Assembly (NCBI RefSeq): GCF_029892285.1
Contig: NZ_JARXVM010000003.1
Span: forward strand, 62,001 to 126,000
DNA length: 64,000 bases
DNA from: Rhizobium sp. SG_E_25_P2
GTDB taxonomy: Bacteria > Pseudomonadota > Alphaproteobacteria > Rhizobiales > Rhizobiaceae
Direction of reading: 5' to 3'
Part shown: positions 1-64,000 of the stretch, piece after piece
Layout of the letters: each line of letters opens with the position of its first letter
Position numbering within the stretch: position 1 is the stretch's first letter
Made by a program: the position numbers and the translations under genes
The notes under the pieces: model-generated
What the model was told of the DNA's origin: nothing
Databases searched by the model: none
What the model saw: the letters and a program-made list of their open reading frames with translations, nothing else

Positions 1-1173
1 TTCGCGCTTGCGGGCCGGCGGCTGGCGATAGAGCCGGAACAGCGCATAGAAGGCAAACAGCGCCGACAGCCCGATGCCGTACCAGAAAAACAGATCCGCG
101 CCGAAAGAGCCAACACCCGCCGTCACGATCGCCGGACCCACCGCGCCGCCAAAGGCCCAGATCAGCAGGAGATTGGACGACAGCATGACGAAATCGGCGG
201 GATCGGCCTTGTCATTGGCATGCGCCACGCCGAGCGGATAGAAGATCTCGGAAATGCCGCCGAACAGCGAAAACAGGATGAGATAGAGCCAGAACGGCGA
301 ATCCGCCCGCATCAGCAGGAAGACGCCGCAGACCAGCGCGAGCGAAAGCGACAGCCACAGCATCATCGCGCGCCTGTCCACCCGGTCGGAGAGATAGCCG
401 AGCGGAAACTGCAGGAACAGCGCGCCCAGTTGCGTGGCCGCCATCAGGAAAACGATGGTCTTCTGGCTGAAATTCATCTGCAGTCCGTAAAGCGGGCCGA
501 CCGAGGCGAAGGTCGAGGATATGAGCCCGGTCATCAGGCAGGCCAGCGCGCCGATCGGCGAGATCGCGAAGGTGCGGAACAGCCTCACACCCACCGGCAC
601 ATGCAGTTGCGGCTCGCCGACCCAGATCGCGGTCACCGGCGCAAGCGCAATGACATAGAAGCCGGCGGTGATCATCAGCATCGGATGGCCGGCGGGATCG
701 AGATTGGTGGCGAGCAACTGGCCCAGGCCGTAGAACAGCCCGAGCACCAGCACATAAAGCGTCAGCACCCGGCCGCGATGGACATTGGAGACCATGGCGT
801 TGATCCAGCTTTCGATCACCACCGCCTGGCCGGCATTGGCGAAACCGATCACCGCCTGGATCGCCATGAACAGCGCCAGATGCGGATCGAGCCCCAGGCA
901 GAGGATCAGCGTCGCCGACACGGCCGAGAGCGCCGCGTAAGCCCTGACTTCGCCGACCGAGCGGATTAGCCTGACAGAACCGATACAGCCCAGTATGAAG
1001 CCGACGCCTTCCGCACCCACCACCAGACCCACAACGTCCGCCCCCTGCCCGTCCGCCACCAGCCGCAGGGGCAGTAGCGTGTGAAACAGGCCCGACCCCA
1101 CCGCATGCAGCGCCCCGCCGGCAAGCGGCGATGCGACGGACCAGGGCGAGAGAGTGGGCGCGGTGGTGGTCAT
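1..1173 (-). CDS. MFS transporter (3' end beyond window)
   Basis: A multi-pass membrane transporter of the major facilitator superfamily. The minus strand is open for 391 codons from an ATG at 1171-1173 to the window edge, so the C-terminus is missing, although a usual MFS length (about 400-420) means little is lost. The translation alternates hydrophobic segments with short charged loops. A loop with the motif GYLSDRVDRR near residue 255 is the typical conserved cytoplasmic-loop signature. The start codon overlaps the stop of the upstream flavoprotein gene (TGATG), so the two are probably translationally coupled. It may import the flavoprotein's substrate or export a product; the substrate cannot be read from sequence. 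Confidence 0.85.
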   Translation of the reverse strand, partial: MTTTAPTLSPWSVASPLAGGALHAVGSGLFHTLLPLRLVADGQGADVVGLVVGAEGVGFILGCIGSVRLIRSVGEVRAYAALSAVSATLILCLGLDPHLALFMAIQAVIGFANAGQAVVIESWINAMVSNVHRGRVLTLYVLVLGLFYGLGQLLATNLDPAGHPMLMITAGFYVIALAPVTAIWVGEPQLHVPVGVRLFRTFAISPIGALACLMTGLISSTFASVGPLYGLQMNFSQKTIVFLMAATQLGALFLQFPLGYLSDRVDRRAMMLWLSLSLALVCGVFLLMRADSPFWLYLILFSLFGGISEIFYPLGVAHANDKADPADFVMLSSNLLLIWAFGGAVGPAIVTAGVGSFGADLFFWYGIGLSALFAFYALFRLYRQPPARKRE

Positions 1174-3287
1174 CAGGCCTCCGCCAGGCCGGCGCGCGAG
1201 GTGAAGGCCGGTTCGAACTCGACGATCGGCGCATCGCGGCGGAAGCCCCGGGCGCCCTGCCCCATCTCCCGCGCATAGAGATGGCCGCTATGGACGGCAT
1301 GCGCGATGGCGCCGGGGGCAAGCGCATCGCCGATCCGCTCGATCGTCTTGACGCCCGCATCACGCAACATGTCCTGCCGGGCGATTAGCTCCTGGAAAAG
1401 TTCGTCGCGGGGCAGCCGGAGCCCGGTGATCACCAGATTGCGGCAGGGTCGTTTTTCTTGTTCGCCAGTGAAGATATGGGTCAGCGTCGCCACTTCGCCA
1501 TCGAAATCCGAGACGGTGACCAGCGTGGTGACCGGCACGGCGCGGCGGCTGAGCGCGCGATGCACCAGCGGCAGTTCATTGGTCATGATCGTCCAGGCCG
1601 AGGCTTGCCCCGCCGGCGTGGCGTAGGAAACGCTGACGCCTCGCCCGGCCAGATATTCGGTGATGACGCCGCCCACGTAATAATTGTCGAAATCGAACAC
1701 CAGCGTCGGGCCCTCGGGCAGTCGCCCTGCGGCGATGTCGTCGGGCGTGAAGACATGGGGATGGTCGATGCGGCCAACCGGGATTTCCATCGAGGAATAG
1801 GTGAAATTGGTCCAGCGCGCGCCGGTCGCCACCGCCAAATGATCAGGGGCGAAATCAGCGATGTCGTCGGCCCCGAGCCGGCTTTCGAGATAGAGCTGGA
1901 CATTGGGCATTTCCCGCAACCGGCCCAGGCGATAATCCACTACCCGGTTCCAGGCCGAAAGACCGGGAAGGCTACGCTCGAACACCAGCCGGCCGCCGAA
2001 GCTGGAGCCGGCCTCGGCCAGCGTCACCTCATGGCCGCGCCGGCCGAGCGTCAATGCCGCTTCGAGCCCGGCGGGGCCGCCGCCGATCACCAGCACTTTT
2101 TCGCGCCGCTCGGCCTTGCCGGGATTTTCCGGATGCCAGCCGCGCCGCCATTCCTCGCCGGCGGTCGGGTTTTGCGTGCAGCGCACCGGCACGCCGTCAT
2201 GCCAGCTGGAAATGCAGATATTGCAGCCGATGCATTCGCGGATTTCGTCCACTCGGCCGTCGCGGATCTTGGCGGGCAGGAAAGGATCGGCGATCGAGGG
2301 CCGCGCGCCGCCGATGAAATCGAGCACCCCGCGCCTGATCTGGCTCACCATCGTATCCGGCGAGGTGAAGCGGCCGACGCCGACGACAGGCTTTTTCGTC
2401 AGCGTCTTGACGAAATCGATCACCGGCTCATGGCTGCCCTCACCGGTGAAGCGGGAGGCGGAACAGTCGGTGGGGCTGGAATCCATCTTGACGTCGAAGA
2501 GATCGGGCGTCTCCGCCAGCAGCGAAATCACCTCGTGGGCCTCAGACGGCAGATGCCGGCCGGGACGGCCGCGCAATTCCTCAAGCGAAATGCGAAGCGC
2601 CACGCCGCAATCCTTGCCGACCGCGTCCTTGGTGACTTCCACCAGTTCGCGCACGAAGCGGACGCGATTTTCGATCGAGCCGCCATAATCGTCGCTGCGG
2701 TGATTGTATTCCGGCAACAGGAATTCATAGCCGAGATAGCCCATGCCGGCATAGACATAGACGATGTCGAAGCCCGCCTGTCGGGCCTTGCGGGCGCCTT
2801 CCGCCTGCCAGCGCAGCACGTCGCGAATATCCTGCTTGTCCATGGCGCGGGGGCGCAGATTGCCCATGAAGCCGACATGGGTGGCCATCCAGGGAATGCC
2901 GGAAGGCGACAGCGGCGCGATGCGGCTCGACCGGTTCATCACCGAAGCGCCGCCATGCCAGAGCTCGACGCCCGCCAGCGCGCCATGGCGATGCACGGCG
3001 TCTGTCATCAGCGCATGCGCCCGGATGTCGTTGTCGTCCCACATCGTCGCCATCGGCAGGGGCGCGTCGTCGGAGGAGATGTCGATGGAGCAGGCGCCGG
3101 TGCAGATCACCCCCCAGCCGCCTTCCGCCTTTGTTTCACGGAAGCCCGCTCTCACTCGGGGAAGCGCATTGGTCATGCCCGAGGCGTGCGGCACCTGATA
3201 GAAACGGTTGGGCGCGGTGACCGGGCCGATCCGCACAGGCTCGAACAGGACGTCATACCGCGATTGCGGTTTCGTCATCACATTCAT
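1173..3287 (-). CDS. Old-yellow-enzyme / trimethylamine-dehydrogenase-type FMN, 4Fe-4S, FAD oxidoreductase
   Basis: A 704-residue cytoplasmic flavoenzyme with the domain order of trimethylamine dehydrogenase, dimethylglycine and stachydrine demethylases and 2,4-dienoyl-CoA reductase. An FMN TIM barrel spans about residues 10-345. A 4Fe-4S cluster motif with Cys352, Cys355, Cys358 and Cys370 (C-x2-C-x2-C-x11-C) follows. A dinucleotide-binding domain starts at GGGPAGLEA (402-410). The post-cluster segment TQNPTAGEEWRRGWHPE is characteristic of the methylamine-demethylating branch, so oxidative N-demethylation is a reasonable inference; the substrate is unknown. An AAGGGGAA ribosome site lies just upstream, and a second in-frame ATG three codons in is an alternative start. 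The gene is coupled to the MFS gene downstream and diverges from a TetR gene. Confidence 0.85.
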   Translation of the reverse strand: MNVMTKPQSRYDVLFEPVRIGPVTAPNRFYQVPHASGMTNALPRVRAGFRETKAEGGWGVICTGACSIDISSDDAPLPMATMWDDNDIRAHALMTDAVHRHGALAGVELWHGGASVMNRSSRIAPLSPSGIPWMATHVGFMGNLRPRAMDKQDIRDVLRWQAEGARKARQAGFDIVYVYAGMGYLGYEFLLPEYNHRSDDYGGSIENRVRFVRELVEVTKDAVGKDCGVALRISLEELRGRPGRHLPSEAHEVISLLAETPDLFDVKMDSSPTDCSASRFTGEGSHEPVIDFVKTLTKKPVVGVGRFTSPDTMVSQIRRGVLDFIGGARPSIADPFLPAKIRDGRVDEIRECIGCNICISSWHDGVPVRCTQNPTAGEEWRRGWHPENPGKAERREKVLVIGGGPAGLEAALTLGRRGHEVTLAEAGSSFGGRLVFERSLPGLSAWNRVVDYRLGRLREMPNVQLYLESRLGADDIADFAPDHLAVATGARWTNFTYSSMEIPVGRIDHPHVFTPDDIAAGRLPEGPTLVFDFDNYYVGGVITEYLAGRGVSVSYATPAGQASAWTIMTNELPLVHRALSRRAVPVTTLVTVSDFDGEVATLTHIFTGEQEKRPCRNLVITGLRLPRDELFQELIARQDMLRDAGVKTIERIGDALAPGAIAHAVHSGHLYAREMGQGARGFRRDAPIVEFEPAFTSRAGLAEA

Positions 3288-3358
3288 GCAGTTCCCCTTT
3301 GCCGGCTTTGCCGATCTTGAGGTCAGGATAGAAGCGCCGTTGCTGAAGTCAAGAAAAA

Positions 3359-3374
3359 TTATACGATCTTATAA
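3359..3374. promoter_or_regulatory. Near-palindrome, candidate TetR operator
   Basis: TTATACGATCTTATAA matches its own reverse complement at 14 of 16 positions. It sits in the short AT-rich space between the flavoprotein gene (minus) and the TetR gene (plus), where a divergent regulator would bind. Assignment to this TetR protein is inference. Confidence 0.45.
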
Positions 3375-3456
3375 CAAGCAGAAAAACACCAATGAAAATA
3401 TGATGTTGATGGACGATCTGGAACAGGCTAGATTGACGCGCGAAGGGATTTCGATT

Positions 3457-4098
3457 GTGACGACCGCCAAGACAGGACCGAAGACGCGCGCCCGCTTTCG
3501 CCGCGAGGCGCCGGAAGACCGCCGCCGGCAATTGGGCGAGGCGGCGCTGCGCTGCATCGTCAAACACGGCAATGCCGGCGTGTCCGTGCGGCAGATCGCG
3601 GCCGAGGCGGGCGTCACGCAGGGGCTGATTACCCATCACTTCGGCGAGATCAACGAACTCGTCGCCTATGCCTTCGACATCATGTCCGAGGGCATCCTGC
3701 AATCCATTCTCAAAGCGGTGAACGAAGCGGAACCGACGCCGAAGGCGCGGCTCGACGCCTTCATCGCCGCCTCTTTCTCGCCGATCATGATGGATCGCGA
3801 TGTGCTCGGCGTCTGGGTGGTGTTCTGGAGCCTGATCTTGCATTCGCCGCGCATGAGCGCCTCGCAACGCCAGGAATATGGCGATTATGTCCGCACCGTC
3901 GAAGGCCTGATCGGCGATCTCGCCCGGGAAGAAGGTTTTGCGGTCGCCGATCTCCGCCTCGCCGCCATCGCCTTCACAGCGCTGATGGACGGGCTCTGGC
4001 TGGCCTGGTGCCTCAACCCGGACGCTTTTCGTCCGGAAGAAGGCGTGCGCCTCTGCAACAACTGGATCGAAGGCCTGCGCCGCGGCGCGCATGGCTGA
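3457..4098 (+). CDS. TetR/BetI-like transcriptional regulator
   Basis: A 213-residue TetR-family repressor. The N-terminal DNA-binding domain (about residues 15-65) shows the canonical core: a helix with GNAGVSVRQIAAEAGVTQG followed by ITHHFG. The C-terminal ligand domain (ARLDAFIAASFSP, then VWVVFWSLILHSPRM) resembles the BetI subgroup, which often responds to quaternary or methylated amines. I chose the GTG at 3457 because an AAGGG site lies about 9 nt upstream and it gives a normal family length; an ATG at 3400 is in frame but has a weak ribosome site. The gene diverges from the demethylase-like flavoprotein and MFS pair, which it probably controls. Confidence 0.8.
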   Translation: MTTAKTGPKTRARFRREAPEDRRRQLGEAALRCIVKHGNAGVSVRQIAAEAGVTQGLITHHFGEINELVAYAFDIMSEGILQSILKAVNEAEPTPKARLDAFIAASFSPIMMDRDVLGVWVVFWSLILHSPRMSASQRQEYGDYVRTVEGLIGDLAREEGFAVADLRLAAIAFTALMDGLWLAWCLNPDAFRPEEGVRLCNNWIEGLRRGAHG

Positions 4099-4542
4099 TC
4101 TCGGCTCTCCGCCATTTTGTCGCCTCTGCGATCGGTCGCGGCGCCCAGTTTCGATGCGCCTAAATTATACAACCCTAAATACACCCAAAAATGATCAGGG
4201 GAAGTGTAAAAGGCCGCAATGCCCAGGTAAGGTTGCGTTAACTATTATTTCGTCAAGTGGCAAACAGGCGAAAACATTCAGGTTCGGTGCAATTTATTGT
4301 CTAATATTGCTAATTTAACCAAAATTCAGCGAGCGGCGCAAATCGGGCCGTCTTAACCGACATCGGCCGATCAGAAACGGCCAAACAACCAGTAGACGCA
4401 ATCCGGCTTGAAGCCGGTTTCAGCAAGCGGGGCGAGACGTTCCGCGGCGACGGGTGCGCGCGCCCGTCGTGGACATTGGATTTTCATCAGCAGAGGCAGC
4501 GCGTCGGGCAGACAGCGCGCCGGGAACGAAGAGGAAGATAAA
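4099..4542. other. AT-rich intergenic region upstream of the giant gene
   Basis: About 440 bases without a convincing gene. The part around 4155-4330 is strikingly AT-rich against the GC-rich surroundings and likely holds the promoter of the giant gene, but I could not fix -35/-10 boxes. A 15-bp palindrome CCGGCTTGAAGCCGG lies at 4403-4417. An open frame over 4091-4318 has no ribosome site and no recognisable product. Confidence 0.5.
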
Positions 4543-7500
4543 ATGACTTGGACGATCACCACCAACGACAAGAATTATGACCTTTCCAGCTATAGCACTG
4601 ATAATATATCGTCGTCATTGCAGACTTCTGATGAACAAGGCAATTATACTGCTAGCTACAGCAGCAATATTTTGACAGTATATTATGACGGAGTGTTTGG
4701 TTATACAGTAGAGAATAACGCTACAGGCATTGTGGGTTCCGTAAATTTAACGCCTTCTTCAGAAGATTCGTCATCAGAAAAAGCTATTTATCTCTCCTAT
4801 ATACGTTCTAATACTCTATATATAAGAGTGTTAGAATTTGATGGAGTTGCAAGCCTTGATGAATTGGAATATCTTATTGTTGAGAATGCGGCGTCTATAG
4901 ACAACGTGTATTATTCGTCCACCGGTGGCCTTGTCATTGTCTACACCGACACGTCCGGCGAACAGCACAATGTGCTCGCGCTGGACTCCTCGCAGACGGA
5001 GCCGAGAGAATATACCACGATTTCGGCTCTGTCTGACGCCGCCGAAACCGGCGCGGACAATGCGCCTGTCGTGGTCGACGCTGCCGACCTCGCCAGCGAT
5101 GCGAGCGGCGAAACGCTGACGGTCGCTTCCGCCACGGTGAGCTCCACGTCGGCTGAATCCAATGCGCTGGTCTTCGTCACCGCCGATGGCGCGCTCAATG
5201 TCATCTATACCGGCGCGGCCCTTGACGACGGCGCGTCCGTGGTCGTGACGGTCGACGCCACCATCACCAACGTCTCAGGCGATACGGTCACCTCGACGGT
5301 CGCCGTCACCATCATCGGCAAAGAGACCGGGCTTTCGCTGACAACCGCGCAAGTCCAGGCGCTGACGAGCCTGTCGTCCGCCGAACTCGACGCTATCAAG
5401 AACGCCTATTCCGCTTACGCCGTCACCCTTGTCGACAGCGGCGGCAATGTCGCCGCGTTGACCGTGGACCAGATCGCGCTGCTCGACGATATGGGCGTGA
5501 CGACGATCGAACTCACCAATGGCGCCGGCTCCGTCACCATCGCCCAGCTTCAGGCCTTTGATGCAGCAAGCGTCGAGATGGCGGACGATTACACCATCAC
5601 CATCGCCGACACCGCCGCCAATATCGCGGCGCTGAGCGAGGCCGAAATTGCCGCCTTCGGCGATCTCGGCGTCGCCACGCTCGACGCGTCTGAAAACGCC
5701 GTCTCCCTCAGCCTTGCCCAGATCAAGGCGCTGGCCGCCGCCGGCATCACCATCGCCGAGGGCGACGACCTCATCCTGACCGGCGAAGCCTCGGCGATCA
5801 ACGCGCTGACCGTCAGCGATATTGCCGATCTCGTGACCGCCGGCGTGACCGGCATCGTCGTCTCGGATGATCTCGACCTGAGCTTCTCCTCCGAGATCAT
5901 GTCGTCGCTGCTGGCGATCGACGGCCTCACCATCACCAATTCCATCCTGAACTCCGTCCGCATCACCGTAACAGGCGAAGGCGTCGCGCTCGACGATTTC
6001 ACCGTCGCCGAGATCGCCACGCTCGCGGCGCTCGGCGTCACCACGCTCGACGCCAGCGATGACGTCGTCTCGCTGACTGTCGAGCAGGCCGAGGCGCTGA
6101 TCGACAACAACATCGCCGTGGGCGGCATGACCAGCACCACGCATTCCGACCAGATCACCCTTCTCGACAGCGCCGACACGCTCGCTGCGCTGACCACCGA
6201 CGACATCACCGCGCTGGTCGCGCTCGGCGTCACCACGCTCGAATCCACCGGTGAAACGCTGACGCTGACCGTGGAGCAGGCGCTCAAGCTGATCGATGAG
6301 GACATGTCGCTGACCGCCGCCGACGTGGTCACGCTCACCGGCGGCGTCGCCGACCTGACCGCCCTGACGTCGACGCAACTTGCCTCGCTGACGGCGCTCG
6401 GCATCGACGAGATCGCGCTCACCGACACCGCCGCCAATATCGAGACGTTGACGGCGGACCAGATCGAGATGTTGGTCGGCGCTGGTCTCTCCTCGGTGGA
6501 AACCTCGGGGGATCTCGACCTCACGGTCGCGCAGGCCGAGGCGCTGGATGACGGCGATGTCGCCGTTGAATTGTCCGGCTATGGTGAATATTCGCTTGAA
6601 GAGACGATCTTTCTAGAAAACAATTCCGCGCCGTCACCATACACAAACAGTTCGGCAACATTGGTCGATGGGAGTGTCGTTTCCCTAACAGGCGTTAATT
6701 CAGATATTTATATTTCCATTACATCGAGCGACGGGGGCGACGTCCTCGACGATGCTATCGTCAATAAATATACTGATTCAGATCAGGTGTATGAAAGCGT
6801 TACAGCTCTCTCAAACGGTACCTTTGTCGTTGTATGGGCGTCTTGGCTCCAAGACGGCAGCCGGTACGGCGTCTATTTTCAAGTGTTCGACAGCGTCGGA
6901 AATCCAATTGGGGCGGAAACGCAAGTTAATACGGACACGACCTCTGGCGACCAATTTGCCGTGTCAGTCATTGCGGACGACGAGGGTGGTTTTGCGATCA
7001 TTTGGATCGACAAGGACAACAGTTACGCAAATTATAAGACGACCTACTCGTCCACAGAGCCGGCAATTTCTATACTAGACACCGTCGCCAATATCGAAGC
7101 TCTGACCACCGACGACATCGCCGATCTTGCGGAACTCGGCGTCACCGTCATCGACGCGCGCTCTGACGAAGACAGCGCCGCCGAGGTTGAGATTTCGGTC
7201 GAGATCGGCGACGCTCTGCGCGACAACGGCATCGCCTTTGTCGACGAAGACCTGGTGACCCTGACGGGAACCTATGAGCAGATCGCCGCGATCATCTCGG
7301 GTTCGAGCGATTACAGCGATATCGGCGTCGACTCCTATCTCGTCGATGACACGATCGAGGCGCTCACGGCCCTTGACGCGTCCAGCGTCGACAGTTCCAT
7401 GAGCTTCCGCGCCAATGGAACAGCGGCCGAAATCGAGGAGATCGGCGATGACGCCATTGCGGCGCTCGCCACACTCGGCGCAACGCTAATGGTCAGCGAC

Positions 7501-10500
7501 AATAACGGCGCCGTCACCATCGACACAGACCTCGCCGCCCGCCTGCTCGAAGCCGGCGTCAGCTTCGCTGATGACGCTGTGGTGACGCTGGAATCGACGA
7601 TAGACACAATCTCATCGGATATCGCTGCTTATGATACGCTCGGTATCGACATCTATGAACTGACCGACAGCGTCGCCAATCTCTACGATTTCATTTTGCA
7701 AGCCTATTCGTCGGTCGCCGACAGCGCGAGCCTGTCGCTGATCGCCACGGGCACGGCCGCTGACATCTACTCCGAGGCCAGCAGCCTGACCTTGTCCTAT
7801 ATTGGCGAAAACGTCGCTGCAGGTTACATCATCGAAGACAGCGCCATCAATATGCTGAACTTCGTTGCGTCCAGCCAAATCATGACCGTCACGAATCTGG
7901 GCCTACCCGTAACATTCAGCAACTCGGAAGGGGATACATTGCTGATCAGTCTCGATTTCGTTGCTGAAATCGACGACTACATCCTGACGTTGGGTGAACA
8001 GCAATTCGTGTTCGACGCAGACCAAACCGTCACCGTCTACGCAACGGTCGCCTCTCTGAGCGATTATAGTGTCGCCCAGGCTGCCGCCTTGGCGACGGCG
8101 TTGAACATAGACGCCTATCAAGTGGCGGACACGGCCGCCAATATCGGCGAGATGAGCAGCACGGCCGCCCAACTGTTCGTCAATATGGGCGTCAGCTACA
8201 TCGATGTCACAGACAAGGCATCGGCGACGCTGGACCGCGAAGCGGTCGATATCCTTGCCAAGAAGGCCGTCACCTTCTCGGACGCCGATACGGTCTATGT
8301 CGCCATGGACGACCTACTGTTGAGCAGATCCGACGCGGAGGACTATCTCGAAGCCTATGCCGCCGCCAATATCGATGGTGTAAACCCCTCTGACGCCAGC
8401 TATACCGTCACCGGGGCCACGATCTTGACGATGCTCGAAAACGGCCTGGTTTTCGCCGAGGGCGATGGGACCCTGACGGTCACGGCGACGGTTGACCAGA
8501 TCGTCGACATCAGCGACTACCTGTCCACTCTGTCGGATATGAACATCGATGTTTTCCAGGTGTCCGACACCGGCGACAACATCAAGGCGATGACCATCGC
8601 CGATCTCAACAAGCTCGATAAAGTCGGCGTGACCTCCATCGACGTCAGCGACGGCGCGGTGACGCTGAAAGCCGCCACCGCCGACTATATCGTCGCGCTC
8701 GGTATTGTCTTCGAAGACACGGATACCGTCACCGTCCGCGCCTCGGCGCTGTCGGTTGAAGAAATGACCGCTGACGACATCGCCGGCTATGGGACGAGCA
8801 AGATCGACATCATCGACGTGGCCGAAAGCGCGGTGACGCTGACCGCGTCGCAGGCCGTCGCCTTCGCCTCCGCCGGCCTGACCTTCTCGTCGGAAGACGT
8901 GCTGACGCTTGAGGACACGGCCGACAATATCGCCGCGCTTTCCGCGTCCGAGCTCGCGGCGATCAAGGCCGCCGGTTTCGATGCGATCACTGTGACCGGC
9001 GGCGACCTGAGCCTCACGGTGGCGCAGGACCTCGCGCTCGTTGAAGCGGGCTTGACGGTCACGCTCGACGAGGGCGCCACGATCCTCATCGTCGACACCA
9101 ACGCCAATATCGCCACGCTTGCGGTATCCGATATCGAGGACGCCGCGGAACTCGGTGTCACGATCATCGACGCCACCGATGACGCCATCGATTTCACGCT
9201 CGAGCAGATACAGGCGCTGTATTTAACGAAGATCTCCGTCGACGACAGCGACGAGTTCGCCCTTGTCGACACGGCGACTGAGATCGAAGGCCTTTCGGCC
9301 TCCGGGATCGCGACGCTGAGCGAAATGGGCCTCGATGCGATCGAACCCACGGAAGACGCAAGCCTGACCGTCGAGCAGATCGACTTGATGATCGAACTCG
9401 AGATCGACCTGCGCTACGACGATGGCATCGTCATCACTCTTGAAGATAGCGCCGCCAATCTCGCCGATGTTAGCGCCGACGCGCTGCTCGTCTACGCGGA
9501 GATCGGGGTCAGCATCATCTCCTCCACCGATGACGTCGCGGATTTCAGCCAGGCGCAGATTACCGCGATTTACAGTGGCTCCATCGTGCTGTCTGATGAT
9601 TTTGAGGCCCGACTGGCAGACACCGCCACCAATTTCTTGGCGATGACCACCTCGGACTTCGCCAATGCCGAGACGGTTGGCGTCGACACTTTCGTGCTCG
9701 CCGACACCGGCGCGCAACTCGCCACGCTCTCGATCAGCACCATCCGTTCGCTTTCGGAACTCGGCATCCAGACGATCGACGTCACCGACGGTTCGGTCAC
9801 GCTGACCACCAACCGCGCCATCGAATTCGCCGTCGACAAGATGGTGTTCGAAGACGATGACACAGTGACCATTTCCGCCAATGGCTCCTGGTTCGAGTCG
9901 GTGGAAGTAGACGAGATCGCGGCCTTGGGGGCGATCAATGTCGATGTGATCGACGCGACGAACAACGTCGTGGAAGCCAGCGCCGAACAGCTCTCGGCCA
10001 TGTATGAGGCCGGCGTCAGCTTTGCCGACAACGACAGCGTGTCGCTGACGGCCACGCATGCGAATATCTACGACGTCCTCGACCTCATCGCGGGTGAAAA
10101 TCCCTATGGCGTCGAGACCATCGAGATCACCGATGATGGCGCGGTGGCTCTCACCGTGGCGCAATGGGAGGGTCTTGTCGAAAACGGCGTTACTTTCTCC
10201 AACGCCACGCTGCTGATCGTCGACAGCGAAGCCACAATCGAGGCGCTTGACGCCGATGAACTTGCTGACCTTGTGGCCTATGGCGTCAGCGGAATCGGCG
10301 TATCCCAAGATTCCGCAACCCTCACGGTCGCCTTCGCGCAAGCAGTGATTGCGGCCGGCCTGTATTTCTACGTCCTGAAAAACGATATCGGCGTATCCGA
10401 CGAAGCCGATACGATCGCCGCGCTTTCCGCCACGCAAATCGCCGATCTCGCGACTGCGGGCGTGTCTTCCCTTTCGGCCGAGAGCGCAGTTTCGATTTCG

Positions 10501-13500
10501 CTGACGCTCGCCGAGGCCCTGGTGGACAACAGCTTGAACTTCACCACTGCATCCTCCGTTACGCTTCTTTTGACGGCTGATGAGGCGGAAGCCGTCACGG
10601 CGGATGATCTTTCGGCCTTTGGACTCATCGGCGTGGACAGTGTGACCATTGCCGACACTGCCGCCAACATTGAGGCCATGGATTCCGCTTCGGTCGCCCT
10701 CAACGGCGCAGTGATCGATCTTACTGACGATACCGGGACCTTCTCTCTCGCTCAGGTTCAGGCGCTCATCGACGCCGGCGCGAGTTTCGCATCCGCCGAC
10801 GACATCATCGTCTCCGTCAGCGTCGCCGATTATGCGCAACTCTCCGACTCCGATCTCGACGAACTCACGGCACACGGCGTCGACGAGATTTCTTTCGCCT
10901 ACGCCCGCGCCGATGTCGAGGCGCTCGACAGCACAGGGATCGCCACGCTCGGCGCCCGCGGCCTCACCCAGATCGACATCGCCGAGAACAAGGCGACGCT
11001 CGATGCGTCGCAGATCTCCGCCCTGGCGACGGCCGGCATCTCTATCGCGAGCGCAGATGAGGTGACCCTGTTCGACACGGCGGCCAATCTGGCGTCCTTG
11101 TCGGTTGCGACGATGACGTCGGTCGGCGTCGACCAGATCGACGTCAGCGACACCAACATGACGATTTCGGCCGCGACAGCCTCGGCGCTGGCGTCAGCCG
11201 GCATTGCCTTCGCCGATGAAGACGAGATCACGGTCGAGGTTGGCACGGAAACCTATGTGGATTTCGACGATGACGATCTCGATGCGCTCGAGACGATCGG
11301 CGCCGACATCCTCGCGCTCATTCCGGAATCTGTGGGCGATGGCCTGAAGGTCAGCCTGACCGAAATCCAGTCGCTTTATGACCGGGGCCTGACCCTTGCG
11401 GGTTCGGTTGTGGTGACGCTGGTCGACGATATCGACAGCCTCGCCAGCTATGCGGCGCTTGATACCGACACGCGCTCGGCCCTCGCCGCAGCGGGGAATG
11501 TCACGGCCATCAGCGTGTCCGACACCGCCGCAAACATCGCCGGCCTGACTGCAACGACCATTGCCGCCCTGGGGGGATTGGGCGTGACGTCGATCGCCGT
11601 CTCCGATCAGGACGACGTCACCCTGTCGGCATCGCTCGTATCCTCGCTGAGTTCCGAGGGGATGCTGGTGGATGCGGACATCACCATCTCCGACAGCGCC
11701 ACGAATGTGGCGGCTCTGGCGGAAGAGGATCTAAGCGAGAATACGCTGCTCGACGGCGCCGTCATCGACCTGACAGACGCGTCCAGTGTGTTCAGTCTTG
11801 CACAGGCGCAGGCTCTGATCGAAGCGGGCGCGAGCTTCGCCTCGGCCGACACTGTGACGGTCTCCGTGACCCTCGCCGTCTATTCGAGCCTGTCCGACGC
11901 GGAAATCGCCGCATTGACGGCGGGCGGCGTCGACACCGTCTCGGTGAGCGTCTCGCAGGCCGATGTGGAGGCGCTCGACGCTGGAGCCATCGCCACGCTG
12001 ACCGATCGTGGGCTGACTGAACTCGATATCACCGAGAACGCCGCCACGCTCGACGCGACGCAGGTGTCGGCCCTGGCGACAAACGGGCTGGCGATCGCGG
12101 CGAGCGACGTGGTGACGTTGTTTGACACAGCCGCCAATCTGGCGTCCGTCTCGGTCTCGACCATGACGTCTGTCGGCGTCGACAAGATCGATGTCAGCGA
12201 CACTGCTATGACGATCTCGGCGGCGACGGCTTCGGCCCTGGCTACGGCCAGCATCGTGTTTTCGTCTGCCAATGTGGTGACGCTGTCTGACACGGCGGCC
12301 AACCTTTCGTCGATCTCGGTCTCGACCATGACATCCGTGGGCATCGACAAAATCGATGTCAGCGGCATTGCGATGACGATCTCGGCGGCGACGGCTTCAG
12401 CCCTGGCTACGGCCGGCATCGTGTTTGCGTCTGCCAATTTGGTGACTCTGTCTGACACGGCAGCCAACCTTTCGTCGATCTCGGCCTCGATGATGACGTC
12501 GGTGAGCGTCGACAAAATCGACGTCAGCGACAACGCCATGACCATTTCTGCGACGATGGCCACGGCGCTTGCGTCGGCCGGCATCTCGTTTGCCAACGCG
12601 GATGTGGTGACGCTGTCCGACACGGCCGCCAATCTGGCGTCGCTGTCTGTGGCGACGATGACATCCGTCGGCGTCGACAAGATCGATGTCAGCGACAACG
12701 CCATGACGATCTCGGCGACGACTGCGTCGGCGCTTGCGTCGGCCGGCATCTCGTTTGCCAGCGCGGATGTGGTGACGCTGTCCGACACGGCCGCCAATCT
12801 GGCGTCCCTGTCTGTGACGACGATGACATCTGTCGGCGTCGACAAGATCGATGTCAGCGACATCGCCATGACGATCTCGGCGGCGACGGCCACGGCGCTT
12901 GCGTCGGCTGGGATTGCCTTCGCGTCCGATGATGAGGTGACGGTCACGACGGCCGTGGAGTTCTTCATCGATCTCGATGATGACGCCCTGGACGCTCTCG
13001 ATGCGCTCGGCGCTGATGTTATCGACCTCGTTCCCGAAAGCGTTGGAGACGGACTCGATCTTGGCCTCGACTGGGCGCAAAAGCTCTATGATCGCGGCCT
13101 AAGCCTGACGGGCGACGTTGTCGTCACGCTGGCTGACAGCGTCGACAATCTGCTCGCCTATGCGGCGCTTGATCCGGACATGCGTTCGTCGCTGGCCACG
13201 GCGGGAAACATTTCCGCATTTCGCCTCGTCGATGCCGCCGACGCCATCGGCGGGCTGACTGCTGAAACGGTGGCGACGCTGACGGGGCTCGGCGTCACGG
13301 CGATAGCGGTCACCGATGCGGATGGGGTGTCGTTGTCCACGGCGGTTATCACAGCGCTCGCATTGGGGGCGGTTTCCGTGGACGCGGATATCACCATCGC
13401 CGACAGCGCATCGGCCGTCGCCGCGCTTGCGGATGCTGCGCCGAACTCCAACAGCCTGATCGACGGCGCGGTGATCGACCTGACGGATGTCGCCGGGCTA

Positions 13501-16365
13501 TTCACTCTTGCCCAGATTCAGGCGTTGATAGATGCGGGAGCCCAATTCGCCGTTTCCGACGACATTTCCGTCTCGGTCAGTCTCGGCGTTTATGCCGGCC
13601 TAAGCGACATGGAGATTGCGGCGCTGACAACAGCCGGTGTAGATCACATCGTGCTCAGCGTCTCGCAAGCGGATGTGGAGGCCCTCGATGCCGACGCAAT
13701 CACCACGCTGGCGGCACGTGGCCTGAGCGAGATCGACATCACCGAAAGCAAGGCGACGCTCAACTGGGCGCAAGTCGCGGCCATGGCGACCAATGGACTG
13801 TCGATCAAGGCGACCAACGTGGTCACGCTGGCAGATAGCGCGGCCAATCTCGCTGGCCTCTCCGCGCAGAGCCTCGTGGCAGTCGGCGTCGACAAGATCG
13901 ATATCAGCGACAATGCGCTGACGATCAGCGCCGCGACCGCCTCCGTGCTTGCCTCTTCCGGCATTGCTTTCGCTTCCGATGACGATGTGACGCTTTCGGA
14001 TACGGCTGCAAATCTTGCCACTCTCGCCGTCGCCTCGATGACGACGATCGGCGTGGACAAGATCGACGTGTCCGACAGCGCCATGACGATCAGTGTCGCG
14101 ACGGCCTCGGCGCTTGCGTCGGCGGGCATTTCGTTCACTTCCAATGATGTTGTCACTCTCTCGGATACGGCTGCGAATCTTGCCACTCTCGCCGTCGCCT
14201 CGATGACGACGATCGGCGTGGACAAGATCGACGTGTCCGACAGCGCCATGACGATCAGTGTCGCGACAGCCATGGCGCTTGCGTCGGCGGGCATTGCTTT
14301 CACTTCCAATGATGTTGTCACTCTCTCGGATACGGCTGCGAATCTTGCCACTCTCGCCGTCGCCTCGATGACGACGACCGGGGTGGACAAGATCGACGTG
14401 TCCGACAACGCCATGACGATCAGTGTCGCGACGGCCTCGGCGCTTGCGTCGGCGGGTATTGCTTTTGCATCTGAGGATGTTGTCACTCTCTCGGATACGG
14501 CTGCGAATCTTGCCACTCTCGCTGTTGCCTCGATGACGACGATTGGGGTGGACAAGATCGACGTGTCCGACAACGCCATGACGATCGACGTTGAGACCGC
14601 TTCGGCGCTGGCGACTGCGGGTATCGTCTTCGCCGACGGCAACGCGATCACGGTGGAAATCACGCAGTCCGATCTCGCCGATCTCGATGATGCCTGGCTG
14701 GATGCGTTGGCCGCGACCGGGGTCGATGAACTGAACGTGTCCGATGCCGATACATCCGTGGTTCTGGACTTGGAGCAGGCGCAGGCCATTGCCGCTCGCG
14801 GCCTGACACTGTCGGATGCAAGCGTGGTGTTGTCAGACAGCCTCGAAAACATGGTGGCTTTTGCTTCCCTTGACGAGGAAGAGAGGGAAGTTCTTGTCAC
14901 TTCGCTGAACATCTCGGATCGCAAAATCTCGGATGTCGGCTCTGCTTTGTCCGCGATGACCGCCGACATGGTCACCGTCCTCGCCACAGCGGATATCAGG
15001 ACGATCGATGTAGCGGATGACGCGATGGCGGCCTTGTCGCTGGACGTCTTCTCCGCGCTCGACGCGGCAGCCGTGGTGGTGAACGGAAATACGTATCTGG
15101 CAGATACCGGCTCTGTGATCTCCGCTCTTGATACGGCTGACGTGACTGTCCTGAACGCCTATGGAGCATCGGTTCTGGATGCGACGGATGACGTGGTGAC
15201 GCTGGGCCTGGATCAACTCGAATTCCTGACGGAAGCCGAACTCATCTTCGCCGAGCAAGACACCGTCACTTTGCAGACGTCGCTTTCGGAAGCACAGGAA
15301 TTGTCGGCGGATATCATCGCCAATTTCGAAGCTTACGGACTCGATGTCTTCGAGATCGTGGTCGACGCCAGCGATATCGAGGCGCTGTCCGAAACGGACA
15401 TCGCCTCCCTCGGTGAAACAGGCGTGGACGAGATCGATATTCAGTCCGACCAGGCCACCCTGACTGCGGCTCAAATTGCCGCCTTTGCCGCGGCGGGAGT
15501 GAAATTCGCAGACGAAGATGTCGTCACCGAAGCCGAGGGGCATGATGCGCCCACTGCGGTCGACGACGCGGCCAAAGCAAAGGAACATGCGACGGTTCAG
15601 GTCGATGTGCTCACAAACGACACCGCAGATAGCGACCTTAGCCTGTCGCTGGTGTCGGCGAGCGTCAAGTCGGGCAAGGGAAGCGTGACGGTTAACGCGG
15701 ATGGAACCTTGTCTGTCGCCTATACCGGGCCTGACATCGATGGCGACAAAACGGCGGAGGTGGTCGTTTCTTATGTTGTCACCGATGGCGATGAAACGGA
15801 CACGGCCGATCTGACCGTAACCTTCACCGCAACGGCCGAAGATGGCGATATCGTCAACGGCACGAACAAGAACGATCGACTTGAGGGCAGTAGCGCCGAC
15901 GAGCGGTTCAATGCAAAGGGCGGCGCAGACATCGTCAAGGCTGGCGGCGGCGCCGACAAGGTCTACGGCGATGATGGTCATGATACGCTGTATGGCGAAG
16001 CGGGCGACGACCGGATCGAAGGCAACAAAGGAAAGGATATTCTCATCGGAGGCGCTGGCGACGATAGCCTCCGAGGCGGGTATGGGAATGACAAGCTCAC
16101 AGGCGGAGACGGAGAAGACACTTTCGTCTTCAACGACAACGTCGATGACAGCACCGACGTCATTCGCGACTTCGACGCGCGGGGCAAGGCGCATGATCTC
16201 ATCGACCTCTCCGACTATGGCAATGGCAAACTCACTTACAAGGCGGTAAAGGCCATGATGAGCCAGGACGGCAACCATGTGGAAATCGATCTTCCAGGCG
16301 ATGCGGAAATCATCGTCAACAATGTCGATGTCGACGATTTGACAAAAGACATGTTCGTGCTTTGA
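4543..16365 (+). CDS. Giant RTX / type I secreted repeat protein (~3940 aa)
   Basis: A very large acidic, cysteine-poor, presumably extracellular protein. The ATG at 4543 has a GAGGAAG site 5-11 nt upstream; an in-frame ATG at 4408 lacks one. Order: a unique AT-rich-coded N-terminus (about 1-125); an Ig/VCBS-like beta domain (about 167-263); then about 3400 residues of degenerate repeats around the motif DTAANIAAL, alternating beta strands and helices with a 55-residue period. The repeats are interrupted near 676-845 by a segment with a VWASWLQDGSRYGVYFQVFD-type repeat. The end is a second Ig/VCBS-like domain (from about 3667, with VDVLTNDT), glycine-aspartate RTX nonapeptides (about 3769-3863) and an acidic tail ending DMFVL. 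There is no Sec signal, which fits type I secretion through a C-terminal signal. No ABC/HlyD exporter genes lie nearby. A role as adhesin or surface protein is inferred from architecture only. Confidence 0.85.
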   Translation: MTWTITTNDKNYDLSSYSTDNISSSLQTSDEQGNYTASYSSNILTVYYDGVFGYTVENNATGIVGSVNLTPSSEDSSSEKAIYLSYIRSNTLYIRVLEFDGVASLDELEYLIVENAASIDNVYYSSTGGLVIVYTDTSGEQHNVLALDSSQTEPREYTTISALSDAAETGADNAPVVVDAADLASDASGETLTVASATVSSTSAESNALVFVTADGALNVIYTGAALDDGASVVVTVDATITNVSGDTVTSTVAVTIIGKETGLSLTTAQVQALTSLSSAELDAIKNAYSAYAVTLVDSGGNVAALTVDQIALLDDMGVTTIELTNGAGSVTIAQLQAFDAASVEMADDYTITIADTAANIAALSEAEIAAFGDLGVATLDASENAVSLSLAQIKALAAAGITIAEGDDLILTGEASAINALTVSDIADLVTAGVTGIVVSDDLDLSFSSEIMSSLLAIDGLTITNSILNSVRITVTGEGVALDDFTVAEIATLAALGVTTLDASDDVVSLTVEQAEALIDNNIAVGGMTSTTHSDQITLLDSADTLAALTTDDITALVALGVTTLESTGETLTLTVEQALKLIDEDMSLTAADVVTLTGGVADLTALTSTQLASLTALGIDEIALTDTAANIETLTADQIEMLVGAGLSSVETSGDLDLTVAQAEALDDGDVAVELSGYGEYSLEETIFLENNSAPSPYTNSSATLVDGSVVSLTGVNSDIYISITSSDGGDVLDDAIVNKYTDSDQVYESVTALSNGTFVVVWASWLQDGSRYGVYFQVFDSVGNPIGAETQVNTDTTSGDQFAVSVIADDEGGFAIIWIDKDNSYANYKTTYSSTEPAISILDTVANIEALTTDDIADLAELGVTVIDARSDEDSAAEVEISVEIGDALRDNGIAFVDEDLVTLTGTYEQIAAIISGSSDYSDIGVDSYLVDDTIEALTALDASSVDSSMSFRANGTAAEIEEIGDDAIAALATLGATLMVSDNNGAVTIDTDLAARLLEAGVSFADDAVVTLESTIDTISSDIAAYDTLGIDIYELTDSVANLYDFILQAYSSVADSASLSLIATGTAADIYSEASSLTLSYIGENVAAGYIIEDSAINMLNFVASSQIMTVTNLGLPVTFSNSEGDTLLISLDFVAEIDDYILTLGEQQFVFDADQTVTVYATVASLSDYSVAQAAALATALNIDAYQVADTAANIGEMSSTAAQLFVNMGVSYIDVTDKASATLDREAVDILAKKAVTFSDADTVYVAMDDLLLSRSDAEDYLEAYAAANIDGVNPSDASYTVTGATILTMLENGLVFAEGDGTLTVTATVDQIVDISDYLSTLSDMNIDVFQVSDTGDNIKAMTIADLNKLDKVGVTSIDVSDGAVTLKAATADYIVALGIVFEDTDTVTVRASALSVEEMTADDIAGYGTSKIDIIDVAESAVTLTASQAVAFASAGLTFSSEDVLTLEDTADNIAALSASELAAIKAAGFDAITVTGGDLSLTVAQDLALVEAGLTVTLDEGATILIVDTNANIATLAVSDIEDAAELGVTIIDATDDAIDFTLEQIQALYLTKISVDDSDEFALVDTATEIEGLSASGIATLSEMGLDAIEPTEDASLTVEQIDLMIELEIDLRYDDGIVITLEDSAANLADVSADALLVYAEIGVSIISSTDDVADFSQAQITAIYSGSIVLSDDFEARLADTATNFLAMTTSDFANAETVGVDTFVLADTGAQLATLSISTIRSLSELGIQTIDVTDGSVTLTTNRAIEFAVDKMVFEDDDTVTISANGSWFESVEVDEIAALGAINVDVIDATNNVVEASAEQLSAMYEAGVSFADNDSVSLTATHANIYDVLDLIAGENPYGVETIEITDDGAVALTVAQWEGLVENGVTFSNATLLIVDSEATIEALDADELADLVAYGVSGIGVSQDSATLTVAFAQAVIAAGLYFYVLKNDIGVSDEADTIAALSATQIADLATAGVSSLSAESAVSISLTLAEALVDNSLNFTTASSVTLLLTADEAEAVTADDLSAFGLIGVDSVTIADTAANIEAMDSASVALNGAVIDLTDDTGTFSLAQVQALIDAGASFASADDIIVSVSVADYAQLSDSDLDELTAHGVDEISFAYARADVEALDSTGIATLGARGLTQIDIAENKATLDASQISALATAGISIASADEVTLFDTAANLASLSVATMTSVGVDQIDVSDTNMTISAATASALASAGIAFADEDEITVEVGTETYVDFDDDDLDALETIGADILALIPESVGDGLKVSLTEIQSLYDRGLTLAGSVVVTLVDDIDSLASYAALDTDTRSALAAAGNVTAISVSDTAANIAGLTATTIAALGGLGVTSIAVSDQDDVTLSASLVSSLSSEGMLVDADITISDSATNVAALAEEDLSENTLLDGAVIDLTDASSVFSLAQAQALIEAGASFASADTVTVSVTLAVYSSLSDAEIAALTAGGVDTVSVSVSQADVEALDAGAIATLTDRGLTELDITENAATLDATQVSALATNGLAIAASDVVTLFDTAANLASVSVSTMTSVGVDKIDVSDTAMTISAATASALATASIVFSSANVVTLSDTAANLSSISVSTMTSVGIDKIDVSGIAMTISAATASALATAGIVFASANLVTLSDTAANLSSISASMMTSVSVDKIDVSDNAMTISATMATALASAGISFANADVVTLSDTAANLASLSVATMTSVGVDKIDVSDNAMTISATTASALASAGISFASADVVTLSDTAANLASLSVTTMTSVGVDKIDVSDIAMTISAATATALASAGIAFASDDEVTVTTAVEFFIDLDDDALDALDALGADVIDLVPESVGDGLDLGLDWAQKLYDRGLSLTGDVVVTLADSVDNLLAYAALDPDMRSSLATAGNISAFRLVDAADAIGGLTAETVATLTGLGVTAIAVTDADGVSLSTAVITALALGAVSVDADITIADSASAVAALADAAPNSNSLIDGAVIDLTDVAGLFTLAQIQALIDAGAQFAVSDDISVSVSLGVYAGLSDMEIAALTTAGVDHIVLSVSQADVEALDADAITTLAARGLSEIDITESKATLNWAQVAAMATNGLSIKATNVVTLADSAANLAGLSAQSLVAVGVDKIDISDNALTISAATASVLASSGIAFASDDDVTLSDTAANLATLAVASMTTIGVDKIDVSDSAMTISVATASALASAGISFTSNDVVTLSDTAANLATLAVASMTTIGVDKIDVSDSAMTISVATAMALASAGIAFTSNDVVTLSDTAANLATLAVASMTTTGVDKIDVSDNAMTISVATASALASAGIAFASEDVVTLSDTAANLATLAVASMTTIGVDKIDVSDNAMTIDVETASALATAGIVFADGNAITVEITQSDLADLDDAWLDALAATGVDELNVSDADTSVVLDLEQAQAIAARGLTLSDASVVLSDSLENMVAFASLDEEEREVLVTSLNISDRKISDVGSALSAMTADMVTVLATADIRTIDVADDAMAALSLDVFSALDAAAVVVNGNTYLADTGSVISALDTADVTVLNAYGASVLDATDDVVTLGLDQLEFLTEAELIFAEQDTVTLQTSLSEAQELSADIIANFEAYGLDVFEIVVDASDIEALSETDIASLGETGVDEIDIQSDQATLTAAQIAAFAAAGVKFADEDVVTEAEGHDAPTAVDDAAKAKEHATVQVDVLTNDTADSDLSLSLVSASVKSGKGSVTVNADGTLSVAYTGPDIDGDKTAEVVVSYVVTDGDETDTADLTVTFTATAEDGDIVNGTNKNDRLEGSSADERFNAKGGADIVKAGGGADKVYGDDGHDTLYGEAGDDRIEGNKGKDILIGGAGDDSLRGGYGNDKLTGGDGEDTFVFNDNVDDSTDVIRDFDARGKAHDLIDLSDYGNGKLTYKAVKAMMSQDGNHVEIDLPGDAEIIVNNVDVDDLTKDMFVL
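6570..7075 (+). other. Compositionally distinct insert within the giant gene
   Basis: This in-frame block codes for roughly residues 676-845 and breaks the regular repeat series. It is clearly more AT-rich than the flanking repeats and encodes a different module, with LSNGTFVVVWASW and GVYFQVFDSVGNPIG, the type of short beta repeat seen in other large calcium-binding surface proteins. The DTVANIEAL repeats resume immediately after it. It reads as a domain insertion retained in frame. Confidence 0.6.
10705..11754 (+). repeat. Higher-order module 1 of the giant gene (1050 bp)
   Basis: First of three long modules that each begin with codons for GAVIDLTD. It contains an internal 165-bp unit once, starting 366 bp into the module (11071), followed by a 519-bp tail carrying the landmark PESVGDGL. 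Confidence 0.8.
11755..13464 (+). repeat. Higher-order module 2 of the giant gene (1710 bp)
   Basis: It has the same start (GAVIDLTD), the same 366-bp lead and the same 519-bp tail as module 1. The internal 165-bp unit is present five times (starts 12121, 12286, 12451, 12616, 12781). The 660-bp length difference from module 1 equals exactly four units. Confidence 0.8.
12121..12945 (+). repeat. Tandem array of five 165-bp in-frame units
   Basis: Five head-to-tail units of 55 codons with consensus core SDTAANLASLSVATMTSVGV. Adjacent units are nearly identical at DNA level, suggesting recent expansion by slippage or unequal recombination. Confidence 0.85.
13465..15170 (+). repeat. Higher-order module 3 of the giant gene
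   Basis: It starts with GAVIDLTD, and the 366-bp lead is again conserved before five 165-bp units (13831-14655). The tail is more diverged from modules 1 and 2 and is a few codons shorter, so its end is approximate. Confidence 0.65.
13831..14655 (+). repeat. Second tandem array of five 165-bp units
   Basis: Units start at 13831, 13996, 14161, 14326 and 14491. The last four are close to identical (core SDTAANLATLAVASMTTIGV) and differ from the module 2 units, so each array appears to have been homogenised or expanded independently. Confidence 0.85.
15847..16131 (+). repeat. RTX calcium-binding nonapeptide array
   Basis: Encodes successive GGxGxDxLxG-type nonapeptides, including GDDGHDTLYG, EAGDDRIEG, GAGDDSLRG, GYGNDKLTG and GDGEDTFVF. 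These bind calcium and fold after export in type I secreted proteins. Confidence 0.9.
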
Positions 16366-16387
16366 CAACAGACGCATCCTGCTGAAA

Positions 16388-16420
16388 ATGAGAGCCGCGC
16401 TTTTGGGGCGCGGCTCTCAT
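16388..16420 (+). terminator. Strong hairpin after the giant gene
   Basis: A perfect 13-bp stem, ATGAGAGCCGCGC with GCGCGGCTCTCAT, around a TTTTGGG loop starts 23 bases after the giant gene's stop. There is no U-run after it, so it is a probable but not canonical terminator. Confidence 0.65.
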
Positions 16421-16531
16421 GGCGTTAAGCAAGCCTGGGCGCACAGGCGAAAACAGCTTCTTCCTTGCCAATTTCGGACGCCGGGCCTATGTCGCTCTTG
16501 CGCGATGTTTATTGGGGCGGCGGAGAACGCC

Positions 16532-17083
16532 ATGGCACATGAGTTGGACGGGCCTAAAAGGACGTTGTCGTTCGGTGACTTTTCGGCGCTCGTTGCGGCG
16601 CCGTTCGGCCGCGGAGAGGCTCGCGCCGCCAGAATTCGGATTGTGGCGCGGCCGAAGGAACAGCAAGAGCTGCATCTCGCTGCTGAGCCTGCCTATTTCG
16701 TGATGCTTTATCTCGATGCCGTCGACCATTGCGATTTGCTCGCGACCGGCGAGGCGCTTCCAGGTCGGCGTTATCGACGCGGCTCGATCTGCGTCATTGA
16801 TCTGTCGCAAGGAGCGCGCATCAGACTGTCTTCGAGCCTGAATGCGCTCGGCTTCGTCATTCCTTTTCGTACGTATGAAGAGGCGCGGTCGGCCGCAATG
16901 CATCCCACGCCTAGGCTGTTGCGACAGCGTAGAAACGAGGGAGATGCGATCGTCTATCGATTGGGCCTGTCGATTCTGCCCTGTTTCGATACGGATCCGC
17001 CGGACGCCACGCCGTCGCTGCCGTATGTCATCGGCGCTCTGTGCGCTCATTTGCTCGACGCGCCCGGCTCAATGCTACATTGA
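16532..17083 (+). pseudogene. AraC-type sensor domain lacking its DNA-binding domain
   Basis: 183 codons from ATG 16532. The translation resembles the N-terminal ligand-sensing half of the AraC-family protein encoded at 19239-20105: compare AYFVMLYLDA, RRGSICVIDLSQGA, LGFVIPFRTYEEA and YVIGALCAHLL with the corresponding blocks there. It stops where the linker to the helix-turn-helix domain should begin, and the following 60 bases contain only a long inverted repeat before the convergent LysR gene. It is most simply a truncated paralogue. It could still act as a stand-alone sensor, but nothing supports that. Confidence 0.55.
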
Positions 17084-17122
17084 TCGAATGGCGGCGGCGT
17101 TCACTTGCGACTCTGGGCTCTT

Positions 17123-17172
17123 GCCAGGTGTCGACGATAGGAACCTATAGGGTCCTGTCATCGACACCTGGC
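17123..17172. terminator. 50-bp near-perfect inverted repeat between convergent genes
   Basis: Two 23-base arms (17123-17145 and 17150-17172) match at 20 of 23 positions around a TATA centre. The outer 12 bases, GCCAGGTGTCGA, pair perfectly. The right arm encodes the last codons of the LysR gene. It lies between two convergent genes and probably ends transcription from both sides. Confidence 0.6.
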
Positions 17173-18068
17173 GTAATGCCTGTGATGACGGGGCGCTGCT
17201 TGGCCAATTCCTCGCCGATGAAATCCATGAAAATGCGAATGCGTGGCGAATGCCGGAGGTCCTCATGGGTCAAGACCCAGAGATCGGCCCCCATATCGGG
17301 ACGTATGCTCGACAGACGGCGGAGTTCCTTGCCGCGATCGCCGATAAAGCAGGGAAGGTGCCCGACGCCGATTCCCGCTTCGATGGCCTGGGCGAGCGCA
17401 AGCACGGAATCCGCCCGAAAAACAATCTTCTCCGGCGAAATATCGACGAACGCCCTGACCGACCGCAGCGCCGCCATATCGTCGCCCATGGCAACCCAGC
17501 GTTTGTCTTTCAGCGCCATTGCATTGGGGAAAGCGTCCGCCTCGGGATACTCCGCCGACAGACCGTATAGCGCCCAGTTGATCGGCGCAATCTTGCGTCC
17601 CACCAGATTGTCGGGCGGCGATTGTGTGGCGCGAATGGCGATATCTGCGTCGCGCTTCGAAAGATTGAGCGGGGCGTTGCCGACCACCACGTCGATACGG
17701 ATATCCGGGCAAAGATCCTGAAACCGTCGAAACATCGGTGTCAAGAGATAGGCCAGGAGGCTATCGGCGGTGGCGATGCGAATCTCTCCGCGCGGCGTGA
17801 TCGCCTTGCCGCGAATGCGACGCTCGGTCGACAACGCATCCTCCTCCATGCGGGCGGCGGTTTGCGCCATTTCTTCGCCGCTCGGCGTCAAGCGGTAGCC
17901 GCCTCGGCGGCGTTCGAACAGAGCCGCGCCGAGGCTTTCCTCCAGGGCTCCCAGACGACGGAATATGGTTGACTGGTCGACCTGAAGTTCAGCGGCGGCC
18001 CCCGCGAGACCTTGCGCGCGCTCAATGGTCCTGACCAGTTTAAAATCATCCCAAGACAGCGATCTCAT
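17145..18068 (-). CDS. LysR-family transcriptional regulator
   Basis: A 307-residue LysR regulator. The N-terminal winged helix-turn-helix (about residues 1-60) contains FKLVRTIERAQGLAGAAAEL and DQSTIFRRLGALEESLGAALF, and the effector domain begins at GEIRIATADSL. The ATG at 18068 has AGGAG and GGGGGA sites upstream and gives the usual length; a longer frame to 18131 adds an atypical leader. It diverges from the VOC dioxygenase-like gene at 18224, the common arrangement for LysR control of a ring-cleavage or glyoxalase-type enzyme. Its 3' end lies inside a long inverted repeat. Confidence 0.85.
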   Translation of the reverse strand: MRSLSWDDFKLVRTIERAQGLAGAAAELQVDQSTIFRRLGALEESLGAALFERRRGGYRLTPSGEEMAQTAARMEEDALSTERRIRGKAITPRGEIRIATADSLLAYLLTPMFRRFQDLCPDIRIDVVVGNAPLNLSKRDADIAIRATQSPPDNLVGRKIAPINWALYGLSAEYPEADAFPNAMALKDKRWVAMGDDMAALRSVRAFVDISPEKIVFRADSVLALAQAIEAGIGVGHLPCFIGDRGKELRRLSSIRPDMGADLWVLTHEDLRHSPRIRIFMDFIGEELAKQRPVITGITPGVDDRTL

Positions 18069-18125
18069 GGTCCCCCGGCTTCTCCTCTGGGTGCGTTTAT
18101 CGATGGTAGCATCGCAAATTTTGTT

Positions 18126-18139
18126 TTGCAATGATGCAA
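18126..18139. promoter_or_regulatory. Candidate LysR box
   Basis: TTGCAATGATGCAA is a perfect inverted repeat (TTGCA-N4-TGCAA) and satisfies the LysR T-N11-A rule. It sits in the divergent promoter region between the LysR gene and the VOC protein gene. Confidence 0.5.
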
Positions 18140-18223
18140 GCGAATGGCGTTTAAATTCTGGGAATATGCCCTATCATACCAAAATACACGAAGTTAACTT
18201 GCCAATATGCAAGGAGAATGGTG

Positions 18224-19159
18224 ATGACGCAGGGTATCCATCATATTACCGCAAACTCCGGAAATCTCGATCGAACTCTTGATTTCTACGGCCGCGTCCT
18301 CGGGCGTCGCCTCGTCAAGAAGACCGTGAATTTCGAGGAGCCGTCAGCCTATCATCTCTATTTCGGCGATGAGACCGGTAATCCCGGCAGTATCCTGACC
18401 TTCTTCGTCTGGCATGACGCCGCGCCCGGACGGCTCGGAATCGGTGAGGCGCAGGATGTGGGACTCGCCGTGCCCCGGCAGTCGTTCGGCTTCTGGATGC
18501 ATCGCTTCATACAGAATGGCGTAAGCTTCTCGCCTTTCGAAAAGCGCTTCGGCGAGACGGTCTTGCCCTTTCGGGATCCGGATGGTCTGCGGCTCGCGCT
18601 GGTCGGGATTGACGGACTGGAAATGGGGCCGGGCTTTGACAGCACTGATGTTCCCGCTGAGCATGCTGTGCGCGGCATTCACAATGTCACGCTGCTCATC
18701 GATCGCAGCGAACCCACGGCCGATATTCTGCAGGCGGTGTTCGGCTATCGGAAAGCGGCTGTTGACGGCCATGTGCAGCGGTACGCTGGTTCGAACAGCG
18801 ATGCGATGGTCGACCTCAGGGCCGCCGGCGATTTCCTGCCGGCCCGCGCCGGCGCGGGTTCTGTGGATCACATCGCCTTTCGCGCCGGTGATCTCGCCGA
18901 ACTGCGCGCTCTGACCGAACGCCTGTCCGCAATGGGCTTGGATGTGACGGAAGAGAAGGATCGGACTTATTTCAAGTCCGTCTATTTCCGCACATCCGGC
19001 GGCGTATTGTTCGAGATCGCCACCGATGGACCTGGCTTCGGCGTCGATGAAGAACTGGACCGACTTGGAACCGGACTCAAGCTGCCTGCCGCGCTGGAGC
19101 CACGGCGCAAGTTGATCGAGAGCTCCTTGCGAGATCCGGCGAGCCTGATCTTGGTCTGA
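18224..19159 (+). CDS. Ring-cleaving dioxygenase-like VOC protein (MhqO/MhqA type)
   Basis: A 311-residue protein of the vicinal oxygen chelate (glyoxalase/extradiol dioxygenase) superfamily with two tandem VOC halves. The first starts at GIHHITANSGNLDRTLDFY and the second at GIHNVTLLIDR. Candidate metal ligands are the His in GIHHIT, the His in VDHIAF and the Glu in LFEIATDGPGF, which fits the MhqO/PcpA-like group acting on hydroquinones. The ATG at 18224 is best: AAGGAG at 18211-18216 is 7 nt upstream, whereas the ATG at 18218 is only 1 nt from it. It is divergent from and probably activated by the LysR regulator. The aromatic substrate is not determinable. Confidence 0.8.
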   Translation: MTQGIHHITANSGNLDRTLDFYGRVLGRRLVKKTVNFEEPSAYHLYFGDETGNPGSILTFFVWHDAAPGRLGIGEAQDVGLAVPRQSFGFWMHRFIQNGVSFSPFEKRFGETVLPFRDPDGLRLALVGIDGLEMGPGFDSTDVPAEHAVRGIHNVTLLIDRSEPTADILQAVFGYRKAAVDGHVQRYAGSNSDAMVDLRAAGDFLPARAGAGSVDHIAFRAGDLAELRALTERLSAMGLDVTEEKDRTYFKSVYFRTSGGVLFEIATDGPGFGVDEELDRLGTGLKLPAALEPRRKLIESSLRDPASLILV

Positions 19160-19238
19160 CCCTCAACACATTCCGCAGCGGTGTGGCTCGGGCGGCGCGA
19201 TGCGCCCCCGAATGAGCCTCCGCGCGTCGAGACCAACC

Positions 19239-20105
19239 ATGAGCGAACAAAATCAAGCTTCCTCAATCGTGCTGCCGATGGCGACAGCCGGGATCACCGC
19301 AAAGCGTAGGCGCTCTGCAACATCGGAGGCGGCGGCCATGCCAGTTGCCGCCTCCGAGGACGCCTATCTGGTGACTGTTCAGTTGGGCGCAACCGCGACC
19401 GCACAGTTGTGGCGAAACGACGAGTGCGTGTTCGACGGAGCATTTGTACACGGCGCTATCGCCATTTTCGACTTGAGCGATCGTTGGAGCGAGCATTTTC
19501 GTTCTGGGTTCGATTTCCTGAGCTTTCATATCCCTTTCGACACGCTCGCCAGGTCCTCGATCAGTCTTGGCTTCTCTGGTGTTCGGGAGATCGCCTGCGA
19601 GATCGGCGTGACAGATCCGGTGTTGTTGTCGCTGTCATTGTCGCTCCTGCCGGCGTTGGAAAATCCGGCGGCAGCAAACAAAAGCTTCTTGCTGCAGGTC
19701 CAAAACGCCATTGTCTCACATCTTCTGCATGTCTACGCTCCGATAGAACGGGCCGCGCCGGCTCGGGGTCTGCTCTCTCCTCGTCAGGAGGAATTGGCCA
19801 AGGACTTCATGCGCGCGAATTTCAACCGATCGATTTCGCTCGAGGAAACCGCGCAGGCTTGCGGCCTGTCCCGCAGCCATTTCATTCGCGCATTTCGCAA
19901 CACAACGGGATCGACGCCGCATCGCTGGCTGCTCGATTATCGGACCGAACGGGTGAAGGCGCTTTTGGCGACCGCCATGACCATCGCCGATATTGCCAGC
20001 GCCTGCGGTTTCGCAGACCAAAGCCATTTGAATCGCGTGTTCCAGAAGACCGTTGGGCTTACGCCCACCGCCTGGCGGCGGCAGTTTGCCCCACGACCGC
20101 GCTGA
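19239..20105 (+). CDS. AraC-family transcriptional regulator
   Basis: A 288-residue AraC/XylS regulator. An N-terminal sensor domain (about 1-185) is followed by a C-terminal pair of helix-turn-helix motifs: SLEETAQACGLSRSHFIRAF and MTIADIASACGFADQSHLNR, ending at PTAWRR. The start is uncertain: in-frame ATGs at 19200, 19212 and 19239 all lack a good ribosome site. It lies downstream of the VOC gene and upstream of the STAND regulator on the same strand. The truncated gene at 16532 resembles its sensor half. The target is unknown; the minus-strand enzyme operon ending at 21629 is a neighbour candidate. Confidence 0.8.
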   Translation: MSEQNQASSIVLPMATAGITAKRRRSATSEAAAMPVAASEDAYLVTVQLGATATAQLWRNDECVFDGAFVHGAIAIFDLSDRWSEHFRSGFDFLSFHIPFDTLARSSISLGFSGVREIACEIGVTDPVLLSLSLSLLPALENPAAANKSFLLQVQNAIVSHLLHVYAPIERAAPARGLLSPRQEELAKDFMRANFNRSISLEETAQACGLSRSHFIRAFRNTTGSTPHRWLLDYRTERVKALLATAMTIADIASACGFADQSHLNRVFQKTVGLTPTAWRRQFAPRPR

Positions 20106-20225
20106 CGCGCTCACGTTCCTATCCTTCTAATTGGGGCACTATCGTCCTATCTGCCACCACGAACTCGGGTGTACAGATCGAGCCCATGCCGATGCCGCCG
20201 AAATGCCTGGCCCGAGGATGACGCC

Positions 20226-21632
20226 ATGACAAAACTCGACCGTAGCGACATGCTGGCGACCACGCCGTTTCAGTTGCGTTCGCGCGAACGCGCTCTGTTG
20301 CGCAATGGGGAACCGGTAAAGATCGGCGCCCGCGCCATGGAAATCCTGATCGCGCTTGCGGAAAAGCCGGGTGAACTCGTCAGCAAGAACGAACTTCTCG
20401 ACCGCGTTTGGCCAAACCAGCAGATCGAGGAAGCCGCGTTGCGGGTCCATCTCTCGGCGCTGCGGCGGCTTCTGGGCACAGATGATCAAGATCGGTCGCT
20501 GATCGTCAACGAAAATGGCCGCGGCTATCGCCTCATCGCCGACCTCATCGATCAGAAACCGGCTCCCCGTTCTCTCGAGAAGCAGTTGCAGGATTTTCCG
20601 CGACCGCTGGATGTCGTGATCGGTCGCGACGACATGATTACTGAGATCGCTCGCCTGTCATCGTTGCGGCGACTGGTGACGTTGTGTGGCCCTACAGGGA
20701 TCGGCAAGACCACCATCGCAACTGCGGTTGCTCTGGAGATCAGCGAAACGCGTGGACTCACTCCGGTCTTTCTCGATCTTGCTCCGCTTCGCGATGGTGA
20801 CCTCATCGTTGACGCCTTGACCGAACTTCTTGGCGGACGAGCGTCTGATGTCGGAGGCATGGATCATGCCCTGCAACTGCTTGCCCGTCGTGACTATCTC
20901 GTCGTCTTCGACACGTGCGAGCATCTGATCGAATGCGTGACGGAAACCGTCGAAGCGCTGTTGCGCGCCGCACCGAATCTCTCCGTCATCGCTGCAAGTC
21001 GCGAACCGCTTCGCGCGGAAGGCGAATGGCTTTTCCGGATTCCGGTCCTCGAAGGTCCGGAGGCGTCGAAAGACGCCGATATCGAAACGGTTCTCAATTC
21101 GCCTGCGGCCCGACTGTTCGTCGAACGCGCGCGCGCCCAGGATTCGAGCTGGCGCCTGGCCGAGGGAGATGTCCCTACCCTGATCAATATCTGCCGGAAG
21201 ATTGATGGGATTCCGCTCGCGATTGAAATGGCGGCGGCAAAATTATCCTCGATGAGCCTGGTGGAACTCGATCACAGGCTGGACGACGTATTGTCCACGC
21301 TGACCACCGGCAGGCGGACGGCGCTTCCTCGCCACCGCATGTTTCAGACGGCGATAGACTGGAGCTATGATCTGTTGAACACGGAGGAGAAGCGGTTGTT
21401 TGCAGCGCTTTCGGTGTTCGAGAACGACTTCCCGATTGATGAGGCCTGGGTGGTCGCAGGCGGCATGTTCGCTTCCTCGATCGGATTCAACGATCTCATG
21501 GCCGCCCTTGTCGCCAAGTCGCTGCTGATGGCGGACCAACACGATGGATCAACGCGGTATCGCTTGTTGCAGACCATCCGTGCTTACGCCTCACAAAAGC
21601 TGCAAGAGAATTGCGACGCAGTCGCCGTTTAG
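20226..21632 (+). CDS. Winged-helix STAND (NB-ARC-like) ATPase regulator, short form
   Basis: A 468-residue signal-transduction ATPase. The N-terminal OmpR-type winged helix spans about residues 12-105, with LRVHLSALRRLLG and ENGRGYRLIA. A nucleotide-binding domain follows, with Walker A GPTGIGKT (155-162), a Walker B-like VVFDTCEHL and the GxPLAIEMAA motif typical of NB-ARC/AfsR-like proteins. Relatives usually continue for several hundred residues of TPR sensor repeats. This one stops soon after the ATPase helical region (YRLLQTIRAYASQKL), so it is either a short variant or 3'-truncated. The ATG at 20226 is preceded by GAGG. Its stop overlaps the convergent DUF1275 gene by 4 nt. Confidence 0.75.
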   Translation: MTKLDRSDMLATTPFQLRSRERALLRNGEPVKIGARAMEILIALAEKPGELVSKNELLDRVWPNQQIEEAALRVHLSALRRLLGTDDQDRSLIVNENGRGYRLIADLIDQKPAPRSLEKQLQDFPRPLDVVIGRDDMITEIARLSSLRRLVTLCGPTGIGKTTIATAVALEISETRGLTPVFLDLAPLRDGDLIVDALTELLGGRASDVGGMDHALQLLARRDYLVVFDTCEHLIECVTETVEALLRAAPNLSVIAASREPLRAEGEWLFRIPVLEGPEASKDADIETVLNSPAARLFVERARAQDSSWRLAEGDVPTLINICRKIDGIPLAIEMAAAKLSSMSLVELDHRLDDVLSTLTTGRRTALPRHRMFQTAIDWSYDLLNTEEKRLFAALSVFENDFPIDEAWVVAGGMFASSIGFNDLMAALVAKSLLMADQHDGSTRYRLLQTIRAYASQKLQENCDAVAV

Positions 21633-22294
21633 GTCCGTTCGCGCCAGAGCGCGACCGCCGCCACCGCCGGCGGAAGGAGAAAAGCCGCCATTCCGAGATA
21701 CGCGTAGGCGACCGCAGCGAAGGCGCAGCCAAATGCGAAGCCGGCGAGATTAGCTGCCATAGATCGCATGCGATCCCTGAGCGCCGAGAGTTGAGCGTCC
21801 GCAATGCCCGCTGCACGGTCTGCGAGGTCGATCATCACCTGGGTTGTTGTGCCGGTCATCATCGTGGTCGGCGGCAGTTTTCCAAGATGGATTTTCTGCA
21901 ATGCGTTTTGGGTCGCCATTGCGAAGACCAGCGTCAGCCCTGTCGCAATCGAGGCAAGATGATCTCCCGCAGGGAATGGCCCCAAGATCAGCGCCATCGC
22001 GGCGCTCGCCGCAAGAAGCACGGTCTGGACGGCCAGGAGGCAGATCAGCCCCGCTTTTTCATCTGGCGCGATCTTGCGGAGCAAGAAGGCGACCACGAAG
22101 ATCGTCAGGGCGAAGGTTGGCAGGGCGAGCAGCTTGGCGACGACACCACTCGCGCCTGTAACCAGCGCCGCGCCGATCGTGACGAAATTGCCCGTCACAT
22201 GCGCCGCAAACAGGCCCTGAAGCGCGAGAAATCCGACCGCGTCCACATAGCCGGCGTTGAAACTCAAGAGAACGGGCAGTGTCTTGCGGGGCAT
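21629..22294 (-). CDS. DUF1275 (YoaK-type) membrane protein
   Basis: A 221-residue integral membrane protein of the DUF1275 family. The signatures are an N-terminal SFNAGYVDAVGFLAL with HVTGNFV, and the mid-protein block ATQNALQK with TTMMTGTTTQ. About six hydrophobic segments are visible. The biochemical role of this family is not established. The ATG at 22294 has GGAG about 6 nt upstream; a longer frame to 22441 reads through the neighbouring intergenic region. It is the last gene of the minus-strand operon starting at 26750 and is separated from the preceding gene by a hairpin. Confidence 0.8.
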   Translation of the reverse strand: MPRKTLPVLLSFNAGYVDAVGFLALQGLFAAHVTGNFVTIGAALVTGASGVVAKLLALPTFALTIFVVAFLLRKIAPDEKAGLICLLAVQTVLLAASAAMALILGPFPAGDHLASIATGLTLVFAMATQNALQKIHLGKLPPTTMMTGTTTQVMIDLADRAAGIADAQLSALRDRMRSMAANLAGFAFGCAFAAVAYAYLGMAAFLLPPAVAAVALWRERT

Positions 22295-22315
22295 ATCCGC
22301 TCCTTCAATGCAGGG

Positions 22316-22342
22316 GCGTTCGCCGATGAGGCCGGCGAACGC
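22316..22342 (-). terminator. Intercistronic hairpin
   Basis: A perfect 10-bp stem, GCGTTCGCCG with CGGCGAACGC, around a 7-base loop lies between the alpha/beta hydrolase and DUF1275 genes. With no U-run it may attenuate or protect mRNA rather than fully terminate. Confidence 0.5.
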
Positions 22343-22361
22343 GAATGTTTGTTCATGCGGA

Positions 22362-23327
22362 TCAGGACTTGATGAAGTCCAGCACGTCGTTGTTGAACTT
22401 GTCGGCCTCGATCTGCGCCAGGCCATGGCTGCCGCCGGCATAGACTTTCAGCGTCGCATTCTTGACGATCTTTGCAGCCTTCTCAGCAGAAGCATGGATC
22501 GGCACGATCTGATCGTCGTCGCCATGGATGATCAGCGTCGGGCATCCGATCTTCTTGAGGTCGTCTGTGTAATCGACTTCCGAAAATTCCTTGACGCAAT
22601 CGTAAAGACCTTTGATGCCGCCTTGCATGCCCATCAGCCAGAAACTGTCGCGGAAGCCCTGATTGTCCTTAACGCCGTCACGGTTGAAGCCGTAGAAGGG
22701 CGTGGTCAGGTCTTTGAAGAATTGCGAACGGTTCTCCATCGTGCCCTTGCGGATGCCGTCGAACACCTCCATCGGCAGGCCTTCGGGATTGGCGTCCGTC
22801 TTCATCATGATCGGCGGAACCGCGCCGACCAGCACGGCCTTCGCGACCCGGCTGTCGCTGTGACGGCCGATGTAATGGGCGACTTCGCCGCCGCCGGTAG
22901 AGTGACCGATCATCACCAGGTTCTTGAGGTCGAGCTTCTCGATCAATTCCGCGACGTCGTCGGCGTATTGATCCATGGTGTTGCCTTCCCACGGCTGGTC
23001 AGAACGTCCATGGCCGCGGCGATCATGGGCGATGACGCGGTAGCCCTTGAGGCCGAAGAACAGCATCTGGTTGTCCCAGGCGTCCGCCGACAGCGGCCAG
23101 CCATGATGGAACAGGATCGGCTGGGCGTCCTTTGGACCCCAATCCTTGTAGAAAATCTTGGTCTTGTCCTTGGTTTCGATGAATCCGGTCGACATGAGCA
23201 GGTGTCCTTCTGCGGTTGCGGTTGAGACGGAGGCGGAAAGGTTGAGAGCGAGTGCGCCCGTAAGGGCGACCCCGGCCGACAGGGTCTGCCGTCGCGTCAA
23301 CGGGAGGAAATCGTCGAGGGAGGTCAT
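22362..23327 (-). CDS. Exported alpha/beta hydrolase (arylesterase / non-heme chloroperoxidase type)
   Basis: A 321-residue alpha/beta hydrolase. The N-terminus [18 protein letters not shown] resembles a twin-arginine signal, so the enzyme is probably periplasmic. The body has an [15 protein letters not shown] oxyanion region, the nucleophile elbow GHSTGG (Ser143), an acid in GDDDQIVP and the catalytic His in GGSHGL. These features match the cofactor-free haloperoxidase/arylesterase group. Its place in the six-gene operon suggests a small-molecule ester or acyl substrate. Perhydrolase activity is known in the family but not demonstrable here. Confidence 0.85.
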
Positions 23328-23357
23328 TTTGTTCCTTTCTTGAAAAATGAGGAATTA

Positions 23358-23807
23358 TCAGTCGCCGTCCACGCCACGGCGCCATTTGTGCAGATCGCTC
23401 CAGGCGACCAGCAGGAAGGCTCCGGCGAGGCCGAGATGCTCGAAGAAGGCGTTGGTCGCCATCGTCCGCTCCATGCCGACAGGCATCTCCCAGAAACGCA
23501 GCGCGATGAAGGTTGCAGCGAGCGTGAAGGCGCCAAGCGCCAGGGCGGCGATCCACCGGCAGAAGCCTGAAAGGATCATCAGGCTGCAGGCGAGCTCAAA
23601 AAAGATTACCGCCGACGCGATCGGCGCGGCGGGCGCCAGGCCGAAATGCTGCATTTCCGCGATCGCCGCGCCGAAATCGAACAGCTTCATCAGGCTGCCC
23701 TGTAGATAGGCGGAGCAGAGCAGCAGGAGCCCGATGAAGCGGGCGGGATGCGAGGTGAAGGCTGGCGCACAGCGGCGGGCGAGATGGGCTTCCAGGTTTT
23801 GAGCCAT
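23358..23807 (-). CDS. DoxX-family membrane protein
   Basis: A 149-residue membrane protein with four hydrophobic helices and the DoxX-type blocks FIGLLLLCSAYLQGSLMKL near the start and VIFFELACSLMILSGF in the middle. DoxX-like proteins are often linked to redox or respiratory functions, but their chemistry is poorly defined. The gene starts 9 nt after the amidohydrolase gene, so it belongs to the same transcript. Confidence 0.8.
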   Translation of the reverse strand: MAQNLEAHLARRCAPAFTSHPARFIGLLLLCSAYLQGSLMKLFDFGAAIAEMQHFGLAPAAPIASAVIFFELACSLMILSGFCRWIAALALGAFTLAATFIALRFWEMPVGMERTMATNAFFEHLGLAGAFLLVAWSDLHKWRRGVDGD

Positions 23808-23816
23808 TGTGTTTCC

Positions 23817-25715
23817 TCACACCGCCCAGCAAGCGCAGCCGAGAGCGCCGAAAAATCCGGAGAAATCCGACACCGGCGCATTCGACGCCCAGGCGCGGGC
23901 ATGATCATGTCCATGCAGATTGCAGCTGTTGGCGCAACCGCAGGCCGATGCCATCCGGCTGAGCGACGTCTTTCCGGCGCCCTCCGGTTCTCCCCAGGCG
24001 GCGTAACCACCGAATTTCCGCACCGGCGACCAGTCGGGCATCGGCGGCGGCAGCGACGTGTCGTCCAAAGCGGCGAAGGCGCCGGCCGCAAAGACGATTC
24101 TGCCGCCAACCACCGTCATCTCGGACGTGATGAAGGAGATGTCGTCCTCCGGGCAGGAGAAGAAATCTCTGTCCGGCACGATGAAATCGGCGAACTGACC
24201 GGCCTCGATACGGCCCTTCTTGCCCTCTTCGTTGGAAAACCAGGCGACATTTTCGGTCCACATGCGCAGAGCTTCCTCGCGATCGAGGCAGTTGGCGCGG
24301 GGATAGAGCGCCATCCCGCCGAGCGTTTTGCCGGTGACCAGCCAGGAGAGCGACACCCAGGGATTATAGGAGGCGACGCGCGTGGCGTCGGTGCCGGCCG
24401 AAGTCTTGACGCCTTTCTGCAGCATGCGCGCGACCGGCGGTGTCGCCTCGGCGGCGCGATGGCCGTAGCGCTCGACGAAATACTCGCCCTGAAAGGCCAT
24501 GCGGTGCTGCACGGCGATGCCGCCGCCCAGCGCCGCGATGCGGTCGATCGAGCGTTCGGAAATGGTCTCGGCATGGTCGAAAAACCAGTTGAGACCGGTG
24601 AAGGGAATATCGGCGTTGACCTTCTCGAACACGTCGAGAGCCCGCGATATGGTCTCGTCATAGGTGGCGTGCATGCGCCAGGGCCAGCGGTTTTCGGCAA
24701 GAACCCCCACCACCTCCTCGAGTTCGCCTTCCATTTCCGGCGGCATGTCCGGGCGCGGCTGTCGGAAATCCTCGAAATCTGCGGCGGAAAAGACCAGCAT
24801 TTCGCCCGCGCCATTGTGCCGGAAGTAGTCCGAGCCTTGCTTGTAGGTCACCGATGCGGTCCAGGCGAGGAAGTCCTCTTTCTCGGCCTTCGGCTTCTGT
24901 GTGAAGAGGTTATAGGCCAGCCGCACCGTCATCTGGCCGTCGTCGGCGAGCTTCTGGATAACGGCGTAGTCGTCTGGATAATTCTGGAAGCCGCCGCCGG
25001 CGTCGATCACGCCGGTGACGCCGAGACGATTGAGTTCGCGCATGAAATGGCGCGTCGAATTGAGCTGGTAGTCAAAGGGCAGCTTCGGTCCTCGCGCCAG
25101 CGTCGAATAGAGGATGCCGGCATTGGGTTTTGCGAGCAGCAGGCCGATGGGATTTCCCTTCGCATCCCGCTGGATCTCGCCGCCGGGCGGATTGGGTGTG
25201 TCCTTAGTGTAGCCTACCGCGCGTAACGCGGCGCCGTTCAGAAGCGCACGATCATAGAGATGCAGGATGAAAACCGGCGTATCCGGTGCGATGGCGTTGA
25301 TCTCGTCGAGCGTCGGCAGGCGCTTTTCCGCGAATTGATGTTCGGTGAAGCCGCCGACAACGCGCACCCATTGCGGCGGAGGAGTCACCGCCACCTGGCG
25401 CTTCAGCATGTCCATGGCGTCGGCGAGGCTGCGGACGCCGTCCCAGCGCAGCTCCATGTTGAAGTTCAAGCCGCCCCGAATGACATGGGTGTGATTGTCG
25501 ATCAGCCCCGGCAGGACCCGCCTTCCCGCGAGATCGACGATCTGGGTGTCCGGACCGAAATAGGTGAGGACTTCATGATCCTGACCGACCATCAGGAATT
25601 TCCCGTCCTTGACGGCCAGCGCGGTGGCGTTCGGATTGGCGCGGTCGAGCGTGACGATGCGACCGTTATGCAGGATGAGATCGGCGGCGGCGTGGCCCTT
25701 GGTGGCGACGTTCAT
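23817..25715 (-). CDS. YtcJ-like metal-dependent amidohydrolase with Cys/His-rich tail
   Basis: A 632-residue amidohydrolase-superfamily enzyme. An N-terminal composite beta domain (LHNGRIVTLDRANPNA) precedes the metal motif LIDNHTHVIRGG. Further ligands are plausible at WFFDHAETIS and SAGTDATR, and the usual C-terminal VVGGRIVFAAG follows. It then continues into an unusual tail of about 45 residues with CGC, a further Cys, HGHDH and a terminal CAC, which could bind a metal or form a disulfide-rich cap. It is central in the operon with isochorismatase-like, XapX, DoxX and hydrolase genes. A second, tail-less paralogue lies at 42019-43671. The substrate is unknown. Confidence 0.85.
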   Translation of the reverse strand: MNVATKGHAAADLILHNGRIVTLDRANPNATALAVKDGKFLMVGQDHEVLTYFGPDTQIVDLAGRRVLPGLIDNHTHVIRGGLNFNMELRWDGVRSLADAMDMLKRQVAVTPPPQWVRVVGGFTEHQFAEKRLPTLDEINAIAPDTPVFILHLYDRALLNGAALRAVGYTKDTPNPPGGEIQRDAKGNPIGLLLAKPNAGILYSTLARGPKLPFDYQLNSTRHFMRELNRLGVTGVIDAGGGFQNYPDDYAVIQKLADDGQMTVRLAYNLFTQKPKAEKEDFLAWTASVTYKQGSDYFRHNGAGEMLVFSAADFEDFRQPRPDMPPEMEGELEEVVGVLAENRWPWRMHATYDETISRALDVFEKVNADIPFTGLNWFFDHAETISERSIDRIAALGGGIAVQHRMAFQGEYFVERYGHRAAEATPPVARMLQKGVKTSAGTDATRVASYNPWVSLSWLVTGKTLGGMALYPRANCLDREEALRMWTENVAWFSNEEGKKGRIEAGQFADFIVPDRDFFSCPEDDISFITSEMTVVGGRIVFAAGAFAALDDTSLPPPMPDWSPVRKFGGYAAWGEPEGAGKTSLSRMASACGCANSCNLHGHDHARAWASNAPVSDFSGFFGALGCACWAV

Positions 25716-25754
25716 GACTGTCCTCGTTGGATCGAATTCTCGTCTCCGACGCGA

Positions 25755-26039
25755 TCAGGCGGCGGGTTCGTCGGCTTCCACTGTCGCCTTCGCCTGTTTC
25801 GGTGCGGCGCCAGACGGCAGATGGCCGAACATGTGAGGTTGGATTTGGTGCAGCCAGGATGAAAAGCCCGGCTCGCGCGCCATCAGGCTGCGTAGGCTCG
25901 GCACGATCTGCTCGCCAACCAGAATTCCTAAGAGCCCGATCAGCGCCACGACGGGCGGGGCGGGCGAGCGCACATTCAGGAGACTGTAGACGATACCGAC
26001 CAGCAGCCCTGCGCCCAGCGACATGAGATAGATTTTCAC
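25755..26039 (-). CDS. XapX-domain small membrane protein
   Basis: A 94-residue protein with two hydrophobic segments. It shows the XapX/DUF1427 pattern: MSLGAGLLVGIVYSLLNVRSP followed by PPVVALIGLLGILVGEQ, then a hydrophilic tail. Such proteins occur next to isochorismatase-like and hydrolase genes, as here; their function is not known. It is the second gene of the operon, 57 nt after the isochorismatase-like gene and 39 nt before the amidohydrolase gene. Confidence 0.8.
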   Translation of the reverse strand: MKIYLMSLGAGLLVGIVYSLLNVRSPAPPVVALIGLLGILVGEQIVPSLRSLMAREPGFSSWLHQIQPHMFGHLPSGAAPKQAKATVEADEPAA

Positions 26040-26096
26040 GGCTGTCTCCCGTTGAGAGGCGTCCGGACCATTGGGTCCGGACGCGGATTGTTGGGA

Positions 26097-26750
26097 TCAA
26101 TGAGCTTCGGACGCGCCGAACATGCTCTTGGCGTAGATGATCCCGAGACCATAGGCGCCGCCGAATTCCTTGGCGATGCCGGTGGTCAGGTCGTAGGTCT
26201 CGCCGCGGGCCCAATCTCGCTGCAACTCGAGCATGTATTGCAGGGCGGTCATCGGCCGCGCGCCGGCCTGGATCATCCGCTCCATCGCCCGGTCATGGGC
26301 TTCGGTGGAGACGTCGCCGCAGGCGTCAGCGATGACATAGACTTCAAAACCCTGGTCGATGGCCGACAGCGCCGGTCCGACGATGCAGACGCTGGTCCAG
26401 AGGCCGGCGAGCACGATGCGCGGCTTGCCGATGGCGTTGACCTCGGCGATGACGCCCTCGTCTTCCCAGGTGTTCATCGAGGTGCGGTCGAGAAGCGCCT
26501 GTCCCGGGAAAGCGCTGGTGATTTCCGAGAACATCGGGCCCGAAAAGCTTTTTTCAGCCACAGTAGTCAGGATGGTCGAGACCCCAAAGCCCTTGGCGGC
26601 GCGGGAGATCAGAGCGGCGTTGTTGCGCAGATTGACCGCGTCAATCGACTTGGTCGCGAAGGACATCTGCGACTGGAAATCGATCAGTATAAGCGTGTGG
26701 TCGTTTGGATTGAGCAGGAGAGATCCGGGGGCGGCTTTTGCTTGGGGCAT
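26097..26750 (-). CDS. Isochorismatase-like cysteine hydrolase (YcaC type)
   Basis: A 217-residue cytoplasmic hydrolase of the isochorismatase-like fold. The probable catalytic triad is Asp24 (LILIDFQSQMSF), Lys67 (TTVAEKSFSGP) and Cys122 (AGLWTSVCIVGPALSA). This subgroup (YcaC-like) cleaves C-N bonds of amides or carbamates, but many members have no known substrate. It is the promoter-proximal gene of the six-gene minus-strand operon and diverges from an AraC gene at 26963, the most obvious regulator. Confidence 0.85.
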   Translation of the reverse strand: MPQAKAAPGSLLLNPNDHTLILIDFQSQMSFATKSIDAVNLRNNAALISRAAKGFGVSTILTTVAEKSFSGPMFSEITSAFPGQALLDRTSMNTWEDEGVIAEVNAIGKPRIVLAGLWTSVCIVGPALSAIDQGFEVYVIADACGDVSTEAHDRAMERMIQAGARPMTALQYMLELQRDWARGETYDLTTGIAKEFGGAYGLGIIYAKSMFGASEAH

Positions 26751-26962
26751 GGTGCTTCCTCGTCAAGGTTTGTTGAGGCCGCCATTCTTGCGGATCACAC
26801 CGTTGGAATATTGTCTTTTTGAAGCGACTTTGGACAATCGCGCTTTTATCCATTGGCGAAGCGGCTATACAGCGACGACAATAAGTGCGACATTCCGGAA
26901 CACAATCTTCGGATGCGCCGGATAGCGGCTGTTATGTCAAAAGCTTTGGAGCCAACTGCGTC

Positions 26963-27892
26963 ATGACAACGGGAGCATCGCCAGCCAATGCCGTTCTCTC
27001 CCAGCCAGATTTTTCTCTGCGTCGCCGCGATGGTCTGGGCTGCGCCTCCGACAAGCTCGGGACAGATGTCGAGTTTGAACGCGGTGGCCTGACGCTCTAT
27101 CGGAAAGGCGTGGGGCATGACGGCGTCTCCGAAGTGTTTACTCCAGCCTCCGGTCGCGGCGCGCTGATTGGTTTGTCGCTGAACAAAGGGCATAGCCGAA
27201 GGATCTTCAGGGGTCGGTCGTCGCAGGCCTTTGGCTTCGCTCCCTCGTCGCTCTATCTCCGCAATTTCGGCGATGATTACCGCGCTGAACTGAATGGCCC
27301 CTTTGATTTCCTGCTTTTGGAATTGTCGACGGACTTCCTTCAGCAAACTGCGTTGGAAAACGGTTTGAGCCTAGGCGGCGGTTTCACGCCTTTCGCCGGC
27401 GAAGACGACCAAGTCCTGTCCAATCTGATGCGGGCGTTTGCGCCTACTCTCGCGCGGCCGCAAGAAGCGAGCGGTCTGTTCGTCGACCAGTTGTCAATGG
27501 CGATCGGTCTGCATCTTCTCTATGCGCATGGACGGGCCGTCGCAGCGCCCGCGTTGTCGCGTATGCCGGCTTTGGCGCGGTGGCAGGAACAACGCGCCAA
27601 GGACATCATGGAGGCCCGGCTGTCGAGCGATGTCTCTGTTGCCGAGATTGCTGAAGCCTGTTCATTGTCGCGCGGCTATTTTATTCGCGCCTTCCGCGCC
27701 GCCACCGGAATGACGCCGCATCGGTGGCTCATGCAGCGTCGTGTTCAAGAGGCGCGGAAAATGATCGAGGAAAGCGGCCGGCCGCTGGCGGAGATCGCTG
27801 CTGCCTGCGGTTTCAGCGACCAGTCGCATCTCACCCGGCATTTCACCCAGATCGTCGGCGTGCCGCCGGGCAGGCTGCGGCGCTTGCGATAG
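26963..27892 (+). CDS. AraC-family transcriptional regulator
   Basis: A 309-residue AraC regulator. The N-terminal sensor part (about 1-200) is followed by two helix-turn-helix motifs: SVAEIAEACSLSRGYFIRAF and LAEIAAACGFSDQSHLTRHF, the classic AraC C-terminal signature. The start is ambiguous. The ATG at 26963 has a distant GGAG; a GTG at 26885 would lengthen the protein by 26 residues. It diverges from the isochorismatase-led operon and probably controls it. Confidence 0.8.
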   Translation: MTTGASPANAVLSQPDFSLRRRDGLGCASDKLGTDVEFERGGLTLYRKGVGHDGVSEVFTPASGRGALIGLSLNKGHSRRIFRGRSSQAFGFAPSSLYLRNFGDDYRAELNGPFDFLLLELSTDFLQQTALENGLSLGGGFTPFAGEDDQVLSNLMRAFAPTLARPQEASGLFVDQLSMAIGLHLLYAHGRAVAAPALSRMPALARWQEQRAKDIMEARLSSDVSVAEIAEACSLSRGYFIRAFRAATGMTPHRWLMQRRVQEARKMIEESGRPLAEIAAACGFSDQSHLTRHFTQIVGVPPGRLRRLR

Positions 27893-27999
27893 ATCTCGCA
27901 CTTGTTGAATTTTGCAAATCTTTACGGCGCTTAACTCGCTTCGGTAGAGCGGTCTCCATAATTTCCAGACATGGAATTTTCTGGAAAAAGGAGGCGCCC

Positions 28000-28548
28000 G
28001 TGCCATTCGTTGCCAACTCCGCTCGTCCAGCCCTTCCGTCTGCGGGAAGCGCCAATGCAGACATGGTCAGCGCCTTGCTGAAACTGCTCGACGAGGTGGA
28101 ACTCGCCTTTGAGCGCGATCCGCTCAGGGCGCGCCGTTGCGTTGCGCACGCCCAGGAGATTCTTGCCGGCTGCGCGCCGCGGAAAACCGCATCTGCGCCC
28201 CAGCCGGACCGCCCGTTGACCAACTGGCAGCGCCGCCGGGTGCTTGACCATGTCGCCGCTCATCTCGATGGTCCGCTGAGTGCGGATGCGATGGCGCGTT
28301 CGGCAGGATTGAGTGTCAGCCACTTCACCCGCGCTTTCCGCGCCACATTCGGCACGACGCCTTATGCCTATGTTCTCAAGGAGAGAATGGAGCGCGCCAA
28401 GCACATGCTCAGCCAAGGCGTCGAGAGCTTTTCGCAAGTCGCGCTCGCCTGCGGGTTCTCCGACCAAGCGCATTTCTGCAAATTGTTCAAGCGCATGAAC
28501 GGCGTTACGCCGACGGCTTGGCTCCGCCTTCAGGCGGACGCCGCTTGA
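28000..28548 (+). CDS. Short AraC-family regulator
   Basis: A 182-residue protein with a short N-terminal helical region (about 1-70) and a full AraC DNA-binding domain: DAMARSAGLSVSHFTRAFRA and FSQVALACGFSDQAHFCKLF, ending GVTPTAWLR. It lacks a large ligand-binding domain, so it may be controlled by level or by partners. The GTG at 28000 is chosen because a strong AAAAAGGAGG site lies about 5 nt upstream. Its last 44 bases overlap the 3' end of the convergent GntR gene. Confidence 0.8.
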   Translation: MPFVANSARPALPSAGSANADMVSALLKLLDEVELAFERDPLRARRCVAHAQEILAGCAPRKTASAPQPDRPLTNWQRRRVLDHVAAHLDGPLSADAMARSAGLSVSHFTRAFRATFGTTPYAYVLKERMERAKHMLSQGVESFSQVALACGFSDQAHFCKLFKRMNGVTPTAWLRLQADAA

Positions 28549-29239
28549 GTGGGCTCAACGGACCTTCGATTTTGGAGTTGGCCATATCGAGAAGGCGTTG
28601 ACGTCCCACATGGCCGGCGCCGTCCTGGATGTCTGCGGTGATGGCGTCTCTCAGTGCGGCGGCGTCACGTCGCTTGATTGCTTCGATCGCCTCCATATGC
28701 CGGTCGACCTGATAGCTCTGTTCGAGATGGGCGACGGCCTCGCGCATGAAAGGGCCCATGCGCAGCCAGACAGATTCAATCAGCGGCAAGAGCACGAATG
28801 AAGGCCTGACCTCATATATGCAGCGATGGAAGGCAAAATTGCGCTCGAGGCCGAGTTCGATGTCGCCGGCCTGATAGGCTTGGTCGATCATGGCGTCGAG
28901 AAGCATCAGCCGCTCGATCCTGATATAGTCGATGAAATGTATGGACCGCTCGGCAGCGACTGTTTCCAGCGCGATCCGGGTGGCGATGAGTTCATCAAAT
29001 CTTTCGGGACCGATATCGGGCACGCGCACCCGCCGGTTGTCGAGATATTCGAGCGCGCCGTCGGCAATCAACTGATCGAGCGCGCCGCGCACCGGCATGG
29101 TGCTGACGCCGAGGCTTTCCGACAATCCCGAAATGGTGACCGGCAAACCGGGCGCAAAGCGACCCGACATGATCGCGCGGCTGAGCGAGCGATAGACCCA
29201 CTTCTTGGTGGATTCGCCCTTCTGTTTCGGTTCGCTCAT
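28505..29239 (-). CDS. GntR-family (FadR/FCD) regulator
   Basis: A 244-residue GntR repressor. The winged helix contains VYRSLSRAIMSGRFAPGLPV and LSESLGVSTMPVRGALDQL, and the C-terminal all-helical FCD-type domain has ERNFAFHRCIYE and RHMEAIEAIKRRDAAALRDAI. The start at 29239 gives a typical family length; an upstream ATG at 29263 is also possible. It diverges from puuA, and two perfect palindromes in the shared intergenic region are plausible operators, so it probably represses the polyamine genes. Confidence 0.85.
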   Translation of the reverse strand: MSEPKQKGESTKKWVYRSLSRAIMSGRFAPGLPVTISGLSESLGVSTMPVRGALDQLIADGALEYLDNRRVRVPDIGPERFDELIATRIALETVAAERSIHFIDYIRIERLMLLDAMIDQAYQAGDIELGLERNFAFHRCIYEVRPSFVLLPLIESVWLRMGPFMREAVAHLEQSYQVDRHMEAIEAIKRRDAAALRDAITADIQDGAGHVGRQRLLDMANSKIEGPLSPLKRRPPEGGAKPSA

Positions 29240-29607
29240 GACCGCGATCTGCCTTGCGTCCATCAACCAGACCCTGCCCTTCCCGTCAAAGCCCTCGATA
29301 CTTTTGTGTTTCGGTGGCCAAATCCGCCTTAGCACAGCGAAAACCGCTTTGCAGGCAATTTTGCGGATTTACAAATATGATCATATCAAATAAAAATATG
29401 ATCATATTACGAGGCCGATGATCAAATTCGGCAGAGGAGTCGTCGATGCGTCTTTGCATGAAGATCGATGAAGGGCCGCTGGCCGGTTTCTGAACCGCAT
29501 CCTGCGCCGACGCAGAGTCAGCGCAAAAATTCCAATGAATTGAGTTTTGGACCTGCTGGCCAGGCGCAGGCGCGTCGCCGTTGCGGTGTCCGGAAATATG
29601 GTGACGC
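29240..29607. other. Divergent control region between gntR and puuA
   Basis: 368 bases with no gene. The segment 29366-29410 is very AT-rich and holds two identical palindromes, and a small CTGCG/CGCAG hairpin lies at 29502-29515. The rest shows no further structure that I can support. Confidence 0.6.
29375..29407. promoter_or_regulatory. Twin palindromic operators, probable GntR sites
   Basis: Two copies of the perfect 12-bp palindrome ATATGATCATAT lie at 29375-29386 and 29396-29407. They are 21 bp centre to centre, so both fall on the same helix face. They sit between the GntR gene and puuA, where a dimeric GntR/FCD protein would bind cooperatively. Confidence 0.6.
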
Positions 29608-30966
29608 ATGATCGAAGAACAGGAAGCGCGCGATTTCCTCGACAAAAACCCCGATATCGAAGTGCTGGAAGCCTTCGTCATCGATGTGAACGGTGTGCCC
29701 AGAGGCAAATGGATTCCGCGCGAACGCGCCGTGGAAGTGTTGGTCAAGGGAATGGCGATGCCGCGCTCGGTCTATGCGCTGGATATCTGGGGCCGCGACG
29801 TCAATGAAGCCGGTCTGGCCGAAGGCACCGGCGATCCCGACGGCATCTGCCGCGCCGTGCCAGGCACGCTCGCCCGCGTCGGCTGGTTGAAGCGACCGAC
29901 CGCCCAGGTGATGCTCAGCATGCAAAACACCGCCGGTGAGCCGTTCCACGCCGATCCGCGACAGGTGTTGAAAAACGTGCTGGCCCGTTTCGAGCGCATG
30001 AAGCTGCGGCCCGTCGTGGCGACCGAACTTGAATTCTATCTCATCGATCCCGTTCGCTCGGCGCTCGATCCGGTGCGCCCGCCCAATACCCGCGAAGGCC
30101 GCTGGCATACGGGCCAGACCCAGGTTCTGTCGATCGCCGAATTGCAGGATTTCGAGGACGTCTTCAGCGAAATCGCGGCCGTCTGCCGCGAGCAGGGCGT
30201 GCCCGCCGACACCACACTGCGCGAAAACGGTCCTGGCCAGTATGAGATCAACCTCAACCATCTGCCAGACGCCATGCGCGCCGCCGACAACGCGGTGCTG
30301 CTCAAGCGCATCGTCAAGGGCGTGGCGCGCAAGAACGGGCTCGACGCGACCTTCATGGCCAAGCCCTACGGCACCCAGGCCGGCAGCGGCATGCATGTGC
30401 ATTTCTCGATGATCGACGATCAGGGCATGAACATCTATGCCGATGAGAACGGCCCGTCGCAGGCGCTGATGCATTCGGTCGGCGGCCTGTTGAAATACAT
30501 GCAGGAAAGCACGGCGATTTTCGCGCCGCACGCCAACTCCTTCCGCCGGTTGACGCCCAGCGAACATGCGCCGACCTATGCCTCCTGGGGTCTCGACAAC
30601 AGGTCTGCCGCCGTGCGCGTCATCACCGCTGGCCGTTCCGCAACTCGCATCGAGCATCGCGTCGCCGGCGCCGACACCAATCCCTATCTCGTTCTCGCGA
30701 TGATCCTGCAGGCGGCCTATATGGGCATGATCGAGCGCGTCGATCCGGGCGGGCCGGTGACCGGCGACTATCATTCCCCCGATCTCGAGCCATTGGAGCG
30801 CAGCTGGCACGCCGCCGTGCAGAGCTTCTCGGATTCCGGCTTCGCCTTTGCCGCTTTCGGCCCCGAGTTCCGTCAGCTTTACGCCGCCTGCAAGCGACAG
30901 GAATTGCAGGAATTCGCCCTCAGAGTCACCGACGTCGAATATGACGCTTACATCAGGACGGCTTGA
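29608..30966 (+). CDS. puuA: Gamma-glutamylpolyamine synthetase (PuuA type, glutamine-synthetase fold)
   Basis: A 452-residue glutamine-synthetase-family ligase that couples glutamate to putrescine or another amine using ATP, the first step of the Puu pathway. It carries the GS signatures: VVATELEFYLID, ENGPGQYEINLNH, AKPYGTQAGSGMHVHFSM and NRSAAVRV with EHRVAGADTNPYLV. The N-terminal RGKWIPRERA and MPRSVYALDI and the C-terminal YAACKRQELQEF match PuuA rather than housekeeping GlnA. The next gene, puuB, starts immediately after the stop, and a GntR regulator diverges. The exact amine is inferred from the neighbouring polyamine importer and agmatine deiminase. Confidence 0.85.
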   Translation: MIEEQEARDFLDKNPDIEVLEAFVIDVNGVPRGKWIPRERAVEVLVKGMAMPRSVYALDIWGRDVNEAGLAEGTGDPDGICRAVPGTLARVGWLKRPTAQVMLSMQNTAGEPFHADPRQVLKNVLARFERMKLRPVVATELEFYLIDPVRSALDPVRPPNTREGRWHTGQTQVLSIAELQDFEDVFSEIAAVCREQGVPADTTLRENGPGQYEINLNHLPDAMRAADNAVLLKRIVKGVARKNGLDATFMAKPYGTQAGSGMHVHFSMIDDQGMNIYADENGPSQALMHSVGGLLKYMQESTAIFAPHANSFRRLTPSEHAPTYASWGLDNRSAAVRVITAGRSATRIEHRVAGADTNPYLVLAMILQAAYMGMIERVDPGGPVTGDYHSPDLEPLERSWHAAVQSFSDSGFAFAAFGPEFRQLYAACKRQELQEFALRVTDVEYDAYIRTA

Positions 30967-32271
30967 ATGACCCTCTCGACAGCACAACAGAATCCCGGCC
31001 ACGTCGCGTCCTGGTATGCCGCGACCGCAAACGACAAGACGATCCGCCCCATCCTTGAAGGGACGTTGGAAGCCGATGTCTGCATCATCGGCGCCGGCTT
31101 CACCGGCGTATCCGCCGCGCTCGAACTGGCCGAAAAGGGCTTCAGCGTCGTCGTTCTCGAAGGCGAACGCATCGGCTTCGGCGCCTCGGGCCGCAATGGC
31201 GGCCAGATCGTCAACGGTTATAGCCGCGATTTCGAGACTATCGAGGGACGCTTCGGCCCCGAGATCGCCCGCAAGCTTGCTTCCATGTCCCGCGAAGGCG
31301 GCGACATCATCCGCGGCCGCGTGACAAAACACGGCATTGAATGCGATCTCCGTGAAGGCGGCTTTTTTGCCGCCTTCACGGCCAAGCAGATCCGCGAGTT
31401 CGAAACCGTCAAGAAAAGCTGCGAGAGCTACGGCATCAGCGGAATGGAAATGGTGTCCAAGGCGGATGTCGGACGCTATGTCTCAAGTGAGCGCTATGTC
31501 GGCGGCATGATCGACACGCGCGGCGGACACATCCACCCGCTGAACTTGGTTCTGGGCGAAGCCCGCGCCGCAGAAAGTTTCGGCGCCCGGATTTTTGAGA
31601 ATTCCCGCGCCGTCAGCGTGGACATCAGCGGCAAACGCGCGGTGGTCAAGACAGCCAAGGGACGCGTCGAATCCCGCTATCTCCTAGTCTGCGGCAATGC
31701 CTATCTCGGCAATCTCCTGCCCAAGATCACCGAGCGCATGATGCCGGTGTCGAGCCAGGTCATGGTCACGGAAAAGCTCGATCCCGCGCTTCTCAACCGC
31801 CTTCTTCCGGCCGATTATTGTGTTGAGGACGCCAATTACGTGCTGGATTACTACCGGCGCACCAGCGACAACCGCCTGCTCTATGGCGGCGGCATCGGCT
31901 ATGGCGGTCAGGACCCGGCCAATCTCACCGGCATCATCCGCCCCAACATGATCAAGACCTTCCCGGAACTCGCCAACACGCGCATCGACTATGCCTGGAG
32001 CGGCAACTTTGCGCTGACGCTGACGCGCATTCCGCATGTCGGCCGGCTCTCGGACACCGTTTACTTCTCGCACGGCGACAGCGGCCATGGCGTCACCACC
32101 ACGCATCTGCTCGGCAAGATCCTCGGCGAAGCGGTGGCGGGCCACGCGGAGCGTTTCGATGTCTGGTCGTCGCTGCCGAGCCTGCCTTTCCCCGGCGGTC
32201 GCGCTTTCCGCGTGCCGCTGACGGCGATCGGCGCATGGTGGTACGGACTTCGCGACCGGCTGGGCGTGTGA
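30967..32271 (+). CDS. puuB: Gamma-glutamylputrescine oxidoreductase (FAD, PuuB type)
   Basis: A 434-residue FAD-dependent oxidase of the DAO family. The Rossmann motif is at CIIGAGFTGVSAALELAEKG, followed by RIGFGASGRNGGQIVNGYSR and GGHIHPLNLVLGEARAAE, blocks characteristic of PuuB. The C-terminus RVPLTAIGAWWYGLRDRLGV is also very PuuB-like. It oxidises the gamma-glutamyl amine to an aldehyde with H2O2 release. It directly abuts puuA (TGA then ATG) and is followed after 4 nt by the amidotransferase gene, forming one operon. Confidence 0.9.
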   Translation: MTLSTAQQNPGHVASWYAATANDKTIRPILEGTLEADVCIIGAGFTGVSAALELAEKGFSVVVLEGERIGFGASGRNGGQIVNGYSRDFETIEGRFGPEIARKLASMSREGGDIIRGRVTKHGIECDLREGGFFAAFTAKQIREFETVKKSCESYGISGMEMVSKADVGRYVSSERYVGGMIDTRGGHIHPLNLVLGEARAAESFGARIFENSRAVSVDISGKRAVVKTAKGRVESRYLLVCGNAYLGNLLPKITERMMPVSSQVMVTEKLDPALLNRLLPADYCVEDANYVLDYYRRTSDNRLLYGGGIGYGGQDPANLTGIIRPNMIKTFPELANTRIDYAWSGNFALTLTRIPHVGRLSDTVYFSHGDSGHGVTTTHLLGKILGEAVAGHAERFDVWSSLPSLPFPGGRAFRVPLTAIGAWWYGLRDRLGV

Positions 32272-32275
32272 CGCT

Positions 32276-32968
32276 ATGCGGATCGGCATTCTCCAGACCG
32301 GGCATGCGCCGGATGAACTGAGGTCCGACTTCGGCGACTACGATCTCTTCTTCCGGCGTCTGCTGGGGGAAGAGACCTTCGACTACGCGGTCTATACCGT
32401 CGTCGATGACGTTTTCCCCGAAAGCGCCGAGAGCGCCGATGGTTGGCTGATCACCGGTTCGCGCTTTTCCGTCAATGACGAAGATCCTTGGGTGGGCAGG
32501 CTTGTGTCGCTGATCCGCGAGATCAGGGCATCGGGCAGGCCGATGGTCGGAATTTGCTTTGGCCATCAGGCGATCGCCAAGGCGCTCGGCGGCGAGGTCG
32601 GGGCCAATCCCGATGGCTGGGTCGCCGGCGCGAGCGTCTATCAGGGGCGCGATGGCCAGGACGATCGCACTCTGCTCGCCTGGCACAAGGAACAAGTCTT
32701 GAAACTGCCTGACGACGCCGAAATCCTGGCCGGTTCGGAAGCCTGTCCCTTCGCGATCTTGCGCTATGGCGATGCCGCCCTTACCTATCAGGCGCACCCG
32801 GAATTCACTGCGGACTTTATCCGGGGGCTCGTCGCCACACGCGGCCAGGCCCTTTCGGACGACATCAAGATCCGAGCCAGCGCCGCTGACGACGCGGAGA
32901 TCGCCCGCGCCCGGACCAGCGCCGAAATCACGGCGTTCCTGAAGGCAGGTCGATCTCCGGCGACCTAA
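32276..32968 (+). CDS. Class I glutamine amidotransferase-like protein
   Basis: A 230-residue stand-alone class I amidotransferase domain. The catalytic nucleophile is Cys94 in [10 protein letters not shown], with the His-Glu dyad His174/Glu176 in YQAHPEF. It resembles GMP-synthase-type GATase proteins more than the longer PuuD peptidases. Its position after puuA-puuB suggests it hydrolyses the gamma-glutamyl bond, the role of PuuD. That role is inference from context. A strong terminator follows the gene. Confidence 0.75.
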
Positions 32969-32978
32969 AAACTCTCTC

Positions 32979-33007
32979 GCGTCCGCGCCTCCCGGCGGAC
33001 GCTTTTT
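32979..33007 (+). terminator. Rho-independent terminator
   Basis: An 8-bp GC stem (GCGTCCGC / GCGGACGC) with an 8-base loop is followed directly by TTTTT. It lies between the amidotransferase and aldehyde dehydrogenase genes and separates puuAB-GATase from the dehydrogenase, at least partly. Confidence 0.8.
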
Positions 33008-33051
33008 ACGTGATTGCTCTGGCGTCGCGTTCAATGAAAAAGGAGCAGAAC

Positions 33052-34488
33052 ATGCACCACTATCCCGACGTCAAGCTCTTCATCGACGGCGAATGGCGCG
33101 ATGCGCTTGCTGGTGAAATCATCCCGGTGATCGATCCCGCGACCGAAGAAACGATCGGCAAAATCGCCCATGCCCGCCGCGCCGACCTCGATCTGGCGCT
33201 CGCCGCAGCCGACAAGGGGTTTCGCCACTGGCGTGATGTGTCCGCTTACGATCGCTCTAAGGTCATGCGCAAGGCCGCCGAGCTGCTGCGCGAGCGGGCG
33301 GATCAGATCGCCTATATGATGACCCGCGAACAGGGCAAGCCGCTCGCCCAGTCGAAAGGCGAAATCCTCGCCGGCGCCGATGTCATCGACTGGTTCGCCG
33401 AGGAAGCGCGCCGCACCTATGGCCAGATCATCCCGGCCCGTTCCGGCCGCGTCTCACAGATGGCGATCAAGGTTCCGGTCGGCCCCGTGGCGGCGTTCAC
33501 GCCCTGGAATTTCCCGATCAACCAGGTGGTCCGCAAGCTCTCGGCTGCGGTTGCCACAGGTTGCTCGATCATCGTGAAGGCGCCCGAGGAAACGCCGGCC
33601 TCGCCTGCCGAACTGATCCGCGCCTTTGCCGATGCCGGCATGCCGGCAGGCGTCATCAACCTCGTTTATGGAACGCCCGCCGAAATCTCCGAATATCTGA
33701 CGGCGCATCCGGTGATCCGCAAGATCTCGTTTACGGGTTCCACACCGGTCGGAAAGCAGCTTGCGGCGCTGGCCGGCAGCCATATGAAACGGGCGACGAT
33801 GGAGCTCGGCGGTCATGCGCCGGTGCTGGTGTTCGACGACGCCGACATCGACAAGGCGATTGCGGTTTTGGCGCCCTCGAAATTCCGCAATGCCGGCCAG
33901 ATCTGCGTCGCGCCGACCCGTTTCCTGGTGCAGGACGATGTGGCTGACCAGTTCCTCGATGGTTTCGCCGAAGCCGCCCGAAAGATCGTGGTGGGCAATG
34001 GACTTGATCCGGATTCCGGCATGGGTCCGCTCGCCAATGAACGCCGCATTCCGGCGCTCGAAGGCTTCCTGCAGGATGCCGTCGCCCAAGGCGGGCGCAT
34101 CGTTGCGGGCGGCAAGCGCATCGGCAACAAGGGTTATTTCTTCGAGCCGACCGTCATCGCCGACGTTCCGACCACGGCGCGGGTCATGAATGAAGAACCC
34201 TTCGGACCGCTGGCGATCGTCAACCGCTTTTCGAGCTTCGACGACGCAGTGATCGAGGCCAACCGTCTGCCCTATGGTCTGGCCGCCTACGCCTTCACGC
34301 GCTCTGCCGAGACCGCGCATGCGCTTGCGACCCAGGTTGAAGCCGGGATGTTGACCATCAATCACAATGGTCTGGCGCTTCCCGAAGTGCCGTTCGGCGG
34401 CATCAAGGATTCCGGTTACGGCACCGAGGGCGGTTCGGAGGCGACAGAGGCCTATCTTGAAACCCGTTTCGTGACCCAGATGAACTGA
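33052..34488 (+). CDS. NAD(P)-dependent aldehyde dehydrogenase (GabD/PuuC-like)
   Basis: A 478-residue aldehyde dehydrogenase. The motif PWNFP is at 151-155, the nucleotide-site FTGS at 227-230, the general base is Glu251 (MELGGHAP) and the nucleophile is Cys285 (GQICVAP). The overall sequence is closest in feel to succinate-semialdehyde dehydrogenases. In this locus it would oxidise the aldehyde made by PuuB, or succinic semialdehyde later in the pathway. The ATG at 33052 follows an AAAAAGGAGC ribosome site. A terminator precedes it, so it may have its own promoter or depend on readthrough. Confidence 0.85.
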
Positions 34489-34499
34489 CCTAAAAAGCC

Positions 34500-34540
34500 A
34501 AGAGGCCGAACCGGCAATGCCCGGTTCGGCCTCTTCTTGT
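34500..34540. terminator. Bidirectional terminator between convergent genes
   Basis: A perfect 15-bp stem (arms 34500-34514 and 34521-34535) around the loop CAATGC, with a T-rich CTTGTTG on the plus side. It sits between the aldehyde dehydrogenase gene and the convergent amidase gene. Confidence 0.8.
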
Positions 34541-34561
34541 TGTGCATATCTGTGTCCGTTC

Positions 34562-36286
34562 TCAGAGTTTGGGCGTGCGCGGCGGCGGCGTCCTGCGCTG
34601 TCCGGTTTTCTCAAAACCCGCGGCCAGAGCCAGCAGCTTGGCGTCATCATAGGCGCGGCCGACGAAGGTCAGGCCCACCGGCATGCCCGTGTCAGGCATG
34701 GTTCCCATCGGCACGGTGACCGTGGGGATGCCCAGATGGCGGATGGCGAGATTGCCGTTGGCAACCCAGACGCCGTTGCGCCAGCCGAGATCGGCATGAA
34801 CAGGGTTCACATCCATATCGGCATGACCGATATCTGCGACAGCCGGAAAGACCACGGCGTCTAGGCCTAGGTCGTCCATCCAGACTTCCAGATCCTGACG
34901 CCGGGTCTCCTCCAGACCGCGCAGGCCCTCTTCGAGCGTCGGGATTTCTTCCAGCGAACGATAGGGTTTTTGGCGGGCGAGCGCCGGATAGTGCGAAATT
35001 TCGTCGGAAAAGCCGGTGTAGCGGTCGGGAAGCGCGCCCGCCGGGCGCGGGAAAATCCTTGCTCCGTCGACTTTGGTAAGACTGTCCAGCATGGGATCGC
35101 CATTCGCCTGCAGGAAATCCTCCCAGCCCCATGCGGAGAGATCGTGGATTTCGTAATGCAGGAACTCAGGGCTGACGAGACCGCGCGTAGCGATCGACGG
35201 CGCGCCCGGCCGGTCGGCCTCATAGTTGGTCACCATGGGGAAGTCGACCAAGATGACTTCTGCGCCTGCGGCTTCGAGATCGCGCTTGGCTTGCCGCCAG
35301 AGTTCGAGGACCGAGGCGCGGGTCTCGATCGGCTTGCCGGTCGAGCCGCCAATGCCGCCTTCTGGGTTGGAGCCTGCTTGCGGGTCCGCGTCGATATACA
35401 TGCGCGGCACGCCGAAGCGTTTGCCGGCCAAGGCCTGTCGAGCCGCCTGTCCGTCCGAGGGTGCGAGCGCCTGGTAGCTAGTCGGCCGCAGGGCTGAAGC
35501 GGCCGGCAGGGATATCCAGGGCTGGGCGCGCCAGAAGTCGCCCCGCGTTTCCGGATCGTCGGCGACGATGATGTCGAGCACTTCCAGCATGTCGGCCATG
35601 TCGCGCGTATGCGGCACGACGACATCCATGGTCGGCACCAAGGGCCAGTTGCCGCGCACGGAGATGACGCCGCGCGAGGGCGTATAGGCGCAAAGCGCGT
35701 TATAGGAGGCAGGCGCGCGGCCGCTCGACCAGGTTTCCTCCCCAAGGCCGAAGGCGGCGAAGGATGCGGTGGTGGCCGTACCCGAGCCGTTCGACGATCC
35801 CGAGCCGAAGGCGCTGGTCAGCCATTCCCGGTTATACGGGCTTTCGGCGCGTCCATAGACGCCGCGCTGCATGCCGCCATTGGCCATCGGCGGCATATTG
35901 GTGAGGCCGAGGCAGATGGCGCCGGCCGCCCGCAGGCGCTCGATGGTGAAGGCGTCGCGCTGGGCGACAAGATGTTCGAAGGCGGGGCTTCCGGCGGCGG
36001 CAGTCAGCCCGCGCACTAGATAGCTGTCCTTGGCGGTGTAGGGAATGCCGTCGAGCGGCGAGAGAACCTCGCCGCTCTTGCGGCGCGCGTCGGAGGCTTC
36101 CGCGTCCTTGAGCGCGTCCGGATTCATCACCACCATGGCGTTCAGCGCGGTTGCAGTCGCCGGGCCATCATAGGCCTGGATGCGCGCGAGATAGGCTTCG
36201 ACGAGCTCCACGCTCGTCGCCTCGCCGGACTCCAAAGCCGCGCGCAGTTCTGCGATCGATTTTTCAACGACGTCGAAGTGGCTCAT
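34562..36286 (-). CDS. Amidase-signature family amidase
   Basis: A 574-residue amidase. The catalytic Lys lies in the block PLDGIPYTAKDSYLV, and the glycine/serine-rich region around FGSGSSNGSGTATTASF supplies the cis-Ser and nucleophilic Ser of the Ser-cisSer-Lys triad. The protein is longer than the usual 450-510, with an insertion near residues 240-330. It starts 5 nt after the agmatine deiminase stop, so the two are co-transcribed. N-carbamoylputrescine, the deiminase product, is normally cleaved by a nitrilase-family AguB. No such gene is visible here, so this amidase is a candidate substitute; that is inference. Confidence 0.8.
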   Translation of the reverse strand: MSHFDVVEKSIAELRAALESGEATSVELVEAYLARIQAYDGPATATALNAMVVMNPDALKDAEASDARRKSGEVLSPLDGIPYTAKDSYLVRGLTAAAGSPAFEHLVAQRDAFTIERLRAAGAICLGLTNMPPMANGGMQRGVYGRAESPYNREWLTSAFGSGSSNGSGTATTASFAAFGLGEETWSSGRAPASYNALCAYTPSRGVISVRGNWPLVPTMDVVVPHTRDMADMLEVLDIIVADDPETRGDFWRAQPWISLPAASALRPTSYQALAPSDGQAARQALAGKRFGVPRMYIDADPQAGSNPEGGIGGSTGKPIETRASVLELWRQAKRDLEAAGAEVILVDFPMVTNYEADRPGAPSIATRGLVSPEFLHYEIHDLSAWGWEDFLQANGDPMLDSLTKVDGARIFPRPAGALPDRYTGFSDEISHYPALARQKPYRSLEEIPTLEEGLRGLEETRRQDLEVWMDDLGLDAVVFPAVADIGHADMDVNPVHADLGWRNGVWVANGNLAIRHLGIPTVTVPMGTMPDTGMPVGLTFVGRAYDDAKLLALAAGFEKTGQRRTPPPRTPKL

Positions 36287-36291
36287 GATGA

Positions 36292-37335
36292 TCAGGCTTT
36301 CGCTTCAACGGAAGGCTGCTGCTGGGTGATGCAGTGAATGCCGCCGCCGCGCGCGAAGATGGCGCGGGAATCGACTGTCACGACTTTGCGGCCGGGATAG
36401 GCCTGTCCAAGGATATCCGCCGCCGCTGCATCCGCCTTGTCATCGCCGAAGCCGCAGGCGATCACGCCGCCATTGACGGTCAGGTGATTGACATAGCTGA
36501 AGTCGACGAAACCGTCCTCGTCGCGGATCTGCGCGGGCGCCTCGAGATCGAGAATGGTGAAACGCCGGCCGGCGGCGTCGGTGGCGTCGGCCAGCAAAGC
36601 GCGGATGTCGCGCATCACCTCGTGGTCGGGATGATCAGGATTTGGCTGGTTGTGGATGAGCAACACGCCGGGAGAGGCAATCGTCGCGACGATGTCGACA
36701 TGGCCGTTGGTGCCGAAGTCCTCATAATCACGCGTCAGGCCGCGCGGCAGCCAGATCGCTTTGGTGGCGCCGAGGGTGCGGGCGAGTTCTGCTTCGACGC
36801 GGGCCCTGTCAGCATAGGGATTGCGGCGCGGATCGAGCTGCACGGTGTCGGTGACAAGGACCGTGCCTTCGCCATCGACATGAATGCCGCCGCCTTCATT
36901 GACCAGCACGCTGGAGATCAGCTCGGCGCCGGCATGGGCGGCGATCAGGCGCGCAATCTCGTTCGCCTTCTTCCATTCCGACCATTCATGATCGCCCCAG
37001 CCATTGAAGATCCAGTCGACCGCGCCGAGAACACCGGGTCTTGCATCATCGAGGACGAAAGTCGGGCCGAAATCGCGCATCCAGAATTCATCGAGCGGCG
37101 CTTCGACGATGTCGATATGGCTGCCCAGCATGCGGCGGGCGCGGTCCAGCTCGGAGGGGTCGACCACCATCGAGACGGATTCGAACTCGGCAATGGCGTG
37201 GGCGACGGCGGTCCAGGCTGCATAGCCCGTCTCCTGCCATGCCTCTCCCTCGCCGAGCGTCGCGCCGGCACGCGGGAAAGCCATCCAGGTGCGCTCGTGG
37301 CGGGCGGTCTCAGAAGGCATGCGCCAAGTCATCAT
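36292..37335 (-). CDS. aguA: Agmatine deiminase (peptidyl-arginine-deiminase family)
   Basis: A 347-residue guanidine-modifying enzyme that converts agmatine to N-carbamoylputrescine and ammonia. Diagnostic segments are FWMRDFGPTFVLDD, VNEGGGIHVDGEG, GTNGHVDIVA and the catalytic Cys335 in GGGIHCITQQQP at the C-terminus. Two adjacent ATGs (37335 and 37332) are both compatible with an AAGGA site. It lies downstream of a polyamine-type ABC importer and immediately upstream of the amidase, consistent with uptake of agmatine and its conversion to putrescine for the Puu genes. Confidence 0.88.
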   Translation of the reverse strand: MMTWRMPSETARHERTWMAFPRAGATLGEGEAWQETGYAAWTAVAHAIAEFESVSMVVDPSELDRARRMLGSHIDIVEAPLDEFWMRDFGPTFVLDDARPGVLGAVDWIFNGWGDHEWSEWKKANEIARLIAAHAGAELISSVLVNEGGGIHVDGEGTVLVTDTVQLDPRRNPYADRARVEAELARTLGATKAIWLPRGLTRDYEDFGTNGHVDIVATIASPGVLLIHNQPNPDHPDHEVMRDIRALLADATDAAGRRFTILDLEAPAQIRDEDGFVDFSYVNHLTVNGGVIACGFGDDKADAAAADILGQAYPGRKVVTVDSRAIFARGGGIHCITQQQPSVEAKA

Positions 37336-37354
37336 CGAGGTCCTTTTGTAAAAT

Positions 37355-37380
37355 AGGCCGGTACGCGCGCGAACCGGCCT
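37355..37380 (-). terminator. Intercistronic hairpin/terminator after the binding-protein gene
   Basis: Stem AGGCCGGT / ACCGGCCT with a 10-base loop, followed on the minus strand by ATTTTAC. It probably ends most transcripts of the abundant binding protein gene and lets a fraction continue into the deiminase gene. Confidence 0.6.
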
Positions 37381-37428
37381 GTACGGGGATATGTCCAGCC
37401 GGACGAAATCAGGCTGGACCTTTTCGCA

Positions 37429-38463
37429 TTATTTCGTCAGTTCGGTCCAGATCTTCGTGTAGATCTGCTGGACGTCGGCCGGGCAGGTCTTCTGGAAAAA
37501 ACCGGCCGACTTGAGTTCCGGCGGAATGTTCATTTCCGGCGCTTTCGGCAGTTCGGGATCCATGAACTTTTCCGAGCCGGCAATGGCGTTGCCATAGCGC
37601 GTATAGTTGGAAATCAGCGCCGCATTCTCTGGATCCATAATGAAGTTCAGGAACAGCTTGGCGTTGTCGACATTTCTGGCGTCGGCGAGAATGGCGGCGT
37701 TGTCCTGCCAGAGCGCGTAGCCTTCCTTCGGGTAGCCATAGGCGAAGCCAGGATTTTCAGCGCGGATGCGCATTGTCGCGCCGCTCCAGAACACAGACGC
37801 CTGGAGGTCTTCCTTGATGAACTTCTCGAAGCTCGCATAATCGATCGACGCCCAATAGGGCTTGGCCGCCATCAGCTTGTCGCGCGCAGCCTTCAGGACC
37901 GTCTTGTCATCGGTGCAGGGTTGTCCTCCGACATAGCCGATCGCCATGTCGATGACGTCATTCATTGAGGGGACGACGTTGATTTTGCCCTTAAGCTCCT
38001 CCGGCGGATCGAAAATGACGGCAGAGGTGTTGATGTCGCCCTTATAGATCTTGGTGTTGACCATCACGCCGGTGGTGCCCCAGACCCACGGAACCGTGTA
38101 GTGGCGACCGGCGTCCCAATCGACGCCGACCCATTCCGAATTGACATTCTTGAAGTTCGACATCTGGTTGGGTTCGCTCTTCATGAGCAGACCCTTCTCG
38201 ATGTAGATCGGAACCACGGAAGCCGAGGGCACCACGATGTCGAAGCCGTGTCCGCCGGCTTCGATCTTGGCCATGGCGGTTTCGTTGGAGTCGTATTCGG
38301 TGACCGAGACCTTCACGTCATAGGTCTTTTCGAACTTCTTGATCAGATCCGGCGGCGTGTAGAGGCCGAAATTGTAGATATTGAGCTGCCCTTCGGCGAG
38401 CGCCGGAAAACTGACGGCAGCCAGAATGGCTGTCGATGCAGCCAGGCGATAGGCGTATTTCAT
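37429..38463 (-). CDS. Polyamine-type ABC transporter substrate-binding protein (PotD/PotF-like)
   Basis: A 344-residue periplasmic binding protein. The Sec signal is AYRLAASTAILAAVSFPALA, cleaved before EGQLNIYNFG. Family blocks are VTEYDSNETAMAKIEAGGHGFDIVVPS, YTVPWVWGTTGVMVN and the C-terminal half with ENAALISNYTRYGNA. These match the spermidine/putrescine binding group. The ATG at 38463 has AGAGGTG 8 nt upstream; an upstream GTG is less likely. It is the last gene of the importer set and is followed by a hairpin and the agmatine deiminase gene. Agmatine or putrescine are the likely ligands by context. Confidence 0.88.
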   Translation of the reverse strand: MKYAYRLAASTAILAAVSFPALAEGQLNIYNFGLYTPPDLIKKFEKTYDVKVSVTEYDSNETAMAKIEAGGHGFDIVVPSASVVPIYIEKGLLMKSEPNQMSNFKNVNSEWVGVDWDAGRHYTVPWVWGTTGVMVNTKIYKGDINTSAVIFDPPEELKGKINVVPSMNDVIDMAIGYVGGQPCTDDKTVLKAARDKLMAAKPYWASIDYASFEKFIKEDLQASVFWSGATMRIRAENPGFAYGYPKEGYALWQDNAAILADARNVDNAKLFLNFIMDPENAALISNYTRYGNAIAGSEKFMDPELPKAPEMNIPPELKSAGFFQKTCPADVQQIYTKIWTELTK

Positions 38464-38481
38464 GATGTTCACCTCTTATGG

Positions 38482-39285
38482 TTAGTTTTTCTTGCGCGTT
38501 GCCACCCATGACCCCGCCACGATCAGCACGCTGATCAGAAGAAGAAGCGAGGAAATGGCGTAGATTTCCGAGGTCAGGTTTCGCCGCAATTCGCCCATGA
38601 GATAGGTGGGCAGCGTTTCCTGGCCGGGTGATTTGAGGAAGTCGCTCATCACGAGATCATCGAGCGAGACGACGAAGGCCAGCATGAAGCCCGCCATGAT
38701 CGCCGGCGCCAGCAGCGGCAGCGTCACCCGCCGAAATGTGTAGAACCGACTCGCGTAGAGATCGGCGGCCGCCGTCTCGAGGCTGAGATCCATGCCTTCG
38801 AGCCGGGCGCGGATCGGCAGATAGGCGAAGGGAATGCAGAAGGTTGTATGCGCGGCGATCAGGAAGCCGAGCCCGGTATAGCCGGTCGCCTGCTTGATCT
38901 GGCCGATGATGATGAGGAGCGCGATGGCGAGCACGATTTCCGGCACCATCAGCGGCTGGTTCAAGATGATGTGGACGGCGCCTTCGCCCCTGAAGCCGTC
39001 GCCGCGCGTGGTCGCGAGCGCCGCCATTGTGGCGAGGATCGTCGATATCACCGCTGCAGAGGTCGCGATGATCAGCGAGTTCACGGCGGCGTCCATGAAG
39101 GCTTCGTTCTGGAGCGCCTTAAAATACCAGTTGAGCGAGAAGCCTTCCCAATTGCCGATCACCTTGCCCGCATTGAAGGAATAGGCGACGAGGATGAACA
39201 TCGGCACGTAGAGGATGACGAAGCAGGCGATGGCGAGCACCGCAGCGCCCGGCAGGCGTTTGACGTCGAAGCCGCCTTCAACCAT
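38482..39285 (-). CDS. Polyamine-type ABC transporter permease (PotC/PotI-like)
   Basis: A 267-residue inner-membrane permease with six predicted helices and the cytoplasmic EAA loop region (ETAAADLYASRFYTFRRVTL, then PLLAPAIMAGF). It follows the partner permease with an 8-nt overlap and precedes the binding-protein gene by 18 nt, so stoichiometric expression is expected. Confidence 0.9.
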   Translation of the reverse strand: MVEGGFDVKRLPGAAVLAIACFVILYVPMFILVAYSFNAGKVIGNWEGFSLNWYFKALQNEAFMDAAVNSLIIATSAAVISTILATMAALATTRGDGFRGEGAVHIILNQPLMVPEIVLAIALLIIIGQIKQATGYTGLGFLIAAHTTFCIPFAYLPIRARLEGMDLSLETAAADLYASRFYTFRRVTLPLLAPAIMAGFMLAFVVSLDDLVMSDFLKSPGQETLPTYLMGELRRNLTSEIYAISSLLLLISVLIVAGSWVATRKKN

Positions 39286-40167
39286 GATTGCGCTCCTTGC
39301 GGGTGGAGGTGATGCGCGTGTACCAAATGAGAGCCACCAGCACCAAAATCGTCAGCGTGATCGACAGCGCCGCGCCCAGCGGCCAGTTGCGGCCCTGGCC
39401 GAACTGCATTTCAATGAGATTGCCGAGCATCATCGACTTGCCGCCGCCCATGATGCGCGGCGTCACATAGGCGCCGAGCGACGGCACGAAGACGAGAATC
39501 GAACCGGCGATGATGCCTGGCCGCACCAGCGGCAGGATTACCCGGCGCAGGCAGTAGAGGCGCGAGGCGTAGAGGTCGTAGCCGGCTTCGGCGAGGCGAA
39601 AATCGAATTTCTCAATGGCTGCATAAACAGGCAACACCATCAGCGGCAGGAAGACATAGGCCATGCCGAGCAACACCGCGAAATTGGTGAACATCATCTG
39701 CAGCGGCTCATGAATGATCCCGAGCGCCATGAGCAGGCGATTTAGGACTCCCTCGGAGCGGATCATTTCCTGTACGGCGATGGTGCGGACGAGAAGGTTG
39801 GTCCAGAACGGAATGGTGATCAGGAACAACCAGAAACCGCGTTGCGAGGCCGGGCGGGTGGCGATGAACCAGGCTGTCGGCAAGCCGAAGACGAGGGTAA
39901 TCAGCGTTGTGGCGAGAGATAGACCGACGGAGCGACCGAGAATGGTCAGATTGGCGTCAGATAGGCTGACTGTATCGTCAAATATGTCGCGTTCGAAGAG
40001 AACGGAGAACCAGCCATCGGTCGAGAAAATCCATTTCACATTGCCGTAATCGCCGGGGGTCAGCAGCGAGTAAACAATGACTACGCCTAATGGCAGGATC
40101 GAAAACAGTATAATGATTGTCACGGCCGGCAGCACCAGCCCCCAGCGACGCCAGGTTTCGGAAGAAC

Positions 40168-40171
<4 letters not shown>
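39278..40171 (-). CDS. Polyamine-type ABC transporter permease (PotB/PotH-like)
   Basis: A 297-residue permease with an N-terminal anchor and five further helices. The EAA loop appears as [20 protein letters not shown] followed by [12 protein letters not shown]. The periplasmic stretch [20 protein letters not shown] near the N-terminus is typical of PotB/PotH. It overlaps the ATPase gene by 4 nt upstream and the second permease gene by 8 nt downstream. Confidence 0.9.
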
Positions 40172-41232
<1,061 letters not shown>

Positions 41233-41268
41233 TTTGCCTATTGTCCCCAAAGGTCTTCAATATGCGTA

Positions 41269-41290
41269 TTGACAAAATAACTTTAGTCAA
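41269..41290. promoter_or_regulatory. Inverted repeat, candidate TetR operator
   Basis: Arms TTGACnAAA and TTTnGTCAA are separated by 4 bases within a 22-base AT-rich element between the importer ATPase gene and the divergent TetR gene. The left arm also resembles a -35 box (TTGACA), which would suit repression. Confidence 0.45.
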
Positions 41291-41332
41291 CCAAATTTTT
41301 TACAGACACAAAAAATATAGCGTGAAAAACAA

Positions 41333-42022
41333 ATGAGCGACGCCGTAATCGAGACGAGCCAGCCCGAGCCTGGACTGCGCAGCCGCAAGAAGGCGAAACG
41401 ACGCGATGAAATCATCGCCGCCGCGCAGGAACTGTTCGCGCGGCAGGGGATAGACGCGACGACGATGGCGGATATCGCCGCTGCTGCCGGGATTTCGGCG
41501 CCGACTGTGTTCAACTATTTCGGCTCGAAGGACGGGGTGCTGATCGCGCTGATCAGCGAGGGCACCACCGAAGCGCGTGAAAACGATCGTCCGCTGCATT
41601 GGACCGAGAACACCGATCTTGCGACACTGATCCTCAACCTGTTTGTCCGTGTCTCGCGCCGCACGCTGGAAATTGCCGGAAAACGAGTGTGGCGATACGC
41701 CGAATCCGCCGCCATTCGACACCCGGAGACCGAACTCGCCGCACAATATGCCAGTGTTTCCAACGCTCTGGTCGATGTGGTCGCCGAGTATTTCGCCGAG
41801 CTAGACCTCAAGCTGCGCGCGCAGGTCGAACCGCAGCCGAAATTGCTGGCGCAGTTGTTTCACGATGTCTGGATGCCGACATTCCTGAGCCTGATCACCA
41901 ATGTGGACCAGACCCTCGAGGAACATGAAGTCATCCTCAGGGCGCGCATCATGCCCCTCGTCCACATGCTGTTCGAAGACGACAGCATTGCAAAACCCCG
42001 CCGCAAAGGTTCAACCGCATGA
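41333..42022 (+). CDS. TetR-family transcriptional regulator
   Basis: A 229-residue TetR repressor. The DNA-binding region spans about residues 20-70 (RRDEIIAAAQELFARQGI, TTMADIAAAAGISAPTVFNY, FGSKDGVL), followed by a helical ligand domain. Its stop overlaps the start of the amidohydrolase gene by 4 nt (ATGA), so it is the first gene of a TetR-amidohydrolase-DUF3237 operon and also diverges from the polyamine importer operon. It may control both. Confidence 0.85.
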   Translation: MSDAVIETSQPEPGLRSRKKAKRRDEIIAAAQELFARQGIDATTMADIAAAAGISAPTVFNYFGSKDGVLIALISEGTTEARENDRPLHWTENTDLATLILNLFVRVSRRTLEIAGKRVWRYAESAAIRHPETELAAQYASVSNALVDVVAEYFAELDLKLRAQVEPQPKLLAQLFHDVWMPTFLSLITNVDQTLEEHEVILRARIMPLVHMLFEDDSIAKPRRKGSTA

Positions 42023-43671
42023 CCGCTTCGATCATTTTTATCAACGCCCATGTGCTCACCATGGACGACGAAACGCCGCGAGCTGGCGCCTTGGCGATAG
42101 AGGAAAATCGCATTCTGGCCGTCGGCGACCGCGACCTCGTGATGAGCCATGCCGGTCCCGACACCCGCATCGTGGACGCCAACGGCGCAAGTTTGTTGCC
42201 CGGTTTCGTCGAGAGCCACCTGCATCTGTTTTCCGGAGCCTATGGCCAGACCCTGTTGCAGCTCGCCAATATCATGGGTTTCGAAGCGATGAAGGCCGCC
42301 GTCGAGGCTTTCTCCGCTGCCCGCCCCCATGAAGGGCTACTGTTCGCCCAAGGCGCGGATTACGAAATTCTCGGCAAGGGCACGCGGCTCGATCGTCATG
42401 CTCTCGACGCCATGTGCCCGGATCGGCCCTTGGCCGTGATGGCCTATGACTTCCATACGCTCTTCGCCAATACCGCGGCGCTGAAGGCGGCGGGTCTTCT
42501 CAACGGCAAGTCCCTACCTGTCGGCAACGAAGTTGTGATGGGCGAAGACGGGCTTGCGACCGGCGAATTGCGCGAAAAATTCGCGCTGTTGCCGGTGCTT
42601 GATCTGCGAACGTCGGGCGGCCGCGAAATGCTGGGCATGTCCGGCGTTGAGCCGCCGCAGACGCCGACCCCGGAGGAATGGCGCGAGGATGTGGAGACGC
42701 TGAAATCGGGCATGCGGTTCGTCGCCTCCAAGGGCATCACCTCCATGCACAATATGGACGGCAACCGGCATCTCCTGGAGCTTCTCAGCGATGTCGAGAA
42801 GGACGGCGAACTGCTTGCCCGCATCTCCGTGCCTTTCCATCTGACGCGTGAAATGCCTTTGTCGGAACTTGAGCGCGCCTCGGCCATGACGCGCGATTTC
42901 TCCGGCGACAAGCTCAGCTGCGGTCGGGTGAAGATCTTTGTCGACGGCGTCATCGAAAGCGGCACCGCCGCGATGCTGGCCGAATACTCTGATCGCCCCG
43001 GCCTGCGTGGCGACCCGATCTTCGACGCCGAGAGCTTCAAGCAAGCCGCCATCGAAGCCGATCGCCGGGGTCTGCAGATCGCCGTGCATGCCATTGGCGA
43101 TGCCGCCGTCCGCATCACGCTCGACGGCTATCAGGCCGCGCGCGAAGCTAATGGTCCACGCGACAGCCGTCATCGCATCGAACATGTGGAGATGATCGAT
43201 CCCGCCGATATCGGGCGTTTCGCCGAGCTCGGCGTGGTCGCCTCAGTTCAGCCTCTGCATGCGCCGGTTGGAGAAACGCCGACCTCGCGCAGCATTGGTC
43301 CCGAGCGAGCGGCCTATGCCTATGCGTGGAAGATGCTGCATGAGGCCGGCGCCACGATCGCTTTCTCATCGGACTGGCCGATCGTGCCCATCGATCCGCT
43401 TCTCGGCATCCAGACGGCCCTGACCCGCAAGCCGCATCTTCCGGGATTGCCGGATCAGCGGCTCGGTCTTCACGACGTTCTCGCCGCCTTTACGCGCAAC
43501 GGCGCCTATGTCGGTCACATGGACGACAAGATCGGGACGCTGAAACCGGGCATGCTGGCCGACCTCGTTTTGCTCTCCGGCGATATCGAGGCGACGCCTG
43601 CGGAAGAAATCGCGGCGCTTGAGATCAGAATGACGGTTTGTGACGGACGGGTCACCCATGAAGCCGCATGA
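42019..43671 (+). CDS. YtcJ-like metal-dependent amidohydrolase
   Basis: A 550-residue amidohydrolase-superfamily protein of the same YtcJ group as the one at 23817-25715 but without its Cys/His tail. The N-terminal metal motif is LLPGFVESHLHLFSGAYG. Later metal or active-site blocks are AVHAIGDAAVRITLDGYQ, HRIEHVEMIDP and IAFSSDWPIVPIDPLLG. The C-terminal GTLKPGMLADLVLLSGD closes the composite domain. It is translationally coupled to the TetR gene and overlaps the DUF3237 gene. The substrate is unknown; cyclic amides or N-acyl compounds are typical for the superfamily. Confidence 0.85.
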   Translation: MTASIIFINAHVLTMDDETPRAGALAIEENRILAVGDRDLVMSHAGPDTRIVDANGASLLPGFVESHLHLFSGAYGQTLLQLANIMGFEAMKAAVEAFSAARPHEGLLFAQGADYEILGKGTRLDRHALDAMCPDRPLAVMAYDFHTLFANTAALKAAGLLNGKSLPVGNEVVMGEDGLATGELREKFALLPVLDLRTSGGREMLGMSGVEPPQTPTPEEWREDVETLKSGMRFVASKGITSMHNMDGNRHLLELLSDVEKDGELLARISVPFHLTREMPLSELERASAMTRDFSGDKLSCGRVKIFVDGVIESGTAAMLAEYSDRPGLRGDPIFDAESFKQAAIEADRRGLQIAVHAIGDAAVRITLDGYQAAREANGPRDSRHRIEHVEMIDPADIGRFAELGVVASVQPLHAPVGETPTSRSIGPERAAYAYAWKMLHEAGATIAFSSDWPIVPIDPLLGIQTALTRKPHLPGLPDQRLGLHDVLAAFTRNGAYVGHMDDKIGTLKPGMLADLVLLSGDIEATPAEEIAALEIRMTVCDGRVTHEAA

Positions 43672-44143
43672 CCTCGACATGGACATGACTTCGCTCGGCG
43701 CGACCAAGACGCTCGGTGAACCCTTGCTGCGCAAGGCCTGTGTCATCCGCGCTGATCTCGGCCCCGCGTTGGAATTCGTGACCGTCCAGGGCCATGTCCG
43801 GTCGATGTTTCCGATCGTCGGCGGCGAGGCGCGCGGGATTGGCTGGCGCGGCCGCATCCTTCCTGGCGGCGCGGATTTTGCGATCCGTCTGCAGGACGGC
43901 TCCTACGCCGTCGAGGCCCGCTATTGTCTCGAACTTGAGGACGGCACGCCTGTCATGGTGACCAATGCCGGCAAGATGGTCCCGCAGGCTGACGGAAGTT
44001 TCAAGGGCCGCACCCGCGCCACACTTGAAACGCCTGAAGGTCCGCACCGCGCGCTTGGCGACGCGGTCTTTTTCGGCACGGCGCTGGCTGAGGCCGATGA
44101 CGTCGATCACGTCTTTATCGAACTCTGGGAAGCGCCTATCTGA
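43658..44143 (+). CDS. DUF3237 protein
   Basis: A 161-residue protein matching the DUF3237 pattern: MFPIVGGEARGIGWRGRILPGGADF, EARYCLELEDGTPVMVTNAGKM and a C-terminal GDAVFFGTALAEADDVDHVFIEL. The family has a beta-barrel fold and no firmly assigned activity, though genes are often beside aromatic or amide catabolism genes. The ATG at 43658 lies 14 nt inside the upstream amidohydrolase gene with a GGACGG site; a GTG at 43640 is an alternative. It is convergent with uxuA. Confidence 0.75.
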   Translation: MKPHDLDMDMTSLGATKTLGEPLLRKACVIRADLGPALEFVTVQGHVRSMFPIVGGEARGIGWRGRILPGGADFAIRLQDGSYAVEARYCLELEDGTPVMVTNAGKMVPQADGSFKGRTRATLETPEGPHRALGDAVFFGTALAEADDVDHVFIELWEAPI

Positions 44144-44158
44144 GGCGATGGGCGGCGA

Positions 44159-45340
44159 TCACGCCGCCAACCGCTCCACCGCCCGCATGACGCCGCGGAT
44201 TTCGGCCAGTCCCTTCAGGCGGCCGATCAGCGAATAGCCCGGATTGACCCGCGCCTTGCCGATATCGTCGGCGAGCAGGTGGCCGTGGTCGGGGCGGAGA
44301 GGAATCCGCCAGTCCGGCCTCCCCTCCTCCCTCCGTCGCTTCTCCTCCTTCATCAGCGCCATGATCACGCCGACCATGTCGCCGGAACCGTCGAGATGAT
44401 CGGATTCGTAGAAGGAGCCGTCGGACTCGATCCGCACATTGCGCAGATGGGTGAAGTGAATGCGCGGACCGAATTCCTCCACCATGGCGACGAGATCATT
44501 GTCGGCGCGGGCGCCATAGGAGCCGGTGCAGAAGGTCAGGCCGTTTTCCGGTAGATCCACGGCGTTGAGGATGGAGCGGGCGTCTTCGGCAGTCGAGACC
44601 ACGCGCGGCAGGCCGAACAGCGAGAATGGCGGATCATCGGGGTGAATGCAGAGCTGCGCCTCGCATTCGGCCGCGACAGGAACGATTTCGCGCAGGAAAT
44701 GATGGAGGTTGCCGCGTAGCGTCTCTGCGTCGATGCCGGCGTAATCGGCAAGTGCGGCGCGGAAGGCCGGGCGATCATAGACGCGCTCGGTGGCCGGCAG
44801 GCCGGCGATCAGGTTTTTCTCGATGCGCGCCTGGGTCGCTTCGTCCATGGTCTCGAACCGAGCCTGCGCTTCGGAGATGCGTGCGGGGGAGTAGTCTGCC
44901 TCTGCGGCTTGTCTCGCAAGAATGAACAGGTCGTAGGCGGCGAAATCGATCGCGTCGAAGCGCAGCGCATAACCGGATGAGGGCATGCGATACATCAGGT
45001 CTGTGCGGGTCCAATCGACCACCGGCATGAAATTATAGCAGATGGTGCGGATGCCGGACTTGGCCAGCGCCCGGATCGTATCCTTGTAGCGGCCGATATA
45101 GGCGCTGCGCTCGGGGCCGCCAATCTTGATCGAATTGTGGACCGGAATGCTCTCGACCACCGACCATTCGAGCCCCTCGGCCTCGATCCGCCGCTTATAG
45201 CTCAGAATCTCGTCTTCTGGCCAGGCGGAGCCGTCATAGATGTGGTGGAGCGCCGAGACCACGCCTGTGGCGCCGGCCTGCTTGATATGGTCGAGCGTGA
45301 CAGGGTCATTGGGCCCGTACCAGCGAAAACATTCCTGCAT
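44159..45340 (-). CDS. uxuA: Mannonate dehydratase
   Basis: A 393-residue enzyme converting D-mannonate to 2-keto-3-deoxygluconate in hexuronate catabolism. The length equals that of typical UxuA. Recognisable blocks are [70 protein letters not shown] and [13 protein letters not shown]; the Cys-His and His-x-His residues are the family's metal ligands. The ATG at 45340 is 7 nt from GGGAGG, while the ATG at 45346 is too close to it. It diverges from the GntR gene at 45464. No fructuronate reductase of the mannitol-dehydrogenase type is present, but an SDR gene is adjacent. Confidence 0.9.
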
Positions 45341-45361
45341 CGTCATCCTCCCTTGCCGTAA

Positions 45362-45444
45362 TGTTGGACCACAGAATGAGAAAGAGATCAACAATGATAT
45401 GTTTGATCCATGACAGTTGACGGTGATCCGGAATTGGTCCAACA
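45362..45444. promoter_or_regulatory. Paired inverted sites in the uxuA-gntR intergenic region
   Basis: TGTTGGACCA (45362-45371) and its exact reverse complement TGGTCCAACA (45435-45444) flank the divergent promoter region. The second contains TTGGTCCAA, a GntR-like odd palindrome. Between them, GATCAA (45386-45391) and TTGATC (45403-45408) form another inverted repeat. These are plausible operators for the adjacent GntR regulator. Confidence 0.5.
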
Positions 45445-45463
45445 ATTGAGGCGGGAGGACAGG

Positions 45464-46183
45464 ATGCAGATCGAGCCAGCCGAGAGCGGCGCTCGCAAGC
45501 CCGGCGGTTCGGCCGTTTCGAGGCTGGTGGAGCGGATTCAGGAGATGATCGCCGAGCGGCGGCTGTCTTTCGGCGATCCCTTGCCGACCGAGCGCGACCT
45601 CGCGCAGCAATTCGGCGCCAGCCGAAACACGGTGCGTGAGGCGCTACAATATCTCCGCGCCTATGGGATCGTGGACATCAAGCCCAAGGCCGGCGCGGTT
45701 CTCGCCAACCGCCATTCCGATGCGATGTCGTCGCTGCTCACTCTGCATCACGCGATTTCGCCGGCGTCCTTTCGCGAAGTGCAGGGCTTTCGCAAGATCG
45801 TCGAGACGGGCGCAGGCGAAGCCGCGCTGCTGACGCTGACGGAGGCGCAGCTTGCTGACTTGGACGCCGCCAATCTCCTGATTCTCGATAGCGCCACGGT
45901 CGCCGAAGCGGCCGAAGCCGACTACGCCTTTCACGAAAAACTGGTGGGTTTGGCGGGCAATGCCGTGCTGCTCGCGAGTTATCGCCACCAGCGGCAATCG
46001 ATGCTGGAGCTGATGCGGCTCGGCAAAGAGACGCGCTTTGTCAATGAAGAGACCTGGCGAGAGCACAAGTCCATCGTCGAGGCTCTCAGGGCGAAGGACC
46101 GGATCGCCTATGCCTATCTGCTGAGCCGGCATCTGGAATACGGCATGCGTTTTGTCCGCCCCGAGGCGGATCGGGAGGAGTAA
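45464..46183 (+). CDS. GntR-family (FadR/FCD) regulator, ExuR/UxuR-like
   Basis: A 239-residue GntR repressor. The winged helix has [40 protein letters not shown] and [14 protein letters not shown]. The FCD domain has metal/ligand helices with [15 protein letters not shown] and [20 protein letters not shown]-like ends. The ATG at 45464 follows GGGAGGACAGG. It diverges from uxuA, the usual arrangement for hexuronate repressors, and is followed after 2 nt by the SDR gene. Confidence 0.85.
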
Positions 46184-46185
46184 TC

Positions 46186-46968
46186 GTGGAGTTTTCAGGA
46201 AAGATCGCCGTAGTGACGGGGACGTCGGGCATCGGCCGCGCCGCGGCGATCGCGCTGGCGAAAGAGGGCGCCACGGTGACGGCGCTCGGCATCGATCCCA
46301 AGGCGAATGCGGAGCTGATCGAAATCGCCGCTCGCGAGGCGCTGTCCCTTGCCGTCCGGCAGGCCGATGTCGCCGACGAAATTCAGGTGGTTCAGGCGTT
46401 CGAGGCGCTTGGACGCGAGCATGGCGGTCTCGACATCATCGTCAATTCGGCGGCAGTGCACCCCTATGGCACGGTGGTCACGACTGAACATGAGATTTTC
46501 CTGCGCGCCTATGCCGTCAATGTCGGCTCGATCCAGCTGACCGGCAAATACGGAATCCCCCTGATGGAAAAGAAGGGCGGCGGCGCGATCCTGAATATCG
46601 CCTCGGTGCAGGGGCATGCCTGCCAGAAAAATGTCGCCGCCTATGTCGCGACCAAAGGCGCGATCCATGCGCTGACGCGGGCCATGGCGCTCGATCACGC
46701 CAAAGCGAATGTGCGGGTAAATTCCATTAGCCCCGGCTCTGTCCGCACGCCGATCCTCGAACTTGCCGCCCGCACCTTCGACGGCGACGACGCCGATGTC
46801 GAGGATGTGTTCCGCCGTTTCGGGGCTGCGCATCCGATCGGCCGCATCGGCGAGCCGGAGGAAGTGGCGCGCCTCGTCTGTTTTCTGGCGTCGGAGAAGT
46901 CGGGTTTCATCACCGGATCGGATTATCGGATCGACGGCGGGCTGCTTGCAGGTCTCGGCGTCGCTTGA
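46186..46968 (+). CDS. Short-chain dehydrogenase/reductase
   Basis: A 260-residue classical SDR. The nucleotide motif is TGTSGIG (11-17), followed by the NSAAVHP segment, Ser140, and the catalytic Tyr153-x3-Lys157 in YVATKGA. The C-terminus GSDYRIDGGLLAG is typical. The start is a GTG preceded by GGGAGGAG. It lies in a GntR-led operon divergent from uxuA, so it may reduce fructuronate or tagaturonate or oxidise a related sugar acid; this assignment comes from context. Confidence 0.85.
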   Translation: MEFSGKIAVVTGTSGIGRAAAIALAKEGATVTALGIDPKANAELIEIAAREALSLAVRQADVADEIQVVQAFEALGREHGGLDIIVNSAAVHPYGTVVTTEHEIFLRAYAVNVGSIQLTGKYGIPLMEKKGGGAILNIASVQGHACQKNVAAYVATKGAIHALTRAMALDHAKANVRVNSISPGSVRTPILELAARTFDGDDADVEDVFRRFGAAHPIGRIGEPEEVARLVCFLASEKSGFITGSDYRIDGGLLAGLGVA

Positions 46969-47062
46969 TCTGATTTCAGCATTTATGCGTTTATCTGCTC
47001 ATATCGCTTGACATTTCGCAGAAGAGCGCATTTCTTTCCTGACGGATTTTTGGGAGGAAACC

Positions 47063-48136
47063 GTGAAGAAAGACAGCCAGCAATTGCGGGTCGGCGTATT
47101 GGGTTGCGGCCCGATCGCCCAGTTCGCGCATTTCGAATCCGCCGTGAAGGCCGCCAATTGCCGTCTCTACGCAATCTGCGACGCCGCCGAAGACCTCGCC
47201 CGCCGCATGGGCGCGACTTACGAGCCCGACAAGATCTATCTCGATTATGACGACATGCTCGCCGATCCCGAGCTTGAAGCGGTGATCATCGCCACATCGG
47301 ACGCATTCCATGTGCCGGCCTCGATCAAGGCCTTGGAAGCCGGGAAACATGTTCTTTGCGAGAAGCCGATCGGCCTTTCCGTAGAGGAGGTCGAGACCCT
47401 CCAGGCCGTGGTGGAGCGCACCGGCAAGGTGCTGCAGATCGGCCATATGAAGCGCTTCGACCCCGGCATCGAGGCGGCGAAGGGCTTTATCGACCATGAT
47501 ATGGGTGAGCGCCTGGCGTTGAAGGCCTGGTATTGCGACAGCACGCATCGCTACACGATGACCGATGCGGTTCAGCCCCTGCCTGTTCTCAGCAAGGCGG
47601 CGCTCAAGCCCAAGGAGAATCCGAAAGCGGATCTCAAGCGCTATTACATGCTGGCGCATGGCTGCCATCTCGTCGATCTCGCCCGCTATCTCTGCGGCGA
47701 GATCAGCTGGGTGCGAGCGCGGTTGCTCGAGCGGTTCGGCGCCTATTCCTGGTTCGTCGAAACGGAATTCGCCGATGGGTCTCTGGGGCATCTCGACCTG
47801 ACGGTGGCGGTGCGGATGGATTGGCACGAAGGTTTCCAGCTCTATGGCCAGAATGGCAGCGTCACCGCCAAGACCTTTAACCCCTGGTATTACCGGTCTT
47901 CCGAAGTCGAGATCTTCGACGAGCGCACGGCGACCTATCATCGCCCGCTCGGCGCGGATGGTCATTTCTACCGCCGCCAGCTCGAAGGCTTCGCCCGCGT
48001 CATTCTCGACGGCGCGCCCATGCAGGGCGCCGATATCCTCGACGGACTGGCGAGCGTCAGGGCCATGGCGGCCATTGCCCGGTCGGCCGAGAGCGGCGAC
48101 AAGATCTTTGTCGGAGACATCAGGGGAGCCGTCTGA
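47063..48136 (+). CDS. Gfo/Idh/MocA-family oxidoreductase
   Basis: A 357-residue NAD(P)-dependent sugar oxidoreductase. The Rossmann fold begins VGVLGCGPIAQ, the conserved EKP motif is at CEKPIGLSVEE (Glu100-Lys101), and a helical/beta C-terminal domain contains YYMLAHGCHLVDLARYL with the probable catalytic His. It has a GTG start after GGAGGAAACC. Its stop codon overlaps the next gene's ATG (TGATG), placing it in a tightly coupled run with the isomerase-like, hydrolase and epimerase-like genes. The specific polyol or sugar is unknown. Confidence 0.87.
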   Translation: MKKDSQQLRVGVLGCGPIAQFAHFESAVKAANCRLYAICDAAEDLARRMGATYEPDKIYLDYDDMLADPELEAVIIATSDAFHVPASIKALEAGKHVLCEKPIGLSVEEVETLQAVVERTGKVLQIGHMKRFDPGIEAAKGFIDHDMGERLALKAWYCDSTHRYTMTDAVQPLPVLSKAALKPKENPKADLKRYYMLAHGCHLVDLARYLCGEISWVRARLLERFGAYSWFVETEFADGSLGHLDLTVAVRMDWHEGFQLYGQNGSVTAKTFNPWYYRSSEVEIFDERTATYHRPLGADGHFYRRQLEGFARVILDGAPMQGADILDGLASVRAMAAIARSAESGDKIFVGDIRGAV

Positions 48137-48957
48137 TGAAGATCGGCATTTTCGCCAAAACCTTTGCCGGCGAGCGCCCGGGACCGGTCCTGTCAGCTGC
48201 CAAGGCTGCGGGCTATGACTGCGTGCAGTTCAATTTCGCCTGTTGCGGCCTGCCTCCGATGCCGGACAGTCTCGACGAGGCCGTGCTCGAAGATATCTCG
48301 GTGGCGCGCCAAACGTCCGGCGTCGAGATTTCGGCGCTCTCTGCGACCTATAATATGATCCACCCGGACAAGGCCGTTCGCGCCGAGGGCCTCGTCAGGC
48401 TCGGCGTCGCCATCCGCGCGGCAGCCGATCTCGGCATTCCCCTGGTGACTTTGTGCACCGGCACGCGGGATGCCGACAATCAATGGCGGCATCATCCTGA
48501 CAATCAGACGGAGGAGGCCTGGCGGGATCTCATCAAGGAGATGGGCCGCGCCGCCACGCTGGCCGAAGCGCATGGCGTCTCCCTGGGGATCGAGCCGGAG
48601 CAGGCCAATGTGATCCGCGACGCCCATGACGCCGCACGGCTCTTCGCCGCCGTGCCCTCTGACAGGCTGAAAATCGTGCTCGACCCCGCCAATCTGTTCG
48701 AAAAGGCGAGTATGGAAGAAGCACGCGCCATCGTGGCTGCCGCGATCGACGCGCTCGGTCCCCGCATCGCCATGGCGCATGCCAAGGATCGCGACGCCGA
48801 CGGCGAGTTCGTGACCGCCGGTCGCGGCGTGGTGGATTTCCCGGATATGTTTCGCCGCTTGAAGGCAGTGGGTTTCGATGGTCCTGTGGTGACCCATGGA
48901 CTGTCGGAAGCGGAAGCGCCGGAGGTTTCAGACTTTCTCCGGAGCCTGGCTGTATGA
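48136..48957 (+). CDS. Sugar phosphate isomerase/epimerase (xylose-isomerase-like TIM barrel)
   Basis: A 273-residue TIM barrel of the AP-endonuclease-2/xylose-isomerase superfamily. Likely metal ligands are in LGIEPEQAN (Glu), IVLDPANLF (Asp), MAHAKDRDA (His) and VTHGLSEAEA, the usual Glu/Asp/His/Glu arrangement. Such proteins isomerise or epimerise sugars, inosose or hydroxypyruvate. It overlaps the Gfo/Idh gene by 1 nt and the hydrolase gene by 4 nt, which argues for successive steps in one pathway. Confidence 0.82.
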   Translation: MKIGIFAKTFAGERPGPVLSAAKAAGYDCVQFNFACCGLPPMPDSLDEAVLEDISVARQTSGVEISALSATYNMIHPDKAVRAEGLVRLGVAIRAAADLGIPLVTLCTGTRDADNQWRHHPDNQTEEAWRDLIKEMGRAATLAEAHGVSLGIEPEQANVIRDAHDAARLFAAVPSDRLKIVLDPANLFEKASMEEARAIVAAAIDALGPRIAMAHAKDRDADGEFVTAGRGVVDFPDMFRRLKAVGFDGPVVTHGLSEAEAPEVSDFLRSLAV

Positions 48958-49775
48958 TGGCGGAAAAACTGACACTGGTCTCGACGCCGTCGCTCAATGT
49001 CGTGGATATCGGCTTGGGCGCGCCTGTCGTCTTCCAGCATGGTCTGGGCGGGGACAGAAACCAGATCGCCGACAGCTTTCCCGCCGATTTGCCATGCCGG
49101 CGCGTGACGGTGGAATGCCCAGGCCATGGGCTCAGCCCCTTCGATCCCAAGGGGCGTTATTCCATCGCTCGCTTTGCCGATGACGTGATCGCCACGGCGG
49201 ACAGTCTCGGCCTCGAACGGTTTTCGATCGGCGGCATTTCCATGGGCGCCGCCGTCGCCCTCAACATCGCCTGCCGTTTTCCCGATCGCATCGACGCGCT
49301 CGCGCTGGTGCGTCCCGCCTGGCTGACGGCTGCGGCGCCCATCAATATGCAGCCATTCGTGGCGGTCGCCCATCATCTCCGGGCGCATGGCGCCGAGGGG
49401 CGCGACAGTTTCGCCGCCTCCCCGATCGGGCTTTATCTGGCGGAGCACGCGCCCGACAATCTCGCCTCGCTGCTCGGCTTCTTCGCCCATCCCGAACCGG
49501 ATCAACTCGCCGCTCTCCTGCTGGACATCGCGCTTGATGGCCCGGGGGTGACGGAGGACAATCTTGCCGCCATCCGCGTTCCGACATTGACGGTCGGGCA
49601 CGGGGTCGATGTCGTCCACCCGCTCGATTACGCGCGAAAACTCGCCTCTCTTATCCCCGGCGCGGTCTGCGCCGAAATCACGCCGAAAGCCGTGGACCGC
49701 ACGGCCTATGCCGCCGAACTCAAAGGCGCGCTATCCGCGTTCTTCCGAATGACATCCAGGGATTCCCGAACATGA
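48954..49775 (+). CDS. Alpha/beta hydrolase
   Basis: A 273-residue cytoplasmic alpha/beta hydrolase. The oxyanion region is VVFQHGLGGDRNQ, the nucleophile is Ser97 in GGISMGAA, and GHGVDVVHP supplies the probable acid region. There is no signal peptide. Between a sugar isomerase and an epimerase-like gene, a lactonase or sugar-ester hydrolase role is plausible but unproven. It overlaps both neighbours by 4 nt. Confidence 0.8.
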   Translation: MMAEKLTLVSTPSLNVVDIGLGAPVVFQHGLGGDRNQIADSFPADLPCRRVTVECPGHGLSPFDPKGRYSIARFADDVIATADSLGLERFSIGGISMGAAVALNIACRFPDRIDALALVRPAWLTAAAPINMQPFVAVAHHLRAHGAEGRDSFAASPIGLYLAEHAPDNLASLLGFFAHPEPDQLAALLLDIALDGPGVTEDNLAAIRVPTLTVGHGVDVVHPLDYARKLASLIPGAVCAEITPKAVDRTAYAAELKGALSAFFRMTSRDSRT

Positions 49776-50473
49776 GCCTGAAGCCTAATTCCGACTGGTT
49801 CGAAACATTGCCGCGCGAGCGCCTGATGGCGGAATATTCGCTGTGGTCGGCCGACCTCGCCAATCTCGAAGCCGATATTCTGAGGGTCGATCAGTTCGTC
49901 GATCTCTATCACGCCGACGCTGCAGACGGCCGTTTCGCGCCGTCCTTCCTGATGTTTCCCGACCAGATCGCCCGCATCCGCAAACTCACGGCCAAGCCGA
50001 TCCATGTGCATCTGATGATCGAGGGCGACATCCTGCTCAGCCAGATCCGCCAGTTTGCCGAAGCCGGCGCCGACCTGATTTCCTTCCATCCCGAGACCGG
50101 CGATGTCACCAGCGCAGGGCTGGATCTGATCGCGGAACTGGGCGTGAAAGCCGGGCTTGTCTTGCGGTTGGAAACGCCGGTGTCGGCGCTTGCGCCGCAT
50201 GTCTCGCAGCTCGATTTCGTCACGCTGCTCGGCACGGCCATCGGCGTCAAGGGCCAGGGCCTGTCGGAAACCGCCTGCCCGAGGCTTCAGGAAGCCGGGG
50301 CGCTCATCGCCGCCTCCGGCCGCGACAATGCGGTTCTGGCGGCGGATGGTGGTATCCGTGAGACGACGGTTCCGCTTCTCCGCCAGGCGGGCGCGCAGAC
50401 TTTGGTGATGGGCTCACTCGCCTTCAACGATCCGGATCTGCCGGCGCGCATGGCCTGGCTGCGCGCGCTATAA
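49772..50473 (+). CDS. Ribulose-phosphate 3-epimerase-like protein
   Basis: A 233-residue TIM barrel related to Rpe. Recognisable blocks are LWSADLANLEADI, DLYHADAADGRFAPSF in place of the HVDVMDGHFVPN motif, HVHLMIEGD, ISFHPETGD and the phosphate-binding VLAADGGIRETTVP. Two motif positions differ from canonical Rpe, so it may act on another pentulose or hexulose phosphate (allulose-6-phosphate epimerases are in this family). It is the last gene of the run and is followed by a strong terminator. Confidence 0.8.
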   Translation: MSLKPNSDWFETLPRERLMAEYSLWSADLANLEADILRVDQFVDLYHADAADGRFAPSFLMFPDQIARIRKLTAKPIHVHLMIEGDILLSQIRQFAEAGADLISFHPETGDVTSAGLDLIAELGVKAGLVLRLETPVSALAPHVSQLDFVTLLGTAIGVKGQGLSETACPRLQEAGALIAASGRDNAVLAADGGIRETTVPLLRQAGAQTLVMGSLAFNDPDLPARMAWLRAL

Positions 50474-50485
50474 CTTTGTTTTCAC

Positions 50486-50526
50486 GCAATTCCAGCAAAA
50501 CCGCTCCACGCTTTTGCTGGAATTGC
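50486..50526. terminator. Palindromic terminator, rhizobial-type repeat
   Basis: A perfect 15-bp stem, GCAATTCCAGCAAAA with TTTTGCTGGAATTGC, around an 11-base loop is followed by TTTAA. It separates the epimerase-like gene from the convergent DeoR gene. The GCAATTCC/GGAATTGC ends resemble a dispersed terminator family that I recall from Rhizobiaceae. Confidence 0.8.
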
Positions 50527-50527
50527 T

Positions 50528-51316
50528 TTAAGCCACAATCAGCTGGGTTCCGGCCTTCTTCATCGCCTGAGCGATCGGCTCGGGCGGCCATTCATCGGTG
50601 ATCACCACGCCGATCTGCGCGAAGGTTGCAATCTTGGCGAAGGCGGTGACCCCGAATTTGGAATGATCGATCAGCGCAATAGCGCGGCTGGCGATCTTGA
50701 TCATCGCCGCCGTCTCCGAGGCCTCGTCGAGCCGGCCCATGGTGACGCCGGCCACTGACAATCCGGTGGCTCCGATCACGGCCGTGTCGGCGCTGATGCC
50801 GGAGACTTCCGGAAAGCCGACCGCGCCAATCGTCACCTGCGACACCGGCCAATAGACGCCGCCGAGAATATGCAGCGCCCTGACGGCATTGTCGGGCGCC
50901 ACAGGCGGAATGCGGAGATTGTTGGTGATCAGCGTCAGATCACGGCGTTCGCCCAACGCTGCTGCGAAATAGCAGGTGGAGGAGCCGCCATTGACGATCA
51001 GCGTCTCGCCATTGCGAATGAGCGAGGCCGCCTTCTTGGCGATCCGCTGCTTGGCGGCGGTATAGGCGTCCATGCGGCTGCCCAGCGTGGTGTCGACGCG
51101 CACCAGCGCATCGTTGAACACGGCGCCGCCGTGGGTGCGCAGGAGAAGTCCGCGCTGTTCGAGTTGATCGAGATCGCGCCGGACCGTGTCGCGGGAGACA
51201 GAAAGCTGCTCCATCAATTCGTTGACGGTCAGTTGTCCATGCTGCCTGAGAAGATCGATGAGGCGGTTCTGCCGCACCGCCGGCAGCGCGGCGCTGGCCG
51301 CCGTCTCTTTCTGCAT
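50528..51316 (-). CDS. DeoR-family transcriptional regulator
   Basis: A 262-residue DeoR/GlpR repressor. The helix-turn-helix region is RQNRLIDLLRQHGQLTVNEL with LSVSRDTVRRDLDQLEQRGL and RTHGGAV. The effector domain resembles a phosphosugar isomerase, with NGGSSTCYFA and IDHSKFGV. The ATG at 51316 has AAGGGGAA about 6 nt upstream. It lies downstream of the sugar ABC importer genes on the same strand, so it may control either the importer or the convergent epimerase operon, with a sugar phosphate as inducer. Confidence 0.87.
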   Translation of the reverse strand: MQKETAASAALPAVRQNRLIDLLRQHGQLTVNELMEQLSVSRDTVRRDLDQLEQRGLLLRTHGGAVFNDALVRVDTTLGSRMDAYTAAKQRIAKKAASLIRNGETLIVNGGSSTCYFAAALGERRDLTLITNNLRIPPVAPDNAVRALHILGGVYWPVSQVTIGAVGFPEVSGISADTAVIGATGLSVAGVTMGRLDEASETAAMIKIASRAIALIDHSKFGVTAFAKIATFAQIGVVITDEWPPEPIAQAMKKAGTQLIVA

Positions 51317-51455
51317 ATCTATTCCCCTTGATGGCGCGGGATGCCCGGAGCATTCGCGCGCATTTTGCCTCATATCAAGGGCTGGTCGCCTTTGCCAAGG
51401 CTTATGGAGGACCCGACACTCGAGCCGGAGCCTCCGATATCGAAGCGCGTGGCGA

Positions 51456-52202
51456 TCAGCCGCCGATCATCAGCTTGACGATCTCGTCATGCGTCGTCTC
51501 GGCAATCTGTCTTTCGCCGGCGACGACGCCGCGGCGCAGCACCACGATGCGGTCCGAGACGGCGAAAATGTCCTGCAGGTTATGCGAAATGAAGATCACG
51601 CCCTTGCCCTGCGCCTTCAGCGCCTTGATCAGAGAAATCACCTTGCGCTGTTCCGGCACGCCAAGGGCTGCGGTCGGCTCGTCCATGATCAGGATCTTGG
51701 CGTTCCAGTAGACGGCGCGGCCGATGGCCACCGCCTGACGCTGGCCGCCGGAGAAGTTGCTCACCGGCGCGTCCAGCCGTTTGACGTGGAAATCCAGCTT
51801 GGCCATGGTTTCCCGCGCTGCATCCGCCATCTTCCTGCGGTCGAGCGCCGGCAGGAAGCCGAACAGCTTGCGCATCGGCTCGCGGCCGAGAAAGATATTG
51901 GCGCCGATGGTGAGATTGTCGGCGAGCGCGAGATCCTGATAGATCGTTTCGATGCCAAGCGCGCGCGCCTCCTGCGGCGAGCCGAACTTCACCTCCTCGC
52001 CTTCGATCAGGATTTCGCCCGAGGTCGGCGGATAAACGCCCGAAAGCGCCTTGATCATCGTGGTCTTGCCTGCGCCGTTGTCGCCGGCAAGCGCCACGAC
52101 TTCGCCGGGGCGGACCACCATGGAGCAGCCTTCGAGGGCCCGGACCGCGCCGAAATGGCGGGAGAGATTGCGAACTTCGAGAAGGGGCGTTTGACTATTC
52201 AT
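51456..52202 (-). CDS. Sugar ABC transporter ATP-binding protein (FrcA-like, single domain)
   Basis: A 248-residue ABC ATPase of the carbohydrate uptake-2 class. Walker A is GDNGAGKTT, the signature is NFSGGQRQAVAIGRA, Walker B is LIMDEPTAAL and the switch is FISHNLQD. Unlike RbsA/XylG it has one ATPase domain, as in the rhizobial FrcA protein, so it acts as a homodimer. Its start overlaps the permease gene end by 8 nt. Confidence 0.88.
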   Translation of the reverse strand: MNSQTPLLEVRNLSRHFGAVRALEGCSMVVRPGEVVALAGDNGAGKTTMIKALSGVYPPTSGEILIEGEEVKFGSPQEARALGIETIYQDLALADNLTIGANIFLGREPMRKLFGFLPALDRRKMADAARETMAKLDFHVKRLDAPVSNFSGGQRQAVAIGRAVYWNAKILIMDEPTAALGVPEQRKVISLIKALKAQGKGVIFISHNLQDIFAVSDRIVVLRRGVVAGERQIAETTHDEIVKLMIGG

Positions 52203-53259
52203 CCTGCTTGCCTCCGCTGAACCGGCGCTGGGCCTGGTCGATCAGCACGGAAATGATGATGACGACGCCGACGGCGATGAACTGCCAGAAAGGTTCGACA
52301 TCGATGAAGACGAGGCCATATTGGATCACGGCGATGACGAGCGCGCCGGCCACAGTGCCGATGATCGAGCCCGAGCCGCCGAACAAGGAGGCGCCGCCGA
52401 TAACCACCGCTGCGACGGAATCGAGCAGCAGAGGCTCGCCCGCTTGCGCTGCGCCGGCGGTGAAGCGCGCCGCATAAAGCGCGCCGCCCAAGCCTGCGCA
52501 CATGGCCGAGAGGACATAGAGCTTCAGGATATGCGCCTTGATGTCGATGCCGGCCCGACGCGCCGCCTGGGCATTGGCGCCGATGGCGTAGTTATGCTGG
52601 CCGAAGCGCGTCTGGCTGAGCACATAATGCATGGCCAGCACGAAGACGGCGGTGACGATGACCAGATAGGGCACGCCGAACAGACGGCCATTGCCGAGCG
52701 CCGCGAACCAGGAATTGTTGACCGGGACGGTGGTGCCGCCGGCGAGGAGGAAAGCTGCGCCGCGGGCGACGCCGAACATGCCGAGCGTGCCGATAAAGGG
52801 CGGAATCTTGAGCCTTGATATCAACAGGCCGTTGACCACGCCCGGCACTGCAGCGGCCAGAATGGCGCCGAGAATACCGAACAGCATGGCGAAGGGCAGC
52901 GGCATGTAAAGACCGGCGAGATTGGTCAGATGCGCTGCGACGACGGCGGCGAGGCCCATGATGAACCCGGTCGACAGGTCAATGCCGCCGGAAATGATGA
53001 CAAAGGTCTGGCCTACTGCGATCAGCAGCGGCGCCACGGCGAAGATCGCCACCGACTGCCAATTGAACGAAGAGAAGGCGAAGGTGCCGCCGAACGAAAT
53101 GCGGGACCAGATTTCGAAAATGATGATAAGAGCGGCGAGAAACAGCCAGGCCCTCAATTGGGCAATGCGCTGCAATAGCGTCTTGCCGGCTTCGGCGTGG
53201 TCGGCCTGTGGCGCGACATGTTTTTCGGCCTCGGTCGTCATGGTTGCAATATCCGTCAT
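52195..53259 (-). CDS. Sugar ABC transporter permease (RbsC/FrcC-like)
   Basis: A 354-residue permease with about ten hydrophobic helices. Family hallmarks are GQTFVIISGGIDLSTGFIMG, PFIGTLGMFGVARG and the C-terminal VIGGASLFGGSGSIIGTVAGA. It pairs with the single-domain ATPase downstream and the binding protein upstream to import a pentose or hexose. Confidence 0.9.
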   Translation of the reverse strand: MTDIATMTTEAEKHVAPQADHAEAGKTLLQRIAQLRAWLFLAALIIIFEIWSRISFGGTFAFSSFNWQSVAIFAVAPLLIAVGQTFVIISGGIDLSTGFIMGLAAVVAAHLTNLAGLYMPLPFAMLFGILGAILAAAVPGVVNGLLISRLKIPPFIGTLGMFGVARGAAFLLAGGTTVPVNNSWFAALGNGRLFGVPYLVIVTAVFVLAMHYVLSQTRFGQHNYAIGANAQAARRAGIDIKAHILKLYVLSAMCAGLGGALYAARFTAGAAQAGEPLLLDSVAAVVIGGASLFGGSGSIIGTVAGALVIAVIQYGLVFIDVEPFWQFIAVGVVIIISVLIDQAQRRFSGGKQDE

Positions 53260-53329
53260 TGTTTTTCCCGGGTTCAGTCCCGGCGACCGGGCGAAAAGCT
53301 TCGCCCCGACGCGTCAAGCGAGGAAAAGC

Positions 53330-53355
53330 GGCGCCCATCGCGAAGCGTGGGCGCC
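53330..53355 (-). terminator. Intercistronic hairpin after the binding-protein gene
   Basis: Stem GGCGCCCA / TGGGCGCC with a 10-base loop; the minus strand continues GCTTTTCC. It lies between the sugar-binding protein and permease genes and probably attenuates or stabilises to favour binding-protein mRNA. Confidence 0.55.
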
Positions 53356-53374
53356 GAGGCTCAGGGAGTATGGG

Positions 53375-54364
53375 TTATTCCGAGTAGATGAACTTGGCGA
53401 CGTTCGGATCGGACAGGTTGTTCTTGTCGATCACGGTGAAGCCCGTGCCAATCGCGGTCGGCACAGAATTGCCGGTCAGATGGGCATAGGCGGCCATGAC
53501 GCCGAAATAGCCGATTTCAGCGGGATGCTGGGCGATCGCCATGTCGACGAGGCCGCCATTGATATTGTCGACGATGCTGCCGGGCGCGTCGAAGGCTACG
53601 ACGCGGACCTTGCCCATCTGGCCAGCCTGCTGAACGCCGTTGGCGGCGCCGAGAGCCGAGAACAGGTTGGCGCCGAACACGCCCGAGAGATCAGGGTTGC
53701 GGGCGTAAACAGCCTGCAGCTGCGACGCCGCCTTGTTGGCGTCGTTGTCGTTATACTGCGTCTCGAGCACAGTAATGCCGGGATGCTTGGCCATTTCGGC
53801 CTTGAAGCCTTCTTCGCGCTGGTCGGTGGTCGAGATGCCCGGCTTGACGTTGGACACATAGACCTTGCCCTTGTCGCCGATGGCAGTCGCCAAAGCGCGG
53901 GCTGCGATGGCGCCGCCGAGCACATTGTCGGAGGCGACATAGGAAATCGGGAAGTCGGCGTCGCCGGCGCCGGTCTGGTACTGGCCGGTGCCGATGAAGG
54001 TGTCGACGGTGATCACCGGAATGCCGGCTTCGGCGGCCTTTTTCAGCGGCTGCACGAGCTGGGTCTTGTCGGTCGGCGCAATCAGGATCGCGTCAGGCTT
54101 CTTGCCGATCACGGCGTCGAGCACCGGAACCTGGGTGACCGGGTTGAAATCCGGCGCGCCCTGGAAAACGAGTTCGGCGCCCACAGCCTTGGCGGCGGCT
54201 TCCGCGCCCTTGCGCATGGTGATGTAGAAGGCGTCCGTGGTCAGGCCCGGAATGAGGGCGATGGTAAATTTCTTGTCTTGCGCGCCTGCGCTGCCTGCCG
54301 AAAGCGCAACCGCTCCCGCCATTGCGAGCGCACCGGCCGTCTTGAAAAATGAACGACGCTCCAT
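53375..54364 (-). CDS. Sugar ABC transporter substrate-binding protein
   Basis: A 329-residue periplasmic-binding-protein type 1 (ribose/xylose class). The signal MERRSFFKTAGALAMAGAVA contains RRSFFK, a twin-arginine-like motif, with cleavage near AGAQ. Family blocks are TIALIPGLTTDAFY, DAILIAPTDKTQLVQPLKKA, GIPVITVDTFI and VYARNPDLSGVFGANL. The ATG at 54364 follows GAGGAGGAGACT. It is the first gene of the importer operon, transcribed away from the SorC gene side. The ligand is probably the sugar handled by the aldolase/kinase genes to the right. Confidence 0.88.
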   Translation of the reverse strand: MERRSFFKTAGALAMAGAVALSAGSAGAQDKKFTIALIPGLTTDAFYITMRKGAEAAAKAVGAELVFQGAPDFNPVTQVPVLDAVIGKKPDAILIAPTDKTQLVQPLKKAAEAGIPVITVDTFIGTGQYQTGAGDADFPISYVASDNVLGGAIAARALATAIGDKGKVYVSNVKPGISTTDQREEGFKAEMAKHPGITVLETQYNDNDANKAASQLQAVYARNPDLSGVFGANLFSALGAANGVQQAGQMGKVRVVAFDAPGSIVDNINGGLVDMAIAQHPAEIGYFGVMAAYAHLTGNSVPTAIGTGFTVIDKNNLSDPNVAKFIYSE

Positions 54365-54504
54365 AGTCTCCTCCTCGAGATGTGCGTGTTGGGATAGCCC
54401 GACCCAATCCTCCTTGGGATCGTGCATGCCCCATATTCACGCTCGTTCAGAGCTGGCGTCAAGTGAAATATTTTCCTGAAAGATATTTCGTGCGTTTTTT
54501 TGCG

Positions 54505-55422
54505 TTAATCCGGAGTGCGCTCGCTGCTGATGAGGTCGATGACCGCCTGCGCCGTCGTCGTGTCCGTGACCAGCGCATTGATCATGCCGGATCTGACAGC
54601 GCCGATGACGCCAGCCGCCTTTTCAGGGGATGCGGCCACGCCGATGGAAAGCGGGGTCCGGCGCAGCTGTTCCGGGCTTGCCGCGATCATCCGCTCCTCG
54701 CCATCCCAGGGCAGCAACTGACCGTCGAGGCTCACATAATGGCGAATCACATCGCCTGCTGCGCCGATCAGAGCCTTTTCGCTGGCGGTTGCGGCGCTCG
54801 CTTCGGTGGGCTGCGGCGCATGCGTCAATCCGACGCCGACGATCGCGCAATCGAGTCTGTCCCACAGGGCGATGGTCTGACGCACCGAGGGATCCGCAAG
54901 GAAGGCGTCGCGTAGTTCGAGCGAGGAGAGATAGGGCGCGTGCAGGAAATGCGGCTGTCCGCCGATCTGCTCGGCGGCGGAACGCACGAATTCATTGATC
55001 TGGAAATGAGGAGCCGCTTGTTGCATGCCCCCATTCAACGGTACGACTTGCGCATCGCCGAGCGGCGGCAGACCGGCCAGCACCACTTCGCGGACCGCTC
55101 TTCCCCATCCCAGACCGATCACCGCACCGTTGCCGAAACCGGACGCCCTGAGAAGGCCGCCCAACGGTTCCGCCAGCGCGCCGAGCACACCGCTTTGCGG
55201 CGTGTCGATCACGGCGGCGACTTTCAGTCCCAAGGCCGCGACCAATTCAGCGGTGATTTCCTCCGGCGACACCAGATCGATGACTTCGATGCGGACAAGG
55301 CCCACGGACCGGGCCTTCTGCAGCATGCGGGAGACGGTGGCCGTGGACATGCCGAGTTTCCGCGCAATGTCGATCTGCGACATGTCGGAGACATAATGCA
55401 GCTTGGCCACCATATGCAGCAT
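54505..55422 (-). CDS. SorC/DeoR-type sugar-binding transcriptional regulator
   Basis: A 305-residue SorC-family regulator. The N-terminal helix-turn-helix spans KLHYVSDMSQIDIARKLGMS and TATVSRMLQKARSVGLVRIE. The C-terminal sugar-binding domain resembles glucosamine-6-phosphate deaminase, with VIGLGWGRAVREV, VPLNGGMQQ and DCAIVGVGL. The chosen ATG lacks an obvious ribosome site and the frame stays open upstream, so the start may be a little earlier. It diverges from the class I aldolase gene, with a palindrome between. Such regulators respond to phosphorylated sugars. Confidence 0.82.
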   Translation of the reverse strand: MLHMVAKLHYVSDMSQIDIARKLGMSTATVSRMLQKARSVGLVRIEVIDLVSPEEITAELVAALGLKVAAVIDTPQSGVLGALAEPLGGLLRASGFGNGAVIGLGWGRAVREVVLAGLPPLGDAQVVPLNGGMQQAAPHFQINEFVRSAAEQIGGQPHFLHAPYLSSLELRDAFLADPSVRQTIALWDRLDCAIVGVGLTHAPQPTEASAATASEKALIGAAGDVIRHYVSLDGQLLPWDGEERMIAASPEQLRRTPLSIGVAASPEKAAGVIGAVRSGMINALVTDTTTAQAVIDLISSERTPD

Positions 55423-55484
55423 GGCGCGGGTCGCCGGCGTTTCCTGAGCAGGTTGGGGAGGCAGCTTGCAATTCCTTTCAGAAA

Positions 55485-55495
55485 CGTGTTACACG
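55485..55495. promoter_or_regulatory. Candidate SorC operator
   Basis: CGTGTTACACG is a perfect odd palindrome (CGTGT-T-ACACG) in the divergent region between the SorC regulator and aldolase genes. Confidence 0.45.
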
Positions 55496-55547
55496 ATTGC
55501 TGGAGGAGTTATCGCCGAAAACCGTCAGTTTAGCAACGCCAGGAAAG

Positions 55548-55590
55548 TCGCTGTTTTCAGCGATGAGGGTCGGAAATCAGAGAATTTCCG
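55548..55590 (+). promoter_or_regulatory. Leader hairpins upstream of the aldolase gene
   Basis: Two perfect small stem-loops lie in the roughly 180-base leader: TCGCTG-TTTT-CAGCGA (55548-55563) and CGGAAAT-CAGAGA-ATTTCCG (55571-55590). Further TTTCCGG/CCGGAAA pairing is possible near 55615-55640. They could be regulatory, but no known riboswitch class is recognised. Confidence 0.4.
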
Positions 55591-55679
55591 CCGATGGCTG
55601 TTTGTTGCCTGTGGTTTTCCGGGGTGATCGACCGGAAATGCTGAAATTGCGGGCATGGACCCGCCATGGGAGAGAGATG

Positions 55680-56597
55680 ATGAGCATGATGACGACGGCC
55701 GAACTGCGCGGCTACCAGCAGATTTGCGGCGACAATGGCGCGATGATGGTAATTGCCTGCGACCAGCGCGGCGGCATGCGGCAATTGCTGGCGGATGATC
55801 CCGAAGCGCAGGCCAAGATCGGCAATGACGTGCTCGGCGACACCAAGGCCGACATCACCCGCTATCTGGCTTCAGAAGCGGGCTGCGTGCTGGTCGATCC
55901 TGTTTGCGCCGTGCCGCATCTTGTCGACAACTGGGTCCTGCCGCGCACCACCGCGCTGCTGATCGGCCTGGACGCATCGGGATGGGATGTGTCGCCCGAG
56001 GGCTACCGCATCTCCAAGGTCTGCGAAGGCGTCAATGCCCGCAAGGTGCGCGAACTTGGCGGCACGGGTGGCAAGATCATGGTCTATCTCCGTTCTGACA
56101 AGCCCGAGGCCAACACCCGCAATCTCGAAATCCTGAAGGATTGCATCGATGATTTCGCGCGTGAAGAGCTGTTCCTCGTCGTCGAATTCCTGACCTATCG
56201 GCTCGAAGACGAAAGCAAGGAAGCCTATGAGGCGATCTTTTCGCAGCTCATTCTCGATGGCTGCAAATTGAGCCTCGATCTTGGCGCCAAAGTGCTGAAG
56301 ATCCCCTATCCGGGTTCGGATGACGCCTGCGCCGCCGTCTCCAAGCTTTGCGGCGATACGCCCTGGGCCGTGCTGTCGGCCGGCGTCGATCATTCCACTT
56401 TCCTCGTGCAGGTGGAAAGCGCGATGAAGCATGGCGCTTCCGGCGTGATCGCCGGCCGTTCCCTGTGGAAGGACTGCATTTCGCTCGATCGTTCCGTCAC
56501 CAAATCCCGCCTGCAGGAGATCGCTGTGCCCCGCCTGCGCGAGATCCAGGCGATCATCGACCGCTACGCCAGCGTCCTGCGCCGCCAGGCGGCGTGA
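55680..56597 (+). CDS. Class I ketose-bisphosphate aldolase (LacD/YihT-like)
   Basis: A 305-residue Schiff-base aldolase of the LacD family (tagatose-1,6-bisphosphate aldolase; the sulfofructose-phosphate aldolase YihT is a relative). The active-site Lys is probably Lys207 in LGAKVLKIPYPG. Other blocks are VIACDQRGGMRQLL, VLVDPVCAVPHL, FLVVEFLTYRL and a phosphate-binding SGVIAGRSLWKD. Several closely spaced ATGs (55677, 55680, 55686) follow GGGAGAGAG, so the start is uncertain by a few codons. It is followed 11 nt later by the kinase fusion gene and diverges from SorC. It probably cleaves a ketose (bis)phosphate to DHAP and an aldehyde. Confidence 0.82.
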   Translation: MSMMTTAELRGYQQICGDNGAMMVIACDQRGGMRQLLADDPEAQAKIGNDVLGDTKADITRYLASEAGCVLVDPVCAVPHLVDNWVLPRTTALLIGLDASGWDVSPEGYRISKVCEGVNARKVRELGGTGGKIMVYLRSDKPEANTRNLEILKDCIDDFAREELFLVVEFLTYRLEDESKEAYEAIFSQLILDGCKLSLDLGAKVLKIPYPGSDDACAAVSKLCGDTPWAVLSAGVDHSTFLVQVESAMKHGASGVIAGRSLWKDCISLDRSVTKSRLQEIAVPRLREIQAIIDRYASVLRRQAA

Positions 56598-56608
56598 CGG
56601 AGGCCAGC

Positions 56609-58024
56609 ATGGCGGATGAGGCTATCGGCCTTGACATCGGCGGCACGCGCATGCGCGCCGCCCGGATCAGCGCGGACGGAGTGATCCTCGACAAGAAAAT
56701 CGTCGAGGGTTGCCGCGAACCGGGCCGCGCGCTCGACATGTTCTGCGAACTCATTCGCGAGTTCGACGGACCCAATGTGCGCGCGATCGGCATTGGAGTG
56801 CCGGGACGGGTCGACGCCCGGAGCGGCGCGGTGCTCTCAGGCGGCTTTCTCGATCTTTCCAGCGTCGATGTGAAGGGCCGGATCGAACGGGACTTCGGCC
56901 GCCCCGTTCGCATCGAGAATGATTGCTCGATGGCGCTCATCGCCGAAGCCCGGGTCGGCGCGGCCAAAGGGCTCGCCAATGTGGTGATGCTGACGATCGG
57001 CACCGGCATCGGCGGCGCGGCGATGCTGGACGGCCGCATCGTCAACGGCAAGCAGGCCGCTGGCCAACTCGGCCATGTCGTGGTGCAGGCCGATGGTCCG
57101 GTTTGCGTCTGCGGACAGGCCGGTTGCGTGGAGCTCTACTCCTCGGGCACCGCGCTTGGAAGGCTGACGGCGGAAGCCGGGTTGCCGTCCGGTCTGCGCT
57201 GTGAGGAGATTCTGGAAAAAGCGGCATCCGGCGAGGAGCCTCATCGCGCCTTGCTCGAACGTTGGGCCAAGCCTTTGCGAGCGGCGATCAACACGCTGTC
57301 GGCAACGTTCGATCCTGATGTGTTGCTGCTCGGCGGCGGGCTTGGGGGATGCGCGGTCGGCGCGCTGGATTTCGCGCCTGCGATCGGCCGATGGTATCAG
57401 ACGCCGGTCCGGGCCGCAGCGCTCGGCGATGACGCCGGCATGATCGGCGCGGGGCTTGCCGCGCTCGAGCTTGCCGGACCGCGCCGCATGGGCAAGAAGG
57501 TCGTGCTCGTCAACGGCGTGCCGGCCTCCGGCAAAAGTCGGGTTGCCTCGAGGATCGCGGAACGGCTTGGCTGGCAGATGCTGTCGCTCGACATGATCAA
57601 GAACCCGTTCCTCGCCGAACTCGACGATGTCGATCGCCTGTTCAATCGCAGGCTCGGCAAAGCGAGTTACCGGGCGATCTGGGATGTCGTTGCGGCTGCG
57701 CCGCCGGGGTCTGGCTTCGTCATCGACGCCTGGTTCGGCTTCCAGCCGCTAGAACAGCTCGATGACTATCTTGCGTCGTCGGGCGTGGACGGGCTTGCCG
57801 AACTCTGGTGTTCGGCGCCGCCAGAGGTTATCGGCGAACGATACCGCGCGCGGTTGTCTGATCGTCTGCCCGGACATCCCGGCGAAAGCTATGTGCCTGA
57901 GTTGATCGACTTGGCGCGGCGCGCGGAGCCCACAGGGCGGGCTCCGTCGCTGGCGATCGACACCACGGCGCCGCTTGACGAGGCGAAGACGTTGATGTGG
58001 CTGGATGAAACCCTGAAAAAGTGA
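56609..58024 (+). CDS. ROK-family sugar kinase fused to a P-loop kinase domain
   Basis: A 471-residue two-domain protein. Residues 1-290 are a ROK kinase: DIGGT (9-13), a catalytic Asp in ENDCS (Asp105), GTGIGGA (131-137) and the zinc motif with Cys166, Cys168 and Cys173 (CVCGQAGCVE). The usual GE-x-GH metal/substrate motif reads GQLGH, a Glu-to-Gln change. From about residue 296 a second domain begins with Walker A GVPASGKS (303-310), resembling zeta-toxin/chloramphenicol-phosphotransferase-like kinases, and ends with VDTT-type C-terminal strands (LAIDTTAPLDEA). It could carry out two phosphorylations of one sugar, or the second domain may be regulatory. The start follows GACGGAGG. Confidence 0.8.
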   Translation: MADEAIGLDIGGTRMRAARISADGVILDKKIVEGCREPGRALDMFCELIREFDGPNVRAIGIGVPGRVDARSGAVLSGGFLDLSSVDVKGRIERDFGRPVRIENDCSMALIAEARVGAAKGLANVVMLTIGTGIGGAAMLDGRIVNGKQAAGQLGHVVVQADGPVCVCGQAGCVELYSSGTALGRLTAEAGLPSGLRCEEILEKAASGEEPHRALLERWAKPLRAAINTLSATFDPDVLLLGGGLGGCAVGALDFAPAIGRWYQTPVRAAALGDDAGMIGAGLAALELAGPRRMGKKVVLVNGVPASGKSRVASRIAERLGWQMLSLDMIKNPFLAELDDVDRLFNRRLGKASYRAIWDVVAAAPPGSGFVIDAWFGFQPLEQLDDYLASSGVDGLAELWCSAPPEVIGERYRARLSDRLPGHPGESYVPELIDLARRAEPTGRAPSLAIDTTAPLDEAKTLMWLDETLKK

Positions 58025-58029
58025 TCTGG

Positions 58030-58048
58030 GGCCGCCGTCAGGGCGGCC
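58030..58048. terminator. Hairpin between convergent genes
   Basis: GGCCGCC-GTCAG-GGCGGCC starts 6 nt after the kinase fusion stop and lies before the end of the convergent GatZ/KbaZ gene. It has no U-run. Confidence 0.55.
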
Positions 58049-58058
58049 TCCACCCGCT

Positions 58059-59330
58059 TCAAGCCGGATCGCCTGCCGCGGCATCATAAAGGCTCACCAC
58101 CTGATCCACCGCAGCGATGAGAATGTCTTCCATCGCCTGCGATGCGAGGGACGGCGGCAAAGTCGGAAGATATTGGTGGAACAGGGTTTCCGGGATCGTC
58201 CGGCCCGCCAGCGCTTCCTTAAGATCTTTGACCGCTGCTTGGGCTTCGGGCCGGTTCCAGTAATAGCGGATGCGGTCGCTGTAGCTGTAGTGGCGCTGAA
58301 GCGCGAGCTCTCCCTCGTTGCCGTGATAATGCCCGCGCCAATCCCTGGGATCGGCGGTCAGCAGCGCTTCCATCCGGTCGCGCAGGCGCCGGCCGCCATA
58401 GTTGGCAACGAGTTCTGCCGCGATCATGTCCAGCCCGTAGAGCGCTTCGCGATAGGCGAAGGTCAGCCAGGGGCCGACTTTCAGGATCGGAAAACCGTCT
58501 AGGACGAGGTCCCTCAACGCCTGCCCGGATTGATAGTCGGTCGAATGGGCTTCAAACACCAGATCGGGGTGATTGTTCAGCACGGCGGCGAGGTTTGCTG
58601 CTTTCTCCCGGTCATAGGCGATGACATTGTCGCTGCCGAATTCGACGCCGGGTTGGACGACAAAAGCGATGACGCGCGAAAAAGCGTCGGTCAATCCGGC
58701 TTTCTCAAACAATTCCCGATGATAGGCGATGGTTGCCTCGGCAGCCTCTGGACGGGTCGGCTCGACGCTGTCGAGAACATGGTCGGCGCCGCCGGGGACC
58801 GGCACTTCGGTGCCAAGCACGTAAAGCGGCTTCGGCAAACCCAAACGAGCGGCGGCGGTTTCCGCCACCGCGCAGAGGCGCGCAGCTCGTTCGGCGATCA
58901 CGCTTTCGGCAAGCGCTGCCGGCTCGCCCGCGCAGGCCATTGACGTATCCAGATGCAGCTTGCTGAAGCCGGCCGCGACATAGGCCTCGACCATAGCCTC
59001 CGCCTTGGCCATGGCGACCGAAGGCTCCTCGCCGCGCCAGGGATTGGGACCCAGATGATCGCCGCCGAGAATGACCTGTTCGAAGGCCAGTCCTTCCTCG
59101 CGGCAGATGTTTTCGACGAAGGCGCGGAAATCGGCGGGCGTCATGCCGGTATAGCCGCCCAGATGATTGACCTGATTGCAGGTGGCCTCGATCAGAACCT
59201 TTCTATCGCACTTTTTCGCCCGGCGAATGGCGGCGTGCAGCACGCTGGGGTGAGCGGAACAGATCGAGGCGATGCCGAAGGGGCGGCTATGACGCCGGGC
59301 CTCGGCCAGTTGCAGCAGAAGCGCGCTCAT
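58059..59330 (-). CDS. gatZ: GatZ/KbaZ-family protein (tagatose-bisphosphate aldolase subunit / C4-epimerase-like)
   Basis: A 423-residue TIM-barrel protein of the GatZ/KbaZ family. Blocks are [80 protein letters not shown] and [15 protein letters not shown]. In enterobacteria this protein supports the class II aldolase GatY/KbaY. No GatY/KbaY gene is present here and a class I aldolase sits beside it, so it may work alone. Some members have been reported (from memory) to be C4-epimerases of ketohexose phosphates. It overlaps the PfkB gene by 4 nt. Confidence 0.85.
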
Positions 59331-60313
59331 GAGTTATTCCGACTTTCCTGGCTGGCGATGAAAGCATCAAGTTCGGCGAAGCTGCAGGTTCCTTCCATCG
59401 GCCCGCGCCGCGTAACTGTTAGAGCTCCGGCTGCATTGGCGTAGCGCAGCGATTGCTCCGCCGTCAGGCCCTTGCGGCGGCAGGTGAGGTAGGTCGCGCC
59501 GAAGCAATCGCCGGCGCCGGTCGGGTCCAGTTCTTCGACGACAAAGGCCGCGCGATCGATACGTTCTTGAACAGAGAAGACGCTCGCGCCCTCCTCGCCG
59601 CGCTTGACCACGATCTCGGTCGCGCCCCGCGCCAGAAGCGTTTCGATCGCTTTGTTCTCGTCAGCGACGCCAGCGGCCATGAACAATTCCTCGCCAGACG
59701 GCAGCAGAAGATCGGCTTCGGCCAGCACCGCGTCCAGCGCCTCGGACCCTTGCCCGCCGCTCAGCAGTTCCTTTCGGACATTCGGATCGAGGGAGACGGA
59801 ACCGCCCCTGCCCTTCACGACCCGAAGGGCTTCGAGAACGATCGGGCCAATGCCGGGAATGGCGAAGGCAGACCCCATGACATGCAGATGCCCGGCGCGG
59901 GAGATCAGAGATTTGGCCGCTTCCGTCATGGCGACATGGCCGGCGGCGGAGCGGGCGATGTTGAACACGAAGTCGCGCGAGCCATCCTCACGGTAGCGCA
60001 CAAAGGCTGAGCCGGTGGTCTGGTCGGGTAGCACAGCGATGGCCGAGACATCCGCGCCGTCTGCCTCCAGTCGCTGGATGTTCAGCCAGCCGAAATCATC
60101 GTCGCCAACAGCGGCGATGATGCCGCAGGCGCCACCGAGTTTGGCGACCTGGTCGATGAAGATCGCCGGCGCGCCGCTTGGAAACGGCCCGATCAATGTC
60201 TGTGGCGCCCGGAACCCCTCCCCTATTGTCGTCGCCATGATCTCCACCAGGATTTCGCCGATGGTGATCGTTGGCCCGAGAGCCTCGTCCGCAATGCCAG
60301 ATACTGTGCTCAA
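59327..60313 (-). CDS. PfkB-family carbohydrate kinase
   Basis: A 328-residue ribokinase-fold sugar kinase. The N-terminal glycine pair is in [35 protein letters not shown] is the mid-domain block, and the catalytic Asp with its anion hole is in [14 protein letters not shown]. The family includes fructokinases, tagatose-6-phosphate kinases and KDG kinases. It heads a two-gene minus-strand operon with GatZ (4-nt overlap) and diverges from LacI over a perfect palindrome, so it is probably LacI-controlled. It could make the bisphosphate for the LacD-like aldolase. Confidence 0.87.
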
Positions 60314-60385
60314 AGCCTGCCTCCCATGCCGGATGAGCGAAATGTCCGGGCATCTAAAGCCTGGCGTCTCGTGAGGTCAATCAAA

Positions 60386-60401
60386 ATTTACGCGCGTAAA
60401 T
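60386..60401. promoter_or_regulatory. Perfect 16-bp palindrome, probable LacI operator
   Basis: ATTTACGCGCGTAAAT is perfectly symmetric with a central CG, as in many LacI-family operators. It lies 73-88 bases upstream of the pfkB-type start and 80 bases before the LacI gene, in their shared promoter region. Confidence 0.65.
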
Positions 60402-60480
60402 ATATTGATGTGTGGTCCAGGGCGCCTGGACTGCAAGACGCAGGGCCTTGAGGGAGTGGAGGCGTTGAAAAAAACTGGAC

Positions 60481-61572
60481 ATGCGCCAAGTGAGCGCATT
60501 AGTTTCTGCGCAACGGGATGAAAATCAGGAAGACATTTTGGCCGAGTCCATCAAGACCATGGAGGAGTTTTCCCGCTTTGTCGGCCTGTCCCGGCCGACC
60601 GTGTCGAAATTTTTCCATGACCCCGCTTCGGTCCGGAAGACGACGCGGGCGAAGATCGAACAGGCGCTGGCCAAATCCGGCTTCAAGCCGAACCTGTTCG
60701 CCGTCAATCTCAACCGCCGGCGCAGCAATATCCTCGGCGTTATCATACCCAATGCATTGGATCCATTTTTCATGGCGCTCGCGCGACAGATCGAGCGGGT
60801 TGCGGCTGACGCCGGTTTCCTGTCCTTCATCCTGTCGTCGGATGGCCGCATCGAAAAGCAGGAAGAGGCGATTGCGACGCTCTCGTCGCTCAATGTCGCC
60901 GGCGCCATCGTCGCGCCCACGGGGCATGGCGGCAGCGGCAAGGCGCTGGAAAAGCTGCGGCGCGCCATTCCCGTGGTGCATGTCGATGCGCCGCCGGACC
61001 CCGATGCAGCTTTTGTCGGAACCGACAATCGCAAGAGCTTCGGACTGATCGTCGATTATCTCTGCCGGAGCGGCGAAGCGCCCGCCTTTTTCGGCATGCC
61101 CCGCGTCAATGTGAACGCTGATGATCGCCGCGACGCCTATATCGAGGCGATGACGGCGCAGGGAAGGACGCCTGTTCTCGTCGATTTGCCCGCGCAGACC
61201 ACCTGGGATTTCGAACAGTTCGGCTTTGATCAGGCGACCGAAATCTTGAGTCGGCAGGGCTTTCCCAGCCGCACGCTGGTCTGCGCCAATGACCGTATCG
61301 CCTTTGGCGTGGTCTCCGCAGCCTGGCGGCATGGGCTCAAGATCGGCCATGGTCCGGGCTTCGATCTCCGGATCGCCGGTCATGACGACCATCCGCTGTC
61401 CCGTTACACTTGTCCGCCGCTGACGACGGTGGCGCAGGACTATGGACAGATCGGCTCTCTTGCGATCGCGCTTCTCTTGAAAAAGCTCGGTGAGGCTGAT
61501 GGTGATGACATCAGACTGTCGCGTGACAGAATCCTTCTGGATGGCGCGCTGATGCTGAGGCAATCGGCCTGA
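60481..61572 (+). CDS. LacI-family transcriptional regulator
   Basis: A LacI/GalR repressor of up to 363 residues. The helix-turn-helix (EEFSRFVGLSRPTVSKFF) is followed by the hinge FKPNLFAVNLNRRRS and a periplasmic-binding-protein-like effector domain (ILGVIIPNALDPFFMAL, AFVGTDNRKSFGLIVDYL). The start is uncertain: ATG 60481 gives a 19-residue leader before the domain, while a TTG at 60538 has AGGAAG 5 nt upstream and gives a more normal N-terminus. It diverges from the pfkB-gatZ operon, which it probably represses through the palindrome at 60386. Confidence 0.85.
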   Translation: MRQVSALVSAQRDENQEDILAESIKTMEEFSRFVGLSRPTVSKFFHDPASVRKTTRAKIEQALAKSGFKPNLFAVNLNRRRSNILGVIIPNALDPFFMALARQIERVAADAGFLSFILSSDGRIEKQEEAIATLSSLNVAGAIVAPTGHGGSGKALEKLRRAIPVVHVDAPPDPDAAFVGTDNRKSFGLIVDYLCRSGEAPAFFGMPRVNVNADDRRDAYIEAMTAQGRTPVLVDLPAQTTWDFEQFGFDQATEILSRQGFPSRTLVCANDRIAFGVVSAAWRHGLKIGHGPGFDLRIAGHDDHPLSRYTCPPLTTVAQDYGQIGSLAIALLLKKLGEADGDDIRLSRDRILLDGALMLRQSA

Positions 61573-61697
61573 GCCTTTCATCATTGCGCTGACTCCCCCC
61601 ATGTTCATGGCATTCACCCAGCGTGATGGTCCAGGCAATGTCGCCTGCGGAAACAGACCGGGCGCTGCCGCGCTTCGGCGTTATTGGAGGCATGAAC

Positions 61698-62024
61698 ATG
61701 AAACGGATTGGCGCCATGGCGGGAACTGCCGCCCTCTTCGCCTTGTCCACTCTGGCGGGTGGACTGTTGAATTTTTCCCTGCCGCAGCAGGCCGAGGCGG
61801 TCGTCTATTGCAAGGCGGTCGGCGTCCCGAAGGGATGCGTCGTCAGGCCGGCTCCAGCGGCGATCTATTGCACCCGGCCCGGTTATCCCGTCGGCTGCGT
61901 GGGGCGTCCGGGCGCTGCGGCGGTCCGTTGCACGCGGCCGGGGTTCCCAGCGGGTTGCGCTGCGGGGCGCGTTCGGTCGCCGGTCAATCGCGGCGGTCCC
62001 GTCAATCGCGTCGGCGTGCGCTGA
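61698..62024 (+). CDS. Small cysteine-rich exported protein
   Basis: About 108 residues. A signal peptide (MKRIGAMAGTAALFALSTLA) is followed by three imperfect repeats of the form YC-x-RPGYPxGC, giving six cysteines in three pairs, and then a short arginine/glycine/valine-rich tail. The ATG at 61698 is 7 nt from GGAGG, and an ATG two codons earlier is too close to that site. I recall similar small proteins being common and unstudied in Hyphomicrobiales. A cell-envelope or periplasmic location is likely; the function is unknown. Confidence 0.65.
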   Translation: MKRIGAMAGTAALFALSTLAGGLLNFSLPQQAEAVVYCKAVGVPKGCVVRPAPAAIYCTRPGYPVGCVGRPGAAAVRCTRPGFPAGCAAGRVRSPVNRGGPVNRVGVR

Positions 62025-62184
62025 GGCGACTTGTCATGCGGGATCTGCCGTTCCAGGTCCCGTTACCGGCGGGCCGTCCCTGCCGGGCTGCCGGCGCCGA
62101 AAGGACGCGCTCCGCCTCTGGCTGCGATGGAGTCCCCCACCTCCACGCCGGCAGTTGCCCTTTCTTGAGAACCCGCGTGCTCGA

Positions 62185-63999
62185 TCAGGCCGGTGACGGC
62201 TCGTGGGGAAAACTCTCGGGCAGTGCGAGGTCGACAGAGACGCCGTAGACGTCGCTCTCGATCGTCAGCGTCGCGCCACAGAGCGCGGCGCGCTTTCGCA
62301 TGTTTGCGAGGCCGAATTTGCCCGGCGGGTTGGATTGAGCCTCGCCGAACCCCCGCCCATCGTCGCGCACCGTGATGTGGATTTTGGCCCGCTCCCCGTC
62401 TTTCTCTTCGGTGCGAAGGATGATCGAAATCGTCGCGGCGCCCGAATGGCGCACCGCATTGGTGACCGCTTCATCGAGAAGGCGCATGATCTGGATCATG
62501 TGCCAGGGACGGAGGTCGGGGAAAGTCAGATCCGAAGGTTTTGCCCGCACCTGCCAATCGAGCGCAATGCCATGCACCCTCAGATGCTGGGCGGTCCGTT
62601 CTCGCCATGAGGCGAGCGCCAGCAGAAGGTCGCCTTCGACATCCTCCATCGCATCGATCACGAGTCTCAGATCGCGCAGCGCCGCCCGGGCGGCCTCTCC
62701 CGTCGGCGCTGCCCCCTCGTGATCCTGTTCGCTGAGCGCCACGATCCGGACGAGTTGTCCGCCCAAACCATCGTGCAGGTCGCGCATCAGTCTTTCACGT
62801 TCGGCGGATAGCGCCTCGGCGCGCTTGCGCGCCTCCTCGCGGGCGAAGCTCTGTTTCAGTTTCTCCTCGGCCTCGGCGATCTTCACGATCAGTTGCTGGG
62901 CGAAGCCGTCGATCTTGCGCAGCGCCTGGACGAAACGCGCCGCGAGCAGGATGCCGCAAGCGATCAACATGGCGGAATAGGCTTGGACCGAGAAGTAATA
63001 TTTCGGTCCAGGCAACAGACTGAGCAGCGTCGCCCCATCATGCAGAACGGCGACCAAGATGATCGTCATCGCCGAGCCGAAAATGAATGTCTCCCGGCCT
63101 CCACTGTTGATCGCGGCATGCGCCAGGAGCACCGCGATGATCGAGGCATGGACAAGAACAGTGGGCGGGCCGAGGAGCAGGAATGTGAATTTTGTCGCAG
63201 TGTCTCCACCGACCAGAGATAAAAGCGGAATCAGAAGGCCGGGTAGAAAGAGCAAAGCCTGCCAACCGGGCTGCCTGCGGCCGAGAAAGGCATAGGCGAA
63301 GGAGACGAACAGCGCGCTTTCAAACACGGCGAGCATGCCGATATAGGGCAAAACGGCTGCGGAATTGTAGTCGAGAAAGGCAAGCCGACCGGCGCCCACC
63401 AGCAGCGCCAGCGTCAGGAAGCCATAGTCGTATTCGCGCGGCCGGCTAGCCCAGATCATCGCAAGGATCAGGCCGAGCAGGACGCGCCAGGCCGAAAAGA
63501 TTTGCGGCAGGACCACGAACAGCTTGGTCCTCTGGTTGAAGGCGGGCCGAAGCTCTGCTTCCGGCCCGACATAGACGGCTTCGAGATGTTTGGAGATGGG
63601 CGGATCGGCCCGCACCAGGATATCGAGTTGATTTTGTCCTCTCTTCAGCGCTACGGACGGGATCGTTGCGATCAGCGGCAGATTGAGCTGCGCCCTGCCC
63701 GCCCCCAGGCCCACGCCGCTATTGCCGATCTCGTTGCCGTTGACCAGCACCTCCGCGTCAACGAGAAATCGGGGCAGGAAAACCGCCCAGGCGCCGCCGC
63801 CGGGCGCATAAGTGAAGACGGCGCGATAGCGGATTTCCGCCTCGTCGCCTTTCGGCGAGGAAAAATCAGGCAAGGTGACGGTCTGCGCCCCGCCACCCGA
63901 AGAAATGCGCGTCACCGGGTTCAGCACAAATTTCTGAGGCGGAGATGGCAGGGGCATGCTCAAGCAAACCATCGCAATGAGCGCGACCAACATCTGCAA
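62185..63999 (-). CDS. 7TM sensor histidine kinase (HisKA_3/NarX-type), 5' end at window edge
   Basis: At least 602 residues. An exported N-terminal beta domain of the 7TMR-DISM extracellular type (about 20-155, with VFLPRFLVDAEVLVNG) is followed by seven or so hydrophobic helices (about 165-365) and a coiled-coil linker (KIAEAEEKLKQSFAREEARK). The HisKA_3 dimerisation helix has His409 in MRDLHDGLGG, and the ATPase domain has an N-box DEAVTNAVRH, a G1 box DDGRGFG and GLANMRKRA. This class partners LuxR/NarL-type response regulators; none is visible, so it may lie beyond the right edge. A TTG at 63999 and ATG at 63993 are in frame, but the true start may be outside. Confidence 0.85.
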   Translation of the reverse strand: MQMLVALIAMVCLSMPLPSPPQKFVLNPVTRISSGGGAQTVTLPDFSSPKGDEAEIRYRAVFTYAPGGGAWAVFLPRFLVDAEVLVNGNEIGNSGVGLGAGRAQLNLPLIATIPSVALKRGQNQLDILVRADPPISKHLEAVYVGPEAELRPAFNQRTKLFVVLPQIFSAWRVLLGLILAMIWASRPREYDYGFLTLALLVGAGRLAFLDYNSAAVLPYIGMLAVFESALFVSFAYAFLGRRQPGWQALLFLPGLLIPLLSLVGGDTATKFTFLLLGPPTVLVHASIIAVLLAHAAINSGGRETFIFGSAMTIILVAVLHDGATLLSLLPGPKYYFSVQAYSAMLIACGILLAARFVQALRKIDGFAQQLIVKIAEAEEKLKQSFAREEARKRAEALSAERERLMRDLHDGLGGQLVRIVALSEQDHEGAAPTGEAARAALRDLRLVIDAMEDVEGDLLLALASWRERTAQHLRVHGIALDWQVRAKPSDLTFPDLRPWHMIQIMRLLDEAVTNAVRHSGAATISIILRTEEKDGERAKIHITVRDDGRGFGEAQSNPPGKFGLANMRKRAALCGATLTIESDVYGVSVDLALPESFPHEPSPA

Positions 64000-64000
64000 A

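Follow-up and report, generated by a model that had tools for sequence, protein, structure and literature searches.

The window analysed here, a stretch of 64,000 nucleotides from Rhizobium sp. SG_E_25_P2 (part of an assembly of 5.56 Mb and 39 contigs), contains a gene for a giant protein with a repetitive central part, the features of which are collected in Table 1. The longest open reading frame covering this gene starts at a TTG codon (4408), and a purine-rich stretch is located upstream of the ATG listed in the table, while a sigma-70 scan upstream of the gene did not find a promoter-like site. The hairpin behind the stop codon is perhaps a transcription terminator, though no T-run follows it. 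Of note, the listed start of the next ORF (16388-17083) falls inside this hairpin, its true start probably being a later ATG near 16.53 kb, since similarity to the congener G003 begins, as judged by eye, near 16.5 kb. The giant protein is devoid of cysteines and acidic, with a net charge of -547. In a plasmid collection, the closest named match to the window was a plasmid of Rhizobium sp. 32-5/1, with 82% nucleotide identity across 3.3 kb and 93% amino acid identity in a glutamine synthetase-like protein.

Table 1. Features of the giant gene and its site, in window positions
Feature	Position	Strand	Description
Segment whose place in G003 is taken by 158 bp	4106..16615	.	giant gene and flanks, ~12.5 kb; from alignment
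Giant RTX solenoid protein gene	4543..16365	+	ATG start at 4543; 3940 aa
Solenoid region (predicted), aa 298-3662	5434..15528	+	51 repeat domains of ~55-58 aa, iE<0.05 (profile; count somewhat circular)
Module 1	10705..11754	+	366-bp head, one 165-bp unit (11071-11235), 519-bp tail
Module 2	11755..13464	+	head, five 165-bp units (12121-12945), tail
Module-2 array, units 2a-2e	12121..12945	+	75-87% nucleotide identity
Module 3	13465..15174	+	head, five units (13831-14655, the first one old), diverged tail with indels; end fixed from the length of tails 1 and 2
Younger module-3 array, units 3b-3e	13996..14655	+	3b/3c 96% identical
Cadherin_4 / Big_9 domain	15541..15822	+	PF17803, E 4.8e-9; PF17963, E 5e-9
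RTX calcium-binding nonapeptide repeats and C-terminal end	15838..16362	+	PF00353, E 5.2e-15
RNA hairpin directly 3' of the stop codon	16388..16420	+	15-bp stem, z -3.85

The repeat domains were counted with a profile seeded with 11 units and built in five rounds from the giant protein together with those encoded at 11 related loci, and the count of 51 is thus somewhat circular, as the giant protein itself belongs to the training set. The consensus of the repeat derived from this profile is DTAANIAALSADDIAALAALGVDVIDVSDDALTLSLAQAQALAAAGIAFASADTVTL. At the more permissive iE<0.5, the domains span 2633 of the 3365 residues of the region, leaving gaps at, for example, aa 675-845 and 1048-1195. 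The former (window 6565-7077) appears as a non-solenoid insert with FVVVW-like segments, which we take to resemble a motif of other RTX giants. Gly/Asp-rich nonapeptide repeats near the C-terminus, matched by PF00353 in four stretches and by RTX domains in the PDB as well, identify the protein as a member of the RTX class.

Within the repeat series, three long modules each open with GAVIDLTD (at 10705, 11755 and 13465), and a 165-bp unit begins in frame 366 bp into each of them, once at 11071 and five times each from 12121 and 13831, as a preliminary description of this DNA had proposed. Module 2 is likewise longer than module 1 by exactly four units (1710 versus 1050 bp). When every offset between 30 and 3999 bp was tested within 10705-15170, the offsets of 1710 and 165 bp ranked at the top for 150-nt windows of at least 65% identity, that of 1050 bp being seventh. 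Repeat finding grouped 10 copies into a single family, spaced at 1050, 165 and 1215 bp from one start to the next, and Tandem Repeats Finder reported a period of 165 at 12105-12942 (5.1 copies, 84% matches, 0% indels) and at 13883-14621 (4.5 copies, 89% matches, 0% indels).

The architecture had been described as exact, which applies to lengths and phase and not to sequence, the heads being 64-69%, tails 1 and 2 62% and the units 59-96% identical at the nucleotide level. Similarly, conservation of the 519-bp tail is limited to modules 1 and 2: tail 3 is at background in the same register (32-34% nucleotide identity), its homology to the other tails emerging in gapped alignment only (35% aa). 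The count of five units in module 3 is correct, yet they do not form one array: 3a is just 59-67% identical to 3b-3e, and module 3 therefore consists of one old unit followed by a younger array, in which 3b and 3c share an exact run of 92 bp (from 14011) and differ at six positions in 165 bp. Furthermore, the 165-bp units and the modules are all members of the longer series of 55-58-residue repeats, which the preliminary description had not mentioned; the 165-bp unit is a single repeat of this series and no special insert. A chance or low-complexity origin of the repeats is rejected by the best 150-nt self-match within the gene, which reaches 0.97 as against 0.52, 0.51 and 0.56 in three codon-permuted copies. 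An assembly artefact is unlikely because every pair of neighbouring copies carries substitutions at all three codon positions; one extra near-identical copy may nevertheless have been collapsed in the assembly.

The history of the copies was assessed with a codon test, in which the use of the same codon at positions with the same residue is compared with the expectation from the codon usage of the gene. The pooled counts, which inside a set take each pair twice and stem from non-independent pairs, were 508 of 828 within module 2 (0.61, expected 0.39) and 450 of 540 within 3b-3e (0.83, expected 0.40), whereas module 2 against 3b-3e gave 295 of 738 (0.40, expected 0.41). Protein conservation alone is thereby rejected as the source of similarity in pairs like 2a/2b, 2d/2e and 3b/3c, while between the module-2 set and 3b-3e, and between 3a and 3b-3e (61 of 138; 0.44, expected 0.41), the codon test detected no similarity beyond it. 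Unit 3a against module 2 gave 79 of 174 (0.45, expected 0.41) and 1a against 3b-3e 65 of 147 (0.44, expected 0.41). Since no codon memory beyond codon usage connects the module-2 and module-3 arrays, they expanded separately, in agreement with the independent in-frame expansion suggested earlier. A nucleotide resampling test, which counts differing residues too, agrees with the codon test for the arrays; across them it gave z 0.0 for 2a-3b but 2.0 for 2e-3b. In neighbour-joining trees (300 bootstrap replicates), 3b-3e were grouped at 0.99 and 3b-3d at 0.97, with 3a-3e at 0.60, while 2a+2b reached 0.90 and 2a-2d 0.83.

The proposed order of events, modules first and units later, is fairly well supported for module 3 and no more than possible for modules 1 and 2. 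The codons of head 3 are near expectation (32 of 73 against head 1, 0.44, z 0.1; 39 of 81 against head 2, 0.48, z 1.2), and these comparisons fairly support a split of module 3 that predates its array. The nucleotide test continues to detect similarity, with z 1.8 for heads 1/3 and 3.5 for heads 2/3, disagreeing with the codon test on the latter pair as it does on tails 1/2. For modules 1 and 2, whose heads gave 44 of 78 in the codon test (z 2.9) and z 3.2 in the nucleotide test, the codon data hint at mosaic ages or exchange rather than a single clean nested history. Modules 1 and 2 may have swapped units by gene conversion, or module 1 may have started from an older array of several units and lost some of them. 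The one unit of module 1 would then not represent the ancestral state, and we regard such a history as a distinct, if lesser, possibility. It is suggested by unit 1a, which is as near to the module-2 units in its codons (113 of 195; 0.58, expected 0.40) as these are to each other, by tails 1 and 2, which lie close to codon expectation (42 of 95; 0.44, expected 0.41, z 0.7), and by the bootstrap values of 0.42 for a clade of all module-2 units and 0.29 for 1a+2e. However, the sites are few, the contrast of tails 1/2 with 1a-2e yields a Fisher p of 0.045 that is uncorrected and concerns the best pair picked, and the similarity of tails 1 and 2 persists in the nucleotide test (z 2.5).

The fold of the repeat was predicted with AlphaFold for two stretches built on shallow natural alignments, i.e., aa 1342-1835 (494 residues, 17 rows; mean pLDDT 94.4, pTM 0.81) and aa 2471-2866 (396 residues, 14 rows; mean pLDDT 94.3, pTM 0.83), which together amount to 890 of the 3940 residues. 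Each modelled repeat corresponds approximately to strand-helix-helix-strand-strand-helix, with a structural period equal to the repeat, and some 50-60 repeats, each 55-58 residues long, are thus predicted to form an alpha/beta solenoid in the central part. AlphaFold2 has been reported to yield confident yet false beta-solenoids for perfect repeats (PMC11795689). Such an artefact is less likely here because the first stretch is composed of diverged repeats, the other rows of its alignment being 26-31% identical to aa 1342-1835, and because the model is of the alpha/beta type.

Foldseek searches against the PDB and viral models returned leucine-rich repeat (LRR) and TIM-barrel-type structures among the matches listed. 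Across the 50 matches listed per search, the TM-score by query length did not exceed 0.21 (0.20 for the PDB) and the rmsd ranged from 11.7 to 36.5 Å, and the resemblance is therefore local only. The best matches listed included LRR proteins, for instance ribonuclease inhibitor, LegL7 and BRI1, which share with the model an alternation of strands and helices, but TrpC and other TIM-barrel enzymes scored equally. Membership in the LRR class was rejected, as no LRR family was present among the eight Pfam families found up to E 1 and no global match (TM at most 0.20) among the matches listed.

No convincing match for the 57-residue repeat was found in Pfam, NCBIfam or, for window 10705-15170, PHROGs. 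Pfam DUF348 reached 30.5 bits on the whole protein (cut-off 24) without any single stretch passing, and 23.7 bits, just below the cut-off, in a relative from G003 (L048); it was taken as a chance match on repeats. The same applies to the weak matches on repetitive sequence to Pfam GSH-S_ATP, Phage_T7_Gp5_9, Glyco_hydro_95_C and DUF1382 and NCBIfam thiazolyl_GetA and QueF inside the solenoid, and to phrog_35430, 6234 and 23161 of PHROGs. A literature search of titles and the beginnings of abstracts did not find a description of such a repeat, and the 57-residue block may represent a new kind of spacer for giant secreted proteins.

Relatives of the repeat were sought with an alignment of 25 window stretches hand-picked from the series. 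Matches were obtained in 4 of 9 genomes of the genus (E 1e-8), 4 of 151 genomes of the family (1e-10) and 2 of 385 genomes of the class (1e-8), each count including the genome under study and being a lower bound, given the strict thresholds on single 57-residue units. The repeat occurs in large proteins of some Rhizobiaceae, of a Beijerinckiaceae metagenome-assembled genome and of one genome from a further family of the class. A 3000-residue query matched all nine genomes of the genus (own included), with many of the matches in the RTX part, and yielded no full-length match in the eight congeners, the best being 48% identity over about 340 residues. A plasmid tblastn search with module 2, with the low-complexity filter on, returned no match.

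The Beijerinckiaceae contig (CANGFT010000030.1) was the sole locus to emerge from a scan of a contig collection. It carries a 3914-codon open frame, truncated where the contig stops, with 64 repeat domains and two local arrays of very similar units with a period of 174 bp (5.4 and 3.5 copies), the second of which reaches the contig end; the C-terminus, including any RTX repeats, lies beyond it. As this protein has arrays of its own, local array growth happened more than once in the repeat family. The genome under study encodes at least two further proteins of the family, on contigs C30, C34 and C36 (loci L042, L043 and L044). RTX repeats were present in the two relatives tested within the genus, L042 and L048. 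A repeat-rich locus of the congener G004 (L041; C1:1137500-1153500) has family ORFs in different frames and two ends that are 95% identical over 490 residues, and its frame disruption would reflect either sequencing errors or a decayed tandem pair. The G004 copy of an OYE-like reductase gene, which in the window lies to the left of the giant gene, has a TGA inside as well.

The surroundings of the gene were compared with those in the eight congeners. Alignment of the left flank extends to window position 4105 in G003, at 94% identity, with the right flank picking up again at 16616; in the seven others, the left-flank alignment ends at 4044-4098. The giant gene was not found beside this conserved flank in any of the eight; the span inspected past the flank was some 7-8 kb each in G004, G001, G008, G007, G002 and G005, and 1.2 kb in G006, where the contig ends and from which little can be inferred. 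Weak matches of the C-terminal part occur at other places, in loci L081 and L089. Positions 4098-34571 of the window mark the boundary of a variable region, whose left flank, with the OYE-like reductase gene and a TetR-family gene, is conserved in the eight congeners inspected; in G004, this flank joins directly to 34571. The right-hand neighbour of the giant gene, of the LysR type, was found in two of the nine genomes (own and G003). From these alignments, the giant gene lies at the edge of the variable region and appears, relative to G003, as a one-gene presence/absence feature for which gain and loss are alike possible.

The copy number of the 165-bp unit had been held to be probably variable between strains. 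This expectation gained no support: no orthologue of the giant gene was found, and two ortholog pairs of other family members retain their repeat number, in parts of these proteins without an array of near-identical units resolved in both genomes. L043 of the genome under study and L048 of G003 have 19 domains each and align over 1512 residues with 89.5% identity and no gap, and L042, likewise of the genome under study, and L041 of G004 (67%) have seven each without a gap in the repeat part, the 72 gap positions falling within the RTX repeats. Contigs C34 and C36 of the genome under study match one and the same G003 gene (L048) and are broken over its near-identical repeat of 432-bp period, where this pair is uninformative; the repeats of the C34/C36 protein may be under-counted in this assembly. 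The protein had also been called length-tunable; the eight units beyond one per module make up 440 of 3940 residues (11%). That unit number shifts often between strains or within a culture, tuning the reach of a surface protein in the manner of a contingency locus, appears unlikely to us. Such shifts should be permitted by the 92-bp exact run and the 96% identity of 3b and 3c, array length differs among relatives, and known RTX adhesins differ greatly in repeat number (PMC7493085). On the other hand, repeat number is equal, without gaps, in both comparable pairs, the six differences already separating 3b and 3c, the youngest pair, leave no very recent copy in sight, and the extra units account for only the small share of the protein given above.

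With regard to export, three genes of the genome, on contigs C20, C23 and C1 and none of them in the window, pass the cut-off of the PrtD-type exporter family TIGR01842, whereas in 14 control genomes all 14 had matches below the cut-off and none above it. Type I exporters are thus encoded in the same genome, though unlinked to the giant gene, and because of its RTX repeats the giant protein is probably exported by such a system.

Among known systems, the giant RTX adhesins LapA, MpIBP/MpAFP, SiiE and AhLap resemble the giant protein in their great size, their repetitive middle part, their C-terminal RTX repeats and a cadherin/Big-type domain beside these. In MpAFP, a 104-residue repeat occurs in roughly 120 copies (PMC4083281), and tandem beta-sandwich repeats have been called a defining feature of RTX adhesins (PMC7493085). 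The extender of these adhesins is built from beta-sandwiches, whereas that of the giant protein is, in the residues modelled, a predicted alpha/beta solenoid of 57-residue repeats; no beta-sandwich extender of the LapA/MpIBP type was seen in these residues, just one Big_9/Cadherin_4 domain was found in the protein, and the N-terminus gave no Pfam or NCBIfam match, none to a retention or anchor domain included. The modular DDxP RTX proteins, rhizobial ones included, are also large and grow through added repeat modules, which measure 136-304 residues and end in DDxP (PMC7730722). The giant protein, with its repeats of 55-58 residues, has no DDxP motif, and assignment to this growth-by-insertion family was rejected.

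By analogy with the RTX giants (PMC7493085, PMC12077191, PMC12153261), the solenoid is most likely an extracellular spacer or a rod for matrix formation or adhesion. Tandem duplication of exactly one repeat would add one coil and leave fold and reading frame intact, and unequal recombination or slippage between neighbouring repeats would be tolerated since a whole coil is added. Coil duplication would have occurred separately in modules 2 and 3, latest among 3b-3d, and the product would leave the cell through an exporter encoded elsewhere in the genome.

Rather than extending reach, the units might offer a surface for ligand binding or homotypic interaction, and array growth would then raise avidity. 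LRRs often bind other molecules, and the best Foldseek matches listed feature LRR proteins prominently, though the similarity is local only. We nevertheless consider this role improbable, as searches of Pfam and NCBIfam identified no known binding domain within the solenoid and the repeats vary along the whole protein, as a scaffold would. The reading that we favour, and consider fairly likely as a whole, is that of an RTX protein, probably type I-exported, with an alpha/beta-solenoid middle that grew by tandem addition of coils in modules 2 and 3 and acts as a spacer.

The expansion of repeats is a familiar feature of giant secreted proteins, and the mode of growth at this locus is ordinary; less usual is the 57-residue alpha/beta unit, for which there is no convincing catalogue match and, among the matches listed, no global match to a solved structure. 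If the predicted fold is true, it would be another way of building a long extracellular rod, and the graded copies, from 96% down to 59% identical, would display the stages in which such a rod grows coil by coil. Rather tentatively, and with some doubt on our part, the protein may be the founding example of type I-secreted giants with an alpha/beta-solenoid extender of 57-residue repeats, a fold variant so far missing from the catalogues, growing by single coils and carried by a one-gene cassette coming and going between related genomes.
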